A stretch of 53,131 bases of DNA. Origin: an uncultured Pirellula sp. Its GTDB lineage: Bacteria; Planctomycetota; Planctomycetia; Pirellulales; Pirellulaceae. The stretch covers positions 1-53,131 of the forward strand of contig CAITIE010000004.1 in the NCBI GenBank assembly GCA_903892355.1. The letters run 5' to 3'. The notes beneath the pieces were generated by a model, which was not told the DNA's origin, ran no database searches, and saw only the letters and a list, made by a program, of their open reading frames with translations. Below are positions 1 to 53,131 of the stretch, in pieces. Within the stretch, counting starts at the first letter, position 1. Each line of letters starts with the position of its first letter. A program made the position numbers and the translations under genes.

Positions 1-165
1 ATTCAAATTGACGTCAGGTAAGTAAGCCCGCCCACCCATTTGGGGGATGATAGCTAAATGGGGGGGAATGTTTGGGTTGCCGTGCGCCGGGCCGTGCAAC
101 CGTGAGTTCGCCAATCGATTCGTTGCCACGTGCGACCCCTTGCGGGGGCATTTCAAAATTGCATA

Positions 166-188
166 CGCTGGGAAACCAGCGTTTTTTT
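166..188 (+). terminator. Intrinsic terminator of a gene left of the window
   Basis: A perfect 6-bp stem CGCTGG/CCAGCG closes a GAAA tetraloop and is followed directly by seven T. This is a textbook rho-independent terminator on the plus strand. The gene it serves lies outside the window. Confidence 0.8.
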
Positions 189-224
189 ATGCAATTATCT
201 AAGGGGTCAGGGAGGTTTCTCCTG

Positions 225-305
225 GGGGCTCTGCCCGATATTGGTCTAGACGGGGCTCTGCCCGATATTGGTCTAGACGGGGCTCTGCCCGATATTGGCC
301 TAAAC
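225..305. repeat. 27-bp tandem repeat, 3 copies, intergenic
   Basis: Units at 225-251, 252-278 and 279-305 begin GGGGCTCTGCCCGATATTGG. The first two copies are identical and the third differs at two positions near its end. The array sits between the terminator and the start codon of the aldo/keto reductase gene, so it is probably in that gene's promoter or leader. No spacer sequence separates the copies, so it is not a CRISPR. Confidence 0.95.
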
Positions 306-331
306 ACAATGGTGTATCGAGAGGAATGCTC

Positions 332-1318
332 ATGAGGTATCGAACGCTTGGCCGAACCCCTTGGCGGGTCTCTGAAATCAGTTTTGGAGCTTGGGCCATC
401 GGAGCCGCGTGGGGGCCTGTCGACGATTCCGAGTCGATGGCGGCCTTGCACCGCGCCATCGACCTAGGGGTCAACTTCATCGACACCGCAGATGTCTACG
501 GTGATGGTCATAGCGAACGCCTAATTGCCAAACTGCTTTCGGAACGACCGGGTGAGCACATTGTGGTTGCGACCAAAGTGGGTCGGCGATTGCCACAGCA
601 AACGCCCGAAGGGTATACCCGAGCGAACCTAGCATCCTGGATCGATCGGAGTTTGAAAAATCTAAACACGGAATGTTTAGATTTGGTCCAATTGCACTGC
701 CCTCCCAACGATGTTTACTACATGCCCGAAGTGTTCGGCTTCATGGATGACTTTGTCGCCGCCGGCAAGATTCATTACTACGGAGTGAGTGTCGAGAAAA
801 TCGAGCAAGCGATCAAAGCGATTGAGTATCCGAATGTTCAGACCGTGCAGATCATCTTCAATCTATTCCGGCAGCGGCCTGCGGAATTGTTTTTCCAACA
901 AGCCGAATTGCGCCGCGTGGGGGTCTTGGCCCGGGTACCGCTCGCATCGGGGTTGCTGACTGGAAAAATCTCCGCAACGACTGCATTTGCGGAGGACGAC
1001 CACCGTCGTTTCAATCGGCACGGCGAGGCGTTTGATCGAGGTGAAACGTTTTCAGGGGTCGATTTCGAGACCGCGTTGAAGGCTGTCGAAGAATTGAAAT
1101 CGATCGCTCCACCGGGAGTAAGCCTCGCTCAATTCGCCCTGCGTTGGATACTCATGCACGACGCAGTTTCGTGTGCGATCCCGGGGGCTCGGCGGCCCAA
1201 TCAGGTCGACGACAATGTGTCGGCGGTGGATATTGCACCATTGTCCGATGCGATGATGGCTTCGATAAAACAGATCTACGATGTTTCGATCCGTGCACTC
1301 GTCCACCATCGATGGTAG
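332..1318 (+). CDS. Aldo/keto reductase
   Basis: Probable NAD(P)H-dependent oxidoreductase of the aldo/keto reductase superfamily, cytoplasmic, about 328 residues as usual for the family. The (beta/alpha)8 catalytic tetrad is visible in order: D and Y in FIDTADVYGDG, K in VVATKVGR and H in LVQLHCPP. The C-terminal cofactor-binding part includes AIPGARRPNQVDDN. I prefer the ATG at 332 over the in-frame ATG at 326 because GAGAGGA lies six bases before 332, and family members start with MRYRTLGRT-like sequence. The substrate cannot be told; it resembles the class that acts on small carbonyls or sugars. It converges on the SDR gene. Confidence 0.9.
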   Translation: MRYRTLGRTPWRVSEISFGAWAIGAAWGPVDDSESMAALHRAIDLGVNFIDTADVYGDGHSERLIAKLLSERPGEHIVVATKVGRRLPQQTPEGYTRANLASWIDRSLKNLNTECLDLVQLHCPPNDVYYMPEVFGFMDDFVAAGKIHYYGVSVEKIEQAIKAIEYPNVQTVQIIFNLFRQRPAELFFQQAELRRVGVLARVPLASGLLTGKISATTAFAEDDHRRFNRHGEAFDRGETFSGVDFETALKAVEELKSIAPPGVSLAQFALRWILMHDAVSCAIPGARRPNQVDDNVSAVDIAPLSDAMMASIKQIYDVSIRALVHHRW

Positions 1319-1365
1319 CTGCGTTTTATCGGTGGTTGCATTTTATCGCAGCCACAGAACACGCA

Positions 1366-2106
1366 TTAGAAATACGATTGGTGAACTGGTTTTATCACCA
1401 ACTCGGGGATATGCACCCGCGGAGGGAGCGAGGCGATCGAGACAACCACCTCTCCCACATCGGAAGGTCGCAGGATCAATTCTCGTTGTTCCTTGCTGAC
1501 AGGAACCGGACGTTGCTCCAAAATCGGCGTGTCGACTTCGCCAGGATAAATATTGGTCACTCGAATCCCTTCTACACCGACTTCGTTGGCCACGCATGTC
1601 CCAAGCGCTGTCATTGCGAATTTACTGGCGGCATAGGCAACGCCACCGAGCGCGAGAGCCCGCTTGCCAGTGACACTGGAGATATTGATGATGATTCCCG
1701 ACTTGCGGCTGCGCATTTCAGGAAGCGTGGCGTGGATCAAATTGTAGGCACCGGTCGCATTGATCGCGACGACTTGGTCCCATTGCTCGGGGAGCATTTC
1801 GCCGATCGTCCGATTCTTGATGTTGACTCCAGCTGCGTTGACCAAGATTTGAATGGGTCCAAAGGCTTTCTTGACCGAATCGACAAACTGCTGAACGCTC
1901 TCGCGGTCGGTGACGTCGAGCGGAAACCCGATGACTTGCCCTACCCCTGATTTTTTGAGAGCTTCAACAGCGGACTGAACCACATCTGACCGCCGTGATC
2001 CGATAGCGACTTTCGCGCCCGCGGCGACAAATGCTTCGGCGATACCAAAGCCGATCCCCGTAGCTCCTCCGGTAACAATGACGACTTGGTCTTTCAGGGG
2101 TGTCAT
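1366..2106 (-). CDS. SDR family NAD(P)-dependent oxidoreductase
   Basis: Classical short-chain dehydrogenase/reductase of 246 residues, in the FabG-like group. The cofactor motif TGGATGIG is near residue 12, NAAGV near 90, and the catalytic S, Y and K are in the stretch from SSVTGKR to YAASK near 140-160. The start at 2106 is supported by GGAG ten bases upstream. It most likely reduces a keto group or oxidises an alcohol; whether it belongs to fatty acid synthesis cannot be decided, since no other fab gene is near. It is convergent with the aldo/keto reductase and the 47 bp between them hold no strong terminator. Confidence 0.88.
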   Translation of the reverse strand: MTPLKDQVVIVTGGATGIGFGIAEAFVAAGAKVAIGSRRSDVVQSAVEALKKSGVGQVIGFPLDVTDRESVQQFVDSVKKAFGPIQILVNAAGVNIKNRTIGEMLPEQWDQVVAINATGAYNLIHATLPEMRSRKSGIIINISSVTGKRALALGGVAYAASKFAMTALGTCVANEVGVEGIRVTNIYPGEVDTPILEQRPVPVSKEQRELILRPSDVGEVVVSIASLPPRVHIPELVIKPVHQSYF

Positions 2107-2460
2107 GAAACAGTATCTCCAAAGGGTGCGAAGGAGGTGGGATTAAAACGGATGCTAAGAGAGTTCGGCGGCGATTGCTGCGGTCACTGCTACGGCCACT
2201 GCTACGGTTGCCAGGCAGGCTAGAAGCCGCCATGGACAGGACCAAAGATCGTACTCACATCCAAGGAATCCGCGAGCCCCGATAGGCTAGGCGGGCTCAG
2301 GTACGTGGTGCCTCGCTGCAAAAAAGTGAACGAAATCCTATGCCGCCGCGGACGGCTTTGGTTTTCTTGAACCTTTTTTTGAAAAAGCCCTAATAAAATC
2401 GCGACTGTTCCGTCTACCTGATGTCGGCACCTTTTCCACCATGCAGAACTCGAGGGCAAT
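2107..2460. other. Intergenic region upstream of the ECF sigma factor
   Basis: I find no convincing gene. A short imperfect direct repeat (CACTGCTACGG twice) lies near 2180-2210. A weak promoter candidate with TTGAAC at 2367-2372 and TAATAA at 2391-2396 (18-bp spacer) overlaps a striking CTTTTTTTGAAAAAG near-palindrome at 2373-2387. Either could drive the sigma factor gene. Confidence 0.4.
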
Positions 2461-3051
2461 TTGACTCGCGACGATCCATCGCTACCGGCGACATTGGGCC
2501 AATTCCCCAAGTCCCTGGAGCCATCATCGGATTCGCTGGACAACACGGGGTGGCTGCGATCGGTCTTTGATCGGTTGCAGCGGCCGCTGTTGGCGTATGC
2601 GTGCAAATTGCTCAATGGGGATTGGGATTTGGCTCAGGATTGTGTTCAGGAAGCTTTTGTGCGTTTGTGCCGAGAGCCGCGAGAACGGATCGAGTCTCAT
2701 GTCGACGCATGGCTCTTTAAAACTTGTCGTCATCGAGCGATGGATATCCATCGCATGGAGGCTCGCATGAAAACCCAAACCGAACCGGCAGCGATCGAAT
2801 CGCTGTCCTCCCAGGAAAAAGATCCGGGAAGCATCGCCATGTTGGCGGAACAGCAACACGAGATCGAACAGCGTATCGCGGACCTGCCCCGACTCGAGCA
2901 GGAGATCGTCCTGCTGAGGCTCGGCCAAGGCCTCTCCTACAAACAGATTGCCGAAGTGATGGATTTGAGCGTGAGCCACGTCGGTGTTCTGCTCCATCAA
3001 GCTTTAACGCGACTACGCGACGCCATGTCGGAACGCGAATACCACTCCTGA
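2461..3051 (+). CDS. ECF RNA polymerase sigma factor
   Basis: Extracytoplasmic-function sigma-70 family protein, 196 residues. Region 2 (about residues 38-95) includes DLAQDCVQEAFVRL, the helix that binds core polymerase and the -10 element. Region 4 (about 135-190) has a helix-turn-helix around LSYKQIAEVMDLSVSHVGVLL that reads the -35 element. The start is a TTG preceded by GAGGG five bases upstream. The next gene, 35 bp downstream, carries an anti-sigma-like N-terminus with one membrane helix and a VWA domain, so the pair is probably a sigma/anti-sigma regulatory unit. Its target promoters are not evident; autoregulation is likely by analogy with other ECF systems. Confidence 0.92.
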   Translation: MTRDDPSLPATLGQFPKSLEPSSDSLDNTGWLRSVFDRLQRPLLAYACKLLNGDWDLAQDCVQEAFVRLCREPRERIESHVDAWLFKTCRHRAMDIHRMEARMKTQTEPAAIESLSSQEKDPGSIAMLAEQQHEIEQRIADLPRLEQEIVLLRLGQGLSYKQIAEVMDLSVSHVGVLLHQALTRLRDAMSEREYHS

Positions 3052-3086
3052 ACACAAACCTTATATGGCCGAAAGAATCATCGATC

Positions 3087-4238
3087 ATGAATACCAACCA
3101 ACCGAACTCCGACAATCCCCTTCCGAAACCATCAAACCAGGTTCCTGTGAGTATTGAGCCATGGCAGATTACTGCCTACGCACTTGGGGAACTCGATCCG
3201 GAAGCCCACGCTGAAGTCGAATCGTGGATTTCGAAGAATCCCGCTGCAGCCGCAGAGCTTCAATCGATTCGCGACACCGCGACCCATATCCAAAAGCAGT
3301 TGGCCTCATCGAGTTTGAATGCTGGGCTGGACAACCGACGATCCGAACAAGTGCTCCAGGAGATCACTGGACGAAACACAGGCACGGCAACGGTCCAATT
3401 GCGAAAGAGCTACGACGAGGAAGTGCGCATGAAGCGATTCAGACGTTTCCGAACGATGGGACTGATTGCATCCGGGATAGCAGCATCCTTGGTTGCGTTC
3501 CGCTTGTCTCCCTGGTATTCCGATCGAGGGTATTCCGACCGAGTCGAAATCTTCTCTGGCACGAAGTCGGTTTACAACATTCCAGCGAGAACCGAGGAGG
3601 CGGTTACCGAATCCTCGGACTACATCCCACCTGTCCTGAAAAATGCAACACAGATGGCGGAGGTCACGGATAGAGAATCATCGGAAGGGATCGTTGTAAA
3701 GCAATCCATGTCCGCGGATGAGTCGGGGTATTTAGCAGGTAGCGGCAATTCCGGAAAAGACTCCGGGGGAGTTCCACTTGGGGCTGTCGAGGCAAACAAT
3801 GGCGGGCCCGCTGGCCCTGGTCCTGGGGTCGCTGCAAGTGGGTCTGTGAAAAGTTCGGCGGCTACGCGGAAGAGCTTGAGCTTGGGTCGTGATGAATCGA
3901 TAATCGGCGAAATTCCAGGTTTTGGGGCGGAAGATGCCACTGAATCGCTCATCGATTCGAAAATCGAACCCAACGAATCGCTTGTTCGGCGGACGCCTGC
4001 TCCTGGGAGCACGCCGGAACGAAATACCAGTCTGGAGTCCAGGTCTAGGTATTATAGGTATGAAGAGATGCAGTCAGAGGCTAAGTCTGGCGAATCGATG
4101 GACTTCCGCTCGAAGGAACTCGCCGATCGAGTCGCCTCTGCACCACAACCAAGTTTGGATGGTATAGCTGGTGGTGGCCCAGCTAGTGGGGGATTGGGGG
4201 GGGGGCATGGGCTTTTCGGGCGGCACGCTGCCCGCTAA
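3087..4238 (+). CDS. Anti-sigma-like, membrane-anchored N-terminal part of VWA regulator (frameshifted)
   Basis: This frame encodes 383 residues and ends in a run of ten G. The first about 80 residues (ITAYALGELDPEAHAEVESW and following) resemble anti-sigma factor N-terminal domains but lack a zinc-binding HxxxCxxC. A single membrane helix lies near residue 130 (LIASGIAASLVAF). A long Ser/Gly/Pro-rich linker follows. After the G-run the frame yields a short tail and a stop at 4238. With nine G instead of ten it would continue into the VWA/DUF3520 frame to 5799, giving one protein of about 904 residues of the kind common in planctomycetes. The 35-bp distance to the ECF gene suggests co-transcription. 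Confidence 0.8.
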   Translation: MNTNQPNSDNPLPKPSNQVPVSIEPWQITAYALGELDPEAHAEVESWISKNPAAAAELQSIRDTATHIQKQLASSSLNAGLDNRRSEQVLQEITGRNTGTATVQLRKSYDEEVRMKRFRRFRTMGLIASGIAASLVAFRLSPWYSDRGYSDRVEIFSGTKSVYNIPARTEEAVTESSDYIPPVLKNATQMAEVTDRESSEGIVVKQSMSADESGYLAGSGNSGKDSGGVPLGAVEANNGGPAGPGPGVAASGSVKSSAATRKSLSLGRDESIIGEIPGFGAEDATESLIDSKIEPNESLVRRTPAPGSTPERNTSLESRSRYYRYEEMQSEAKSGESMDFRSKELADRVASAPQPSLDGIAGGGPASGGLGGGHGLFGRHAAR

Positions 4239-5799
4239 ACCGAGTGGTGCACGAGGCTTGCAAACGCGAGAGTCGGATCTTGGATACCAATTCCCGGATG
4301 AACTGAAAGCCAACGTGCCGAGCCTTCGACGTGCGGCAGAAAACGCGGGTGGGGATCGGTTCGATCCGATTGTGGAGACTCCGTTTGCCGAGGTGACGCA
4401 ATCGCCTCAATCGACCTTTTCCATTGATGTCGATACAGCATCCTACAGCAAGCTTCGGCAGTACGTCATGAAAAACGTCGTTCCGAATCCAACCGCGGTT
4501 CGAATCGAGGAGATGATCAACTACTTCGATTACAACTATCCCGGTCCGACAGATGGATCTCCGTTTGCTGCTCACATGAAGATGGCCATATGCCCATGGA
4601 ACACGGAACACCGCTTGGTGCGCGTGGCGATCCAAGCGAAAAAAGTAGATGCGGAACAACGCCCCGCCTCGAACTTGGTGTTCTTGATCGATGTCTCCGG
4701 ATCGATGGCACAGGAGAACAAGCTTCCGTTGGTCAAGCGAACGTTGGCCTTGCTGGCATCACAGTTGCGAGAGCAAGACCGTGTGGCGATCGTTGTCTAC
4801 GCTGGTGCGGCGGGTTGCGTTCTGCCGAGCACCTCCGGGGCATCGAAGGATCGGATTATGGCATCGATCGAAGAATTGCAGTCGGGTGGGTCGACCAATG
4901 GTGGACAAGGAATCGAACTGGCATACCGCATCGCCAAGGAGAATTACGTCGACGGGGGTGTCAATCGAGTGATTCTGTGCACTGATGGAGATTTTAATGT
5001 CGGCGTGACAGGTACCGATCAGTTGGTTTCCATGATGCAAGAGAACGCCAAGAGCAACGTGTTCTTGACGTGCCTGGGATACGGCATCGGCAATTACAAC
5101 GACTCGATGATGGAGCAGATCTCCAATAAGGGGAATGGAACTTACGGCATGGTCGATAGCGAGATGGAAGCTCGCAAGATCATGGTCGAGCAGTTGTCGG
5201 GAACGCTGATGACGGTCGCTAAGGATGTCAAAATCCAGATCGAGTTCAATCCTCAAAAGGTGGCTTCGTATCGCTTGATCGGGTACGAAAACCGTCGATT
5301 GGCTACGCAGGATTTCGATAACGACAAAAAGGATGCTGGTGAAATCGGGGCTGGGCACCGAGTTACCGCGTTGTACGAAATCGTGCCGGTTGGTAAGGAT
5401 GGTGCTGGAAGCCCAGCGAGCGAACTCCGTTATGGCAAGAAACAACCAGAGGCACCTCCCAAGACGATCGATGAAACCGAACAGGCAGGCGAATTAGCGA
5501 ATGAGTGGATGTTGCTCAAGATTCGGTCCAAGCAGCCTGAAGCGACCGAAAGCACCAAGCAAGAGTTTGTACTGAAGGAAGGTGAATTGGCCGAGGAAAC
5601 CTATTCGGGTGAGCGGACCGATATGGATTGGGCTGTGAGTGTTGCGGAGTTCGGACTCTTACTGCGGCACAGCAAACTCGCACCTGGAATCGACTGGGAC
5701 CGGATGATATCGCGGGCACAAGAAAGTGTTGGCGACGATAGCTACCGCCGAGAATGCTTGGTCATCATGCAGCAGGCCAAGCGAATGTTTGGCAAATAG
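4171..5799 (+). CDS. VWA domain and DUF3520 C-terminal part of the same regulator (YfbK-like)
   Basis: This frame holds a von Willebrand factor A region related to E. coli YfbK. A VWA N-terminal region (about residues 75-150) precedes the VWA domain with a complete MIDAS: DVSGS from D174, T in GGSTNGG near 240 and D in LCTDGDFN near 270. A DUF3520-type C-terminus ends in the WAVSVAEFGLLLRHS region. VWA domains of this type bind a divalent metal and mediate protein-protein contacts. The nominal start at 4171 is a GTG in the linker with no ribosome site, so I think this is not an independent gene but the continuation of the 3087 frame across the G-run at 4196-4205. It could be translated as one protein by slippage or be a true pseudogene split. 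Confidence 0.85.
   Translation: MVAQLVGDWGGGMGFSGGTLPAKPSGARGLQTRESDLGYQFPDELKANVPSLRRAAENAGGDRFDPIVETPFAEVTQSPQSTFSIDVDTASYSKLRQYVMKNVVPNPTAVRIEEMINYFDYNYPGPTDGSPFAAHMKMAICPWNTEHRLVRVAIQAKKVDAEQRPASNLVFLIDVSGSMAQENKLPLVKRTLALLASQLREQDRVAIVVYAGAAGCVLPSTSGASKDRIMASIEELQSGGSTNGGQGIELAYRIAKENYVDGGVNRVILCTDGDFNVGVTGTDQLVSMMQENAKSNVFLTCLGYGIGNYNDSMMEQISNKGNGTYGMVDSEMEARKIMVEQLSGTLMTVAKDVKIQIEFNPQKVASYRLIGYENRRLATQDFDNDKKDAGEIGAGHRVTALYEIVPVGKDGAGSPASELRYGKKQPEAPPKTIDETEQAGELANEWMLLKIRSKQPEATESTKQEFVLKEGELAEETYSGERTDMDWAVSVAEFGLLLRHSKLAPGIDWDRMISRAQESVGDDSYRRECLVIMQQAKRMFGK
4196..4205 (+). repeat. G10 homopolymer at frameshift
   Basis: Ten consecutive G in a Gly-rich linker. The reading frame before the tract (codon starts divisible by 3) and the frame after it differ by one base. 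Removing one G joins GGLGGG to MGFSGG without loss of sense. Confidence 0.95.
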
Positions 5800-5831
5800 C
5801 TCGACGAAGACTGCTTCGATGAAGAAACGCA

Positions 5832-5858
5832 AAAGGCCCCTGAGTTTCAGGGGCCTTT
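5832..5858. terminator. Bidirectional hairpin between convergent genes
   Basis: A 12-bp stem AAAGGCCCCTGA/TCAGGGGCCTTT with a short loop lies 33 bp after the VWA stop and 25 bp before the stop of the convergent SLBB gene. The A/T ends of the stem let it act in both directions, although the free T-run is short. Confidence 0.7.
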
Positions 5859-5882
5859 GTGCATCATCAAGGATGATCTGTG

Positions 5883-7283
5883 TTAGTTTCCGTTGCCCCC
5901 TCGGAGAGCGTATTGGAAGCCGTAGAGGAACAAGGCTGCGACCCCGAAGTTGAGCACTTCTTCGCAAGGCTTGTATCTCATGATGAGGATGTCGCCGGGC
6001 TGGACGAGGATCCGTTCGCGTGGATCCAAGTTGGCTTTGGCAAGGTCCACTTCGATCGTGATTTGACCGTCGCAAGGAGTCTTGCGGAGGACGAACAAGG
6101 CACCGGGAGGCACGAAAGCGCCGCCGCCGATCCCACCCATGGTTCCACCGCCGCCTCCTCGTGCTCCAACCGATGACACACCGCTGCCAGCGAGTGCGAG
6201 GGCACCGAGGACGTCGAGGTCGTAGTCGCGAGGGATCATGAACTGACCACCTTGCAACAAGCCACCGGTGTAGAAGACTTCGGCTTCACGCGACTCGATG
6301 TAGATGATATCTCCTTCTTCGAGGACGATATCCTCAGGCCGGAAGCTAGGCACAATCCCTGGTGGTAGACGCAAAGGAATCTTCAGGATCGATGGATCAT
6401 CTGGAAGTGGCGGAGCACACCCGCATGGGTCTTGGTTGCAGTAGTACTGTTGGTAGAACTGCTGGACGAACTCATCCCGTTTGCGTTGGTCGGCTTTGGA
6501 GGCACGAAGGATCTTGATTTCGTTCTTGGCATTGACCCCTGGCAATCCGCCGGAGGCCATCAGCGCGTTGAGAACGTCGTTTTGATAGGCACGGAGCTTG
6601 ATCATGCTTCCCGACGCGCTCTGGTCGGAGCCGAGGTTGAAGCCGCCGCGCCCCCCCATTCCGCTACCCATTTGATTGCCACCACCAGCACCCATATCCT
6701 GGCGAACCACGACGATGTTGTAGGTGCGTTCCTTCATCAAGGTAACGATCGGTCGCAATTGGTTGGCGTCCGTGAGAATCTTGGCGTCGAGATAGTATTT
6801 TCGAATCAGATCGCGGACTTGTTCAATCGTCAGCCCTTTGACCTTGATCGGTTCGAGCAATGGCAATTGGATGGTGCCATCATTGATGACAGTAACCGGG
6901 TAGCCGAGCGATGGGTCCAGCATGCTGTCCCGCTCGGGGAAGTGAACGGGTGGTGGCTCGGGAGGCCTATCAGGTGACGAGTAAGGCATGATCCCTTCGA
7001 TGTAGATACCAAGGATGTCCCCTTCGTCGAGCAAGTAATCTCGCGGGGGCTCTTGGGCTAACCGGGAAGGATCGAGCGGAACCAGATTGTTCTTGGATTG
7101 AGCTAGGAATTGCGGTGGCAACCTACGGGCTGGGATGCCGTTGAGCGGTTGTGTCAGCGCCGCACATCCAGCGCTGAGGCTGCCCAAAGCAATCAGGCCG
7201 GAGCAGGTCAAGCGGCGCATCCAGCGAGCGATCATGACCTGCATGGTCTCTTTGTTTGGCGTAGTGTTCCGGTCCTGGGACAT
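5883..7283 (-). CDS. Polysaccharide export lipoprotein, SLBB domain (Wza-like)
   Basis: Outer-membrane polysaccharide export protein of about 466 residues. The precursor has a lipobox LSAGC with the acylated Cys at residue 40. A polysaccharide export (Poly_export) domain starts at LDEGDILGIYIEG, followed by SLBB-type folds containing VRDLIRKYYLD and LEEGDIIYIESREAEVFYTGG. The C-terminal ALFLYGFQYALRG could be the membrane-spanning helix of Wza-like octamers. The start at 7283 is chosen over 7313 because GAGGT lies seven bases upstream. Two Gly-rich inserts (near GMGGRGGF and GARGGGGG) are unusual for Wza. It lies beside a small lipoprotein gene and a divergent O-antigen-ligase-like gene, suggesting an exopolysaccharide or LPS module. 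Confidence 0.9.
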   Translation of the reverse strand: MSQDRNTTPNKETMQVMIARWMRRLTCSGLIALGSLSAGCAALTQPLNGIPARRLPPQFLAQSKNNLVPLDPSRLAQEPPRDYLLDEGDILGIYIEGIMPYSSPDRPPEPPPVHFPERDSMLDPSLGYPVTVINDGTIQLPLLEPIKVKGLTIEQVRDLIRKYYLDAKILTDANQLRPIVTLMKERTYNIVVVRQDMGAGGGNQMGSGMGGRGGFNLGSDQSASGSMIKLRAYQNDVLNALMASGGLPGVNAKNEIKILRASKADQRKRDEFVQQFYQQYYCNQDPCGCAPPLPDDPSILKIPLRLPPGIVPSFRPEDIVLEEGDIIYIESREAEVFYTGGLLQGGQFMIPRDYDLDVLGALALAGSGVSSVGARGGGGGTMGGIGGGAFVPPGALFVLRKTPCDGQITIEVDLAKANLDPRERILVQPGDILIMRYKPCEEVLNFGVAALFLYGFQYALRGGNGN

Positions 7284-7397
7284 TTCAATTACCTCGCAAA
7301 CCGCAATCGGCATTCAGTTTGGGCTGTTATGGTTTGTGTATCGGTGTGGTGTCACGCAACGCGATCGTCGCGTTGCGTGATACGGACTAAGTGTTCG

Positions 7398-8135
7398 TTA
7401 CAAGCCAATTCGTTCTTGAATTGGAGCCGGCTGAGGAATAACTTTGATCACCTCATTTTCGATGACCTCCGTCTCAATCACCTCATGAGCCGGATAATTC
7501 GGATACGCTTGGCCGTTCATCGGAATGGGAGCCGCAGCCCCTACCCCTGGCGCCTGATTCGCAATTCCGCTTCGCTGAAGATCGAAATTCGGCACCGGAT
7601 AGATGCCGTTGTATTCCGACGGAAGCAGTCCATGTTCGGCGTACTGCTTTTGAATGTTGCTGCTGGTTTGAATTTGGTACCAACTGCCAATACCATCTTC
7701 TTCTGCCGCCCGAGCTCCATGCGGGAAACCTGCAAACCACGCAGCTACGCGCCCTTGCCCCTCGTGCGATTGGTATTTCCAACCCCAGTATTCACGCGGT
7801 GGAAACGCTGGTGTACACCCGTCACCACCATCGGCGACTTGCATGTAACCAGCCTTAAACCCACGATGGAAGTCTTTCAAGTGTTGCTGGTTGGCAAAGC
7901 AATGTTTGCGGCTATGCCATGCCTTCATCGCTAAGGAGCCGTTCCGCATGTACATCATGCCGTTGTTCCAATAGCTGTTGTACTGCCAACTGCTATTGAC
8001 TCCCGTCAGCGCGGTGCAACCTGCTGAAGGAACAAACGCAGCCCCGAGCAATATCAAGGCTGTAAGTCCCAATCGGCGTCTTACAGACTGCTGCCGACGG
8101 GTTTTCGGAATGCATTTGAGTCGGTCGATGGACAT
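7398..8135 (-). CDS. Putative outer-membrane lipoprotein, unknown function
   Basis: I do not recognise a characterised family. The 245-residue product has a basic N-terminus, a hydrophobic stretch and a lipobox PSAGC with Cys at residue 40. The mature part is rich in aromatic residues (WQYNSYWNNGMMYMRNG, WGWKYQ) and ends in a Pro/Glu/Ile tail (EVIETEVIENEVIKVIP). The start at 8135 rather than 8192 is supported by a GGGGGG ribosome site eight bases upstream. It lies 114 bp upstream of the SLBB export gene in the same direction, so it may be co-transcribed and assist the exporter; that role is inferred from position only. Confidence 0.75.
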   Translation of the reverse strand: MSIDRLKCIPKTRRQQSVRRRLGLTALILLGAAFVPSAGCTALTGVNSSWQYNSYWNNGMMYMRNGSLAMKAWHSRKHCFANQQHLKDFHRGFKAGYMQVADGGDGCTPAFPPREYWGWKYQSHEGQGRVAAWFAGFPHGARAAEEDGIGSWYQIQTSSNIQKQYAEHGLLPSEYNGIYPVPNFDLQRSGIANQAPGVGAAAPIPMNGQAYPNYPAHEVIETEVIENEVIKVIPQPAPIQERIGL

Positions 8136-8497
8136 CGACGATTCCCCCCTATGGACGAATTGGCAGAAGGAATGCTTGCATAGCAGGTGCACTCCTTCAG
8201 CGGCGTGGATAGACGTATCCCTGACTCGTGTTATCGCCCATCAGCTCGTGTCGAATTTAATGATTGTTCGGACGGCAACAGGTTTCTTGCCTTTTTCGTT
8301 AGATAAGCCTACGACGGAGATGCCGAAGATACCGTCGAACAATGATGCTCGGGCCCTTCGTTCACGCACGCCGGATTGTTGAGGGAAGTGCCGTCGATTA
8401 AGGTTGTTAATGCGGTCCGTTTAGAACTGTCCTCTCGGAAGCACGTCGCTCCACGCGAGTATTCAGAGTCCATCGGCTTTAGGAGCCACCCAGCGAA
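8136..8497. other. Divergent intergenic region of the polysaccharide module
   Basis: No gene recognised. The region separates the leftward lipoprotein gene from the rightward O-antigen-ligase-like gene and should contain promoters for both. No convincing -35/-10 pair or operator stood out. AGGAG lies about twelve bases before the ATG at 8498. Confidence 0.5.
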
Positions 8498-11308
8498 ATG
8501 CGATTTTTTGAGCCTGCCCGCATCAAGCCATCCACGATCAGCGGTTGGGTTCTCAAGCTGCTCGCCATCGCGTTGGTGATAGCAACTCCTTGGTGGTATG
8601 GGTCTGTCACTTGGCAATCCCAGCACATTTTGGCAATCGTCGGCATTTCCATGGCGGGTTTGCTAGCCCTTCACAGCATTCTTGCTATCGCGGAAGGGGA
8701 TAAGGGTTGGGAGCCGAATTGGCTGACCTGGCTATTTCTGGGACTTGCCGGGTTTTCGTTATTGCAAGCGCAGCCGCGGTACACATGGTCTGGAGCAAGC
8801 TCTTCAGTTCCACCTTCAATTCAAATACAACGATGGGCGCTCGGGTTGCAATCTGTTCCTAGTGGCGTTCAAGCGGATGTCGTGGTAGGGGATTCGGTAG
8901 AAGCGACGTCGGAGACATCGGCGACATTGACTTGCGAATTGCAGAAGATTCCCGATGCAGTGCGATACTTGTCGCTGAGCGTCGATCCGGTGACGACAAG
9001 GGCTGCTGCTGGATCTCTCTTTTTGTGCGCAATTCTTTCGTGGATTGGAGGTGCTGTTTTTCGACAGCGCGATAGCTATCCGTTACTGCTTGGGGCGATC
9101 GTGGTGGTTGGGGCGATGGTCGCCGCTTATGGTTTATATGGTGCGGTGCGACCAAAGGCAGAAAACTTCTTGGGGCTCAAGTACGGCGGTTCGTACTCCG
9201 TCTTCGTATCCAAAAACTCTGCGGGTGCTTACTTGAATTTGGCCATCGCAGCGGGGCTGGGTGTCTGCTTATGGGCTGCAAATCGCGCCAAGGATCGGGC
9301 TACGCGAAGTTCATCGCATCGCAACGAGGAGTTTCCTTGGCGTATCCAGTTAAAACGTCATGTTGCTGAGTTTTTGGCGAGACTCGATGCGCTTCAGATC
9401 GCGGCATTCCTTGCCCTTCTACTGTTGGCAATTTCACTGCTGGCGAGTTTATGCCGTGGGGCGGCAGTCAGTGGCGCTGCAGGTCTCATCGCCACTTTGG
9501 GATTGTTGGCAACGCAACTATCCAAATCTTCCGGCACGGATTCGATCGGCCGAAAACGTCATTCAACAGCGGGTGCAACTGCCTTCTTGATCGGCGCAAT
9601 AGCGATCACCGTTTGCTTAGGTGTGATGGTTGGTTTGAAGCTCGATGATCGTGTTCTCGATCGGCTCGAGAGCATCAGCGAGGTGGATTTGGAATCCGAA
9701 TCGAGTGCGGGACGTCTCTACATCTGGGGAGTTAGTTGGTCAGCGGCGAGGTTTTATGGTTGGCTTGGAAGCGGCTTGGGGACATTTCACTTCGCTTCGT
9801 TACCATTCCAAGAACCCACTTCGACAGGCTGGTATTACCACGCTGAGAGCATGTACGCCGAAATATTGGTCACCATGGGGTATTTGGTTTTGGTTTGCGT
9901 TGTGTGCGGGATCGCTTGGAGCTTGCGGGCGGTTTGGAAAACGTATGTGTCCGAGCGGTTCCGCGACTTCGCTGCCTTGCAACTGGTGGGAGGGTATTTG
10001 ATCATCAGTCAAGCTCTCCACGCTGCAGTTGATTTTGCGCTCATCCTTCCCGGAATTTTCATACCGGCAATCCTCATGCTGGGGGCTGTCGTGCGTGCAC
10101 CTTGGGAATCCAATCGGGTTATTACCAAGCTAAAGTCCAAAGGGAGTCAATCCCGGCTGGCCTCCGGATCAGAAACTCAGACCGGACTCCGAAGAAGCTT
10201 GATCGCAATCAGTGGCGTATCCCTGTCGGTGGCTTGTATGGTCGCATTGAACTACTGTCGTCAGTCGATTCATTCGTTGGACATCGCGGATCGAATTTAT
10301 CGAGAATTTGAACAGGATGATAAACGGGAGATCGAACAGAGGATTCCGAATCGGGTCGAGCACCTTGTGGACCGCATGGTAGAGCTCGGAGGAACGATCG
10401 AGGATTCTGCGTTGGGGCTTCGATTGCTCGGAGATTCGATTGTTGCCGATGTGCGTCGCTCAGTCTGGGAATTGCGTCCTGCAGATGTGGATCCGTCTGC
10501 TTACTGGTTACAGACTTCGCCTCTCGTATTGCGACTGGCCAAGGATCGAGTTGCCGACGAGCAGCGGGCTGGATTCCTTGCGAGCATCGGTGGTTTGAAA
10601 ACGATCAGCACTCTGAACCGGGCCAGTTATTGGTATACCTTCGGACAATCCCTTTCTCCGCTCGACTCACGATTGATCTGGGGGAGAACCTCTACGGCCA
10701 TCGATTGCCCTTTGGTAGACCTGGTTCGGATGACACCTGTTCTTCACCGAACCGCCGGACACCAACCGCAAACGCTGACCTCCGCCTCGATCCTCATGAG
10801 CGCAGCCCTCTCCCGCGAACAGTTGATGCCCCTTTGGAAAACCGTTATCCGGACCAGTCCCTCGGGAGCGCTCGGAGTTGGCCGCTTGGTAGCATCCCTT
10901 TACGACGATGCTTCTGTCCCGGTGGATCTGTTTCCAGCTCAACCCCAAGTCTTACGCAATCTCGCGGCGCAAGTTTTTGACAAGAATGCATTCCCGATCA
11001 CCCATGCACTGATCCTCGAGAAAGGCTTGAACGCAGGGAAAACCATGCGTATGCCCATCGCCAAAAAGAGTCTTTGGTTGGCGGATACTGCAAAAGAAGC
11101 TGGGAATACAAGCGTTGAAATCGAAAACCTCCGGGTCTGTATTCAGTTCTATCCAAAAGACAGTTCGTTGCAGGTTCGATTGACCGAGCGGTTGATCGAA
11201 CAAGGAGACAAAGACGGAGCCAAGGACTCGCTTCGACAGTTGATGAGAAGTTTGCCAAACGATCCGACAGTGAAACAACTTTCGGAACGCGTTGCCCTCA
11301 TGCAGTGA
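8498..11308 (+). CDS. O-antigen ligase/polymerase-like membrane protein with C-terminal repeat region
   Basis: A 936-residue protein. Residues 1 to about 600 carry around a dozen predicted membrane helices (for example LLAIALVIATPWW, AAFLALLLLAISLLASLC, GYLVLVCVVCGIAW). The large periplasmic loop with YYHAESMYAEILVTMGY matches the HN(x)YLE-type motif of the Wzy/WaaL family (PF04932). The remaining 300 residues are soluble and end in helical, TPR-like sequence. Such proteins polymerise or ligate glycan repeat units on the periplasmic side of the inner membrane. Its position opposite the Wza-like exporter fits an exopolysaccharide or LPS assembly module. Polymerase and ligase cannot be told apart from the sequence. 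Confidence 0.82.
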   Translation: MRFFEPARIKPSTISGWVLKLLAIALVIATPWWYGSVTWQSQHILAIVGISMAGLLALHSILAIAEGDKGWEPNWLTWLFLGLAGFSLLQAQPRYTWSGASSSVPPSIQIQRWALGLQSVPSGVQADVVVGDSVEATSETSATLTCELQKIPDAVRYLSLSVDPVTTRAAAGSLFLCAILSWIGGAVFRQRDSYPLLLGAIVVVGAMVAAYGLYGAVRPKAENFLGLKYGGSYSVFVSKNSAGAYLNLAIAAGLGVCLWAANRAKDRATRSSSHRNEEFPWRIQLKRHVAEFLARLDALQIAAFLALLLLAISLLASLCRGAAVSGAAGLIATLGLLATQLSKSSGTDSIGRKRHSTAGATAFLIGAIAITVCLGVMVGLKLDDRVLDRLESISEVDLESESSAGRLYIWGVSWSAARFYGWLGSGLGTFHFASLPFQEPTSTGWYYHAESMYAEILVTMGYLVLVCVVCGIAWSLRAVWKTYVSERFRDFAALQLVGGYLIISQALHAAVDFALILPGIFIPAILMLGAVVRAPWESNRVITKLKSKGSQSRLASGSETQTGLRRSLIAISGVSLSVACMVALNYCRQSIHSLDIADRIYREFEQDDKREIEQRIPNRVEHLVDRMVELGGTIEDSALGLRLLGDSIVADVRRSVWELRPADVDPSAYWLQTSPLVLRLAKDRVADEQRAGFLASIGGLKTISTLNRASYWYTFGQSLSPLDSRLIWGRTSTAIDCPLVDLVRMTPVLHRTAGHQPQTLTSASILMSAALSREQLMPLWKTVIRTSPSGALGVGRLVASLYDDASVPVDLFPAQPQVLRNLAAQVFDKNAFPITHALILEKGLNAGKTMRMPIAKKSLWLADTAKEAGNTSVEIENLRVCIQFYPKDSSLQVRLTERLIEQGDKDGAKDSLRQLMRSLPNDPTVKQLSERVALMQ

Positions 11309-11434
11309 ACTCTGAATCCTGCCGAGCAGATGCTAAGGAGAACTGCCATAGGCCATGACGAACCATCGGTGGTATCGTATCATGAAGTCGATGGTTCAAG
11401 CGTGCCCATTCCCTTTTCTAAAATGTGATCGAAC

Positions 11435-12712
11435 GTGAGCAAGGTTTGTATCATCAATGTGGTAGGCTTGACCCCCGAGCTTTTGCCCTATGCTCCTCGA
11501 ATTGCGAGTCTAGGTCCCTACCAAAACTTGCAACCTCCCATCCCCGCGGTGACGTGTACTGTCCAAGCGACCTTATTGACCGGTACGATGCCGAACCGAC
11601 ACGGGATTGTCGGGAATGGATGGTACCATCGGGACTCGGCAGAAATCCGTTTCTGGCAACAGTCCAATCACTTGATTCAAGGTGACTTGCTTTATCGCGA
11701 TGTGGACACCGCCAAGATGTTTTGGTGGTTCAACCAGCATGCACCCGTTCGCTGGAGTGCGACACCAAAGCCTCATTACGGCTCCGATGGATCCAAGGTG
11801 TTCGATATTATCGACAACACCGAGTGTCACTTGGTCCATCAGCTGGGAGCCTTTCCATTTTTTTCGTTTTGGGGACCCAACGCTGGGTTACCGGCAAGCG
11901 AATGGATCGCCAATGCGACTGCGATCGTTTTGCGGAAGAATCGACCTCAGTTGACGCTCGTGTATCTTCCGCACCTCGACTACGACTTTCAACGCTCTGC
12001 AACGCCTTCGATGGAACGAGTCGCCGAGGTGGATCGATGCGCGGGTGTGGTTATCGATGCCGCGAGGGAGATCGATGCGATTCCGATAATCGTGTCTGAA
12101 TATGGTCTGGTACCGGTGCAACGATCGGTTTCCTTGAATCGAACATTGAGAGAGCATGGCCTCCTCTCGGTTCGGAATGGGCCGTTCGGCGAAATGCTCA
12201 TCCCTGGTGATTGCGTAGCATTTGCGGTAGCGGATCACCAAGTGGCCCATGTCTACGTCAATAAACAGTCCGAGAAGGAACGAATTCGATCACTGCTTCA
12301 GCGCGTCGACGGAGTTGCCCATGTGCTGGACCCTGCCGAGGTAAGTTTGGACCACCCGCGCAGCGGGGACTTGATGGCCCTCTCGGACGCTGACGCATGG
12401 TTCAACTATTACTACTGGATGGACGACGATAAGGCTCCGGACTTTGCTCGGACCGTCGATATTCACCGCAAACCGGGTTACGACCCGACCGAACTGTTCA
12501 TGACCTCCAAAGCCCGCGCCTTGTTTCGAGTGGCTCAAAAGAAACTGGGGTTCCGATATCGGATGGATGTGATTCCACTCGATGCAACCCTGGTTGGTGG
12601 AAGCCACGGATTGCAAAATCGCCCGGAACAAAGTCCGCTGGTGATCGGTCCCGACGCACCTGGAGATATCCTTCAGTTCTCGAACTATGTTCGTTCACTC
12701 TTAGGAAAATAA
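11435..12712 (+). CDS. Alkaline phosphatase superfamily protein (phosphodiesterase/nucleotide pyrophosphatase type)
   Basis: A 425-residue protein with the type I phosphodiesterase fold. The N-terminal VVGLTPELL replaces the usual metal-binding VDGLR. The nucleophile region PAVTCTVQATLLTGTMPNRHG carries the characteristic T and the PNRHGIVGN segment. LPHLDYDFQR supplies the second metal set (D, H), and GGSHGLQN near the end resembles GxHG. It probably hydrolyses phosphodiester or sulfate-like bonds with two bound zinc ions. The start is GTG without a clear ribosome site; no better in-frame start is visible. No signal peptide is seen, so it is likely cytoplasmic. The substrate is unknown. Confidence 0.82.
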   Translation: MSKVCIINVVGLTPELLPYAPRIASLGPYQNLQPPIPAVTCTVQATLLTGTMPNRHGIVGNGWYHRDSAEIRFWQQSNHLIQGDLLYRDVDTAKMFWWFNQHAPVRWSATPKPHYGSDGSKVFDIIDNTECHLVHQLGAFPFFSFWGPNAGLPASEWIANATAIVLRKNRPQLTLVYLPHLDYDFQRSATPSMERVAEVDRCAGVVIDAAREIDAIPIIVSEYGLVPVQRSVSLNRTLREHGLLSVRNGPFGEMLIPGDCVAFAVADHQVAHVYVNKQSEKERIRSLLQRVDGVAHVLDPAEVSLDHPRSGDLMALSDADAWFNYYYWMDDDKAPDFARTVDIHRKPGYDPTELFMTSKARALFRVAQKKLGFRYRMDVIPLDATLVGGSHGLQNRPEQSPLVIGPDAPGDILQFSNYVRSLLGK

Positions 12713-12751
12713 AAGCCTTGTGAACGACTAGGAGCTCATCGCGAGGATACG

Positions 12752-12780
12752 AAAAAAGGGCACGAGTTACACTCATGCCC
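12752..12780 (-). terminator. Intrinsic terminator of rpsB-tsf operon
   Basis: On the minus strand a stem GGGCATGAG/CTCGTGCCC (one G-U pair) with a five-base loop is followed by six T. It lies about 60 bp beyond the tsf stop codon and ends the operon. Confidence 0.85.
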
Positions 12781-12841
12781 CATTTCGAATTTTTCGACGG
12801 AACGATTACCGCTACCTGTCGAGCGGGTGATCGATACCGAA

Positions 12842-13822
12842 TTAGCCGATCGCAACGCGTCGGAAAGCGATGATACCAGCATTCTCGGCAAAGCTCTTGA
12901 CGGCGGCTTCCACCGTCTTGGCTTCATCCAAGACGAAGAACTGGTTGAGCAAGCATCGGTCTTGATCGAGGAGGGTGTTGTCAGCGACAAACCGATCTAG
13001 TTTGCCCGGTACAATTTTGTCCCAAATCTTTTCAGGCTTGCCTTCCGCTTTCAGTTCCGCCTTGATGGCATCTTCAGCGGCCTTCATCGCGTCAGGGGTC
13101 AACTGAAGACGGCTGACGAACTGGGGAACCGTCTTGAGCGTTTTGCCCAACCGGGCCAAATCCTCATTCTGCGTCTTGATCCGAGCCTGCATCGATTCGG
13201 TTTCGCTATTTACGAAAGCCGAGTCGAATTCGGAGTAGTGCAAAATGGAGGGCTTCATGGCAGCGATGTGCATCGCGACACCGCGGAAGAACTCATCAGC
13301 ACCAGCCTTACCGCCATCCTTGAAGGCTAGCAGAACGCCGATCTTGCTTCCCGCATGAATGTAGCTCGAAAGCTTGTCCCCGGAGAGCTTGTAAAGTTCG
13401 GAGACGACAATCTTTTCGCCGGTCTTACCAGTTTGGTCGACCAGTTTCTCGGCAACGGTCATCCCGTCGATGGTCAAGGCGTTGAGCTGTTCGGCCGACT
13501 CGACCCCGTTTTCGAGGGCCAGTTTGACCAATCGATTGGCTAGATCGGTAAAGCCTTCGTTTTTAGCCACGAAGTCGGTCTCACAGCAGAGTGCCAGGAC
13601 GACACCGGTGGACTTAGTCGGATCCAAAGCGGTTACCACGCACCCTTCGGTGGCGGATTTGTCAGCTCGCTTTTCAGCGACTTGCTGACCTTTTCTTCGA
13701 AGATACTCGAGAGCTCCGTCATAATCGCCGTTGGATTCCTGAAGGGCCTTCTTGCAATCCATCAGACCTGCACCGGTTTGCTTGCGGAGCTCGGCCACAT
13801 CGCTTGCTGAAATGGTTGACAT
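12842..13822 (-). CDS. tsf: Elongation factor Ts
   Basis: Guanine nucleotide exchange factor for EF-Tu. The N-terminal UBA-like domain has the family signature VAELRKQTGAGLMDCKKALQ, and the core contains CETDFVAKN, which contacts EF-Tu. At about 326 residues it is somewhat longer than the E. coli protein, with the extra length in the C-terminal dimerisation region. I prefer the start at 13822 (MSTISASDV) over the in-frame ATG at 13831, though both are possible. It lies 71 bp downstream of rpsB, the conserved bacterial order, and is followed by a strong terminator. Confidence 0.96.
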   Translation of the reverse strand: MSTISASDVAELRKQTGAGLMDCKKALQESNGDYDGALEYLRRKGQQVAEKRADKSATEGCVVTALDPTKSTGVVLALCCETDFVAKNEGFTDLANRLVKLALENGVESAEQLNALTIDGMTVAEKLVDQTGKTGEKIVVSELYKLSGDKLSSYIHAGSKIGVLLAFKDGGKAGADEFFRGVAMHIAAMKPSILHYSEFDSAFVNSETESMQARIKTQNEDLARLGKTLKTVPQFVSRLQLTPDAMKAAEDAIKAELKAEGKPEKIWDKIVPGKLDRFVADNTLLDQDRCLLNQFFVLDEAKTVEAAVKSFAENAGIIAFRRVAIG

Positions 13823-13902
13823 GGATGTCATTCCTCTAAAAAACGTTATTGATCGAATGGGTGAATTGATTTCGAAAAAGACATTCAGCGACTTGGATGG
13901 GA

Positions 13903-14688
13903 TTAATCCAAGGCTTCTTTTTCAGCCATAGCGGCCATTTCGGAAACCGTGTCCTTCGCGCCGGCTGCCGCTGCAGCTTGAGGGACCGTCTTCATCAATT
14001 CAGGGTTTTCTGATTTGCCCGCAAGAACCGCATCTGCGAGTTGTTTCACGATCAAGTCAATCGATCGGATACCGTCGTCGTTACCTGGGATTGGCAGGTC
14101 GACTTGAGTTGGATCGCAATCGGTATCAATCAAGGCTACGGTGGTGATACCGAGCGACTTTGCCTCACGAATGGCGTTCTTTTCTTTCTTTGGATCGATG
14201 ATGACCAAGCACTCAGGGATGCGGTTCAAGGTCCGGATACCGTTCAAGTTACGATAAATTTTTCGGTACTCTCGGTTCAACGCCGACTGCATCTTCTTCG
14301 AGTAACCGTTGATCTTTTCGCTATTGATGATGCTCTCGAGTTCTTCGAGACGTCCCATTCGATCGCGAATGGTCCGGAAATTGGTCAAGCAACCTCCGAG
14401 CCATCGTTCGCTGACGAAAGGCATTCCGCAACGGGTTGCCTCACGTTGAATCACTTCGGATGCTTGTCGCTTGGTACCTACAAACAGCACCAACGAACCG
14501 CCCGATGCGACTTGACTGAGGTACTTCTTGGCTCGCAACATTCCGCGGAGAGTTTCGCGGATGTCGATAATGTGGATGAGATTCTTGCGCCCGTAGATGT
14601 ACGGAGCCATCTTTGGATTCCAGCGACTTACGCGGTGTCCAAAGTGCGCGCCTGCTTCGATAAGCTTGCTAACCAATTCGTTTGCCAT
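13903..14688 (-). CDS. rpsB: 30S ribosomal protein S2
   Basis: Small-subunit ribosomal protein S2, 261 residues. Family signatures are visible: [19 protein letters not shown] near the N-terminus and a second signature around [19 protein letters not shown]. The start is supported by GAGGAG six bases upstream. It begins the rpsB-tsf operon. S2 is autoregulated through its leader in many bacteria; a hairpin at 14754-14773 in the leader could serve this but I cannot show it. Confidence 0.97.
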
Positions 14689-15105
14689 GGTGTCTCCTCG
14701 TTTCTTGGATTTCCCGCCATACTAGTGAGTGTCGGCAAACAACCTCACCGCACAGGCCTTTGCAGGAAGGCCTTCGGCAATGCATGGAAATCAAAATTCA
14801 GTCCCTCGAGCCCATGGGAACAACCTCTGTTCCCGAGAATCCGACCCGATAGGATCCGCAAATTACAGCGATTCTCGGCATTTCGTCAATTGGGAACCGG
14901 GAATTCATGGGCAGTTTCCCCAACATAGAAGCAGAAAACCACCTCGAAAGCATCCCCGGGGATTTCCTGCACACTTCCCTGCAAACCGATCCGAAGAATG
15001 TCTTCACGCAATTGGCCACCGGGACGGGGATCAAGGCATGACCGACCGCAGCGAACCTGAGTTTGAGCCACCCGAATGCGGAATCTCATAAACCAAAGCG
15101 GATCT
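14689..15105. other. rpsB upstream region
   Basis: No supported gene. The open frames here on both strands lack motifs and overlap each other. A 7-bp stem AGGCCTT/AAGGCCT (14754-14773) and a GGGAAC/GTTCCC pair near 14817-14835 are the only structures seen and could belong to the rpsB leader or promoter. Confidence 0.45.
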
Positions 15106-15918
15106 TTATCTACCTGGACTTGCTTCTCCCGTTCCCAAATTCGCCAGCAAGTAGGCTTTCGAGAGCTGATAGATTTCAGGCGATTTGCTAGCTCTCGGGC
15201 CAGCAACATTGAGGATCCGGACGTGAGATTTGGCCAACCATTCCGGAAGCGAGCCCGCTCTGGATTCGCCCGTGTTGGATTCGCCCGTGTTGGATTCGCC
15301 CGGGGAGCTAGGGTTGGTTGAATCTAAGCGGTCCGAATTGGTGCCTGTGTGCACGGGTAGCTGATTAAGGCCAGGCTGGAGTGGAAGCTGGACAACCCGG
15401 ACTGGGCGACTTAGTTTGACGCAAAGATTGAAGGTCAGCAGCGTCCCGCCTTGAAGTGGTCCGGAGGTCAGTATCAAAGTGGCATCGGATTCGACGATGT
15501 TTCTCCGAGTCCGTTCTGAATAATCGATCCCCGCGATTTCTTTGAGTTGGTAACGTGATGGAATAACCCCGTTTTCGGCCCTCCGCCCTCGTGGGCACCA
15601 GCCTCCATGAGGGATCCCTAACTCGATCGCTGCGTCCAGCGCCGCGCGGTCCACGCCTGTCTGCCCACCGGAGATGACCCTCTCGAGTTGCCATCGGAGA
15701 GCAGCTTGGCCGTGAGTCGGCTCGCATTCCGACTTGTGGCCCGATAGATTTGCCGATGGATTTGCCGATGGATTTGCCGAGGGGTTACTGCCGGGCTCGT
15801 TCCCCGCTGACTTAGGCTTGGTTGTCCGGGGGCGAGAGGAGCGTTTCATCGTCGTTGCAGTCGCTGCGTTTCGGGTGGCGTTTATCTCGTTGGGAGTTTT
15901 GAGCGAGCCGTCTGCCAT
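15106..15918 (-). CDS. Putative molybdenum carrier (YpsA/LOG-like Rossmann fold) with repeat-bearing tails
   Basis: The central part (about 70-200) matches the putative molybdenum carrier family: VISGGQTGVDRAALDAAIE is the nucleotide-binding loop, followed by GGWCPRGRRAENG and ATLILTSGPLQGGT. The family is related to LOG/DprA-type Rossmann proteins and its reaction is unproven. Two features are odd. The N-terminal 75 residues are low-complexity and contain NPSANPSANPSANLS, encoded by a 12-bp array. A loop in the C-terminal half contains GESNTGESNTGES, encoded by a 15-bp array. The start is uncertain: ATG at 15918, ATG at 15849 or TTG at 15969, none with a clear ribosome site. Confidence 0.75.
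   Translation of the reverse strand: MADGSLKTPNEINATRNAATATTMKRSSRPRTTKPKSAGNEPGSNPSANPSANPSANLSGHKSECEPTHGQAALRWQLERVISGGQTGVDRAALDAAIELGIPHGGWCPRGRRAENGVIPSRYQLKEIAGIDYSERTRRNIVESDATLILTSGPLQGGTLLTFNLCVKLSRPVRVVQLPLQPGLNQLPVHTGTNSDRLDSTNPSSPGESNTGESNTGESRAGSLPEWLAKSHVRILNVAGPRASKSPEIYQLSKAYLLANLGTGEASPGR
15262..15306. repeat. 15-bp in-frame tandem repeat, 3 copies
   Basis: Units GGATTCGCCCGTGTT at 15262-15276 and 15277-15291 plus a diverged third at 15292-15306. They encode TGESN-type pentapeptides on the minus strand within the molybdenum-carrier-like gene. Confidence 0.93.
15747..15782. repeat. 12-bp in-frame tandem repeat, 3 copies
   Basis: Units GATTTGCCGATG at 15747-15758 and 15759-15770, with a one-base variant at 15771-15782. 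On the minus strand they encode the tetrapeptide SANP in the N-terminal tail of the molybdenum-carrier-like protein. Confidence 0.93.
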
Positions 15919-16139
15919 TGGGATGGGGCGAGGTTTTGGAATGGTGACGGTTCGCGCGGAGATGGACAAGTTCAGGGCGTGACGATTGTAGCAGTTGTGC
16001 GAATCGGGCAGGAGGAAAGGGTTCGAGAAAATGAAGCTGCATACGAGGGTAGGGAAAGCCTGCCTAAAACTGGATAGTAGGGTTTCACCGAGTGTAAAGC
16101 CTTCGTTTTCCCTTCCTCAAAGCGTTGTTGTCGATTTCG

Positions 16140-17213
16140 ATGATGAATCTATACCGTACGCAGTCTCTTCGTCGTTCTTTAGTTCGCGGTGCCTGCCTGG
16201 CGATCGCTCTCGTCGGTGTTTCCGTCGGTACCGGAATGGTTTGGGTGCCGGAGGAGTCACGCGATGTTCGGGATCAGCACTGGGAAGTTGCAGTCGATCC
16301 CCACAAAGTACTCGGTGCCCAATCGTGCGAGAAATGCCACGCCATGGAGATCCAGGCGTGGAAGCGAACGCCTCACCATGAGACCTTCGTTACGTTGCAT
16401 CGTAAGCCCGAAGCACAGAAGATCGCTTCGAAGCTAGGGATTGAGAACTTCAAAGCGGATTCCAATTGCATTCAGTGCCATTACACCATGGACCATATCG
16501 ACACTGAAAACCGGCTCGAAGCGATCGCAGGTGTTTCATGCGAATCGTGCCATGGGGCAGCCCAAGACTGGGTCGCTGTCCATAACGACTATGGCGGCCC
16601 AAGCATCACTAAGTGGCAAGAAACCAGCGAGCATCGCGGTGAAAGATTCAGGAAGTCCATCGAACTCGGGATGCGAAACCCAGTGAACGTGTACCTGGTG
16701 GCCCAAAGTTGCTACCGATGCCATACCGTGCCCGATGAGAAACTGGTCAACGTCGGAGGGCACAACGCAGGTAGCCTTGATTTCGAATTGGTCAGCTGGT
16801 CGCAAGGGACAGTGCGGCACAACTTTGTCCGAACCGAAGGTAAGTCGAACGCGGAAGAAGTCCCTGAACGGATTCGGGCAATGTTCATCGCAGGCATGAT
16901 CGCGGATCTTGAGTTTAGCATGCGAGCCACAGCAAAAGCGACCGAAAAGGCGACCTTTGGCATCACCTCGGCCCAGCGCACCTCGCGTGCGATCGATCGT
17001 ATCAAATCGGCGCAATCCAAAGTCAATCACCCTGTATTGGCAAGTATCCTCGAAGTTGCATCCGGGGTGGCTTTGAAGCTCAATAATCAAGCTCCTCTCG
17101 AAGAGGCTGCCAACAAAATTCATGATCTTGGGGTTCGCTTCGGGGCCACGGTCAATGGCAATGAGTTGACCGCGATCGATCCGTTTGTACCAGCCAAAGA
17201 CAAGTGGAAATAG
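16140..17213 (+). CDS. Tetraheme cytochrome c (cytochrome c554-like)
   Basis: Exported multiheme cytochrome of about 357 residues. A basic, hydrophobic N-terminus (CLAIALVGVSVGTGMVW) directs export or anchors it. Four CxxCH heme sites are visible: CEKCH (63-67), CIQCH (110-114), CESCH (134-138) and CYRCH (191-195). The spacing and extra His residues (HHETF, HNDYGGP) resemble the cytochrome c554/c-prime family of electron carriers. The C-terminal third has no heme and is helical. It should act in the periplasm, passing electrons to a partner not encoded here. The ATG at 16140 is preferred over TTG at 16125; neither has a strong ribosome site. Confidence 0.87.
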   Translation: MMNLYRTQSLRRSLVRGACLAIALVGVSVGTGMVWVPEESRDVRDQHWEVAVDPHKVLGAQSCEKCHAMEIQAWKRTPHHETFVTLHRKPEAQKIASKLGIENFKADSNCIQCHYTMDHIDTENRLEAIAGVSCESCHGAAQDWVAVHNDYGGPSITKWQETSEHRGERFRKSIELGMRNPVNVYLVAQSCYRCHTVPDEKLVNVGGHNAGSLDFELVSWSQGTVRHNFVRTEGKSNAEEVPERIRAMFIAGMIADLEFSMRATAKATEKATFGITSAQRTSRAIDRIKSAQSKVNHPVLASILEVASGVALKLNNQAPLEEAANKIHDLGVRFGATVNGNELTAIDPFVPAKDKWK

Positions 17214-17443
17214 GCATGAGGATTTAGCCACACAGAGTTAGGCCCTTGAGCGCAATGCATGGAGAAGCGGCCAACTGTTGGGGGTTCAGCGCGAGCAATG
17301 CCGTCTGCTCGGATTCCTCATTGCGTGGTATGATACAGCCCTTCGGGAGGTGATGTGGTCATCCCCGATTGGAATGCACCGAGCATTTCAATTGCATGTC
17401 TTTTTGGGATCCCGACAAGCACTGGTTCGACACGAGCTGGATC

Positions 17444-18457
17444 ATGGACGATCAGAAACCGGATTGTGAACAACACGGGCTAAAACACGGGGAGCAACTT
17501 AGTGGTGTGCCAACAGGTTGTCTGCCAAACGAGCGTGCACCGATCGATTTTGCGTTGATCCTGGGTGCGGGTTGGACGGGCCGCCAAATCGCAGGCCAGA
17601 TGCTCGCGCATGGCATGCGAGTTCGATTGGTGGATCAGAGCGATCAGGCTTTGGAAGCGTCCAGGGCATGGATCGAGGCGCAGTTGGGGCCGTTTTTTGA
17701 ACAAGGTTACTGGCCTAAATGCGACTGGCGAGACGCTTCCAAACGGCTGGAATTGGTTCGTGAGGACCCAGCGGAGAGCCTCCTCGTACCAGGGATTGTC
17801 TTGGAATGCATTCCTGAACAAGTCGCCCTCAAGCGAAGGGTCTTGAAGCGGTACTCCGAAAAGTACGGCGAGCAAACCATCATCGCTTCCAACAGCTCGT
17901 ACTTTGTTCCCTCGACGTTTTCAAAGCACCTTCGCTTTCCCGAGCGATACGCCCACTTCCACTTCCACGTGCCGATTTGGATCGCGACATTGGTCGATGT
18001 TGCGACGGCTCCGGAGACCAGTCAGGATACGGTCGATCGATTGATCGCGCTCTCAGATAGAATTGGTCAAACGCCTTTGGTGCAGCGCGTGGAAAATACG
18101 GGGTACGTCTTTAATTGGATGCTCAAGTCCCTTCTTCAGTCTGCATTGCAGTTGGTGAAGAAAGGTGTTTCCAATCCGAAAGATATCGACACGGCATGGC
18201 GAAAAGCCACCGGCATGCCGGTCGGTCCTTTCGGCATCATGGATCAGATTGGGTTGGACATCATCTTCCAAACCATGTCCCATGCTCGCTTCGTCGAGGG
18301 GGACGAGGTTTGGGCCCCGCTTTTGGCCATCCTGCAGCCTCTGGTAGACCAAGGCAAATTGGGGGTAAAGACCGGGAGCGGCTTCTTTGAGTACGGCGAT
18401 CCGGTCCACTGGCAGGCCAATGCGTCTCCCGGAGTGGGCGAAAAAAAAGCGCCTTAA
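17444..18457 (+). CDS. 3-hydroxyacyl-CoA dehydrogenase-like protein
   Basis: NAD-dependent dehydrogenase of about 337 residues. The Rossmann motif ILGAGWTGRQIA follows a 30-40 residue N-terminal extension. The C-terminal helical domain contains NTGYVFNWMLKSLLQSA and GMPVGPFGIMDQIGLDI, typical of 3-hydroxyacyl-CoA and hydroxybutyryl-CoA dehydrogenases. The segment that normally reads HFFNPVP is HFHFHVP here, so the usual Asn after the catalytic His is replaced and the substrate may differ. Alternative starts exist at 17369 and 17396; none has a clear ribosome site. No other beta-oxidation gene is adjacent. Confidence 0.8.
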   Translation: MDDQKPDCEQHGLKHGEQLSGVPTGCLPNERAPIDFALILGAGWTGRQIAGQMLAHGMRVRLVDQSDQALEASRAWIEAQLGPFFEQGYWPKCDWRDASKRLELVREDPAESLLVPGIVLECIPEQVALKRRVLKRYSEKYGEQTIIASNSSYFVPSTFSKHLRFPERYAHFHFHVPIWIATLVDVATAPETSQDTVDRLIALSDRIGQTPLVQRVENTGYVFNWMLKSLLQSALQLVKKGVSNPKDIDTAWRKATGMPVGPFGIMDQIGLDIIFQTMSHARFVEGDEVWAPLLAILQPLVDQGKLGVKTGSGFFEYGDPVHWQANASPGVGEKKAP

Positions 18458-18572
18458 AAAACCAAGAACAATTTTTAAGAGCGAATTGATTACCGAGGCA
18501 AAACAAGGGGCCTTTGGTTATCTTATGAGGGGTTCGCTACGCGGCATTTTCCTTTCCTTTGGAGTCGACTTT

Positions 18573-19982
18573 ATGTTTTTCCGTCCTTCGTCACAGCGTC
18601 GCTCAGCTCGCTCGACGATCCGTACGCTCATGGTTGGTGGCACGCTCGTTGGACTCACTTCGTTCGGCAGCTGCTGGGCACAGGATCGAGCAACCCAGTG
18701 GATCGACAATACAGGCAAGAACAAAGTAGAAGCCGAGTTTGTGCGCATCGAGGGGAAACAAGTCGTTCTCAAGCGGAGCGACAACGGCAAAGAGATCAAA
18801 GTTCCCCTAGATCGTTTGAGCGCCGAAAGCGAGGCCCGAGCCAGGAAGATGAGTAGCGCCGGGTCGTCGGTCCCTAAATCAGGGGCTTCGCCCAGTCCCT
18901 CGAGTCCTGCGCCTGCAGCCAACTCGCCTGTTGGTAACACGGCTGTAGCGCTTCGCGACAACATGGGGGCAAAAGAGTTCGTCGATGCCGTGTTCGGGGA
19001 ATTGTCGAAAGGCAACATGATTGTCTTGTGGGATGCGTTCCCGGCCAACAAGCAACAAGAAGTCGAAGAGGTCGTCAGCGGCTTCGCAAAACGCCTCGAT
19101 TCTCGGACCTTCGATATGGTCCGCAAAACGCGTAACAGCGTCGTTGAAATCCTCAAGAAGCAACAGAACTTTATCCTGAACAGCGAGGTACTGCAGATTC
19201 CCTCCGAAATGCGAGAGGATTTCGCCCGGTCCTATCCAGCGGCCGTGGAATTGGCCGATAGCGTAATCTCCAAAGATCTTCTTGATGGAAAGCGTCTCCA
19301 ACGCGGTGATTTGAGAAGCCTCTTGGATCCCTACTTCAAGAAAGCAAACCAGAGCGGCGAAGCATTCGCGCAATCCTTCCCGGAAGGGCATCCTGTTCGC
19401 GAGGAATATGAGAAAGCGAAAAAGCTCGGCGTCTCTGGTGCAAAGTACAGTGTTGACAACATCCAATCGGATCGAGCCGAGGTGAACATGGAGGTCGAGA
19501 ATTTGCCTCCAGGGGCCGAGAACAAACCCCTTGCAATTACGCTTGTCGATGGCCGATGGCTACCAGAGGATTTGGTTCGGAATTGGGATACCACGATGAT
19601 GCAAGCCAAGGGGCTGATCGCGGTGATGAACCCGGATCAAATCCACCAAGCTGTCTCAAGTGTCCTGCTGCTTGCCAATGCACCTATCAACAATCTGAAG
19701 AATGCGAAAACCCAAGAGGAGTTCGACCGCACACTGAAGGAATTGCAGGCTCTCTTTGCCGCCGCGGGAGCGATGGCCGGTGGACCCGGCGCTGGCGGGC
19801 CTCCGGGATTTGGCGGGCCTCCGGGATTTGGCGGGCCTCCGGGATTTGGCGGGCCTGGCGCACCTCCAGGGGGATTTGCACCTCCAGGGCGACAGCCACC
19901 AGGCGGTGCACCGGGACAGCCCGGCCAACCTGCTCAAGGCAACGGAAACAGCGGTACTGGTTCGGCATCCATCGACCAATAA
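18573..19982 (+). CDS. Secreted SHD1-domain protein with Gly/Pro-rich tail
   Basis: A 469-residue protein of a planctomycete-type family. It has a signal peptide (LMVGGTLVGLTSFGSCWA, likely cleaved before QDR). An SHD1 (Sla1 homology 1) domain follows at about residues 40-95, seen in RATQWIDNTGKNKVEAEFV and VVLKRSDNGKEIKVPLDRL. A long helical middle region of unknown fold comes next, then a tail with GGPPGF three times. SHD1 in these bacteria is thought to be a protein- or peptide-binding module outside the cytoplasm. The start at 18573 is preferred over 18387 and 18525 because GGAG lies eight bases upstream and it yields a proper signal peptide. Confidence 0.8.
   Translation: MFFRPSSQRRSARSTIRTLMVGGTLVGLTSFGSCWAQDRATQWIDNTGKNKVEAEFVRIEGKQVVLKRSDNGKEIKVPLDRLSAESEARARKMSSAGSSVPKSGASPSPSSPAPAANSPVGNTAVALRDNMGAKEFVDAVFGELSKGNMIVLWDAFPANKQQEVEEVVSGFAKRLDSRTFDMVRKTRNSVVEILKKQQNFILNSEVLQIPSEMREDFARSYPAAVELADSVISKDLLDGKRLQRGDLRSLLDPYFKKANQSGEAFAQSFPEGHPVREEYEKAKKLGVSGAKYSVDNIQSDRAEVNMEVENLPPGAENKPLAITLVDGRWLPEDLVRNWDTTMMQAKGLIAVMNPDQIHQAVSSVLLLANAPINNLKNAKTQEEFDRTLKELQALFAAAGAMAGGPGAGGPPGFGGPPGFGGPPGFGGPGAPPGGFAPPGRQPPGGAPGQPGQPAQGNGNSGTGSASIDQ
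19794..19847. repeat. 18-bp in-frame tandem repeat, 3 copies
   Basis: Three identical units GGCGGGCCTCCGGGATTT at 19794-19811, 19812-19829 and 19830-19847, plus a half copy to 19856. They encode GGPPGF hexapeptides in the tail of the SHD1 protein. Confidence 0.95.
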
Positions 19983-20041
19983 GCACGACTACTTAGCTGC
20001 TCGTTCCGGGATTCTGTAATCCACAACCACTTGACTCGTCT

Positions 20042-20070
20042 TGACCTCCTTGGAAAAGTTCACTAAAACG
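20042..20070 (+). promoter_or_regulatory. Sigma-70-type promoter of tRNA-Cys
   Basis: TTGACC (five of six consensus) at 20042-20047 and TAAAAC (four of six) at 20065-20070 are separated by 17 bp. Transcription would start near 20077, about 14 bases before the mature tRNA 5' end. Confidence 0.6.
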
Positions 20071-20090
20071 GCTCCTCCAATGACGTACAT

Positions 20091-20163
20091 GGCTCCGTAG
20101 CCAAGTGGCTAAGGCAGCGGATTGCAAATCCGCCACGCGTGGGTTCAACTCCCACCGGAGCCT
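20091..20163 (+). tRNA. tRNA-Cys (GCA)
   Basis: A complete cloverleaf. The acceptor stem GGCTCCG pairs with CGGAGCC. The anticodon arm GCGGATTGCAAATCCGC carries GCA, and the T-arm has GTGGGTTCAACTCCCAC. The discriminator base is T, as expected for tRNA-Cys. CCA is not encoded, so a CCA-adding enzyme is required; a candidate lies at 24356-25663. Confidence 0.96.
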
Positions 20164-20174
20164 CTCAAAAAAAG

Positions 20175-20204
20175 ACCTCGAGACATGCTTCTCGGGGTTT
20201 TTTT
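20175..20204 (+). terminator. Intrinsic terminator after tRNA-Cys
   Basis: Stem CCTCGAGA/TCTCGGGG (one G-U pair), a short loop, then seven T. It ends the tRNA transcript 12 bases after the tRNA and before kdsB. Confidence 0.85.
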
Positions 20205-20257
20205 ATGGACTGAACGGATGCCTGCAGCTTCACTTTGAAACAGGAGTCTTACCGCAA

Positions 20258-21013
20258 ATGCGTGCAGAAATCGTGATTCCCGCTCGCCTCGCTTCCACCA
20301 GGTTGCCAGAGAAACTGCTCCTTGCCGAGACCGGGATGACCGTTTTGGAGCACACGCATCGAGCCGCACGCAGCAGCGTGCTGGCCGTCGGAATCACCAT
20401 CGCGGTCGATCATGACCGCTTGGCCAGTGCCGCTCAGGCCTTTGGAGCGGTATTTCAAATGACCGATCCGAATGCTCCGTCGGGGACCGACCGAGTCGCT
20501 GAGGTAGCGCGATCCCGACCTGATGTGGATGTCTTTGTCAACGTTCAAGGAGACGAGCCAGAGATCGCTGGCGCCTCGATCGATCTAGCGATCCAATTGC
20601 TCGAACAAAACCCAAACGCGGATGTCGCAACCTTGGCAACGCCGATCCGTTCCAAATCGGATCTCGAGGATCCGGCCTGCGTCAAAGTCGTTCGCTCCCA
20701 TGCGGGCCTGGCGCTCTACTTCAGCCGATCCGTGATACCCTACCCGAGATCCTGGGATGACTCCCTACTCGCATCGGAGCCCGCGAACTACCTGCAGCAC
20801 ATTGGGCTTTACGCCTACCGCCGCTCGTTCCTGCTTTCCCTGCACGAATTGCTCCCAAGCCCACTTGAGCAAATCGAAAAACTTGAGCAATTGCGATTCT
20901 TGCAGTCAGGACGGAGCATCGCAGTGGGAATCGTTCCTCGGTCCCCTCGAGGTATCGATACCCGAGAGGACTACGAAGCCTTCAAAAAGCGATCCCGCCA
21001 TTCGTCACGCTGA
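20258..21013 (+). CDS. kdsB: 3-deoxy-manno-octulosonate cytidylyltransferase
   Basis: CMP-KDO synthetase, 251 residues: activates KDO with CTP for lipid A core synthesis in the cytoplasm. Family motifs are the N-terminal IPARLASTRLPEKLL (nucleotide binding), the DPNAPSGTDRVAEVA segment, FVNVQGDEPEI with the metal-binding Asp, and HIGLYAYRRSFL. The start at 20258 is set by the conserved N-terminus; AGGAG lies eleven bases upstream. An in-frame extension to 20105 would run through the tRNA and its terminator and is not real. It shows that the organism makes KDO-type LPS. The 16-bp repeat array follows directly. Confidence 0.95.
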   Translation: MRAEIVIPARLASTRLPEKLLLAETGMTVLEHTHRAARSSVLAVGITIAVDHDRLASAAQAFGAVFQMTDPNAPSGTDRVAEVARSRPDVDVFVNVQGDEPEIAGASIDLAIQLLEQNPNADVATLATPIRSKSDLEDPACVKVVRSHAGLALYFSRSVIPYPRSWDDSLLASEPANYLQHIGLYAYRRSFLLSLHELLPSPLEQIEKLEQLRFLQSGRSIAVGIVPRSPRGIDTREDYEAFKKRSRHSSR

Positions 21014-21031
21014 AACCACGCTTGCCCTGCT

Positions 21032-21110
21032 ATGGCACAGGCATGCGATGGCACAGGCATACTATGGCACAGGCATACTATGGCACAGGCATGCTATGGC
21101 ACAGGCCTGA
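21032..21110. repeat. 16-bp tandem repeat, 5 copies, intergenic
   Basis: Units starting ATGGCACAGGCAT at 21032, 21048, 21064, 21080 and 21096. The last three bases vary (GCG, ACT, ACT, GCT) and the fifth copy is shortened. The array lies between the kdsB and serA stop codons, which converge here, in the region where a terminator would be expected. The unit is not a multiple of three and no spacers are present. Confidence 0.94.
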
Positions 21111-21186
21111 ACTAGTATCGCGCCACGATGGCCCAGCGGAATAGCTTGGCTTGGCTGGTCTCCTGGTTATTCGTGGGCACGAGCGA

Positions 21187-22818
21187 TTATTGCGAAAGCC
21201 AGTTCGGCAGAACCCCGAGACCCGGTAGCTCGATCGATTGCACTTTTTCCACTTCGGGAATCGACATGAGTTCTTCGAGTGCGGCGTGTGGGGGGCGAGA
21301 ATCGAGGTTCAGTACTCCGATCGCGGTACCCCCAGGGTGCTGAGCGGCGCGCCCCACCGACATCTGTCCGATGTTGACTTGGTGCCGGCCGAATACAGTA
21401 CCAACCCTACCGATGATCCCAGGAACATCGTAGTGGGTGAAGAATAGCATGTGCCCATCGAGGTAGGCCTCGAGCCGATAATCATCGATCGATATCAACC
21501 GGGACATGTTGTTGCCGAACACGGTCACACCCGCTTTGATCGGGTGCCCGCTGACGACCATTTCCGCGGTGATCGACGAACTGAATGCACCCAGTTCGCG
21601 ATTGCGATGTTCCATGAGTTCGATACCCCGCTCTCGCAACAGCATTTCGGAATTGATGATGTTGACGTCATCGGCCATCGCTCGTTCCAGCAATCCCGCA
21701 CAAAACGCAGCGGACAACAGTTTGGTATCCTTGTCGGCGACTTCGCCGCGATAATGCAATTGGCATGAGCTTACCGATCCCGGTTGCCATTGGGCCATGA
21801 GCAATCCAAGTCGGTGAGCGGCATCGAGATAGCCGCGGAGCGAATCGAGCGTCTTAGGATCGAGGGCCGCGACATTGACCGCGTGACGGATTTCCCCCGT
21901 CTTAAAGAAATTCATCAGCAACTGGATGCCTTCGATCGCCACCTGCGTCTGAGCTTCTTCGGTACTGGCTCCGAGGTGCGGCGTGCATACGACACCAGGC
22001 ATCCCGAACAGAGGGCTGTTGGTGCAAGGTTCTTCTTCGAATACATCCAGTGCGACCCCACCGATGATTCCTTGCTTGAGCCCCTCCGCCAAAGCAGCTT
22101 CCTCGTAGATGCCCCCGCGAGCGCAATTGACCAAGCGAATGCCAGGTTTCAATTGACTGAGTTGCTTCATACCGACCAAGTATTTGGTTTCCTCGGTAAG
22201 TGGCGTGTGGACGGTAAGGTAGTCCACTTTGGGCAGCATCTCCGCCACGGTCTGCGCTTTTTCAAGGTGCATTTTGGTCGCTTGTTCGTCCGACATGAAC
22301 GGATCAAACGCGATGACCCGCATCCCAAACGCTTGGCCTCGAATCGCCACCTCGCGACCGATTCGCCCCATGCCGATGACACCGAGCGTCTTGTCCGCCA
22401 ATTGAGTCCCCATGAAGGACTTTCGGTCCCATTTGCCTCCGCACAAGCTTTGGTAGGCCGGCGCGATCGAACGGGATAATGCGAGGAGCAATGCGAACGT
22501 ATGCTCGGCGGTGCTCAGGGTATTTCCAGCAGGCGTGTTCATCACCACAATGCCCAATCGAGTCGCGGCGTTTTTGTCGATGTTGTCCGTCCCGACACCT
22601 GCGCGGACGATCGCTCGGAGCCGCTTGTTTCCTTCAAGGGATTCCGCAGTGATCTTGACTCCACTTCGAACGATTGCCCCATCGAACTCGGCGAGAGACT
22701 TTCGCAGTTCGTCACCCTTGAGACCAACCCGCTCCTCATACTCGAACTGCGAGTCTGAGCGAAGCATGTCGATTCCTTCGCTGGCGATGGGATCTAGTAC
22801 CAGAATTCGGTAGGTCAT
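21187..22818 (-). CDS. serA: D-3-phosphoglycerate dehydrogenase
   Basis: First enzyme of serine synthesis, oxidising 3-phosphoglycerate with NAD. The 543-residue length matches the long form with an extra ASB domain and a C-terminal ACT domain. Motifs are GVGTDNIDKNAATRLGI, the NAD loop VIGMGRIGREVA, the catalytic Arg and Glu region NCARGGIYEEAAL and the catalytic His in TPHLGASTEEAQ. The last 80 residues (DVPGIIGRVGTVFGRHQVN) form the ACT domain, which binds serine for feedback control in related enzymes. serC lies immediately upstream on the same strand, so the two are probably one operon. Confidence 0.95.
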   Translation of the reverse strand: MTYRILVLDPIASEGIDMLRSDSQFEYEERVGLKGDELRKSLAEFDGAIVRSGVKITAESLEGNKRLRAIVRAGVGTDNIDKNAATRLGIVVMNTPAGNTLSTAEHTFALLLALSRSIAPAYQSLCGGKWDRKSFMGTQLADKTLGVIGMGRIGREVAIRGQAFGMRVIAFDPFMSDEQATKMHLEKAQTVAEMLPKVDYLTVHTPLTEETKYLVGMKQLSQLKPGIRLVNCARGGIYEEAALAEGLKQGIIGGVALDVFEEEPCTNSPLFGMPGVVCTPHLGASTEEAQTQVAIEGIQLLMNFFKTGEIRHAVNVAALDPKTLDSLRGYLDAAHRLGLLMAQWQPGSVSSCQLHYRGEVADKDTKLLSAAFCAGLLERAMADDVNIINSEMLLRERGIELMEHRNRELGAFSSSITAEMVVSGHPIKAGVTVFGNNMSRLISIDDYRLEAYLDGHMLFFTHYDVPGIIGRVGTVFGRHQVNIGQMSVGRAAQHPGGTAIGVLNLDSRPPHAALEELMSIPEVEKVQSIELPGLGVLPNWLSQ

Positions 22819-22916
22819 GAGTCGGTGAAGATTTCTTACAAAAGTGCGTAGAGATGATGGGTTTGATGCGATTGAAGCGAGCGTAAAACGCTCGAGGTGC
22901 GTTGGTAAAAACCGAA

Positions 22917-24008
22917 CTATCCCTTTTGTGACGCGAAATCGTCCATGAGGGTGGCCAGTGCCTCAGCGCCAGCGATCGGCATGGCGTTGTAGATACTCGC
23001 GCGAATACCACCGACGCTCCGGTGCCCCTTGAGCGAATCCAACCCACGTTTTTTGGCTTCGCTCAGGAATGCCGCTTCGAGTTCTTCACTGGGAAGCCGA
23101 AATGTTGCGTTCATCAGGGAGCGGTCTTCGTTGGCTGCATGGCCCGAGTACATATTGCGATGGCGATCGAGGGCCGAATAGACGATGCCAGCTTTCTTTT
23201 GGTTCATCGCATGCATTGCGTCCAGGCCACCGATCGTATCCTCAAGCCATTCCGCGACGAGTCCAAGGGTGTAGATGGCAAACGTAGGTGGAGTGTTCCA
23301 CATCGAATCCTCGTTGACGTGGTTCCGATAATTCAAATAGCCCGCCATGCTGTCGTTGGACCGATCGAGGAGGTCGCGACGGATGATCAGAACCGTTACG
23401 CCTGCTGGTCCAGCATTTTTCTGGGCACATGCGTACACCAAGCCGTACTTGGAGATGTCGAGCGGTCGGTACATAAAGTCGGAGGAACAATCGCTGACAA
23501 CCGGGCAATTCGCACTCAGGTCGCTCTGAAACTGAATCCCTTGGATGGTTTCGTTGCTCGTCAAGTGAACGTACGATGCGTCTGGAGAGATTCCCAAGTC
23601 GCTCCACTTGGGAAGCTTGGAATAGTGGTGCGAAGCCCCATCGTAGATCACTTCGACGGGGCCTTCTTTTTTGGCCTCTCCTACGGCGTATTTACCCCAA
23701 GTACCCGTAACGACGTACTGAGCGGGTTGCGAGCGTCCTCGGAGCAAGTTCATCGCGACCATGGAGAATTGGAGCCGAGCGCCTCCCTGCACAAATACCA
23801 CCGCATGGGAATCCGGAATCTTCAACAAGCGGATCAGTCGCTGTTTGGCCGTTTCCTGGATCTCGATGAACTGCTTGCTACGGTGCGAGATTTCCAGAAT
23901 CGATGCGCCGCATCCAGGCAAGCACAACATTTCGTCGCGGATCCGCTCCAACACGGGAACAGGCAGCACTGCTGGGCCTGCCGAAAAGTTAAAAAGTCGT
24001 TTTCCCAT
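22917..24008 (-). CDS. serC: Phosphoserine aminotransferase
   Basis: PLP enzyme converting 3-phosphohydroxypyruvate and glutamate to phosphoserine, and acting in pyridoxine synthesis in some bacteria. It has 363 residues from the start at 24008 (MGKRLFNFSAGPAVLP), the conserved N-terminus of the family; a longer in-frame extension to 24278 is not credible. The PLP lysine lies in CAQKNAGPAGV. Substrate-binding segments include HRSKQFIEI and the C-terminal KGHRSVGGIRASIYNAM. It lies 98 bp upstream of serA in the same direction. The pathway's phosphatase SerB is not in the window. Confidence 0.95.
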   Translation of the reverse strand: MGKRLFNFSAGPAVLPVPVLERIRDEMLCLPGCGASILEISHRSKQFIEIQETAKQRLIRLLKIPDSHAVVFVQGGARLQFSMVAMNLLRGRSQPAQYVVTGTWGKYAVGEAKKEGPVEVIYDGASHHYSKLPKWSDLGISPDASYVHLTSNETIQGIQFQSDLSANCPVVSDCSSDFMYRPLDISKYGLVYACAQKNAGPAGVTVLIIRRDLLDRSNDSMAGYLNYRNHVNEDSMWNTPPTFAIYTLGLVAEWLEDTIGGLDAMHAMNQKKAGIVYSALDRHRNMYSGHAANEDRSLMNATFRLPSEELEAAFLSEAKKRGLDSLKGHRSVGGIRASIYNAMPIAGAEALATLMDDFASQKG

Positions 24009-24355
24009 CGCTATTTCAGTCGTTTCCGTCCAATGTCGAGTCGTCCGTAGCTCCGTTTGGAGCCGGTGCAAAGTCCCCTCGATTCTACGCCAATCCTTGG
24101 ACAGCGAAAGGACAGAAGTACCCTCGTCTCTCGCTGATCCACTGTATTGCTCGGCATGGCACCGGCTTTCCAGCAGTCCATTGAAAAACGATCGAACCTG
24201 TAGCGGTGCAGCACAAGCTGCCCGGTTTCTCAGAATAAAGTGAGACTTACCGGTCGGCTCGCGCCGTGCCGCTTCCATTTTTCAACAGGCTCCCTAGGGG
24301 GCGGTAAGCACTCGCGATGGCAAGATCAAGTCGCTGTATTAGAGATAGTTGTGGC
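24009..24355. other. Intergenic region with nested inverted repeats
   Basis: No gene. An outer 8-bp inverted repeat TTGAAAAA (24181-24188) and TTTTTCAA (24278-24285) encloses a nested, roughly co-centred structure: CCGGT/ACCGG and TCTCA/TGAGA between 24222 and 24253. The outer arms resemble the GTTGAAAAA-type ends seen at various mobile repeats. It could be a small MITE-like repeat or a structured leader of serC; the sequence alone does not decide. Confidence 0.4.
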
Positions 24356-25663
24356 CTAATTGCTCGTGTCGATCATGGTTTTCATCCAAGCCATCGCTTC
24401 CTCTTTGGAACGCAGGTTGCCATCGAGTTGCAATTGTCTGGCTCTCTCGAGCAGCGTTGCAAAGCCTGGACCTGGCTTCAGTCCGGCTCGGATCAAATCC
24501 GAACCATCCAACAAAGGGCGGGGATTCCAAACCGATTCCGGCAATCGAAGCTGAGATCTGCAAAAATCGATTCCGTGCAACGCCTCCGTTCGAAGGCTTG
24601 CAATCGCTTCTGCTAATGCCAGGGCTGGTTCGATAAACTTGGAGGTTAAGACAGGTTGGACTTGGGACCATGGAAGCGTCGAGCCTTGGATCAAGACCTC
24701 CGCGTTTTGGAGTGCAAACTGAACCGCTTCCATCTCGATATTGGAAAGTTTCCAGCGTTCCTGGATGGCCAACGACATGGACTCCCACTCCGCCTGTCGA
24801 CCGGAAGCATCGCGGAACCATGGGTGTAGGATCGCAGCCAAAGAAACTGGAAAAGGGACGGGTATTTCCGGCAACCGCTTAAGAAGGCTCAGTTCCTCGT
24901 CGCGTTGACTCGCTACGCTCCAGCGAGGATGCAGTTCCGGGATCACGTATTGCGTAAGCCCCGTTTCGAAGAGTTTTTCCCAGGCCCAATAGCGGCTAGG
25001 GTGTTCCAGGATTTTGATCAGTTCGACACCGGTCCTCTCCCCGCTCACAACTTGGATCTGCTCTGCATTCCGCGCGATGGCTTGTTGGGTCTTTGGATCG
25101 AGGGCAAACCCGAACCGAGCCGCAAATCGGATCGCGCGAAGCATGCGGAGTTTGTCCTCGCGGATCCTTGCCTCAGGGTTTCCGATGGCCCGCAGCACCT
25201 TGCGTTCGAGATCTTCTCGTCCTCCGACGTAATCGATAATCTTTTCTTCGATCGGATCATAAAAGAGACCATTGATCGTAAAATCGCGGCGCTGGGCATC
25301 ATGCTCCGGAGAAGTGAAGACCACAGAGTCGGGGCGACGCCCATCCGAGTACACCCCGTCGCTGCGGAACGTAGCCACCTCGACTTGGCACTTTTTGCCG
25401 TGGGTTTTACCGTGGACGAGAACCACACCGAACGCTTCGCCGACGGCGCGTGTCTGATTGGATCCAAAAACCGACCGAACCTGATCAGTGGTAGCGTTGG
25501 TCGCGACATCGAAATCGTGGGGATCATTTCCCAAAATGGCATCCCGAACGCAACCACCTGCGAAATAGGCGACGTAACCGTTTCCGACCAATCGACGCAC
25601 GACATCATGCGCGAATTGCTTGTCAGGAGTTGAATTAGGATACAAGTCTGGTCGGGGCGTCAT
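24356..25663 (-). CDS. CCA tRNA nucleotidyltransferase/poly(A) polymerase family protein
   Basis: Class II nucleotidyltransferase of about 435 residues. The head domain has the nucleotide-binding AYFAGGCVRDAILG and the catalytic DFDVA (D-x-D) metal site, then RRDFTINGLFYDP and the RNA-binding motif RMLRAIRFAARFGF. It either completes tRNA 3' CCA ends or adds poly(A) tails; the two activities cannot be told apart from motifs. Since tRNA-Cys in the window lacks an encoded CCA, CCA addition must exist in this organism. The start at 25663 (MTPRPDLYP) is preferred; the upstream in-frame extension has no domain. Confidence 0.88.
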   Translation of the reverse strand: MTPRPDLYPNSTPDKQFAHDVVRRLVGNGYVAYFAGGCVRDAILGNDPHDFDVATNATTDQVRSVFGSNQTRAVGEAFGVVLVHGKTHGKKCQVEVATFRSDGVYSDGRRPDSVVFTSPEHDAQRRDFTINGLFYDPIEEKIIDYVGGREDLERKVLRAIGNPEARIREDKLRMLRAIRFAARFGFALDPKTQQAIARNAEQIQVVSGERTGVELIKILEHPSRYWAWEKLFETGLTQYVIPELHPRWSVASQRDEELSLLKRLPEIPVPFPVSLAAILHPWFRDASGRQAEWESMSLAIQERWKLSNIEMEAVQFALQNAEVLIQGSTLPWSQVQPVLTSKFIEPALALAEAIASLRTEALHGIDFCRSQLRLPESVWNPRPLLDGSDLIRAGLKPGPGFATLLERARQLQLDGNLRSKEEAMAWMKTMIDTSN

Positions 25664-25792
25664 GCACAAAAAGGACCTAAGTGGTCGATGAAGGGGGGCT
25701 GCACTCGAAGATCGGATCGATGAAATCCAAAGTATCGCGTACGATATTGAATACAATTCTCGAGCACCACGGTGATCGATGGCCATGCTAAA

Positions 25793-25826
25793 GATACCAT
25801 GCTGCGGATACCATGCTGCGGATACC
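25793..25826. repeat. 14-bp tandem repeat, 2.4 copies
   Basis: GATACCATGCTGCG at 25793-25806 and 25807-25820, followed by a partial copy. Intergenic; the unit is not a multiple of three. Confidence 0.9.
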
Positions 25827-25897
25827 GCGGAGGATGCGGACCCTGCTCAGGATAACGAGTAGACTCCTTGCGATCGAGATGGTTCGCGCAGAATCGC

Positions 25898-25942
25898 GCT
25901 CGGGAATTTAACGCTCGGGAATTTAACGCTCGGGAATTTCAC
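25898..25942. repeat. 15-bp tandem repeat, 3 copies, intergenic
   Basis: GCTCGGGAATTTAAC at 25898-25912 and 25913-25927, with a one-base variant at 25928-25942. Confidence 0.93.
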
Positions 25943-25976
25943 GATCGGGGTTTTACTGCAGCAAAGCCCCATCATC

Positions 25977-26027
25977 GGGGTACTGGGAACTTCGGGGTAC
26001 TGGGAACTTCGGGGTACTGGGGACTTG
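25977..26027. repeat. 17-bp tandem repeat, 3 copies, intergenic
   Basis: GGGGTACTGGGAACTTC at 25977-25993 and 25994-26010, then a diverged copy to 26027. It lies about 60 bp upstream of the Nudix gene. Confidence 0.93.
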
Positions 26028-26085
26028 ATAGGGTTGAACAACGTTGGGCTGAGGCTAATAGGAAGCAGATAGGAATAGGTGGCGT

Positions 26086-26592
26086 GTGGGAACGGACTAT
26101 AGAGATCCAGGAAAGGGCGATGTTGTGGACCATCATGCGTCCACCAAGACATCCGCGGAACCTGTTGAGCAAAGCCAATCGCGAGATCAGGGACGGCACG
26201 CGGTCGTAGGCATCCTTCATGAGAACGATCGATTCCTCGTCATTCGCCGTTCGCACTTGGTTCGCGCACCAGGATTGATCTGCTTTCCTGGTGGCGGGAT
26301 TGAACTAGGCGAGGACTTTGAGACCGCAGTACGGCGCGAGTTGATGGAGGAATTGCAACTACAGGTCCAAGTCCACGAGCACTTGTGGACAAGCATCACA
26401 CGCTGGGGAACTCGACTTGAATGGCTTTTTTGCTCTCGAGATCGGAACCAGGATCCGATTGCAAACCCAGAAGAGGTCGCCGAGGTGCTTTGGTTGGAGG
26501 CTCATGAGCTGAAGCTTCGAGACGACCTGCTCGGAAGCATGCCCGACTTTTTAAAGGCCCTCGAGTCCGGTTCGATAACGCTGGGGCAATAA
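26086..26592 (+). CDS. Nudix hydrolase
   Basis: Hydrolase of nucleoside diphosphates linked to another group. The Nudix box GGIELGEDFETAVRRELMEE, continuing with L, matches the GX5EX7REUXEEXGU pattern except that the final Gly is Gln-like (ELQLQV). The N-terminal 35 residues before HAVVGILHENDRFLVIRRS look unstructured. The GTG start at 26086 is uncertain; an in-frame GTG at 26122, preceded by AGGAAAGGG, may be the true start. Substrates for this small type are unpredictable. Confidence 0.85.
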   Translation: MGTDYRDPGKGDVVDHHASTKTSAEPVEQSQSRDQGRHAVVGILHENDRFLVIRRSHLVRAPGLICFPGGGIELGEDFETAVRRELMEELQLQVQVHEHLWTSITRWGTRLEWLFCSRDRNQDPIANPEEVAEVLWLEAHELKLRDDLLGSMPDFLKALESGSITLGQ

Positions 26593-26723
26593 TTGGTACT
26601 CAGGAATGAGCCGACACGATCCAACGATTGCAGACCCGTTCGCCCCTCCCCAGCCAGTCCATCTACCAACTCATCCAGTAGCCAAACTCATCTAGCAGGC
26701 CAATTTCCAGCAAGGACAAGACG

Positions 26724-27701
26724 ATGAATACGTTTCGTGTGATTGATTCCCATACTGCTGGTGAACCCACGCGCACGATTGTGTCTGGGGTTGCTGAGGA
26801 ATTGGGGAACATCGGTTCCGGTACCCCGCTGGCCGCACCAAGCACGCGATTGAGCGTCAAGGAGCGACTTGAGGTGATGAGAATGAAATTCGATCATTAC
26901 CGGCGCGCGTTGGTCAATGAACCGCGAGGCTCGGATGTGATGGTCGGAGCGTTGCTTGTGCCACCACAAGATCCCGCCAATCTAGCAGGTGTTATCTTCT
27001 TCAATAACGTGGGGTACCTTGGGATGTGCGGCCATGGGACGATCGGGGTTGTCGAGACCCTTCGCTACCTGGGCCTGATGCAACCCGGCCGACAGACACT
27101 CGAGACGTGTGTTGGCCCTGTCCAAGTGCGACTCCATGAGGACCATCGGGTCACCGTGGAAAATGTTCCAAGTTATCGAGTGATCCAGCGGATGCCTCTT
27201 TCGGTCGAGGGACTCCCCGCGTTGCATGCTGATATCGCTTGGGGTGGCAACTGGTTTTGCTTGATCGAATGCCCTGATCCGATGTGGTTGGATGGTTCGG
27301 CTGCTGACTTGGTCGAGTTGAGCCAACGCATTTTGGCCGTTGTTCGAGAAACCAATCCGGAAGTCGATCACGTGGAACTGTTTGGTCCTCCCAAGAACCC
27401 GAATTGCGACTCCAGGTCCTTTGTCCTATGCCCTGGCGGCGCGTACGATCGTTCTCCGTGCGGGACGGGAACCAGCGCCAAACTCGCATGCTTGGCCGCC
27501 GATAAGAAACTCCAACCCCATACGATTTGGCGTCAAGAGAGTTACATCGGCAGCAGCTTCGACGCCGAATTTCAGTGGCAGGACGAATCCCGCGGTGTGA
27601 TAGCTCCAAGCATCACCTCCCGGGCATTTGTCAACGCCGACCTTCAGGTACTCTGCCATGAACAGGACCCGTTTGCGTGGGGAATCTCACCATCGCTGTA
27701 G
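26724..27701 (+). CDS. Proline racemase family, probable 4-hydroxyproline 2-epimerase
   Basis: A 325-residue cofactor-independent epimerase family protein. Both catalytic cysteines of the true epimerases are present: C102 in GMCGHGTIG and C246 in SPCGTGTSA. This favours 4-hydroxyproline 2-epimerase or proline racemase over trans-3-hydroxyproline dehydratase, in which the first Cys is replaced by Thr or Ser. The conserved N-terminus RVIDSHTAGEPTR is seen. The start is supported by AAGGA seven bases upstream. No other hydroxyproline catabolic gene is adjacent. Confidence 0.9.
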   Translation: MNTFRVIDSHTAGEPTRTIVSGVAEELGNIGSGTPLAAPSTRLSVKERLEVMRMKFDHYRRALVNEPRGSDVMVGALLVPPQDPANLAGVIFFNNVGYLGMCGHGTIGVVETLRYLGLMQPGRQTLETCVGPVQVRLHEDHRVTVENVPSYRVIQRMPLSVEGLPALHADIAWGGNWFCLIECPDPMWLDGSAADLVELSQRILAVVRETNPEVDHVELFGPPKNPNCDSRSFVLCPGGAYDRSPCGTGTSAKLACLAADKKLQPHTIWRQESYIGSSFDAEFQWQDESRGVIAPSITSRAFVNADLQVLCHEQDPFAWGISPSL

Positions 27702-27714
27702 AGGCGAGTGCCCG

Positions 27715-28599
27715 CTATCCGTTCCGCTTGGATTCCTCGAGAATCAACAGAGCTTCCTGCACGAGCTGCTTGGCCTCCATCGGATTTCGGCCATCAAATT
27801 TCGAAACGCCCACGCTTGCGGTTATCGCTAGCTCCAGTTCTCCCCAAACGAAATCTCTTTTGCACGTGGCGTTGCGCACGCGTTCCGACATCGCGATCGC
27901 TTGCACTAAATGCGACGGCCGATAGACGACACAGAAACGATTCTCTTCGAATCGAGCAATCAAATCGCTAACGCTAAGCTGAGCCTTGACCCGCCGCGCG
28001 AACTCCGTCAAAAACGCATCCCCGATGATTGGCCCATACTGATTAATAATGGTCCCCAGATTGTTCATCTCAATGAACATCAAGCAGAATGTCTGGCCGG
28101 TATGGACGCTAGCCGCGATCTCTTGATCTAAGGAGTCGAGCAGGAATCGCTTGTTGTACGTCCGAGTCAACGCGTCCGTCGTCATGGCTTGGAACATGGT
28201 TTCGACGTACTGAGATTCAATGTCTTGGGGATGCAAGTAGCAAAAGATGTGGTTGCCAAGCTGTATGCGATCTCCAGCGCGGAGTTTGGACTTATCGACC
28301 TTTTCATCGTTGACATAAGTTCCGTTGGTGCTGACAGTATCCTGGATGGTGTGTCCATCTTCCTCACGCATGATCACGGCATGGCATCGCGAAACCGAAT
28401 CGTCGGTAATCACCACGTGGTTTGCGTGGTCGCGACCGATGTTAATCGTCGGCATATCCAACGGTATCGGGGGAGCAAGGATCGGGCTGGGGTGGATTTG
28501 AATGAGCAAGCCAAACCTATTCAGGTCTGGAAAAGAAAGCTCAAATTGGCATGCAACCCGGTTCGCCCGCATGATGGTCGTTGAGTGCCATTCACTCAC
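27715..28599 (-). CDS. FHA domain plus degenerate GGDEF domain protein
   Basis: A 294-residue cytoplasmic signalling protein. The FHA domain (about 35-125) retains the phosphothreonine-binding elements INIGRDH, SVSRCHA and STNGTYVN. A GGDEF-type fold follows (about 140-290). Its active site is lost: the GGDEF loop reads EENRF (218-222, in ARFEENRFCVV) and the metal Asp of the DxD region is Glu (FIEMNN). So it should not make cyclic di-GMP and may instead bind a nucleotide or a partner. The GTG start at 28599 and an ATG at 28572 are both possible. It converges on the epimerase gene, ending 13 bp away. Confidence 0.82.
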   Translation of the reverse strand: MSEWHSTTIMRANRVACQFELSFPDLNRFGLLIQIHPSPILAPPIPLDMPTINIGRDHANHVVITDDSVSRCHAVIMREEDGHTIQDTVSTNGTYVNDEKVDKSKLRAGDRIQLGNHIFCYLHPQDIESQYVETMFQAMTTDALTRTYNKRFLLDSLDQEIAASVHTGQTFCLMFIEMNNLGTIINQYGPIIGDAFLTEFARRVKAQLSVSDLIARFEENRFCVVYRPSHLVQAIAMSERVRNATCKRDFVWGELELAITASVGVSKFDGRNPMEAKQLVQEALLILEESKRNG

Positions 28600-29129
28600 C
28601 TGCTGGAAAAGGCTGAAATGGCTTACGAGTTTTGAAGGAGTTCATCTCACCCATGGCCAAAAGGACATAAGACTATCGTTTTGTGCCTTCGGGATCGATC
28701 ATGGAATAGGATTTGGGCGATCAGGGGCCTGCGGCTGGGAACACATGCATGTCCAAAGGACAAATGCCTTGCTCCGACAAATAGCAATCCCATGGGAACT
28801 GTAGGCCACGCTATGAATAATCCTTCGAATCCAGTGTGCTACTTTGCACAACCAGCTAGAAGAGGGGTGCCGGTTATCCCTATTGCACCAGTCGTAACAC
28901 ATCAGAGCCGGTTGGCATCTCCGATCTTACGAAATAGAAATCGAAGTACAATGCACCGTCGATCGATTGTCCGCAGAGTTCACGGATCGGTTAGGATGGA
29001 CAACGGTCATTGCAGCTCCGAAATACGAGTAGCCGTTGCAAGCTGATAGGGTGATCTCGCTGCGATACTCAGGTTATCTTAAATAACCGCATGTTTGAAT
29101 TGTTACATTCGCGATAGGTAGGGATTGGC
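28600..29129. other. Intergenic region, about 530 bp
   Basis: I see no gene with coding support; the open frames are short and motif-free. A perfect inverted repeat GGTTAT-N5-ATAACC at 29072-29088 lies 42 bp before the CNNM/CorC start and may be an operator. Confidence 0.5.
29072..29088. promoter_or_regulatory. Inverted repeat upstream of CNNM/CorC gene
   Basis: GGTTAT-CTTAA-ATAACC, perfect 6-bp arms, with its AT-rich centre in promoter position relative to the GTG at 29130. It has the form of a dimeric repressor site; no binding protein can be named. Confidence 0.35.
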
Positions 29130-30437
29130 GTGGCAAGTGTTGAGTTGTTGGTAGTCGCCTTCATGGTGTTCGTCAACGGATTGTTCGCATCCTACGAAAT
29201 CGCGTTGGCATCGATCTCGCTATCCCGGTTGCAAGTGCTTGCGGGTCATGGTCGGTGGGGTGCTGCGGCGGCAATCGCCATGAAAACCGGGATCGAAAAG
29301 AGCCTCGCAGTCGTGCAATTGGGCATCACACTTGTGGGTATTACCGCGGGCGCTGCTGGCGGTGCCAGTGCTACCGATGATATCGCGCCTCAATTGGTGC
29401 AACTAGGTTTCAGTCCACGAGCTGCTGCGATTTTTGCGATCGCCATCTTTGTCGTACCGTTGACGATGATCACGATTGTGATCGGAGAACTGGTCCCGAA
29501 ATTGTTCGCACTGCGGAACAAGGAGTGGGTTTGCTTGACTCTGTCCCCTTGGATGCGCTGGTTCTCCTTGAGTGCATGGCCACTGGTTTGGTTGCTTGAG
29601 GCGTCCGCGTCGAAATTGATGGACGTGTTCGAACGGTTATGGAGTCCAAAAATCCATTCAGATTCGAGAGCCGAAGCGATTGAGTTGCAAGAGTTGCGAG
29701 CGATCGCGAGCCTGGCGAGAACCTCCAGCCTTATCGGGTCACGGGAGGAGAATATCATCTTGGGGGCGGCAAGACTCGCCAGCCGTTCGCTGAAGGAAAT
29801 CGCGCTTCCCGCGGAACAAATCCACTCGCTAGCTCTCAATAACTCCCTCGGCGAATGCTTGATTGCAGCTCATATGGATATGCACACACGTTTTCCTGTC
29901 GCTGCAAACCCAGGGGACCCGGAGTCCATCGAAGGCTACGTCACCTTCAAGGACATTGTTTCGGTCATGCGCATCAACCCCAGAGAAGCGACCTTGAAAG
30001 GGATCCTCCGAGAGATCCCTCGACTCCAAGAATCTTTGGCGATCTCGGTTGCCCTCGAGCGGCTGCTGCGCGAGCATACGCACATCGCGTTGGTTGTTCG
30101 CGACAATGGCAAAATATCCGGTATGATCACGCTCGAAGATATCGTCGAAGAACTTCTGGGAGATATCCAAGACGAATACGACTTACTCCCTGTGCACGTG
30201 GTGCGTTCTGGAAACGGTTGGGTCATCGGCGGAGGTGCTTCGCTTCAGAAACTCAAAGAAGTCACCGGAATTGAGTTGCCCAAAATGGAACCATCCAAAA
30301 ACCTCAATGCATGGGTTTCTGAGCAATTGGGGCATTTACCTACGGGAGGGGATGAGCTATCCGTTGAAAATGTTCGCGTCACCGTTCGCAAGGTTCGACG
30401 GCAACGGGTTTTGGAAGCATTTCTGCGAATGGCATGA
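29130..30437 (+). CDS. CNNM/HlyC/CorC family membrane transporter
   Basis: A 435-residue inner-membrane protein. The N-terminal CNNM (DUF21) domain has about four membrane helices (VELLVVAFMVFVNGLFASYE, VVQLGITLVGITAGAAGG, FAIAIFVVPLTMITIVIGEL and an amphipathic one). Two CBS motifs follow (around EGYVTFKDIVSVM and GKISGMITLEDIVEELLGDI), then the C-terminal CorC_HlyC domain (GWVIGGGASLQKLKE). Relatives transport or regulate Mg2+/Co2+. The GTG start has AGGGA five bases upstream. The old name hemolysin is historical and does not imply toxicity. Confidence 0.92.
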   Translation: MASVELLVVAFMVFVNGLFASYEIALASISLSRLQVLAGHGRWGAAAAIAMKTGIEKSLAVVQLGITLVGITAGAAGGASATDDIAPQLVQLGFSPRAAAIFAIAIFVVPLTMITIVIGELVPKLFALRNKEWVCLTLSPWMRWFSLSAWPLVWLLEASASKLMDVFERLWSPKIHSDSRAEAIELQELRAIASLARTSSLIGSREENIILGAARLASRSLKEIALPAEQIHSLALNNSLGECLIAAHMDMHTRFPVAANPGDPESIEGYVTFKDIVSVMRINPREATLKGILREIPRLQESLAISVALERLLREHTHIALVVRDNGKISGMITLEDIVEELLGDIQDEYDLLPVHVVRSGNGWVIGGGASLQKLKEVTGIELPKMEPSKNLNAWVSEQLGHLPTGGDELSVENVRVTVRKVRRQRVLEAFLRMA

Positions 30438-30613
30438 TTCGGCCCTGACGATCTTTTGCCAGATGGACAATTTTGCTATGAGTGGCTGGTCAGAGACGCT
30501 TACCGAGTTCCGCGTAAACCGGGGCGAATGCCTATCGGCTGAGGGTGGCGGTTGGTACAGGTACGAACGGATCAAACCCCAGGGCCCGCACGATGCATTC
30601 CAACTCATGTTGC

Positions 30614-31513
30614 ATGAACCCTCGTATCCCCGCGGGATTGCAGTGGGGCTTACTCCTCGCAGCCATCCTCGTCTGGCCATTCACTGGATGCTCGAGTCGG
30701 TTGATGAAAGGTGTCAACGAAGGTGCGGTAGCAGGGTTCGTCAAATCGGGGAAATTGGCTAAGACCACGCCAAATTTGGATTCGAAAAACTTTCGTGCGG
30801 ATTTGGCGATGCTCCCGTTCGTCGATTTCGACGGAGATGAGATCACCATCCATCATGTCCGGGATTGCCGGTATCGGAGCGAAGACGACTACGATGTACG
30901 TCACTACGACATGCGTTTCCAATTGTCCGATGTGAAAACCATTGATTTTATCGTCGTCCCCTTCAAAGAATCGAGTCTGTTAGCGCATACGATGCTCAGT
31001 TTTGGACTCGCTGATGGAAGGCATTTTGTGATCTCGGTCGAGGCGAGACTCGGCGTGGAAGAATCCTACTCGGCAGTCGCAGGGGCCGGACGTCGTTTTC
31101 CCTTGATGTACATCATCGGCGACGAGCGGGACTTGATTCTTTTGCGGACTTCGATCCGAGATGTGGAAGTCTATTTGTACCCCGGACGAGCGGAACCGGG
31201 ACAAGTCCAAGATCTGTTGGTCGATATGCTGGCCCGTGTAAATAAACTCCAAAGGGAACCTGAGTTCTACGATTCCTTCACCAATAATTGCACCACAAAC
31301 CTCGTCAACCACGTCAATAAACTTCGTCCTGGACGTATTCCGTTCGACGTTCGGGTGCTGTTGCCCGGCCACTCAGATCGCTTAGCCTACGAGTTGGGGC
31401 TACTCGATATCGACGGCCGCTTTGAATATGCTCGAGAGAATGCCAAGATCAACGTGCTAGCTCAACTGAATGCGGACAATCCGGAATTTTCGAAACGAAT
31501 CCGTCGCCAGTAG
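30614..31513 (+). CDS. DUF4105 lipoprotein
   Basis: A 299-residue exported protein with a lipobox FTGC at Cys26. The mature part contains the DUF4105 hallmark FYDSFTNNCTTNLVNHVN, whose Cys may be catalytic in this NlpC/P60-like superfamily, plus VARLG- and HTMLSFGLADG-like segments conserved around the active site. Function is unproven; relatives occur beside cell-envelope genes. The start at 30614 is chosen because it gives a proper lipoprotein signal; frames extending to 30545 or 30593 start without ribosome sites. It follows the CNNM/CorC gene in the same direction. Confidence 0.8.
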   Translation: MNPRIPAGLQWGLLLAAILVWPFTGCSSRLMKGVNEGAVAGFVKSGKLAKTTPNLDSKNFRADLAMLPFVDFDGDEITIHHVRDCRYRSEDDYDVRHYDMRFQLSDVKTIDFIVVPFKESSLLAHTMLSFGLADGRHFVISVEARLGVEESYSAVAGAGRRFPLMYIIGDERDLILLRTSIRDVEVYLYPGRAEPGQVQDLLVDMLARVNKLQREPEFYDSFTNNCTTNLVNHVNKLRPGRIPFDVRVLLPGHSDRLAYELGLLDIDGRFEYARENAKINVLAQLNADNPEFSKRIRRQ

Positions 31514-31634
31514 AATCTGCGCCCGGCAAGAAGTGGATTCATGCATGCCCCAGCAGTACAATCTGCCCCAGCACTGAAATCTTGTCGACAAGAAGCAGTG
31601 AATCAAGCGTCCGAAGCCAGAACGATGGTTAACC

Positions 31635-33104
31635 ATGAATCCCGATTCCGACATAACGTTGCGCCGTGAACTTCAAACGTGGGATCGGGCAACGCTCGAA
31701 CGTTTCCAACTCGATCGACTGAACCAGTTGCTCGATACAGTCCTTCGAGACAATGCGTTTTACCGCAAGTATTACGGTACCGATCGACTGCAACTGAGTA
31801 GCCTTGCAGAACTTTCGCGATTGCCATTGATGTCTAAATCCGATTGGATCAACAATGACCCGACGGGTATCGCAAAACATCATTCGTACGGTATCGATCA
31901 GTACCGCCGTTACCACCGTACCAGCGGTACACGTGGGCACCCGATGGTGATCATGGATACGGATTCCGACTGGCAGTGGTGGGTATCGACATGGCAATAT
32001 GTGCTCGATGCATGCCAGATCACCCGGCATGATCGTGTACTGATGGCCTTTTCTTTTGGACCATTCATCGGATTTTGGAGCGCCCACGATGCATGCTTGA
32101 ATCGACAGTGCATGGTGATACCTTCGGGTGGCATGTCGACGATGGCAAGGCTTGAATTGATCGAGTCGTCACGCCCCACCGTGTTGTTTAGCACCCCGAG
32201 TTACGCGCTTCACCTCGGCCAAGCCGCAGAGAAGCATGGAATGAGTTTGCGTGATTCCTCGATCCGATGTGTCTTTGTGGCGGGTGAACCTGGGGGGAGT
32301 GTTCCGAGCATTCGATCGTCGATCGAAGCCATGTATGGTGCGGAAGTGATGGATCATGTCGGTGCGACGGAAATCGGCCCATGGGGGTTTGGTAGTTCCG
32401 ACGGACGTTTCATGCATGTAATCGAAAGCGAGTTTATCGCAGAGTACTTACCAGTGGACTTGTCGAACGCCCAGCGAGATTCCCTTCGGGGACTCATCCC
32501 CAACCACGCGTCGATCCCTGTGGATATAGTAAGCAACGTCTCTGAATTGGTTCTGACCAGTTTAGGGCGGGTCGGTGCTCCAGTACTGAGATACCGAACC
32601 GGAGATCTCGTATGCCCAATCATCGATCGCTCTGGTGCCGATCGCTCTGGTGCCGATCGCTCCGGTGCCGATCGCTCCGGTGCCGATCGCTCCGGTGCCG
32701 ATCGATTAACGGGTGTTGCTCGTACGGTGGGTAGCGCGGAGGTGGGTAGCGCGGAGGTGGCTTCCGCCGGGCCCAGCGCCGAGTCCAGCTTTGTACGCTT
32801 GGCTGGTGGTGTCCTCGGACGGGCTGACGACATGATCGTGGTTCGTGGTGTCAATGTATTCCCGAGCAGTGTCGAGGCGATCCTTCGAGAGTTTCCCGAA
32901 GTGGGGGAATACCGACTGATCCTGCTCCGGAACGGCGCCTTGGATGAACTGCGACTGGAAGTCGAAGACGGAAAGCACGAACCGACGCGAATCGCACAGC
33001 GGTTATTGCTGCAATTGCAACTGCGAGTCGATGTCGTCGATGTCCCCGAAGGAACACTTTCCAAGAGCGAAGGGAAGTCTCGAAGGATGGTTGATCGGCG
33101 TTAA
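31635..33104 (+). CDS. Phenylacetate-CoA ligase family (AMP-forming) with repeat insertion
   Basis: A 489-residue acyl-adenylate/CoA ligase of the PaaK type. The P-loop-like YHRTSGTRGHPMV is near residue 95, followed by PSYALHLGQAAEKHG, the adenine-binding GATEIGPWG and the hinge Asp region VLRYRTGDLV. The C-terminal subdomain begins at GRADDMIVVRGVNVFP. Between RTGDLV and this subdomain there is an insertion of five DRSGA pentapeptides (331-355) and two GSAEV units. It is placed where other members have a short surface loop, so activity is plausible. The acid substrate is unknown; the family activates aryl acetates and related acids. Confidence 0.87.
   Translation: MNPDSDITLRRELQTWDRATLERFQLDRLNQLLDTVLRDNAFYRKYYGTDRLQLSSLAELSRLPLMSKSDWINNDPTGIAKHHSYGIDQYRRYHRTSGTRGHPMVIMDTDSDWQWWVSTWQYVLDACQITRHDRVLMAFSFGPFIGFWSAHDACLNRQCMVIPSGGMSTMARLELIESSRPTVLFSTPSYALHLGQAAEKHGMSLRDSSIRCVFVAGEPGGSVPSIRSSIEAMYGAEVMDHVGATEIGPWGFGSSDGRFMHVIESEFIAEYLPVDLSNAQRDSLRGLIPNHASIPVDIVSNVSELVLTSLGRVGAPVLRYRTGDLVCPIIDRSGADRSGADRSGADRSGADRSGADRLTGVARTVGSAEVGSAEVASAGPSAESSFVRLAGGVLGRADDMIVVRGVNVFPSSVEAILREFPEVGEYRLILLRNGALDELRLEVEDGKHEPTRIAQRLLLQLQLRVDVVDVPEGTLSKSEGKSRRMVDRR
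32625..32699. repeat. 15-bp in-frame tandem repeat, 5 copies
   Basis: Units GATCGCTCTGGTGCC, or the CTCC variant, at 32625, 32640, 32655, 32670 and 32685. They encode DRSGA five times inside the CoA ligase gene. The first two copies share T and the last three share C at position 9, a sign of local duplication. Confidence 0.96.
32726..32755. repeat. 15-bp in-frame tandem repeat, 2 copies
   Basis: GGTGGGTAGCGCGGA twice, encoding GSAEV units, 26 bp after the DRSGA array in the same gene. Confidence 0.88.
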
Positions 33105-33180
33105 GGCGATCCCAACGACGCCTAATCTCCCCGTGCTCGTTCTCGGAAGCGGGGGTGGTCGGTTATCTAGGGATTTTTGA

Positions 33181-34431
<1,251 letters not shown>

Positions 34432-34471
34432 TCGCAACGCGATTATCGCAAGCGAGAATCGATAATGACTA

Positions 34472-34501
34472 CGGCTCGGAGTTTTTCTCCGAGCCGTTTT
34501 T
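34472..34501 (+). terminator. Intrinsic terminator of gapA
   Basis: Perfect 10-bp stem CGGCTCGGAG/CTCCGAGCCG with a TTTTT loop and a trailing T-run. Confidence 0.9.
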
Positions 34502-34608
34502 CATTCATAAAGCCTGCACTTCTTTTCGCACTGACCAAACGCTGCCGCTGAATAAGTCACGCGGCCTCGCCGTTGTTCCTAGGAATTGCTCCAGTCGCAA
34601 TGCAAACG

Positions 34609-35901
34609 TTACGACTCTCGTTTGGCTAAGTCCAGAAACACAACAATCGATGGATTTCCAACAGGAACATACTGGCCGGTGAATTGGAGTGTTCCTTTGT
34701 CGCGATCGACCCGAAACACCGCTACGTTGTCTCCACGTTGGTTGCAACAGTACAGAAACCGCCCCGTGGGATCCAAATTGAAACTCCGAGGATAATTACC
34801 GCGAGTCCATTCCTCACCGATGTATTTCAGCGTTCCATCGGCTTCGATCGCAAAGATTCCGATGCTATCGTGAAGTCGATTGCCAGCGTACAGAAACTTG
34901 CCATCCCCCGACACCATCACTTCGGAGCAAAAATTGCTACCTGCAAATCCGGGTGGCAAGGTCGATATTGTTTGTCGCGGCGACAACCTACCTCGCGATG
35001 CGTCATAGTCGAATAGGACGATCGTCGAGCCTTCTTCTTGGATCGAGTAGAACCATTTTCCGTTCGGATGGAAATAAAAGTGCCGCGGTCCGTCCCCAGG
35101 GGGTAATGAGACACTGTGCGGATCATTCGCTTCCAATTTTCCGGTCCGTTCGTCAAACCGCCAAATGAAAATCTGATCCAAACCCAAGTCGACGTGGACA
35201 ACGAATCGGCCTGTCGGATCGGCAGAAATCATGTGAGCATGAGTCCGGTCATGGCCGCTGAAGGCAAAGCTTCCCGGCGGCGCGTTTTGTGCCCGGGTCG
35301 GACCAATTTTTCCTGTGTCGTTCTTCACATCGGTCGCTTCACCCAGCTTTCCATCACCTAGGATTGGCAGGACGGCGATCGAGCCTCCGAAATAATTAGC
35401 GACGAACAGATGCTTGCCGGAGGGATGGATGCTGACATAAGTCGGTCCCGCTCCACCCGACTTCACGGAATTGAGCAATTTCAAATCACCGTCGCTCGAG
35501 CTTACGGCGAACGCGCTGATCGTTCCTTCCTTGTTCTCGCCGACATGCTCTGTTTCGTTGGCCGAGTACACGTGCGTGCCAGCTTCGTTGACAACCAAGC
35601 AACTCGGACTGGTCCCCATGTCGGTCGATCCCAGCGCGCTCAGTGCTCCGGTCTCGCGATCAACCGAGTACCGATGGATCCCTCGACCATTCCCAGGAGG
35701 CAAATCGACTTGGGTGGGAAGCACATCACGAAGAGGTGAGCTGAAGGTTCCAATATAAGCGAGTAATGGACGACTAGCGATGTCACTCGCACCCGATGCA
35801 ACCGCGGCACTCGTGCCAATCCGAGCGACCGCCTGCGTACCAACTAAAGACGCCGCTACAGACAAGATGGAACGACGCGATGGATTCTCAAGATGCATCA
35901 T
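34609..35901 (-). CDS. Lactonase family beta-propeller protein (6-phosphogluconolactonase-like)
   Basis: A 430-residue protein of the seven-bladed lactonase family (YbhE/Pgl type). An N-terminal twin-arginine-like signal (RRSILSVAASLVGTQAVA) indicates export, unlike cytoplasmic Pgl, so the physiological substrate may be another lactone. Blade repeats include VNEAGTHVYSANE, SIHPSGKHLFVANY, SADPTGRFVVHVDLGLDQIF, FHPNGKWFYSIQE and LDPTGRFLYCCNQ. Starts at 35901 and 35898 (adjacent ATGs) are both possible. It converges on gapA, whose terminator lies between them. Confidence 0.85.
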   Translation of the reverse strand: MMHLENPSRRSILSVAASLVGTQAVARIGTSAAVASGASDIASRPLLAYIGTFSSPLRDVLPTQVDLPPGNGRGIHRYSVDRETGALSALGSTDMGTSPSCLVVNEAGTHVYSANETEHVGENKEGTISAFAVSSSDGDLKLLNSVKSGGAGPTYVSIHPSGKHLFVANYFGGSIAVLPILGDGKLGEATDVKNDTGKIGPTRAQNAPPGSFAFSGHDRTHAHMISADPTGRFVVHVDLGLDQIFIWRFDERTGKLEANDPHSVSLPPGDGPRHFYFHPNGKWFYSIQEEGSTIVLFDYDASRGRLSPRQTISTLPPGFAGSNFCSEVMVSGDGKFLYAGNRLHDSIGIFAIEADGTLKYIGEEWTRGNYPRSFNLDPTGRFLYCCNQRGDNVAVFRVDRDKGTLQFTGQYVPVGNPSIVVFLDLAKRES

Positions 35902-35999
35902 GACTAGCCGATCGTTGGAAAGTGGATAGAAAGAACGACAGAATCGAGGCATTCAAGATGAAAGCCTATTCATCGATTGTAATGAGGAGCCGTGGCCTA

Positions 36000-38900
36000 T
36001 TATTTCGTATCGGGGATTTCAATGGGCAGCATGCCCCAAAAAACCCCATGAGGATCCCCACGCTCGCTCAATGTTTCATCCATCACCGCAATGGTGCGAG
36101 GGACACTCGTTTTCACAATTTCGCGATCCCCAATGCGGACGGTGACGGGGGCGTTCATGTCCAGGAGATCGTCCTTGAGGAGAATATTGAGCTGTGTCAG
36201 TTCGGCCTGCTCGATCACGACTTCATTTCCAACCGCTTTGGCGATAACAAGTGGACGATCGCGAAGAAAAACCGGGTCCGTGCTCAACCAGTAGAAGCGA
36301 GGTTCGACGACGTCATCCTGTTTCCATACGATTTTCTTGGGAAATCGGTTGCGTGTATTCTGGTGCATCCATTGGATCGCCTCAGCGTCTTGACGGTCCA
36401 TCCAGTGCCCTTTCCCTTCGTGGATTTTTACATAGTGGTTGTATCCGTCCGGATCGGATTCATGCAGTTCTGCGAGCTTCGTTTTCCATTCGGCGGCAAT
36501 CTTGTTTCGATTGTATGCACCGTCATTAGCACCCATGTGGATCGTGAACGGTAGATTTCTCAGGCCCAATGGTGACGTTTCATTGGGGTGACCTGCCATC
36601 ATCGATGCGGCGGCGAAACGGTCAGCCATCCTCGGAGCGACTTGATAGACACCATCGCCACCGGCTGAGTAACCCATCAGATAGACTCGGTCCGGATTGA
36701 CGTTTTCAAAGAGAACGAAGTCTTGGATCAAACGGTCGAAGAAGGCGTCGATATGGGACTGGTGCCAAAGATCCCACGTGTCCGTAGGCGCGCGCGGTGC
36801 GACATAGACACCTTCTTCCGGTCGGTAGAGCCGTTTCTGGTTTTCCCACTGAGAGTCGTTGACTTTTTTGGGAGCACCACCACCTCCGTGCATCGAAATG
36901 TAGAGGCTGCGACCACCTTCGGGCATATCCCCGTAGACTTTGTAGGCAAACGGCATTTTGAGTTCACCGATCACGAGTTGCCTCGATTCGAATTCGTCGA
37001 TTCTGGACTGGCGTTGACGCCTTTGAAAGTCCTCGACCAATAACCGTTCCGCAGCGATCGCTTGTTCCTTGCTCAGCGGGAGTGTCGCGAACGCGTGTTG
37101 ATCGATGGCACCGCGCGAGCCCGGATCCATGGCCAAGTATTTCTCGAGGCCTTGGATGGCGGCATTGCTGTCACCCCCTTCTGGCATCGGATTTGGTTTC
37201 GGCTTGGGTTGCGGTTGTTCGCTCGGTACGTTCCAGGAGATCAATCGCGGTTGATCGCCGACTTGGAATCCATCCGACCAGCGGCGTTCTCCGACTTGCA
37301 CCTCAACCGTGTAGCTAGAGCCTTGCTTGAGGTACTGAAGCAAATGATCGTTCGAGTCGAACCCTTCGTCTTTTGTGGTTCCTTCGAGCACCACCGCGCC
37401 GGATTCATCCTTCACGCAGACTTTGGCCTGTGTCCTTGCCAGTGTTTTGGGGTCCACTACGCGGAAGGAAACCATCTGAGTACCTTCGGGTTGTTTGAAC
37501 CCGACTTGGGTGTAACGGTCGGTTACGTTGACCGCGCTGATGTAGTCGATGGATCGATCCCAGACAAGCGGAAATCGGAGCGGCGTCTTTTGGAAGCTGA
37601 CCGCGTAAATCGCATGCCTTGGATCATCCCGCTTGGCCGTCGAAGCCCTGCCGATGAACCAGGCTTGGTCGAGCTGATCACCGCTCGGTTCTGCCGCTCC
37701 GGTAAAATGCCATCCGTTGTCCCACACTTCAATCCACGAGTGGTTGCCACTGTTGTCCGACCATAAAGGGGTACCGACAAATCGGGCTGGAATACCCAGA
37801 GCTCGGCAAGCATCGATCAGCAGCACCGATAATCCAGTGCAAGAAGCCAACCCAGAATCCATCGATTCGTACGGACTCTGGTCGGCCTTGGCCCGTTTGG
37901 TCGAGTATTTCACCTTCACCATGGGATAAAGCTTTTGATTGAGCATCGCTGCCGCTTGGGCAGGCGTCGTCGCCCCGATGATCAACGGATAAAAACGATC
38001 TCGAAAATCCTTTCGCCATGCATCTCTGCGTTCGTTAATGTTCGCGTACGGAAGAATGTTGTTCAGAAAGATCTCCTTGGGGATTTGCTTTCCCCACGGG
38101 GCTTCTTCAAGCGTCTCGTGAGCGATTTGGATTTCGGAAAACAGGAAATCGGATTTGAGCGATTTCAAGTCGCGGAGGGGCATATTCGCGACCAGAAACT
38201 CAGCGGATTCGAATTGCGAGTCGGGAACAAGTCGAAGGAGTTGCTCAAGCTCTGTGCGGTTGTCTCCGGCGGCATCGAGCGCGTTCAATACGTCACTGCT
38301 CCATGTTCGAACTGCGAGTCGCGAGTCTTCAGCGACAGTTGCTACCAACCACGTGGTGCTACCCGCGGTGGATTCGCTCTGAGGTGATTCGCTCTGGGGT
38401 GATTCGTTCTGAGGCTGAGCAATCGACGCGAGATAGCCCGAGTTTGTCTTTAGGATCGCTGGTGACTTCAGCCCGTTTGCAATATTGGGGGTCCACTTTA
38501 GAGCCTCGAACGAATCTGCGAATTGCGCCTGAGCTCCTCGGTGAACCAATTGACGGTGATAGACTTCCATCAATTGATCGCGAAGCGTCAAGCGAGCGTC
38601 GGAAACGAAGGCCTCGGAGTCCGTGGAGTTCCTGAACAGGACGAAACCCCATCGCTCAGGACGGTGCATGTCGATGATCCCTTGCGGCGACCATACCCAG
38701 TTATCCTCAGGCCGTCCCGGCTTCTTTTGGTACTTGCCATCGACAATGTCGAACTCCCATTCCACGCGAGAAAACCCGAAACGCCAGTAATCACCATCCT
38801 TGGGTGGGGCAGATGCGTGCGTGAGCGACGTGAAAGAGGCCCATGGAATTGCAATCTCCACCGTCCATCCTTCATCGGTGTCCGAAGGGTCATTGAGGGT

Positions 38901-39500
38901 CCCTTGAAGGTGCACTGCTGTCTTTAGCCCGGCGATCTCAAAGCTATTGTCCGCCTTGCCCCCATCCTTGTAGGGGCGATCCAGGAACAGATCCCAAGTG
39001 GTGTTGAGAGTGTTCAATTCCAGTTCGGCGTATCGGTGATTATCTCCATCCGGATCAATAAAGACCTCGAAGTCATTATCCTGAAAAATAACCGCATCGT
39101 GTTCTCGGATGCTGCCTTGCAAGTGAGGTTCGAGAAGTTGGGCGGCGATGTACAGGGTTTCGTCATCCCAAAGAAGTTTCGCTCGCGTGGGATGCTTCGG
39201 TGCTGGGAGCGAAGGGCCTTGGATATCGATGAACTCGTCGGTCCAAACCGCATGCGCCCATTCCGTAGGATCCAATTTGCCATCGACCTGAATGGGTGCT
39301 TTGGTCCTCAGCGCGACGACGCCTCGAGGCATTATCGGACGCATGCGCCCCCAATCCCCAGCCGCAGCGTCCCCATCGGACACTTCGTTCGTTGATGTAT
39401 CACCGGCTAACCCTGTGGTTGCATCGAGGAATCCAGCGAACGCGAACAAACAGGAACTAAGGACCGAGGAACAGAGAACATGACTCCATCGAACGGACAT
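36000..39500 (-). CDS. Secreted multidomain protein: CBM9-like, transglutaminase-like and esterase domains
   Basis: A 1166-residue exported protein with three recognisable parts. After the signal peptide comes a CBM9-like/DOMON-type domain (about 70-270) starting APIQVDGKLDPTEWAHAVW. The middle has a transglutaminase-like domain with Cys near 553 (ASCTGLS) and His in GNHSWIEVW. The C-terminal part is an alpha/beta hydrolase of the PHB-depolymerase/esterase type with Ser near 945 (GYSAGGDG), Asp near 993 (GANDGAYN) and His near 1032 (GKGHWMD). This combination suggests a surface or secreted enzyme that binds and processes a complex polymer. A 15-bp array adds SESPQ units between the first and second domains. 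The start at 39500 gives the signal peptide; the extension to 39698 does not. Confidence 0.82.
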   Translation of the reverse strand: MSVRWSHVLCSSVLSSCLFAFAGFLDATTGLAGDTSTNEVSDGDAAAGDWGRMRPIMPRGVVALRTKAPIQVDGKLDPTEWAHAVWTDEFIDIQGPSLPAPKHPTRAKLLWDDETLYIAAQLLEPHLQGSIREHDAVIFQDNDFEVFIDPDGDNHRYAELELNTLNTTWDLFLDRPYKDGGKADNSFEIAGLKTAVHLQGTLNDPSDTDEGWTVEIAIPWASFTSLTHASAPPKDGDYWRFGFSRVEWEFDIVDGKYQKKPGRPEDNWVWSPQGIIDMHRPERWGFVLFRNSTDSEAFVSDARLTLRDQLMEVYHRQLVHRGAQAQFADSFEALKWTPNIANGLKSPAILKTNSGYLASIAQPQNESPQSESPQSESTAGSTTWLVATVAEDSRLAVRTWSSDVLNALDAAGDNRTELEQLLRLVPDSQFESAEFLVANMPLRDLKSLKSDFLFSEIQIAHETLEEAPWGKQIPKEIFLNNILPYANINERRDAWRKDFRDRFYPLIIGATTPAQAAAMLNQKLYPMVKVKYSTKRAKADQSPYESMDSGLASCTGLSVLLIDACRALGIPARFVGTPLWSDNSGNHSWIEVWDNGWHFTGAAEPSGDQLDQAWFIGRASTAKRDDPRHAIYAVSFQKTPLRFPLVWDRSIDYISAVNVTDRYTQVGFKQPEGTQMVSFRVVDPKTLARTQAKVCVKDESGAVVLEGTTKDEGFDSNDHLLQYLKQGSSYTVEVQVGERRWSDGFQVGDQPRLISWNVPSEQPQPKPKPNPMPEGGDSNAAIQGLEKYLAMDPGSRGAIDQHAFATLPLSKEQAIAAERLLVEDFQRRQRQSRIDEFESRQLVIGELKMPFAYKVYGDMPEGGRSLYISMHGGGGAPKKVNDSQWENQKRLYRPEEGVYVAPRAPTDTWDLWHQSHIDAFFDRLIQDFVLFENVNPDRVYLMGYSAGGDGVYQVAPRMADRFAAASMMAGHPNETSPLGLRNLPFTIHMGANDGAYNRNKIAAEWKTKLAELHESDPDGYNHYVKIHEGKGHWMDRQDAEAIQWMHQNTRNRFPKKIVWKQDDVVEPRFYWLSTDPVFLRDRPLVIAKAVGNEVVIEQAELTQLNILLKDDLLDMNAPVTVRIGDREIVKTSVPRTIAVMDETLSERGDPHGVFWGMLPIEIPDTK
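38371..38415. repeat. 15-bp in-frame tandem repeat, 3 copies
   Basis: GATTCGCTCTGAGGT at 38371-38385 with variants at 38386-38400 and 38401-38415. On the minus strand they encode ESPQ(S/N) units in the linker of the large multidomain protein. Confidence 0.9.
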
Positions 39501-39825
39501 GCGTTGATTCTTTCTGGTAAACGGCGAGGTAACAACGAGATAACAATCAAAACAATTCGCAAATTGCCATTTCGGGTTCGTTACATAGGATAACCCAGTC
39601 AATTTCCAAACGGGATCCCTGAATCCGAACCGGCTCCGGTAAAAGGTTCGGAAAACGAGAGGTTCGCGTGGCTGTACCCGGCATGTCTGGGTCGTCATCT
39701 TTGGGAGAACACGGAAAAGACTCGGCTATGGATCCAAGCAGCTTGTTCGACAAGCTCGCTGTGAATTGTTCCGAGCGATACTTTTCCCAGATCGGATTTC
39801 TCAACACGGAATTTCTTAATACAGA
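39501..39825. other. Intergenic region between cutC and the multidomain gene
   Basis: No gene supported. The short minus-strand frames here have no motifs. No clear promoter or terminator was found. Confidence 0.45.
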
Positions 39826-40569
39826 CTAACGATGGCTCGCCAGCCACTGATCCAACAGGAATCGCACGGCGCGAATTTCGTCAGCGGCAGGCAGGCGTGA
39901 CTGTTGGCTATCCAACGAGGTTCCGCGAAAGGAACCGTGCAACTGGCGGCAACCGGTGCGGTTTAGGATCTCCGTCGCGTTGAGTCGTGAGATCCCACCT
40001 GCGGGAAGGATCTCCATTTTTTCACCGAATGCTTCCTGCCATGCGCGAAGTTGTTCCGTAGAGTCTTCAGCACGTTCCGCGCCACCGCTAGATAGGATGC
40101 GGCAGTAACCCAAATCGAGGAGTCTCGGGATGGCTAACATGGGGTTCGGGACTAGGTCAAAGACGCGATGGATGACCCGCTCCACGTTCGGGAAGCGATG
40201 TGCGATCGATTCCAAAAAATCCCAGTTCAAACCATTACCTTGAACACTGGCTCCCACGGCGATACCGGTGCACCCCAAATCGATGGCGGCTTGAGCCTCA
40301 TCGTGCATGTGTTGCAATTCCACGTCGCCAAAATAGAAGTCCCCAGGGCGGCAACGGATCAGCGCAACGGTCTTCATCGGCCGCGATTGCGACTTGGTTA
40401 TTTGGAGATCGGCGCGAAGGGATTCCTGCAAATCGATCGCTTGGCGAATGAGCGATTGGGATGGAGTGATGCCACCCACCTCAAGCCGCTCGCTGAGTTC
40501 GATCCGCTGCGCACCGGCCGATGCTGCAATTCGAGCCCCCTCCACACTGTCGACACATACTTCGAGCAT
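39826..40569 (-). CDS. cutC: CutC family protein
   Basis: A 247-residue TIM-barrel protein. Family segments are MLEVCVDSVEGARIAASAGA, RIELSERLEVGGITPS, IRCRPGDFYF, GASVQGNGLNWDF, HRVFDLVPNP and ILSSGGAERAEDS. CutC was linked to copper tolerance in E. coli, but that role has been questioned and the biochemical activity is unknown. AGAGG lies ten bases before the start. Confidence 0.9.
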   Translation of the reverse strand: MLEVCVDSVEGARIAASAGAQRIELSERLEVGGITPSQSLIRQAIDLQESLRADLQITKSQSRPMKTVALIRCRPGDFYFGDVELQHMHDEAQAAIDLGCTGIAVGASVQGNGLNWDFLESIAHRFPNVERVIHRVFDLVPNPMLAIPRLLDLGYCRILSSGGAERAEDSTEQLRAWQEAFGEKMEILPAGGISRLNATEILNRTGCRQLHGSFRGTSLDSQQSRLPAADEIRAVRFLLDQWLASHR

Positions 40570-41025
40570 GACCTAATAGCCTCTCATAGCCTTTCCTATC
40601 TTCGGGTACCCAACACGAGGGTACCCAAAATTCAATGAGGCGAAACGTTCGGTTATGCATGCCCTTTCGCAATAATCCCGTCACTTGGGGGGATTTCGGG
40701 CTGCTAAAAGGGGGTGGGGACGAAACGTCGCACAGTTTTTCCCCAATGAAATCATTGATGGGAGTGGTTTTTGGGGATCGCAAGCCAAAAAAAATCAAAA
40801 AGTTACCGACGCTCGCAAATCGCAACCTACATTTTGCTGTCGCCACGGGAAAAGCCGCTGCGGACAACAAACCATCGAGCCAATCAACCAGAGCTGCTCC
40901 GCTGATACCTTCAGCATGCAGTCTTGACTGTTCCTCGGTGGATCGAAGTCCGAGGGTTTTCGCCCCATGCGAATCAACATTAGAGTCACACCCAGATTCA
41001 CCATTTTTTTAAGGGTTCGTTTCGA
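40570..41025. other. Upstream region of the secretin cluster
   Basis: No gene recognised in 456 bp. It holds a direct repeat GGGTACCCA near 40606-40628, a small GACG-AAA-CGTC palindrome (40719-40729) and G/T-rich tracts. It must contain the promoter for the 41026 gene; TTGACT near 40924 could be a -35 element but I found no convincing -10 partner. Confidence 0.5.
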
Positions 41026-41553
41026 ATGCGTTTTCATCGTTTTCTTACCGTTGCATTTGCGTTTGCCACTGTTTTCACTTGCAACACCGTTTTTGGCCAA
41101 GCCACCGGGACCCAAACCCTCAAGGTTATTGTTCCAACCAGTGTCAGCATCTCGGCACCATCTGCTGCAACGATCACTCACAACGAAACGAACTCAGCAC
41201 AAGCTTTCCCCGCTCAGCAATGGGTGGTTAAAGGGAATGCCAAGTCAGGCGTGAATGTGTCTTTCTCAACGGGCTCAGCATTCGTCAACAAGGACGATGC
41301 TACCCAGAAGCGAGATGCCAAGCTGACTCTTGCCATCGGTGATACCGCGGGCCCAGGTACCTGGACGCTTGGAAATCCGTCCGACACCACCGACTATTCA
41401 AAGAATGACGAAGTCGCACAGGTCACCGCTTCGTCCAACGGGGTCGGCCGTGCCAACCTGAACTTGACTGTTGAGTTCCAAACGGTTGAGTATGGTTTGT
41501 TCGCAGCAGGCGAATACTCCACGGTCATCACCGGCACCGTCGCAGCGAACTAA
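41026..41553 (+). CDS. Small exported beta-sandwich protein (pilin/WxL-like), unknown family
   Basis: A 175-residue protein with a clear signal peptide (FLTVAFAFATVFTCNTVFGQ, cut before ATG). The mature part is all-beta in character, Thr/Ser/Val-rich and lacks Cys. It opens with LKVIVPTSVSISAPSAATIT and closes with AAGEYSTVITGTVAAN. This resembles the fold plan of DUF4402, Csu-type spore coat U pilins and WxL domains, including one TWTL. I infer, but cannot prove, a surface subunit. AAGGG lies upstream of the ATG. A strong terminator follows, then a lipoprotein secretin and an Ig-like protein in the same direction, suggesting they export and assemble it. Confidence 0.75.
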   Translation: MRFHRFLTVAFAFATVFTCNTVFGQATGTQTLKVIVPTSVSISAPSAATITHNETNSAQAFPAQQWVVKGNAKSGVNVSFSTGSAFVNKDDATQKRDAKLTLAIGDTAGPGTWTLGNPSDTTDYSKNDEVAQVTASSNGVGRANLNLTVEFQTVEYGLFAAGEYSTVITGTVAAN

Positions 41554-41820
41554 ATCAAGCGGTGGAATATACGCTACAGTAACTGTCAATCGTACCGAAG
41601 AATCAAAACCGCGGCGACGCTCAGCGTCGTCCGCGGTTTTTGCTTTAATGCTAGCGTTTCCCTCGTAGGATTTAGGGATTTCTTCTTTGAAAGATACTTC
41701 AACGTCTATTGCATTTAGGCTCACACAGTGAGTAAAAGCCTCTGCCGGGAAACGCCTTCCCAAAACGTGAAGTGCATCTTTTAGTTTCGGGAGTTTGGAT
41801 TCATCACTCGATTTTCATCG
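41554..41820 (+). other. Terminator-bearing gap between subunit and secretin genes
   Basis: Besides the terminator at 41605-41642 I see no element here. The secretin gene must be expressed by read-through or from its own promoter in 41643-41820, where no clear -35/-10 pair is visible. Confidence 0.5.
41605..41642 (+). terminator. Intrinsic terminator after the beta-sandwich gene
   Basis: Long stem AAACCGCGG(C)GACGC/GCGTC(GT)CCGCGGTTT with a short loop and a T-run. Its position between the small exported protein and the secretin would favour high expression of the first gene over the rest. Confidence 0.85.
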
Positions 41821-43752
41821 TTGAGTTTTTCGCGGATCTTCTGTCTATTGCTGATTGCAGCCGTAAACTCCTCGGGCTGTCTTGGCAAAAACAAGATGGT
41901 CAAGCGAACGGTACAGGACCTGTACCAGGAAGCTCTCCAGTCGGCGGCGGAGAGACCAGAGTTCGTGCGCCCTGCGGTCCCGGAATATGGCGTCGAACAG
42001 TTCGATGCCGCTGGTAATAGAGTCCCCTCCCTTTCCTGCGATGGGATTCCAATTGAGATGCTGGAGCCATCGCTTCCGCTTGAATCGAACGTTCTCGTAG
42101 GTAGTTCCATTTCCTCGTCGGTGAAAACGGAATCTGGAGTTCCTCGGGTTCCACCTGCCACCAAGAAGGAACTCGTAAAGAACGAACTCACGCGAAAAGA
42201 CAGCAGTGGTTTCAAAGATAGCAGTGGTTTCAAAGATAGGGATGCACTCGAAGCCACCGACGAAGAACCTCTTCCGTTGCTCGAACGCGATAAGCAGGAA
42301 TTGGATTCCGAGGACGAAAACCTCATCGAGGATCAGGATCCCCCGGTGGTGTCGACGGTGTCGACTCGCAAGCATCGGCAGCTTCTTTCCAAAGCAACTG
42401 CAGGTGCGCGAAAAGCATCCTCAAAGCTCGATCAGCAAAACTCGAAGGCCACGTCCCGTAGCAACCCTAAGAAACCTGAGGTCGTTCACGCTTCGTTCCG
42501 GGATACGGGACGTATTGTCGTCGTTTCCGCCCCTGGTGAGTTGCAAGATCCCCTGTCAGACTCCGACACGATGGACGACATGGGGATTACAGAGTCCTTC
42601 GATCAAACCGACATTCGCGAGGCGCTCAATATCATCGCGGCCCAAGGAAAAAAGTCAGTGGTTATCGACGACACGATCGGTGGCGTCGTCAGCGCTGAGA
42701 TTATCAACATGGAGTTCGAGTCAGCCCTTAAGTCGTTGCTGCAACCGCTCGCACTCTATTACGCCAAAGACGGGGATAGGTACATCATTGCCCCAGCAGA
42801 CCCCGATTCTCCACTGTATCCCTACATCGCCAAACGCAGCCTGTACGCGCCAAAGTTTCAGGACACAGCGAGCTTAACGACCATGCTCCCGACGCGCTAC
42901 AAGAAGTATTACCAGATCTCGCCGGAGCGAAACCTGATCATGGTGGACGCTCCGAATCGAATCGCTGAGGAAATCGAAGAGCGATTGCTGGAACTGGATA
43001 AACCAATTCCACAGGTAGAGCTAGAAGCCATCGTATGCGTTGTTGCTCCGGACAGTTCCTTCCGATTCGGCCTGGATTGGGGCCATCGTGTTGGGGGGGC
43101 AGAATCCGAGGATCTCAATGTCTCGATGAACAATCTGGGCCTAAAGTCCGCTGTAAGCGCGGATGGTGCACGAAATATGTTCTCTGATTTCGCAGTCACT
43201 TCGGCTTTCGTTCGACTCTTGGCTCAAGAGGGCTACATCACGATACGGGCTCAACCCCGTGTAACGGCCAAAGATGGCGAAAAAGCACATATTTCGATCA
43301 ATCGTGAAACGTTTTTTAGCTTACAGCCGAACAACAGCAGCGTCTTCTTTCAGCAGAGCATCCAAAAAGTCGAAGCAGGGATTTCGCTTGAAATCACCCC
43401 TCGGGTCCATGACGACATGGTTAGCGTCAAAATCGGTAAAGCGGAGGTTAGCGAATATCTTCGTACACAAACGGGTAATGCGGATGTGAGCGGGATGGTT
43501 AATCCAATCATCGATCGTCGCAGTGTTTCCACTGAAGTTATGGTTCGAGACGGCCATACAATCGTTATCGGCGGATTAGTCCAACGTCAAACTGTGGATC
43601 GAATCGCCCAAGTGCCATTCTTTAGCAGCATACCGATCGCGGGCAAGCTATTTGAGAGCATCGAGAAGCAAGAGCAGGATGCGGAAGTGGCTATTTTTAT
43701 CTGCCCTAGAATTGTACCGGTTGGTTCCCTATGTCCAGAATCTACTCCTTAG
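41821..43752 (+). CDS. Lipoprotein secretin (GspD/PilQ superfamily)
   Basis: A 643-residue outer-membrane channel protein. The signal ends in the lipobox NSSGC with Cys20, so the protein is a lipoprotein as in BfpB/PilN-type secretins. A charged, low-complexity region (about 40-250) includes a duplicated DSSGFK. An STN/N0-like domain (about 258-325) spans DIREALNIIAAQGKKSVVID. N-domain-like sequence runs to about 400 (ISPERNLIMVDAPNRIAEEI). The secretin pore domain (about 405-640) has the family signature VMVRDGHTIVIGGLV and the lip IPIAGKLFE. The start is TTG without a clear ribosome site. No ATPase, pseudopilin or platform gene is adjacent, so it is a stand-alone secretin. Confidence 0.87.
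   Translation: MSFSRIFCLLLIAAVNSSGCLGKNKMVKRTVQDLYQEALQSAAERPEFVRPAVPEYGVEQFDAAGNRVPSLSCDGIPIEMLEPSLPLESNVLVGSSISSSVKTESGVPRVPPATKKELVKNELTRKDSSGFKDSSGFKDRDALEATDEEPLPLLERDKQELDSEDENLIEDQDPPVVSTVSTRKHRQLLSKATAGARKASSKLDQQNSKATSRSNPKKPEVVHASFRDTGRIVVVSAPGELQDPLSDSDTMDDMGITESFDQTDIREALNIIAAQGKKSVVIDDTIGGVVSAEIINMEFESALKSLLQPLALYYAKDGDRYIIAPADPDSPLYPYIAKRSLYAPKFQDTASLTTMLPTRYKKYYQISPERNLIMVDAPNRIAEEIEERLLELDKPIPQVELEAIVCVVAPDSSFRFGLDWGHRVGGAESEDLNVSMNNLGLKSAVSADGARNMFSDFAVTSAFVRLLAQEGYITIRAQPRVTAKDGEKAHISINRETFFSLQPNNSSVFFQQSIQKVEAGISLEITPRVHDDMVSVKIGKAEVSEYLRTQTGNADVSGMVNPIIDRRSVSTEVMVRDGHTIVIGGLVQRQTVDRIAQVPFFSSIPIAGKLFESIEKQEQDAEVAIFICPRIVPVGSLCPESTP
42199..42234. repeat. 18-bp in-frame tandem repeat, 2 copies
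   Basis: GACAGCAGTGGTTTCAAA and GATAGCAGTGGTTTCAAA at 42199-42216 and 42217-42234, encoding DSSGFK twice in the charged N-terminal region of the secretin. Confidence 0.9.
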
Positions 43753-45398
43753 TTTTCACCGCTAGCATGGTCCTGTTCGTGGCATGCGCTGCTGCTCCAC
43801 AAACAGCGTTGGCTCAGAAAGCCGGACGCGGCAATCAAATCGTGGTTCGCGAGTCGTTTGAACCCACGTTTCGAATCGAGCCCCTCGTAAACCGACTCAA
43901 TGGCCGAGGCAACGAAGAACTTCCGTTCAAGTTCAATATCGAGTCCGCCAATCGCGATACCACGGTCGAAATTGTTCCGATCGGACTTGCTCAAGACATC
44001 TCGGGGCAGGTTCTGCACAACACCGATCTGAAAACCTCGGACACGATTCGGATCCTTACCCCGCAAACATTAAAGCTCGAAGCGAACAAATCGGCGTACA
44101 TCGAAGGGCTCGTCAAGATTCCTCGTGGAGAAGCCAAGCACCATTCCTATGGAATCATGGTCCGCGATATCGGAAGCGATAACAACCTTGCACCGTCATT
44201 TGACCCCAGCGGAAAACGAAAGACCCAAGCGGGCGTCCGTTTCATGACCCAATATGTTCTACGTCTCGACGTCGAAGTCGACGGCAACCGGGGTGAACAA
44301 GTCCAACAGTTGTTGATCGAGGAAGCTTCGATCCTACCGCGCAACGGTCGACCACTCCTTCAAGCAATCGTTACTAATCCTACGGACACCACGTTTGAAT
44401 TTGAGCTCCGAGCTCGGCTCCGCTCCTCGCCGAGCGATCGGACCGCCAAACAAGTCAGCTTGGTCATGCCTATTCGCGCTGCCAACGAAGACGACTCTCG
44501 CAAGATCGGACGTATTCTCGGTAAGTCGAGGATTCGGATGGAAGAGCTTTTGCCCGAAGCCATAGCCGGCGGGCAATACGAAGTGGATCTCGAAGTCTGG
44601 AGCGACCAACGGGCCGTCAAGAAGAAAACCATCTCTATTGACGTCGATGCGGAGGATTTCCCTGCTCAGGAAGTGGTCATCGCACAAGTCGGTCCCGGGC
44701 TGCAAGTTTCCCCCGCACAAATTGAACTTTCCCAGCTCCGCGGTGGCAGTCGCCGTGTGTCGCTCCTCCTAAAAAACCACGGCAAAGAGGAGAAGACCAT
44801 ACAACTCAAAGCGATTGGCGCAGATGAACTTCCATTGGGAAGTGTTACCTTCCAACCCTCGACCGTAAAGCTCGCTCCCGGTGCCTCGCGAAAAATCGCG
44901 ATGACCTTGATCGGCGGGCACAGCGACCATGCATTCGCCTACGGGCATGTGCTTATCGAGTCTCAGTCGGATCGGAAGGAGTTTCGAGATACGAGACGGT
45001 TGCCGCTGGCGATCCTCTACAAGAAAGGTGGCGAGACCAACATCAATGTGTCTCCGCTCGCATGGGATCCCAACGGTAAATACCCAGCATTCCGAACCAC
45101 GTTGGAAAATACAGGTACGCTTCACTTCCCTGTCGATGCTCGGCTGACGATCAGCTCCGAGCTGGGCCGTCGCTATCAAGTCCTCGGGGGATTCGGTCAG
45201 TGGGTGATGCCTGGGCAAAAAGCACAAATCGCCTTCCGGCTCGATTTTCCACTCCCACCGGATAACTACAAACTCAAGTGCGAGTTCATCACCGGTGGCG
45301 ATCCCGCGGTCGTCGAACAAGAGTTCGTCGTGTCGGACCTCACCGACGCCGCGGACAAGAAACCGGTCTCAACCGATAGCGCGAGGAAAGTAAACTAG
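43731..45398 (+). CDS. Exported multi-Ig-like protein, chaperone/WxL-interacting type
   Basis: A 555-residue protein with a signal peptide (VLFVACAAAPQTALA, cut before QKA). The N-terminal domain (about 40-150) has the layout of pilus-chaperone or DUF916-like domains: FRIEPLVN at the start and LKLEANKSAYIEGLVKIPRG later. At least two more Ig-like beta domains follow, one opening LQVSPAQIELSQLRGGSRRV and closing VTFQPSTVKLAPGASRKIAM. No family can be named. Its ATG overlaps the secretin gene by 22 bp, implying translational coupling and joint function. Together with the small beta-sandwich protein it suggests a chaperone-and-pore assembly route for a surface structure. Confidence 0.75.
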   Translation: MSRIYSLVFTASMVLFVACAAAPQTALAQKAGRGNQIVVRESFEPTFRIEPLVNRLNGRGNEELPFKFNIESANRDTTVEIVPIGLAQDISGQVLHNTDLKTSDTIRILTPQTLKLEANKSAYIEGLVKIPRGEAKHHSYGIMVRDIGSDNNLAPSFDPSGKRKTQAGVRFMTQYVLRLDVEVDGNRGEQVQQLLIEEASILPRNGRPLLQAIVTNPTDTTFEFELRARLRSSPSDRTAKQVSLVMPIRAANEDDSRKIGRILGKSRIRMEELLPEAIAGGQYEVDLEVWSDQRAVKKKTISIDVDAEDFPAQEVVIAQVGPGLQVSPAQIELSQLRGGSRRVSLLLKNHGKEEKTIQLKAIGADELPLGSVTFQPSTVKLAPGASRKIAMTLIGGHSDHAFAYGHVLIESQSDRKEFRDTRRLPLAILYKKGGETNINVSPLAWDPNGKYPAFRTTLENTGTLHFPVDARLTISSELGRRYQVLGGFGQWVMPGQKAQIAFRLDFPLPPDNYKLKCEFITGGDPAVVEQEFVVSDLTDAADKKPVSTDSARKVN

Positions 45399-45438
45399 CG
45401 GCTTGCGTCGCAGTCGTCTCGCCATACCGACAACCACC

Positions 45439-45471
45439 GGGTTCATGCTTGTGCGGCACAGGAATGAACCC
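45439..45471. terminator. Long hairpin between convergent genes
   Basis: Stem GGGTTCAT/ATGAACCC extended inward by a further six pairs after one mismatch. It lies 40 bp after the Ig-like gene and 130 bp before the end of the convergent PEP-CTERM-like gene. It has no T-run, so its role as terminator is tentative. Confidence 0.45.
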
Positions 45472-45601
45472 ACCTCTACGCTACGCACTATGCGAATGAT
45501 CCATGATCGTCGCAATCGTCAGTGCTCATAGGCCGCAATCGGACCTGTTCACAGGAACCATGGCAGGCCTTTCCACCACGCGTAATTATCAACCCTGGGA
45601 T

Positions 45602-46522
45602 TCACTGGGGGCAGAGCGATCGCGAACCGCGGTATGCTTGAATTCGCTTGCGCACCAACACCACCAATCCCAAGCCTGCAAAGATGATCCCGGTACCAGG
45701 CAATGGTACTTGAGGCGGATCCGGGATAGGCTGGAGTGTTACGGAGTACGTCGATGCACCCGGTGATGTTGGCCGGAACAGAAAAAATTGACCAGCCTGC
45801 CACGGCATCTTGTCGCCGTCGATTTCTCGAAAATACATCGAACCATCACTTCGTTTCGGATCGGCGAGCACGGAACCGTCGCTGGCAGAATCCAATCCGA
45901 TCAAACTTAGCATGTCACCGAAATCGGTAGTGCCAGCCGTGTTGGCAATGTAGCTGAACGCAATGTCATCACGATGGAATTGAAATCCATTAAGCACCGT
46001 GTCTCCCTCGAACCAGAGCATCTGAACCGTCCGGTCGGTTATCGGCCAGTTTCCGACTGCTTCTACGTACAAAACCACATTTTGCCACGTAACGCCTATG
46101 TAGCTACCTGGACTGTCGTGGAAAAGGATCCTATTCGTCGGTAGCCCTCCCCCGGCCAAGACGCTATCTGGAAAGTACACGTAGTCATCCCACAAAGGCG
46201 CGATGCGATAAGAACCGCTCGTCGTATTGTAGGAAAGGTCTCCTGTGAAATTGACGTTACCTAGGCTTGTGGCATACAGGTCCCCACCTAAGTCTCCGAC
46301 CGACTTTCCAAATAACCGACCGTTGAAATTGGTTCGTAGATTTACGTTAGCTGACCATGGTAGGTTGTAGTCGATTTCGTCCGAAGGACCGTCGAACAAA
46401 ACCTGGGAGTTGCCGCTCGTCGGACTCAAAATAACCGCAGCATACACGCCGCTAGAACGCAGCATCCCGACGAGAATCGTTGAAAGCGTCAACGCGAAAA
46501 TCAGAACCATGCGTCCGTGCAT
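45602..46522 (-). CDS. Exported protein with PEP-CTERM-like C-terminal anchor
   Basis: A 306-residue protein with a signal peptide (IFALTLSTILVGMLRSSGVYA) and a C-terminal sorting signal: short motif VPLPGTG, hydrophobic helix IIFAGLGLVVLV and basic RKR. This matches PEP-CTERM architecture with PLP in place of PEP. In PEP-CTERM systems the tail is processed by exosortase, which acts with exopolysaccharide export. The middle is a beta-rich, Trp/Tyr-rich domain with no family I can name (WDDYVYFPDS, WQNVVLYVEAVGNW). The start at 46522 has AGGAGG at good spacing; GTG at 46528 is too close to it. No exosortase gene is in the window. Confidence 0.75.
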   Translation of the reverse strand: MHGRMVLIFALTLSTILVGMLRSSGVYAAVILSPTSGNSQVLFDGPSDEIDYNLPWSANVNLRTNFNGRLFGKSVGDLGGDLYATSLGNVNFTGDLSYNTTSGSYRIAPLWDDYVYFPDSVLAGGGLPTNRILFHDSPGSYIGVTWQNVVLYVEAVGNWPITDRTVQMLWFEGDTVLNGFQFHRDDIAFSYIANTAGTTDFGDMLSLIGLDSASDGSVLADPKRSDGSMYFREIDGDKMPWQAGQFFLFRPTSPGASTYSVTLQPIPDPPQVPLPGTGIIFAGLGLVVLVRKRIQAYRGSRSLCPQ

Positions 46523-46713
46523 GCTCACCCCTCCTGGAAATCATGTTGTCTATCGTGAGGGCGTTGCGGAATTATGGGCAACCTCATGGGGGATGGTCAA
46601 GAAGGTGTCGCCGTCCTGACTCCGGATTGCGGTCCAATTCACGGACAAATAACCGAATCGTACACATCGCCCGTTTGCTAGCAATCACTCGAAAAAGGGC
46701 GGGTCGCTTTGCT

Positions 46714-47607
46714 TCACGATGCAGAAACCAGTTGTCCGACATGCGCAATGACATCCTGGGGCGATTCTTCCATCACATAATGCCCAACATCGCTCAGCTC
46801 CTGAGTTACCGCACCAGGCCATGCGGCTTGGAATCGCCTTAAGCAGGTCGGCGTGAAGCACCAGTCCTTCATCCCCCAAACGAGATGGATCGGTAGCTCT
46901 GACAAATCAGGGAGCCGCGATTCCAGTTTCGCCAACACGCCATACGTTGGATGGTTCTTCGAAAGAGGGATGTCGCGTACAAAGGTGTCGATGCCCACGC
47001 GATGTTCTGGCGTGTCATACGGTGCCAACAATCCATCGCGTACATCGTCATCCAATCGAGGCAGTCGGTCGATTGCCATCGTGGTCGCTGCGCGGGCAAA
47101 CAAGTTCAACCGCGTCATGCCCCAGGAACCTAGAATCGGAATCCGACAGGCAGCGATCCGTAATGGCACGTAGGGTGGTGGAAACGCGCCTGTATTGAGC
47201 ACCACAAGGCCGGCGATGCGATCTCGGCACTCGATGGCTGCCCCGAGTCCAATCGCTCCACCCCAATCATGAACCACCATGACGATGTTCCGCAAATCGA
47301 GCTTCTCGATCCAACGCACTAAATTCGCAGTGTGCGTCGCAAGGCAGTACGGATACTTCTGCGGTTTGTCGCTCAAACCGCACCCGATGTGGTCGACCGC
47401 TAGCACGCGATGGGATCCTCGCATGGCTTCGACAATCGAGCGGTAGTAAAAGGACCATGTCGGATTGCCATGCACCGCAACGATGCATTTGTCCTCCGGT
47501 CCTGAGGATCCTTCGTCGACGTAGTGCATGCGCACGCCACCGTCGAGTTCCATGTAGTGGGAGGCGAAGGGATAGAGTTTACGCCAGGATTCGCCGGTGC
47601 TCTGCAT
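46714..47607 (-). CDS. Alpha/beta hydrolase, haloalkane dehalogenase-like
   Basis: A 297-residue hydrolase. The oxyanion motif HGNPTWSFYYR (N48) and nucleophile elbow VHDWGGAIG (D114 with W115) are those of haloalkane dehalogenases, where the Trp and Asn hold the halide. The catalytic His is in DVGHYVMEE and a candidate acid is in GMKDWCF. Epoxide hydrolases share the Asp nucleophile, so this alternative is open. The start codon at 47607 overlaps the stop of the upstream sugar-isomerase-like gene (TGATG), so the two are translationally coupled. The longer in-frame extension to 47694 would overlap that gene and is unlikely. Confidence 0.85.
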   Translation of the reverse strand: MQSTGESWRKLYPFASHYMELDGGVRMHYVDEGSSGPEDKCIVAVHGNPTWSFYYRSIVEAMRGSHRVLAVDHIGCGLSDKPQKYPYCLATHTANLVRWIEKLDLRNIVMVVHDWGGAIGLGAAIECRDRIAGLVVLNTGAFPPPYVPLRIAACRIPILGSWGMTRLNLFARAATTMAIDRLPRLDDDVRDGLLAPYDTPEHRVGIDTFVRDIPLSKNHPTYGVLAKLESRLPDLSELPIHLVWGMKDWCFTPTCLRRFQAAWPGAVTQELSDVGHYVMEESPQDVIAHVGQLVSAS

Positions 47608-48632
47608 CAGTGCGAACTCGATGCTAAATCGGGCCGGATATCTTCGAACTCTCGCAACGAATAAGGCAGGCCAACATAGTCGAGGACTTTGCATAGACCA
47701 CGCAGTGCCACACCGAATCCATCCGGACCGCTGAAGCCTCCGAATTGACCACCACCCTTCACGTGCGGTTCCAGATCGACGAACAAACCTGGCAATCCTC
47801 GTCGTGTCAACCGTTCATGGATCTCCGCATAGGATCGCTTGATATCGCGGAAGATCGCTTCATGCCCGCAATCACCAAGGTCTGCGGGGACAAAAGCTCT
47901 CAACGATTCCTCGTCGACATGCGACGATCGGACAGCGGGGCGTTTGTAATCCTTCACATGGATCCAACCCATCCCCGCCTTCATGGCCTGGTACTCTTCG
48001 AAAACTTGATCGGTCGACATTCCTTGACAAACCAAATTCGCGCCGTCGAAGACGAGCACCAGCGCCGGATTTGCGACCGCTTCGTGAATTTTCGCCAAGA
48101 GCTTTCCAGTCTGGCCAACGAGATTGGCTTCGACCTCCAAACCGTACGTCAGTCCATGCTGGTCGCAGACGCGAACGATCTCGCCGATTTGATCGATGGC
48201 TTGTTGCAAATGCGATTCTGGTCCGGAGCCTCGCGGATGATAGAACGAGAAGCCTCGGATCAACTTGCAATCAAAGGAATTTGCCAATTCACACGCACGT
48301 CGAACGTCGCGAGCCAAATACTCTTCGAATGAAACGTAGCGATTCGTCGTACCATCCTCGGCATCGATCAGCTTTACTTTGCCGATCGGCGAGCCGATGC
48401 TCGACACGCTCAATCCATACTCGCGCTGCATGGCTAAGATGTGCTCGATAGCGGCTGGTTCGAGTTGCATCACGTTCTGGATGCCGGCCCCCGCGTCGAT
48501 GAATCGCAAGGTGTAGTACCGCAAACCTAACGCGGCAAAGGCACAGAACTGCTGCATGGCAGTTTTTTGATTGGCCGCTTCATCGGCCAAACCACCGAGC
48601 AGTACCGGTTTCTGGGTTTCGTGCGTCGCCAT
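47607..48632 (-). CDS. Sugar phosphate isomerase/epimerase family protein
   Basis: A 341-residue TIM-barrel protein of the xylose-isomerase-like/AP endonuclease 2 family. Metal-ligand positions are visible in GLEVEANLVG (Glu), VLVFDGANLV (Asp), MGWIHVKDYKRP (His, Asp) and VDLEPHVKGGGQFGG (Glu, His). Members interconvert or epimerise sugars and inositols; the substrate is not evident. AAGGAG is five bases before the start. It shares a start/stop overlap with the downstream dehalogenase-like gene. Confidence 0.82.
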   Translation of the reverse strand: MATHETQKPVLLGGLADEAANQKTAMQQFCAFAALGLRYYTLRFIDAGAGIQNVMQLEPAAIEHILAMQREYGLSVSSIGSPIGKVKLIDAEDGTTNRYVSFEEYLARDVRRACELANSFDCKLIRGFSFYHPRGSGPESHLQQAIDQIGEIVRVCDQHGLTYGLEVEANLVGQTGKLLAKIHEAVANPALVLVFDGANLVCQGMSTDQVFEEYQAMKAGMGWIHVKDYKRPAVRSSHVDEESLRAFVPADLGDCGHEAIFRDIKRSYAEIHERLTRRGLPGLFVDLEPHVKGGGQFGGFSGPDGFGVALRGLCKVLDYVGLPYSLREFEDIRPDLASSSH

Positions 48633-48707
48633 ACTTACTCCTTATCTCGCCCCTATGTCGCAAAGCGGTTGGATCCAGACGAGGACCTTTTTTACACGGT
48701 TTAGGCG

Positions 48708-49070
48708 TTATTTGGATTGCGTGTACGAGACGGTAATCGTCGATGTGATGCCACCGCGGGCTCCCCATCGGCTCTCCAATTGGGCAGTACGAGGCGAGAC
48801 AACCGCCAGAAAGTCGTCGAAAATCCGATTCGTGACGTTCTCGTAGAAAATGCCTTCGTTCCGAAATCGTTGCAGATATAGCTTGAGACTCTTCAGCTCG
48901 ACGCACTTCGCGTCGGGAACATAACGGAACACGAGTGTCCCAAAATCGGGCTGACCCGTTTTGGGGCAGATGGAGGTGAACTCCGGGCAAACGATTTCGA
49001 TCTGATAGTCTCGGTTGGGGTAGGAATTATCAAAGCATTCCAACTGATCGACAAATGGAGTTCCTGACAC
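48708..49070 (-). CDS. queF: NADPH-dependent 7-cyano-7-deazaguanine reductase (short form)
   Basis: Reduces preQ0 to preQ1 in queuosine synthesis, forming a thioimide intermediate. The 120-residue length matches the single-domain type I enzyme. The catalytic Cys is in [17 protein letters not shown], with the proton-donor Asp just after it, and the substrate-binding [16 protein letters not shown] follows. The start is a GTG at 49070 with no strong ribosome site; upstream frame is open but has no ATG. It is divergent from queE, which makes its pathway precursor CDG two steps earlier. Confidence 0.93.
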
Positions 49071-49237
49071 GTTCGGATCCCGATGCTCTTTGGTGATGTT
49101 AGGAGAAATGGTGGGACTGCTAACGAACAGACCCTCGAATTGGCCGCCGATCCTTGGCTGACCGCTCGATAGCGAATATCTTAACAGCGGATCTTAATTG
49201 CAACAGACGCATTTTAGGCCCCGATTTACCTCCAGGA

Positions 49238-49948
49238 ATGCAGCAGGAGCATTGGGATTTGATCAAGATTTCGGAGATTTTTAACAGCGTGCAAGGAGAA
49301 GGGATCCTGACCGGTACCCCGAGCATTTTCGTGCGCACGAGCGGTTGCAATCTCCGCTGTTGGTTCTGCGATACGCGCTACGCCTCCTGGGAACCGGAAG
49401 GGGACAGCCTTTCGGTCGAGGGGATCTTGGAGTCCGTCCGGAGATGGCCTACCGGACATGTTGTGATCACCGGTGGTGAACCGATGATTTTCGAAGACCT
49501 ACCGGAGTTGTGCCGTGGGCTGAAAACGGCTGGCAAGCACATCACAATTGAGACGGCTGGGACGGTCGATCAAGACGTCTTGTGCGATCTTTGGTCGATC
49601 AGCCCGAAGCTGAGCAATTCGACCCCTGTGGGGTACGCGAGCGATGAGTGGGTTCGTCAGCATGATCAGCGCCGTGCGACACCCGAGATCGTGGAACGCT
49701 TGATGGCGCGAGGCGAGTATCAGCTCAAATTCGTGGTAGGCTCGATCCTCGATGCCGAAGAGGTCTTAGAGTATCTGCAAGTCTTGAAGGGTTGGGATCG
49801 CGAGCGAGTGATGCTGATGCCTCGCGGGGTGACCGACGAAGAGTTGAAACTGCAGACGAGTTGGTTGGCAAAGTGGTGCCGCGATCATGACTTGCGCCTG
49901 TGCGATCGCCAGCATATCCATTGGTTCGGGAACCGCCGCGGGACTTGA
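49238..49948 (+). CDS. queE: 7-carboxy-7-deazaguanine synthase
   Basis: Radical SAM enzyme of queuosine synthesis, forming the deazapurine ring of CDG. The cluster-binding motif is C37-x3-C41-x2-C44 in SGCNLRCWFCDT. SAM and Mg-binding regions follow: EIFNSVQGEG at the N-terminus, VVITGGEPM and TIETAGT. The start at 49238 fits the conserved N-terminus (DLIKISEIF), though AGGA sits only one base upstream; TTG at 49154 is an alternative. It is divergent from queF. queC and queD are not in the window. Confidence 0.92.
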   Translation: MQQEHWDLIKISEIFNSVQGEGILTGTPSIFVRTSGCNLRCWFCDTRYASWEPEGDSLSVEGILESVRRWPTGHVVITGGEPMIFEDLPELCRGLKTAGKHITIETAGTVDQDVLCDLWSISPKLSNSTPVGYASDEWVRQHDQRRATPEIVERLMARGEYQLKFVVGSILDAEEVLEYLQVLKGWDRERVMLMPRGVTDEELKLQTSWLAKWCRDHDLRLCDRQHIHWFGNRRGT

Positions 49949-50103
49949 AACCCTAAGGCGAAGCACTGGTCGAAAGCTCTGCTGAAGGGCAGGCAGGCGT
50001 TTCTCTTCCTACAATCGTCACAACCGCTTCAGCTTCGCAGAGTCGGAATGGTTCGATCCTTGTTTTTCTAGAAGTCATCCAGCGGCTGATTAGTCTGAGA
50101 GCT

Positions 50104-51096
50104 ATGACAAGCTCCATCGCCTATCGCCATTGCTCTGCTTTTGTTCTCGTTTGGGTGACCTGCATCGCAGTCCAGCTAACGGACGTTCGTGCGCAGTCAT
50201 CGTCGGAGGTATGCTTGCCCAATCCGCATACATCCATGCCGACCCAAAAAGTCAAATCGGTCCAAAAATCGGCACGGGTCAAACCGAAATCGCCGGCCGT
50301 GGACTGGACCACGATGGCATCGACGTACACGCATGATGCGACCGGCCAACGGATCGATCAACACACACGAGCTATGGAGCCCGAGTCGAACGAGCGAGCG
50401 GATTTCGTAACCAGTGGATTCCGAAGTTCTCGAAGTTCACTCCAAGTTGGATTTAGTTCCGACCACTACCACACCACTCAAGCTTGGGGTGCAGCCCAGC
50501 GTCCGTATGGAGAATGGCGTTATCCGAATCGGCCGTACTCGGTCCCCTACGGTGCATGGGGTCCACAGCTTCCCAACGTCGTCGCCAACGGCGTAGGGGG
50601 TTGGGGATGGGGTGGTCCGGTTGGTCCGATGGGACCCGGAGGTGGCTGGCCACACCCTCATCCAGGTCCGCATCCCGGTGCTCCAGGAGGAGCCCCAAGT
50701 GGTGCGGGTGGTGGTGCTGGTGCTGCTGCTGGACCGGGTGCTGCAGGTGGTGCAGGTGCTGGGCCGATGGGTGCTGGGCCGATGGGTGCTGGGCCGATGG
50801 GTGCTGGGCCGATGGGTGCTGGGCCGATGGGTGCTGGGCCGATGGGTGGTGCTGGCCCAATGGGTGGGCCAGGGCTAGGGGTGCCACCAGGTTTATCAGG
50901 TTATCCGCCGGCCTACCCGCAAAGCGGTTATCCTGCCCAAGGTTACGGGCCGTATGGCGTGCCGCCGTACGGAGGTCCGGGGCAATTTGGCGTAGGGCCA
51001 GGGAATGCGATGAGTCCGATTCAGGAGGAGTACTATCCCCAGGCACCGCAATACCAGCCTCAGACGGACGGTTATTTCCATTCACCGTATCGGTAA
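50104..51096 (+). CDS. Secreted Gly/Pro/Met-rich repeat protein
   Basis: A 330-residue exported protein of unknown function. A signal peptide ([19 protein letters not shown]) is followed by a basic stretch, then a long low-complexity region rich in Gly, Pro, Tyr and Trp. The centre has six AGPMG pentapeptides from a perfect 15-bp array; the end is Pro/Tyr/Gln-rich ([20 protein letters not shown]). Such sequence is expected to be disordered and could serve as a surface or matrix protein. No partner is evident. Confidence 0.72.
50758..50847. repeat. 15-bp in-frame tandem repeat, 6 copies
   Basis: Six identical units GCTGGGCCGATGGGT from 50758 to 50847, followed by degenerate copies. They encode AGPMG in the Gly/Pro-rich protein. 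Identity at synonymous sites shows recent expansion. Confidence 0.97.
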
Positions 51097-51220
51097 ATCG
51101 ACCAGGGGCCTGAGGGGCTCACCAATCCCGATTTTTTCAGATCGAACACTTGCGGTTTCGGTCCGAATTGTGCGAACACCCAAGGATTTGATGCTCTCTT
51201 GAGAATGTCCTTGATAGGCC

Positions 51221-51248
51221 TTCAAAACGGAGCCAAAACGACTACAAT
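51221..51248 (+). promoter_or_regulatory. Possible promoter of tRNA-Arg
   Basis: TTCAAA at 51221-51226 and TACAAT (five of six) at 51243-51248 with a 16-bp spacer, about 70 bp before the tRNA 5' end. Confidence 0.35.
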
Positions 51249-51326
51249 CCTGCCATAGATGGTCAATGAGAGACTCCGGATCTGCGAGCGAACGTTCGAA
51301 GATCTTTGGTCGTCTACCGAGCATTC

Positions 51327-52660
<1,334 letters not shown>

Positions 52661-52879
52661 TCAACTCCCATTCGTTGAACCCATGAAGAAACAAAATCCA
52701 CGGCAGCCGGCATGGGTATCCGGTTTTCGGCTCATGATTTCCTAGCCGTGGACCATCACCATACCCTGTATCGGCATCACGATGCAACGGTTTCCCTAAA
52801 ACGCTGCAAAACGCTTTCTGAATCGCTCAAAACCTGATCGATCCAAACATCAGCCCACCTCTCGATCGTCAGTCTCACG

Positions 52880-53116
52880 CTAAATGCCGAGGTCGATTTC
52901 CTGGGCATCCGCTCTCACGATCGCACCGGGCACACTAACCCAAGCCAACCGCCGGCAATCCCAGCATTTCAGCCCACCTGAGGAATCCATCAATCGCCGG
53001 CCTTGGCACCACGGACAGATCACTCCTTCAGGCATGGGCTCGGGGGTGTCATCCGTCACCTCCATCCGTGCCATCCGCTCGGCATCAGATCGGGGGATTC
53101 CGGCATCATGCTCCAT
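52880..53116 (-). CDS. Small zinc-ribbon protein of the integrated element
   Basis: A 78-residue protein with two CxxC pairs, CPWC and CWDC, spaced 15 residues apart in a zinc-ribbon layout. The N-terminal half is acidic. Function unknown; small zinc-ribbon proteins often accompany integrases in mobile elements and may bind nucleic acid. The start at 53116 lies 15 bp from the window edge, and the open frame could extend further, so the N-terminus is provisional. Confidence 0.55.
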   Translation of the reverse strand: MEHDAGIPRSDAERMARMEVTDDTPEPMPEGVICPWCQGRRLMDSSGGLKCWDCRRLAWVSVPGAIVRADAQEIDLGI

Positions 53117-53131
53117 GATCGCAGCACGCTC

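Follow-up and report, generated by a model that had tools for sequence, protein, structure and literature searches.

We report that three adjacent genes in the genome of an uncultured Pirellula sp., encoding a small exported protein predicted to be a beta sandwich (SMALL), a lipoprotein secretin (SECR) and a large exported protein modelled as a chain of Ig-like domains (BIG), form a conserved unit. In our preferred reading, to which we assign a probability of roughly 0.55, the cassette assembles a fibre by donor-strand exchange and exports it through the secretin instead of an usher. The genes lie in a contig stretch of 53,131 nucleotides, called the window below, and their features are collected in Table 1.

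Table 1. Positions of the cassette genes, their domains and the adjacent nidogen-like gene in the window
Feature	Position	Strand	Basis or remark
SMALL	41026..41553	+	ORF; 175 aa, exported beta-sandwich protein (predicted fold), proposed fibre subunit
SMALL N-terminal arm, residues 30-37 (QTLKVIVP), proposed donor strand	41113..41136	+	alignment
Hairpin and T run, terminator-like, in the SMALL/SECR gap	41605..41640	+	folding energy
SECR	41821..43752	+	ORF; 643 aa, TTG start; lipoprotein secretin, proposed outer-membrane channel
SECR lipobox cysteine 20	41878..41880	+	at least 90% conserved in 21 sequences
SECR N0/STN-like periplasmic domain, residues 260-326	42598..42798	+	sub-threshold Pfam matches
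SECR secretin domain, residues 467-632	43219..43716	+	PF00263, E 3e-38
BIG	43731..45398	+	ORF; 555 aa, exported, predicted multi-Ig, proposed periplasmic double chaperone
BIG module 1, residues 44-307, WxLIP-like (DUF916-DUF3324 fold)	43860..44651	+	structure comparison
BIG module 2, residues 323-528, PapD-like two-domain chaperone fold	44697..45314	+	structure comparison
Nidogen-like (NIDO) family protein, PEP-CTERM-like tail, convergent to BIG	45602..46522	-	ATG preceded by GGAGGGG

A conserved three-gene unit

As originally predicted, the three open reading frames share the forward strand and those of SECR and BIG overlap by 22 bp in the ORF listing. The length given for SMALL, 175 residues, is also right; the C-terminus quoted for it is not, its real end being AAGEYSTVITGTVAAN, three residues further. 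The hairpin placed behind SMALL is confirmed, with -30.3 kcal/mol, a z of -3.95 and a T run at its end, and may, as first suggested, reflect a subunit required in excess. For the region overall, a terminator scan found 6 against 5.7 expected, not above chance, and a promoter scan found 1 against 2.7 expected.

We searched 84,980 species genomes for three peptide patterns, taken from BIG alone, and obtained 24 loci, which together with the window and a locus of genome G036 (L029) make 26; BIG-positive loci include those of Rhodopirellula sallentina, R. rubra, Rubripirellula obstinata, Neorhodopirellula pilleata and strain CA13. SECR adjoins BIG in 25 of the 26, and the exception, L061, starts inside BIG. 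SMALL is present at 21: two of the remaining contigs begin too late to hold it (L061, L065), at L060 it sits on a separate contig (L098), and at L059 and L068 none was found in the locus DNA examined. It precedes SECR in 17 of the 21 and follows BIG in four (L053, L054, L056, L057). Flanking genes, compared by eye, vary by lineage and are common to close groups (the window with L048 and L049; L051 with L052; L053 with L054; L056 with L057). Protein searches identified 80 SMALL homologues among 208 candidates scored and 85 BIG relatives among 7,998.

Lack of co-occurrence of the three families had been set beforehand as one of two outcomes that would refute the original prediction; the families are present together in other genomes. 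We ran whole-genome searches in Planctomycetota relatives. BIG is present in nine of 60 genomes (the window's own plus 59 relatives), and SMALL in the same nine plus G016, whose SMALL contig of 5,925 bases stops 265 bases past the SMALL match, so that BIG may simply be unassembled there. The hypergeometric chance of this overlap is 7e-10, a value that assumes an independence genomes lack; within the genus, once the two near-identical kin of the window are collapsed, the value becomes 4e-5. Among 392 sampled genomes of the phylum, own genome included, BIG was found in at least three (weakly in G420) and SMALL in two of those three; up to three candidates per genome were scored for BIG and SECR and up to nine for SMALL, so weak relatives may be missed. 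A mirror-tree test over 21 loci gave Spearman coefficients of 0.70-0.78, to which we attach little weight because shared ancestry can explain them. Chance adjacency of the three genes we reject on their co-occurrence and on the linkage repeated in 25 of 26 loci.

SMALL and its N-terminal arm

The second refuting outcome, models lacking beta-sandwich or Ig folds, was likewise not observed: the predicted folds agree with those expected at the outset, SMALL being modelled as a beta sandwich with weak pilin and fibre matches and BIG as Ig domains of WxLIP and PapD type. The AlphaFold model of SMALL has a pLDDT of 90.3; its Foldseek matches include the pilins CfaB, CS17, FimF and FimG as well as CanA (E 1.1e-3 and weaker), with the TasA fibre also among them, weakly, and no WxL-type structure among the best 50. 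At the sequence level SMALL has no Pfam or NCBIfam family over cut-off and no useful match in the PDB, and on these grounds we rejected its assignment to a known family. A Pfam scan of 68 SMALL members (E up to 1) returned no WxL family, just scattered chance-like matches.

A few residues into the mature protein there is a conserved alternating stretch, Q.F.V.VP, in which Q30, V34, V36 and P37 of SMALL are invariant in the alignment. Signal peptides and mature starts were assigned by eye, and the motif was defined after inspection of the sequences; by direct count, 24 of 31 SMALL ORFs carry it and seven do not. All seven armless ORFs are a second SMALL gene situated between an armed SMALL and SECR (L058, L063, L064, L066, L067, L069, L071). 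Eight loci have two SMALL genes before SECR, and the eighth, L070, has an armed second copy. Tip subunits of chaperone-usher pili are armless, and a SMALL protein able to accept a strand and unable to donate one would, by analogy, fit the tip of a fibre.

Further ORFs were noted around these genes. In one genome a single SMALL gene whose start is arm-like stands by itself on a contig other than that of the cassette (L096 8585-9220; G423:C107). At L063 (3034-3606), L064 (3900-4508) and L067 (3987-4409) the cassette is preceded by a divergent ORF on the opposite strand that looks exported and contains an arm-like stretch; it possibly encodes a further subunit. In three Rhodopirellula-group cassettes the armed SMALL is preceded by an ORF that, judged by eye, resembles a response regulator (L066 3871-4701, L069 3620-4405, L070 3637-4467), a hint of regulation.

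BIG as a predicted double chaperone

The model of BIG is all-beta except for the signal helix and short turns, and its Ig-like domains appear to fall into the two modules of Table 1; structure comparison likens the second to PapD, FimC and CsuC. The DUF916 likeness noticed in the original prediction recurs in the structure comparison of the first module, and a distant relative of BIG passes the Pfam cut-off for WxLIP_PGBD (see below). By sequence, BIG itself has no Pfam or NCBIfam family over cut-off, and the window's copy does not match PF06030 or PF11797 at E up to 10. PF11797 matches weakly in 55 of 74 members of the family, the best score being 28.8 against a cut-off of 28.9 and lying on the last domain. 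Searches of the PDB by sequence gave nothing useful for BIG and nothing for its distant relatives. The protein ends in a hydrophilic tail without a transmembrane helix, and residues 538-555 are low-confidence coil in the model.

Residues 167-178 of module 1 are strongly conserved, with A167, F171, T173, Q174, Y175, L177 and R178 invariant or nearly so, and directly follow a loop of lower model confidence (blocks 151-170). PapD lends a strand to pilins by the same trick that is proposed for WxLIP. By comparison with PapD and WxLIP, we place the conserved stretch, provisionally, near the strand-donating site of both proteins. A loop of WxLIP is predicted to run alongside WxL as a parallel strand (PMC10599100).

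SECR and other secretion components

SECR had been described as a lipoprotein secretin, a description borne out by its Pfam Secretin domain and its lipobox cysteine (Table 1); a recurrent motif of the type R.SV..LY.EAL follows this cysteine in the 21 aligned sequences. It scores below the cut-offs of the PilQ subfamily model (150.6 vs 284.35) and the GspD equivalog model (125.5 vs 351.35). Five further secretins are encoded in the window's own genome, and each of 14 others that were searched gave between 3 and 12 secretin matches, so SECR need not serve their type IV pili or type II secretion systems.

The absence of an ATPase gene near the cassette, also part of the original prediction, holds: none of the 12 T2SSE matches in the own genome is on the window's contig. 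That pseudopilin and platform genes are missing too can be said of the ten neighbouring proteins scanned in Pfam (E up to 1e-5), nine of which have families, including CutC, GAPDH, an alpha/beta hydrolase and a lactonase, and none of which is a secretion part. The usher family PF00577 was found in none of 16 genomes with the cassette, part of it or its distant version, 12 of them at least 90% complete, with a positive E. coli control; a classical chaperone-usher system is rejected on this result.

Elsewhere in the window, a 1232-aa protein with CBM9 and transglutaminase-like domains is encoded at 36000-39698 on the minus strand. At the right end (51327-52660), a minus-strand gene of the phage-integrase family (SAM_5 type) overlaps at its 3' end with a tRNA-Arg gene, which suggests an integrated mobile element.

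A nidogen-like gene in the window's genus

The gene convergent to BIG encodes a secreted protein; in the ORF listing it is started from an upstream GTG, which extends it to 46528. Homologues lie at 10 of the 26 cassettes, in the locus DNA examined, and beside the displaced SMALL of G002. NIDO is over cut-off in two of four members scanned, and the window's copy has a sub-threshold PEP-CTERM match only. A profile search of the same 60 genomes (E up to 1e-8) detected the family in nine, once each. Within the genus these are exactly the nine SMALL-positive genomes of 27, and none of the other 18. The chance of this agreement is 2e-7, or 7e-6 with close kin collapsed. It extends to genomes in which the genes are apart: in G016 and G022 the nidogen-like gene and SMALL are on different contigs, and in G002 the two are side by side with BIG on a different contig. 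The profile search did not find the family in G036, a SMALL-positive genome of another genus. Nor does the locus DNA examined contain a copy from the cultured strains Rubripirellula obstinata, Neorhodopirellula pilleata and CA13. The protein is likely a surface partner in the window's genus, and may act as an adhesin. This partner, the armless second subunits and the PapD-like second half of BIG are additions to the original prediction.

A distant planctomycete version

With the SECR profile (E up to 1e-60), at least eight of the 392 phylum genomes were recovered, two of which are cassettes. Three others, G139 plus the congeneric G157 and G069, have two or three small exported proteins and a chaperone-like ORF ahead of a related secretin; judged by eye, the first small protein has an arm-like start (TCSITATV, TVTITATV) and the last lacks one. 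G420 has a chaperone and then a secretin at the very start of a contig, so that any upstream subunits would be beyond view, and it is this chaperone (L104) that passes WxLIP_PGBD (PF06030; 31.4 against a cut-off of 27.3). Beyond the pair, at a distance of 4-10 kb, come two T2SSE ATPases, a T2SSF and a T2SSG, so the secretin there could be part of a type II or type IV apparatus; two other secretins are encoded in G420 as well. A small exported protein comes after the secretin in G208, where no chaperone was identified, and in G098 the secretin extends to the contig edge.

Taken as a group, the four distant chaperones prove homologous to BIG by hhalign (probability 98%, E 1.5e-13). The L102 chaperone alone matches BIG by BLASTP at E 6e-7, and the BIG profile recovers the chaperones of L102, L103 and L104 and misses that of G139. 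Comparison of the distant small proteins with SMALL (9.5%) did not demonstrate homology, and six of them scanned have no Pfam match. Since the layout is repeated with small proteins that lack demonstrated homology to SMALL, the distant version may use a different subunit family. A TPR protein follows the secretin at L102 and L103 (L102 1-2373, L103 8416-9522), and at L102 so does a secreted protein with an SdrD_B-like domain; these could be a pilotin and a surface partner of the distant version.

Discussion

Our findings support the chaperone-secretin interpretation put forward originally; that the secretin occupies the usher's place we infer. We propose that SMALL would leave the cytoplasm via Sec as an incomplete beta sandwich, with the start of the mature protein (Q.F.V.VP) as a free arm. 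BIG would then cap SMALL in the periplasm with a beta strand of its own, in the way that PapD caps pilins and WxLIP is predicted to cap WxL domains. SECR would form a lipid-anchored, multimeric outer-membrane channel whose N0 ring receives the BIG-bound subunits; at this ring the arm of one SMALL would displace the strand of BIG from the next SMALL, and the fibre would leave through the pore as it grows. An armless second subunit may start or tip the fibre in many related loci, and in the window's genus the nidogen-like PEP-CTERM protein may be its surface partner or adhesin. The energy would come from folding and strand exchange, so that the locus could do without an ATPase.

The closest parallels are the chaperone-usher pili (type 1 and P pili, CFA/I, archaic Csu pili), with which the cassette shares the modelled PapD-type fold of BIG module 2, a weakly pilin-like predicted fold with a putative N-terminal donor arm in SMALL, and relatives with armless subunits. 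It differs from them in that no usher was found in the 16 genomes searched, in the secretin that adjoins the chaperone (25 of 26 loci) and in the second, WxLIP-like half of BIG. TasA and CanA, among the weak Foldseek matches of SMALL, extend the likeness to TasA/TapA fibres and to cannulae, for which we know of no secretin partner. TapA is treated in PMC10151520. From the secretins GspD and PilQ, SECR differs in scoring below both model cut-offs, in having no T2SSE match on its contig and in its gene partners, which are chaperone-like and subunit-like.

The main rival explanation is that SECR is an extra outlet for a type II secretion system or type IV pilus encoded elsewhere, with SMALL as a secreted substrate, BIG as its solubility helper and no fibre at all. 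SECR does resemble PilQ and GspD in its Secretin domain and in its sub-threshold N0/STN matches, the own genome has its 12 T2SSE matches, and the type II genes of G420 stand 4-10 kb past the chaperone-secretin pair. We nevertheless consider this explanation unlikely: no T2SSE match is on the window's contig and none of the ten scanned neighbours is a secretion part, and the genomes searched contain further secretins. The cassette is moreover kept as a unit in differing neighbourhoods, and armless copies would suit fibre subunits better than soluble substrates. Still less probable is a surface coat or anchor on the model of the Gram-positive WxL cluster, in which BIG would hold SMALL on the surface and the secretin would merely be the outlet. 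The predicted DUF916-DUF3324 fold of module 1 is shared with WxLIP, but the WxL cluster differs in that SMALL has no WxL domain by Pfam, BIG has no C-terminal transmembrane helix and an added PapD-like half, and a secretin is present here; the N-terminal arm and the armless copies would also be left without a role. Planctomycetota, unlike the Gram-positive bacteria that carry WxL clusters, have an outer membrane.

That common inheritance alone keeps the genes adjacent, with no joint function, seems very improbable to us. The families are lineage-restricted, some loci have common flanking genes, and the agreement of the trees can reflect shared species history; against this, presence and absence match, also with the closest relatives collapsed and in the phylum sample, the unit persists while its flanks differ by lineage, and the layout is repeated in a distant lineage.

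We return to fibre assembly by the cassette. Its wider form we hold to be about an even bet: a separate chaperone-secretin pathway in which a double WxLIP/PapD chaperone caps donor-strand fibres that are extruded through a secretin with no dedicated ATPase, a route apart from chaperone-usher, type II and type IV pili, curli and sortase pili, and one found in two or more divergent lineages of planctomycetes, possibly with separate subunit families. The parts are individually known, and the arrangement is new as far as can be told; we found no precedent for a chaperone-secretin system among the open-licence PMC papers listed.

Pseudopili, type IV pili, type III needles, filamentous phage and folded proteins are known to exit through secretins. 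Fibres, holdfasts and crateriform structures of Planctomycetes are described in PMC7716919. Full SMALL, SECR and BIG cassettes occur in Rubripirellula obstinata, Neorhodopirellula pilleata and strain CA13, so the idea is directly testable in named strains. If it is true, a secretin, a pilus-type chaperone and pilin-like subunits would make up a new route of surface-fibre assembly, an unrelated pore could replace the usher, and WxLIP and PapD chaperones would be bridged, linking the WxL surface biology of Gram-positive bacteria with Gram-negative pilus assembly.
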